DNA from: Actinomycetota bacterium
GTDB lineage: Bacteria > Actinomycetota > Actinomycetes > Actinomycetales > Microbacteriaceae
DNA length: 5,036 nucleotides
Assembly: GCA_009703635.1 (NCBI GenBank)
Contig: WLFS01000044.1
Span: 1-5,036, forward strand
Direction: 5' to 3'
Shown: positions 1-5,036 of the stretch, piece by piece
Position numbering within the stretch: the stretch's first letter is position 1
How the letters are laid out: every line of letters starts with the position of its first letter
The notes under the pieces: model-generated
What the model was told of the DNA's origin: nothing
Database searches by the model: none
What the model saw: only the letters and a program-made list of their open reading frames with translations
Translations under genes and position numbers: made by a program

Positions 1-323
1 ATACCAATTCCAAACAGCGAGAGGGTCATACCCAGACCTAAAAAGAGGTTGTTGGCTCGAACGGATGAAAGATCTTCGGTGATCGGGAAGGCAACATAGG
101 CCCAGAGTGCAAAAAATGAGCCCAGCACGGAAACTAGGAACATAGCCGCTACTTGGATCTCAGCGTTCCTGGCTTTTGATGGAACTTTGTCGGTCATCCG
201 GACGCGGTGAGGCTCAAGACCTGGGTCTTTGATCTTGTCTGGCGGAATTACAGCCAGACCGGATTCGAAGTCGTGCTCGAAGCCTTCGGCTTCCAAGCCC
301 TTCTCTAAGTCCTTACCTGCCAA
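1..323 (-). CDS. qcrA: Rieske iron-sulfur subunit of cytochrome bcc complex (QcrA), N-terminal part, cut by window edge
   Basis: Only the first 107 residues are present; the gene continues beyond position 1. I translated it by hand. It opens MAGKDLEKGLEAEGFEHD, then a charged cytoplasmic stretch with LEPHRVRMTDK, a first membrane segment at about residues 56-79 (IQVAAMFLVSV to AYVAF), a short loop ITEDLSSVRANN and the start of a second membrane segment (LFLGLGMTLSLFGIG). Actinobacterial QcrA proteins have this long N-terminus and three membrane helices before the C-terminal Rieske 2Fe-2S domain, which is not in the window, so its cluster ligands cannot be checked. The Rieske subunit passes electrons from menaquinol to the cytochrome c subunit. 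The start is TTG at 323-321: an in-frame TAA lies directly before it, no ATG or GTG lies nearby in frame, and AGGAAGG lies 10 nt upstream. It follows qcrC by 15 nt, so it belongs to the ctaE-qcrC-qcrA operon; qcrB is expected next, outside the window. Identification rests on sequence character plus context. Confidence 0.9.
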   Translation of the reverse strand, partial: MAGKDLEKGLEAEGFEHDFESGLAVIPPDKIKDPGLEPHRVRMTDKVPSKARNAEIQVAAMFLVSVLGSFFALWAYVAFPITEDLSSVRANNLFLGLGMTLSLFGIG

Positions 324-333
324 TTAGCGTCAT

Positions 334-340
334 CCTTCCT
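334..340 (-). promoter_or_regulatory. Ribosome binding site of qcrA
   Basis: The minus strand reads AGGAAGG here, overlapping the last bases of the qcrC stop region and lying 10 nt before the TTG start of qcrA at 323. An ATG (333-331) directly touches the SD, but its frame closes after six codons, so the SD most likely serves the TTG. The site supports translation of qcrA coupled to the end of qcrC. Confidence 0.6.
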
Positions 341-1127
341 AGTTCGACTTGGCGCCAAGCCATACCGTGATGGCAACAATCAGGCCCAACCCAAAAATCC
401 AAATAAATAATCCTTCGGCAACCGGTCCTAGGCTTCCAAGCTCAAAACCGCCGGCCGATGGATTTTCCTCAAGGTATGCAAGGTAGGTGATTATGTCGTT
501 TTTGTCCTGAGGTGTGATGTTGGCATCGTTGAAAACCGGCATGTTCTGCGGGCCAATCAACATCGCTTCATAAACGTGCTTAGCTTCTACACCTTCAAGA
601 TTAGGAGCGTACTTACCCTCGGTCAAAGCACCTGCGGCACCAACGGCGTTGTGGCACATCGCGCAGTTGATTCTAAATAGCTCTCCACCATGGGTGGCAT
701 CTCCAGTTGCCTCAAGATACTTCTGCTCTGGAATCGCAGGACCAGGAGCCAAGGATGCAATGTAGGCACCCATCAAAGTAATCTGCTCGTCAGTGAACTG
801 AACTTTCTTTTTTGGAAGCTGTGGGCCAGACCCTTGTCCTGGCATACGGCCAGTTCCAACTTGGAAATCAACTGAAGCAGCTCCAACACCGATCAAGCTC
901 GGACCGGCAGCAGAACCTTCGGCATTTAGTCCGTGACAGCTTGCACAGTTAGCAAGGAAAAGTTTTCTACCTTCGGAGATTTGCTCGGCGGTGTACTCAG
1001 TTGCAGCAGTAGTTGCCACAACATTAGTTGCAACTGCGTATCCGCCACCCGAAAACAAAAGTCCAGCGGCAATAACTAGTGTTGCTGCCAGCGGCTTTCT
1101 TCGAGAGCGGTTAAAGCGATTTCCCAT
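339..1127 (-). CDS. qcrC: Dihaem cytochrome c subunit of cytochrome bcc complex (QcrC)
   Basis: This 262-residue protein carries two class I cytochrome c domains in tandem. The haem-binding CxxCH motifs are CASCH at residues 61-65 and CAMCH at 155-159. Likely axial methionines are M95 (GRMPG) and M196 (NMPVF). An N-terminal basic stretch (RSRRK) and hydrophobic segment at about residues 13-32 act as export signal or anchor, and a C-terminal membrane helix lies at about 237-257, so both haem domains face outside the membrane. Length and layout match actinobacterial QcrC, in which a dihaem subunit replaces separate soluble cytochrome c and links complex III directly to the aa3 oxidase. The ATG start lies 9 nt after the ctaE stop; a weak purine-rich SD (AGAAAGAAG) overlaps that stop, which suggests translational coupling. 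qcrA follows after 15 nt. I see no missing ligand or frame damage. Confidence 0.97.
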   Translation of the reverse strand: MGNRFNRSRRKPLAATLVIAAGLLFSGGGYAVATNVVATTAATEYTAEQISEGRKLFLANCASCHGLNAEGSAAGPSLIGVGAASVDFQVGTGRMPGQGSGPQLPKKKVQFTDEQITLMGAYIASLAPGPAIPEQKYLEATGDATHGGELFRINCAMCHNAVGAAGALTEGKYAPNLEGVEAKHVYEAMLIGPQNMPVFNDANITPQDKNDIITYLAYLEENPSAGGFELGSLGPVAEGLFIWIFGLGLIVAITVWLGAKSN

Positions 1128-1136
1128 GACTTCTTT

Positions 1137-1763
1137 CTATTTCAGTACGTAAATGATCAAGAACAGGCCGATCCAAACAACGTCGACGAAGTGCCAGTAG
1201 TAAGAGACAACAATTGCTCCGGTTGCCTCTGCGTGACCAAACTTCTTGGCAGCGTAGCTTCTTCCTATGATGAGCAAGAATGCAATCAATCCGCCGGTCA
1301 CGTGCAAAGCGTGGAAACCGGTGGTGATGTAGAAGGCGCTTCCGTAGGAGTTGCTGCTGATGCTGACACCTTCAGACACCAAGGTGGCGTACTCCAGAAC
1401 CTGACCGGCTACGAAGATTGCTCCAAGTACGTAGCTAATGAAGAACCACTCAACTAGACCCCACTTGGCAGGGGATTTGCCGGTGGCACGTGGCTGCATG
1501 CGCTCAGCGGCGAACACCCCAAACTGCGCCGTGAACGAAGACGCTACCAAGATCAAGGTGTTGATTAGCGCAAATCCGACATCCAGAATCTGAGTATCGT
1601 TGGCCCAAATTTCCGGGGCGTTGGCGCGGAGGCTGAAATACATAGCAAAAAGGCCCGCAAAGAACATAACCTCGCTGGCTAGCCAGACAATCGTTCCCAC
1701 TGAGGTCGCGCTTGGCCTGTTGATTACCACAGAGGTATTTTGGGCCAAGGGAGTTGAGGTCAT
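1137..1763 (-). CDS. ctaE: Cytochrome c oxidase subunit III (CtaE)
   Basis: The 208-residue protein has five predicted membrane helices at about residues 22-44, 63-85, 104-126, 143-168 and 185-206, the short five-helix form of subunit III usual in Actinobacteria. Family signatures are visible: [13 protein letters not shown] with E31 in the first helix, FHALHVTGG with H151 and H154, and [10 protein letters not shown] with H191 near the C-terminus. Subunit III has no metal centre; it stabilises the aa3 oxidase core and is thought to aid proton uptake. It is the first gene of the ctaE-qcrC-qcrA unit, consistent with assembly of a bcc-aa3 supercomplex. The ATG start is supported by a -10 hexamer exactly six bases upstream and by no usable Shine-Dalgarno sequence, so the mRNA is probably leaderless. 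The catalytic oxidase subunits (CtaD, CtaC) are not in the window. Confidence 0.96.
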
Positions 1764-1779
1764 GGGTTAAGTCTAACCC
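1764..1779. repeat. Inverted repeat abutting the ctaE start codon
   Basis: Arms GGGTTA and TAACCC are perfect 6-bp complements around a 4-base centre. The repeat ends at the base before the ctaE ATG and covers the proposed -10 hexamer. In DNA it could be an operator for a repressor of the respiratory operon; if transcription starts at the ATG it would not be in the RNA. The arms are short, so chance is possible. Confidence 0.4.
1770..1775 (-). promoter_or_regulatory. -10 element of a leaderless ctaE promoter
   Basis: The minus strand reads TAGACT, matching the actinobacterial TANNNT -10 consensus, followed by six bases and then the ATG of ctaE at 1763. That spacing would put the transcription start on the A of the start codon. 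No Shine-Dalgarno sequence lies within a useful distance, which supports a leaderless mRNA. A good -35 is not evident. Confidence 0.55.
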
Positions 1780-1833
1780 CTGAATCCGCGTCAGTTGGGC
1801 AATTTGGGCTTAGTTCGCGCAAGTTTCGAACAC

Positions 1834-1839
1834 TAAGCT
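1834..1839 (+). promoter_or_regulatory. -10 element of a probable leaderless trpD promoter
   Basis: TAAGCT fits TANNNT and ends seven bases before the trpD ATG at 1847, putting the predicted transcription start at or within a base of the start codon. There is no clear Shine-Dalgarno sequence upstream of the ATG (GAGACAC is weak). The region 17 bp upstream (TAGTTC) is a poor -35. It lies back to back with the ctaE promoter in an 83-bp divergent intergenic region. Confidence 0.45.
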
Positions 1840-1846
1840 GAGACAC

Positions 1847-2911
1847 ATGAATCCGCAACCAAGCTGGCCGAGCATTTTGGCAAAGCTAATCGCAAAAGCT
1901 GACCTGGAGCGCTCGGAAGCGAGTTGGGCGATGTCGCAAATCATGGCCGGCGATTCAAGTGAAGCGGAAATAGCTGCATTTATGTTGGCACTTCGTTCCA
2001 AAGGCGAAACGGTTTCTGAACTTGCAGGTCTTGTTGATGTCATGCTCAAACAGGCAGTTTTGTTGGACACCGGAAACGATGCGTTGGATATCGTTGGAAC
2101 CGGTGGCGATTTAGTTGGCACCGTAAATGTTTCGAGCATGGCTTCGATCCTTGCTTCCGCCGCAGGTATACCAGTGATGAAGCACGGTTCTCGTTCAGCA
2201 TCGGGAAAGACCGGATCATCGGAAATGCTCGAGGTGTTGGGAATCAAATTAGATCTTTCTCCTCAACGGGTAGCTGAGGTGTTCAAAGAAACCGGAATAA
2301 CGTTCTTTTTCGCTCCGGTGTTCCACCCGGCCATGAGGCATGTAGCTCCAATTCGAAAACAACTCGGGGTTCCAACCACCTTCAACTTTCTGGGACCTTT
2401 GGCAAACCCAGCCCAGCCAATAGCGACCTCACTTGGGGTTGCAAACGCTGATATTGCCCCACTTATGGCCCAAGAATTGGCTGAAAGAGGCCGTTTTGGG
2501 CTGGTTTTCAGAGGAAATGACGGTCTGGACGAGTTAACCACCACCACAACCAGCACACTGTGGTTTGTGAACCCTGAAGGGGTCCAAAAACAGCAATTAG
2601 ACCCAGCAGACTTTGGTATCAAAACCGCCTCCCAGGACTCCCTGATCGGCGGAGACGCCCAACACAATGCCCAGGTGGCAAGAGATCTATTCGCTGGTAA
2701 GACTCAAAACAACCTCGGTGCAGTCCGAGATATCGTCGTTTTGAACGCCGCAGGGGGAGTAGTGGCTTACCGGGCCGCAAAGAACCCCCAGCTATCCGGT
2801 TCCAGCCTCAAGTCTCAATTTGATTCAGCTATAGGTACCGTCACTGAAGCTTTGGACTCAGGCAAAGCCGCCGCAAAAATCGAGCAATGGGTCTCAGCGA
2901 CCCAACAGTAA
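1847..2911 (+). CDS. trpD: Anthranilate phosphoribosyltransferase (TrpD)
   Basis: The cytoplasmic enzyme transfers the phosphoribosyl group of PRPP to anthranilate, the second step from chorismate to tryptophan. At 354 residues it is of normal length. The N-terminal helical domain holds AEIAAFMLALRSKGET (residues about 40-55). The PRPP loop is DIVGTGGD at 81-88, followed by NVSSMAS. The next loop reads KHGSRSASGKTGSSE at 112-126, where most family members have KHGN; here Asn is Ser115. R170 and the FNFLGPLANP block (180-189) contribute to the anthranilate site and dimer core. The metal-binding acidic pair is D228-E229 in DGLDEL, followed by the TTTTTST run I also recall from the mycobacterial enzyme. 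The first ATG is used, with a -10 hexamer seven bases upstream. No other trp gene is present, and the position divergent from ctaE matches the mycobacterial arrangement. All core catalytic motifs except KHGN are intact, so an active enzyme is likely. Confidence 0.95.
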   Translation: MNPQPSWPSILAKLIAKADLERSEASWAMSQIMAGDSSEAEIAAFMLALRSKGETVSELAGLVDVMLKQAVLLDTGNDALDIVGTGGDLVGTVNVSSMASILASAAGIPVMKHGSRSASGKTGSSEMLEVLGIKLDLSPQRVAEVFKETGITFFFAPVFHPAMRHVAPIRKQLGVPTTFNFLGPLANPAQPIATSLGVANADIAPLMAQELAERGRFGLVFRGNDGLDELTTTTTSTLWFVNPEGVQKQQLDPADFGIKTASQDSLIGGDAQHNAQVARDLFAGKTQNNLGAVRDIVVLNAAGGVVAYRAAKNPQLSGSSLKSQFDSAIGTVTEALDSGKAAAKIEQWVSATQQ

Positions 2912-2943
2912 AACTACAAACCTTGCGGGGAGTGACCCCAAGG
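2909..2943 (-). terminator. Possible rho-independent terminator of the yczE-type/Nudix unit
   Basis: A stem pairs CCTT (2921-2924) plus GGGG (2927-2930) with CCCC (2936-2939) plus AAGG (2940-2943), with a 2-base GC bulge and a 5-base loop. On the minus strand the stem is followed by TTTGTAGTTTTA (2920-2909), a broken T tract, so it could end transcription coming from the Nudix gene. On the plus strand only a weak CATTTTC follows, so termination of trpD there is less certain. The T tract overlaps the trpD stop codon. Confidence 0.45.
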
Positions 2944-2957
2944 GCCACATTTTCACT

Positions 2958-2985
2958 ACTTGACATAATGTACATTATCGGCACT
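2958..2985 (-). other. dif: Putative chromosomal dif site (XerC/XerD recombination site)
   Basis: On the minus strand the site reads as an 11-base XerC-type arm AGTGCCGATAA, a 6-base centre TGTACA and an 11-base XerD-type arm TTATGTCAAGT, the exact 11-6-11 layout of dif. Aligned with E. coli dif as I remember it, 22 of 28 bases agree; the ATAA and TTATGT halves flanking the centre are identical. It also agrees, apart from the outermost three bases, with the actinobacterial dif consensus I recall (CCGATAAT, two variable bases, then ACATTATGTCAAGT). The inner 14 bp (2965-2978) are a perfect palindrome. It lies in the intergenic space between convergent trpD and the Nudix gene, a usual place for dif. 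XerC and XerD would act here with FtsK to resolve chromosome dimers. The match is from memory, not from a search. A plain regulator-binding palindrome is the alternative, but the non-palindromic outer arms also match dif. Confidence 0.88.
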
Positions 2986-2995
2986 AGGGACTCAG

Positions 2996-3454
2996 CTAAC
3001 CCAGTTCCACCAGAAGGTCGACAAGCCCTGGCGGCCCCACAGTCTCTCCAGATGCTTTTAGGTCTTTCGGTAGCCACCAGCGCACGTCCAAGATGTCTCG
3101 ATGTTCTTCAGCCGTCCACATCGAACGATTAACCACAAATTCCTCTGAGATTCGAAATTTGAAAAAATGGGCGATTCCAGTTTCGAAGTCGCCAGATTTC
3201 CATGGCTGGTTGAACTCAATTTCCGCCACTTTTGGACCCAACGCATCTGGCGAAACCATCAATCCAGTTTCCTCAAGAAGCTCTCTGCTAGCAGCCTCGG
3301 GAAGGTCCTCAGAGGGCTCAATACCGCCTCCAGGGCTCATCCAGCGCGGTTCTAAGGCACTTTCTGGGCTCCAGAGCGAGTACAGCAGCAAAAACCGCCC
3401 AGAATCGGCTTGTAGCAGGATTCTGGCTGTTTCTCGGTGTCTGATCAGTGCCAA
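2996..3454 (-). CDS. Nudix hydrolase family protein
   Basis: This 152-residue protein is a single Nudix domain. The Nudix box is complete: G43, E49, then R57-E58-L59, E61-E62, G64 and L65, fitting GX5EX7REUXEEXGU; the glutamates of REXXEE bind the catalytic divalent metal. The preceding strand block RILLQADSGRFLLLYSLW (residues 11-28) and WMSPGGG (38-44) are typical of the fold. Family members cleave a nucleoside diphosphate linked to another moiety; the substrate cannot be told from sequence. No signal peptide or membrane helix is seen, so it acts in the cytoplasm. The start is TTG at 3454-3452, the only usable start codon after the in-frame TAA at 3467-3469; an AAGG lies about a dozen bases upstream. 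It starts five bases after the stop of the yczE-type gene, so the two are likely cotranscribed. It converges with trpD across the dif-like site. Confidence 0.9.
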   Translation of the reverse strand: MALIRHRETARILLQADSGRFLLLYSLWSPESALEPRWMSPGGGIEPSEDLPEAASRELLEETGLMVSPDALGPKVAEIEFNQPWKSGDFETGIAHFFKFRISEEFVVNRSMWTAEEHRDILDVRWWLPKDLKASGETVGPPGLVDLLVELG

Positions 3455-3459
3455 AAGCC

Positions 3460-4062
3460 CTAGCCCTTAGGGATTTTGAAGAACTTCATGGATAACTGAA
3501 CTAAATATCCGATACTCAGGGCAAATATCAGGGTTCCTTCCCTAACCTGCCCTCCCATTAGGGCTCCCAGGGTCAAAACTGTGCCTTCGTAGCCTGTTCT
3601 GATCATCCAGAACGGCTTATCCAGAGCGTTAGCTGTCCCCTGCATTAGTCCATCTCTTGGGCCTGATCCGAGGGCTGAGCTGATATACAAACCGGTAGCG
3701 ATAGCGACGATTACGACGCCAGCTAGAAAGATCAGCAGTCTTTGCCAGTAGATCGAAGTGTCAGGAAGAATCAACAGCCAAAAATCGGCAAAAAGCCCGA
3801 TCAATACTGCATTGGCAATAGTTCCAATGCCCGGTTTGACCTTGAGCGGTATCCAAGCCAAAAGCACCAGAGCACTGACAACCACCGTGGAAACACCAAA
3901 ACTTAGCCCAGTTTGTATTGAAATCCCCTGCGCGAATACATCCCAGGGGGCAATTCCAAGGCTGGCATGAACTGTCATTGCGACTCCTAGGCCGTAAACA
4001 AACAATCCGAAGATAAGGATTAGAAGGCGAAAGCTCAGGCTACGGTTGGATTCAGGACGCAC
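3460..4062 (-). CDS. YczE/YyaS/YitT-family integral membrane protein
   Basis: The 200-residue protein is mostly hydrophobic with about five or six membrane segments (roughly residues 12-32, 54-73, 80-99, 108-129, 158-172 and 175-193). Two blocks identify the family: ASLGIAPWDVFAQGIS (33-48) in the first loop and SALGSGPRDGLMQG (129-142), the repeated short G-P-x-D-type loops of COG2364/YczE-like proteins. The molecular role of this family is not firmly established; a transporter-like function is a guess. The GTG start at 4062-4060 is the first codon after an in-frame TAG at 4065-4063, and a TAGTCT -10 hexamer lies exactly six bases upstream, so the mRNA may be leaderless. It is followed after five bases by the Nudix gene and faces away from the phosphodiesterase gene with only 2 bp between start codons. 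Confidence 0.85.
   Translation of the reverse strand: MRPESNRSLSFRLLILIFGLFVYGLGVAMTVHASLGIAPWDVFAQGISIQTGLSFGVSTVVVSALVLLAWIPLKVKPGIGTIANAVLIGLFADFWLLILPDTSIYWQRLLIFLAGVVIVAIATGLYISSALGSGPRDGLMQGTANALDKPFWMIRTGYEGTVLTLGALMGGQVREGTLIFALSIGYLVQLSMKFFKIPKG
4054..4057 (+). promoter_or_regulatory. Ribosome binding site of the glycerophosphodiesterase gene
   Basis: AGGA lies seven bases before the ATG at 4065 and supports that start. It is inside the opening codons of the divergent yczE-type gene, so the mRNA leader must begin within that gene. Confidence 0.5.
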
Positions 4063-4064
4063 CT

Positions 4065-4841
4065 ATGAAGACTACTGGTTATCTAGACACTCACCCTGGC
4101 ACTAGACCGCGTATCTTTGCCCACCGTGGACTGACTTTCCAGAGCGACAAATCGGTAGCTGCTGAGAACACTCTTCAATCCTTCGAGCTTGCCCTTGCGG
4201 CAGGTGCAGATTATCTGGAATCAGATATTCAAGTCACGAAAGATAAAGTTCCCGTTCTGTTTCACGATGGAGACCTAACCAGGCTGGTGGGAAAAAAGAC
4301 AAAGGTTTCAGATCTGAACTTGGCTCAAATCAAGCAAATTAAATTACCTCACTTGGGAAAAATCCCAACTCTTGAACAAGCTTTGATTGCGTTCCCAGAG
4401 GCCAAGTTCAATCTGGATCTAAAAACCCCAGAGGCCGAGACGGTTGGAATTCAAACAATCTTGAAGCTCAAAGCTGAAAATCGCGTTCTGGTCTCAAGCT
4501 TTAGCGAGGCATCAAGAAAACGTGCGCTCGCAATATCCCCTACTCCCCTGGCAACCTCAGCAGGAAGCTCTAAGGTTTTACTCAGCTATCTATTAGCTAG
4601 AGCCGGACTGGAAAAATCTTTAGCCAAACAATTAGTCGGAATTGATGCACTTCAGATACCAATCAGTTTTTTAGCTATCGACTTCACTCACCCCAAGTTC
4701 TTAGAACAGATCTTGCCCTTGGGTGTTGAGGTTCACTATTGGACCATAAACGACCCAAAAACCATGCTGGACCTATTTGCTCTTGGAGCTCATGGCATTG
4801 TCACCGATCGCACCGATCTGGCGGTCAAAACCTTTAGCTGA
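4065..4841 (+). CDS. Glycerophosphodiester phosphodiesterase (GDPD family)
   Basis: The enzyme hydrolyses glycerophosphodiesters from phospholipid turnover to sn-glycerol 3-phosphate and an alcohol. At 258 residues it is a single GDPD TIM-barrel domain without signal peptide, so probably cytoplasmic. Visible active-site features are IFAHRG with H20 and R21, ENT at 34-36, LESDIQVTKD with metal ligands E52 and D54, LFHDGDL with the second catalytic histidine H67, and FNLDLK (115-120) with K120. Late barrel motifs are HYWTIND around W226 and GIVTDRTD at 244-251. In the fifth block many family members have NIEIK; Asp118 replaces the Glu here, a variant I believe is common. ATG at 4065 is the only start before the HRG motif and has AGGA seven bases upstream. 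It diverges from the yczE-type gene with a 2-bp gap; rbpA follows after 102 bp on the same strand. Physiological substrate is not readable from the sequence. Confidence 0.93.
   Translation: MKTTGYLDTHPGTRPRIFAHRGLTFQSDKSVAAENTLQSFELALAAGADYLESDIQVTKDKVPVLFHDGDLTRLVGKKTKVSDLNLAQIKQIKLPHLGKIPTLEQALIAFPEAKFNLDLKTPEAETVGIQTILKLKAENRVLVSSFSEASRKRALAISPTPLATSAGSSKVLLSYLLARAGLEKSLAKQLVGIDALQIPISFLAIDFTHPKFLEQILPLGVEVHYWTINDPKTMLDLFALGAHGIVTDRTDLAVKTFS
4069..4074 (-). promoter_or_regulatory. -10 element of a leaderless promoter for the yczE-type gene
   Basis: The minus strand reads TAGTCT, fitting TANNNT, then six bases, then the GTG start at 4062. This is the same spacing as TAGACT before ctaE. The hexamer lies inside codons 2-4 of the divergent phosphodiesterase gene. 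No Shine-Dalgarno sequence precedes the GTG. No clear -35 is visible. Confidence 0.5.
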
Positions 4842-4871
4842 GAGATTTCTGTTAACTCATCAGCTTTTGGA

Positions 4872-4884
4872 TGATTCTGAATCA
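4872..4884. repeat. Short inverted repeat in the rbpA leader region
   Basis: TGATTC and GAATCA are perfect 6-bp complements around a single central T. The spacing is too tight for an RNA hairpin, so it would act as a DNA site, for example for a dimeric regulator. It lies 60 bp before rbpA and 30 bp after the phosphodiesterase stop. Chance occurrence is possible. Confidence 0.3.
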
Positions 4885-4890
4885 ACTCTT

Positions 4891-4933
4891 GGTTGCCTTA
4901 AGCGTTGGCTAATTTGGTCAACCAAACGCAACC
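4891..4933 (+). promoter_or_regulatory. Nested inverted repeats and possible promoter before rbpA
   Basis: An inner repeat TTTGGT (4913-4918) / ACCAAA (4921-4926) sits inside an outer pair GGTTGC (4891-4896) / GCAACC (4928-4933), ending directly before the rbpA ribosome binding site. GCGTTGG (4902-4908) can also pair imperfectly with CCAAACGC (4923-4930), so alternative folds exist. A TANNNT-type hexamer TAATTT lies at 4910-4915, with TTGGTT at 4889-4894 as a weak -35 at a short 15-bp spacing; start of transcription would then fall near 4922. The repeat may be an operator or an RNA structure; the sequence alone does not decide. Confidence 0.35.
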
Positions 4934-4939
4934 AGGAGA
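4934..4939 (+). promoter_or_regulatory. Ribosome binding site of rbpA
   Basis: AGGAGA is a strong Shine-Dalgarno sequence four bases before the ATG at 4944. It is the clearest SD in the window and shows that rbpA, unlike ctaE and trpD, has a leader. Confidence 0.75.
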
Positions 4940-4943
4940 AATC

Positions 4944-5036
4944 ATGGCCCAACAGACAATGCGCGGCATCAGATTGGGAGCGCATTCGCTTGAATCAGAA
5001 ATTGGAGTGAACTACTCCCCCAGGAACAAGCACAGC
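4944..5036 (+). CDS. rbpA: RNA polymerase-binding protein RbpA, N-terminal part, cut by window edge
   Basis: Only 31 residues are present, read by hand: MAQQTMRGIRLGAHS followed by LESEIGVNYSPRNKHS, open to the window end. The RGxRxGAxSxExExGV pattern is the N-terminal tail of actinobacterial RbpA as I know it from Arthrobacter-type proteins. RbpA binds RNA polymerase and the housekeeping sigma factor and stabilises the open promoter complex; the N-terminal tail reaches toward the active-site cleft, while the sigma-interacting domain would lie outside the window. The start is firm: ATG with AGGAGA four bases upstream. Identification rests on a short stretch, so it is good but not certain. It is in the same orientation as the phosphodiesterase gene but separated by a 102-bp leader with its own possible promoter. 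Confidence 0.82.
   Translation, partial: MAQQTMRGIRLGAHSLESEIGVNYSPRNKHS

Follow-up and report, generated by a model that had tools for sequence, protein, structure and literature searches.

The dif site is short and non-coding, and gene callers do not seek it. Two described sites served as references: that of Escherichia coli, whose sequence was taken from a table in PMC2731167, and the predicted site of Frankia alni, as suggested by Kono et al. 2011 (PMC3025954). On the E. coli model, an odd number of crossovers between sister chromosomes would produce a dimer, and FtsK, located at the division septum, would pump DNA until both dif copies meet. FtsK-gamma would then activate XerD. With XerD and XerC each occupying one 11-bp arm, the strands would be exchanged twice in succession within the 6-bp centre, and the dimer would thereby be resolved into two monomers. 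Xer binding and the recombination reaction at the site described here are presumed by analogy with E. coli. In the open-licence literature we found no paper on dif in Rhodoluna, in Microbacteriaceae, or in Actinobacteria in connection with trpD, which does not prove that none is in print.

The site lies in a 5,036-nucleotide stretch of DNA (the whole of which is referred to as the window). An exact sequence search of the window placed the 28-mer ACTTGACATAATGTACATTATCGGCACT at positions 2958-2985 of the plus strand. Read on the minus strand, it consists of AGTGCCGATAA/TGTACA/TTATGTCAAGT, i.e. it has the 28-bp format of dif, with 11-bp arms on either side of a 6-bp centre, and it contains a perfect 14-bp palindrome, ATAATGTACATTAT, at 2965-2978. 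The 11-6-11 arrangement with a TGTACA centre on the minus strand, reported in a preliminary description of this DNA, is therefore exact. The same applies to the convergent intergenic gap named there: the 28-mer is located in an 84-bp space between the stop codon of trpD, which ends at 2911, and that of a Nudix gene, at 2996, both of which face it. The features of the window are as follows.

2958..2985, minus strand: dif core, 28 bp (XerC arm of 11, centre of 6 and XerD arm of 11 bases on the minus strand), from sequence match and conservation
2975..2985, minus strand: XerC-side arm AGTGCCGATAA, named after the equivalent arm in E. coli
2969..2974, minus strand: central region TGTACA, with a putative role in strand exchange based on E. 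coli XerCD/dif
2958..2968, minus strand: XerD-side arm TTATGTCAAGT, which faces trpD, the arm being named by analogy
1847..2911, plus strand: trpD, anthranilate phosphoribosyltransferase (TIGR01245, 338.9 bits; cut-off 199.05)
2996..3454, minus strand: Nudix hydrolase gene, the convergent neighbour of dif
1137..1763, minus strand: ctaE, aa3 cytochrome oxidase subunit III (NF050119, 304.1 bits)
339..1127, minus strand: qcrC, bc1 complex diheme cytochrome c (NF050122, 367.5 bits)
3460..4062, minus strand: YczE-family membrane protein (NF052291, 218.5 bits)
4065..4841, plus strand: glycerophosphodiester phosphodiesterase family protein (PF03009, 116.8 bits)

The window resembles Rhodoluna limnophila: its TrpD protein shares 97% identity with the one encoded in a metagenome-assembled genome of that label (L001). 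An ORF of 81 aa that spans dif (2887-3132) lacked a Pfam match and was taken as a chance reading frame.

Comparison with the F. alni sequence given in PMC3025954 revealed that the window site shares 24 of 28 bases as well as the 11-6-11 layout with this predicted dif. The four differences comprise the three bases at the outer end of the XerC-side arm and one base of the centre. The earlier statement that the site agrees with the actinobacterial consensus at all but the three outermost bases is thus nearly right when F. alni dif, the only reference used, is taken as the measure. With E. coli dif, as listed in the table of PMC2731167, the site has 22 of 28 bases and the layout in common (six bases differ), which is the same count as had been claimed.

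Conservation of the site was analyzed in orthologous trpD loci, the best 80 of 161 of which were compared. Fifty-nine of these, with trpD identity of at least 57% and titles naming Rhodoluna, Aquiluna, Microbacteriaceae, Micrococcales or unspecified Actinomycetota/Actinomycetales, were grouped with the window; the remaining 21 belong to other actinobacteria (trpD identity 46–50%). Among these best 80 loci, 55 of the 59 members of the window group have dif behind trpD, and in each of the four others (L005, L027, L035, L064) the contig stops at or inside trpD. In the 21 loci of other actinobacteria the best match of any stretch to the 28-mer did not exceed 17/28, and dif is therefore not near trpD there.

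An alignment of 56 sites (including that of the window) gave a mean information of 1.68 bits over the 28 columns versus 0.50 and 0.25 bits in the 30-column flanks. Constraint is restricted to the 28 bp, and the arms are kept in the orthologous trpD gap of relatives while the flanks drift. In these 56 sites, eight columns of the XerD-side arm (3, 4 and 6–11) and the inner seven columns of the XerC-side arm (18–24, 2.00 bits) are invariant, and the most variable columns are the outermost three on the XerC side (26–28, 0.31–0.79 bits) together with the central columns 15 and 16.

The nine columns adjacent to the XerD-side arm (2949-2957 in the window) are A/T-rich and partly conserved in the same 56 sites (0.46–1.46 bits). 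No common A/T-rich stretch was visible by eye beside this arm in 20 sites of wider relatives.

Neighbouring genes were counted in 55 site-bearing loci (L064 not included). All 55 loci contain ctaE, 47 contain yczE and 41 the Nudix gene. Thirteen of the 14 loci without the Nudix gene have yczE nearest to dif among the genes sought, and in the other one (L016) the contig ends 135 bp past dif. The placement of dif between trpD and a Nudix gene is thus correct in relatives as regards trpD, which is the constant neighbour, but its other half applies to 41 of 55 loci only.

The copy number of the site was determined in a near set of 71 genomes (G001–G071), composed of the 12 genomes of the trpD loci and the next 59 listed relatives, up to a jump in genome size. 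These genomes have 0.8–1.6 Mb and a TrpD identity of 52–97% where the match is near full length, and they appear to form a single group. A search allowing up to three mismatches to a 23-base core detected dif in 64 of the 71 genomes, 63 of which carry one copy and not several equal ones. In the remaining genome, G030, dif occurs twice, at identical coordinates on two contigs, which probably reflects a duplicated contig. As for the near genomes without dif, (i) G034 and G065 have no TrpD match, (ii) the TrpD match of G010, G011, G012 and G042 runs into a contig end, and (iii) that of G068 is partial. When the search was extended to the 298 listed relatives of G001, 226 had a match, of which, by eye, 216 were single and 10 had two or three; the other 72 may be drafts or carry more divergent sites.

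A mere chance resemblance to dif is practically out of the question. In the window, the 28-mer at 2958-2985 is the sole match at three or fewer mismatches, none of 200 shuffled windows contained a match to it, and a reversed control pattern found no match in the 71 near genomes or in the 298 listed relatives. The strong conservation of the site, set against its drifting flanks, argues in the same direction.

In the near genomes, all 65 dif places are downstream of trpD and on the same strand, at a distance of 14–120 bp in 63 cases and of 1114 and 1143 bp in the other two. This constancy of locus and polarity, together with the single copy, bears on another origin of the site, namely that it was left by a plasmid or phage integrated via XerCD and is not the chromosome's own dif. 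Such an origin would be in line with the dif-like sites present in five viral contigs and with a 40-base stretch on one Clavibacter plasmid, which covers the site and is 87.5% alike. Since the locus, polarity and copy number speak against it, and none of the six called genes of the window matches a mobile-element family, we regard it as very improbable.

The wider sample comprised 80 further genomes among the relatives listed, 70 from G072–G183 and 10 more distant ones, chosen mainly for their long contigs; 78 of the 80 had a TrpD match. The genomes G072–G183 seem to be mainly Microbacteriaceae, judging from the order of relatives. Here, dif and trpD were located on one contig at 57 places, at 52 of which they are on the same strand. 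At 44 of the 57 places dif shares the strand of trpD and follows it within 30 kb on the downstream side, at 12 it is 32–320 kb from trpD, and at one (G169) it is on the other side. Two genomes of this range, G083 and G164, have trpD-dif gaps of 53 and 48 bp and a TrpD identity of 68 and 65%, respectively; they may belong to the near set, and the count without both is 42 of 55. In the distant genomes dif was near trpD in none of eight cases and on the same strand in none of eight, the TrpD matches of G185 and G233 being partial and weak. A further 18 dif places could not be positioned relative to trpD, as this gene either lay on a different contig or was missing from the matches; they include the second sites of three genomes (G096, G115 and G178). 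The dif of the window is an ordinary element of a known kind, and its position directly behind trpD, unusually stable in dozens of related genomes, is mildly new.

The perfect palindrome and the invariable position downstream of trpD in the near genomes would also suit a site that ends trpD transcription or binds a regulator of this gene. The readings as terminator, promoter or RNA hairpin were rejected after a scan of 2800-3100, which contains no terminator-like or promoter-like site, and after folding of the gap RNA, which folds no better than shuffled sequences (z −0.67), the palindrome forming no hairpin of its own in the predicted structure. Moreover, the same site is found kilobases away from trpD elsewhere and resembles the dif of other phyla. 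A role in trpD expression is accordingly most unlikely.

Machinery of the XerC/XerD/FtsK type, as in the E. coli system, was identified in the relatives of the window. FtsK with the gamma domain scored over the cut-off in all 12 related genomes analyzed. The XerD model was over its cut-off in 10 of 12. The exceptions are the drafts G001 and G002, which are the closest relatives: G001 has one strong Xer gene, XerC-like, and G002 a fragment at a contig start. All 12 genomes carry an XerC-like gene, with 275–332 bits for the XerC model versus 251–296 bits for the XerD model; the XerC cut-off of 335 was passed by none of them and by 2 of 14 control genomes. The expected pair of recombinase genes is thus present in the relatives, but XerD remains below the cut-off in G001 and G002, and the second gene is XerC-like by score. 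Eight of ten fetched Xer loci were inspected, and each ORF, picked by this same pattern, contained an HxLRH box and a later tyrosine; the box with the first catalytic arginine, sought with a narrow pattern, was matched in two of the eight proteins.

The copy number, locus, arms, Xer genes and FtsK-gamma domain found in the relatives support the proposal that this is the dif site for chromosome dimer resolution. We estimate the probability that positions 2958-2985 are the chromosomal dif site at about 0.97.

The position of the site on the chromosome was examined in three relatives with a contig as long as the rounded genome size, and in one more distant genome. Compared with E. coli dif, the sites of three related chromosomes are distinguished by lying 38–41% of the circle from dnaA: (i) in G055, dif is at 554,140 of 1,398,704 and dnaA at 164 (39.6% of the circle apart), (ii) in G016, at 846,496 of 1,430,433 and 94 (40.8%, the shorter way), and (iii) in G083, at 549,060 of 1,459,348 and 164 (37.6%). 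In the more distant G233 the separation is 46.5% of a contig of 3,051,613 bases. This distance of dif from the antipode is mildly unusual.

Gene strand was analyzed in a 400-kb tile of G055 that surrounds dif. To the left of the site 142 of 171 ORFs are on the plus strand, compared with 50 of 167 to the right, and the best single change point, at 548,783, is 5 kb from dif. This point had a log-likelihood of −174.9, versus −179.8 for a change placed at dif, −230.1 for one at the antipode and −231.1 without any change. Coarse 10-kb stretches of G055 have a plus-strand share above half in 10/10 cases on the left and below half in 10/10 on the right. The corresponding values for 20-kb stretches are 8/11 and 8/9 in G016, and 7/8 and 7/12 in G083, where the bias is weak on the right.

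The sign of GC skew also flips around dif, with exceptions. It was positive to the left and negative to the right in 8/8 and 10/12 of the 20-kb stretches of G083, 9/11 and 6/9 of those of G016, and 9/10 and 8/10 of those of the G055 tile, as well as in 7/10 and 8/10 of the coarse 10-kb stretches of G055. In these relatives the site thus lies in the terminus, where strand bias or skew switches, but the switch of GC skew is noisier than that of gene strand, and in the G055 tile cumulative skew peaks at 631,936, i.e. 78 kb away. When third-codon-position GC skew was calculated separately for the genes of each strand, its sign was mostly the same on both sides of dif, which indicates that gene direction accounts for much of the switch in overall skew. 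Both the offset of the cumulative maximum and the third-position skew speak against a sharp switch of replication skew at the site. The claim that the window marks the replication terminus is borne out in the relatives insofar as dif is far from dnaA and within about 5 kb of the G055 strand switch, but some 40% of the circle separates it from dnaA, so that it is not at the antipode.

It is conceivable, though we would put it forward only tentatively, that selection keeps dif directly behind trpD in the near genomes and more loosely (within about 30 kb, with the same polarity) in many further relatives, and that this fixed off-antipode locus, not the midpoint of the forks, sets the ends of the replication arms. 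Because the gene-strand switch agrees with the off-antipode position of dif, the factor that determines the terminus can be tested in a simple way. In practical terms, the 28-mer allows the terminus and both replication arms to be located in these small freshwater bacteria, draft genomes included, and the stable trpD-dif link can serve as a marker for contig ordering.

Polar motifs were sought in sampled stretches of three chromosomes, about 1.2 Mb in total. The sequence GGGNAGGG, the KOPS motif of E. coli, pointed toward dif 37 times and away from it 13 times (one-sided binomial 0.0005), this being one of five named motifs and gene direction being a confounding factor; to the right of dif in G083 the numbers were 7 toward versus 6 away. 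Another of the five, GAGAAGGG, had no orientation bias (14 versus 12). Octamers polar toward dif showed modest excesses, the best being 80 versus 27 among 5651 tested, and are likewise confounded by gene direction.

Near-perfect actinobacterial dif-like sites were also observed in viral contigs (L205:2324-2346, L212:10596-10618, L220:4706-4728, L234:11744-11766 and L316:106-128), those of L220 and L316 having shared flanks. These five contigs may represent phages that integrate at dif via the host XerCD. Second, slightly different dif-like sites were present on other contigs of G096 (C4:51895-51917) and G178 (C2:38787-38809), and a stretch similar to dif on a Clavibacter plasmid (NZ_CP040793.1:38785-38824), which points to plasmid-borne Xer sites.

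Finally, in eight drafts (G005, G006, G007, G009, G017, G018, G019 and G057) dif is located 70–79 kb from a contig start, and in the four of them that were looked at (G005, G007, G009 and G057) xerD lies 8–12 kb from that same start. The constant distance between dif and the contig start suggests that a repeat breaks the assemblies there.
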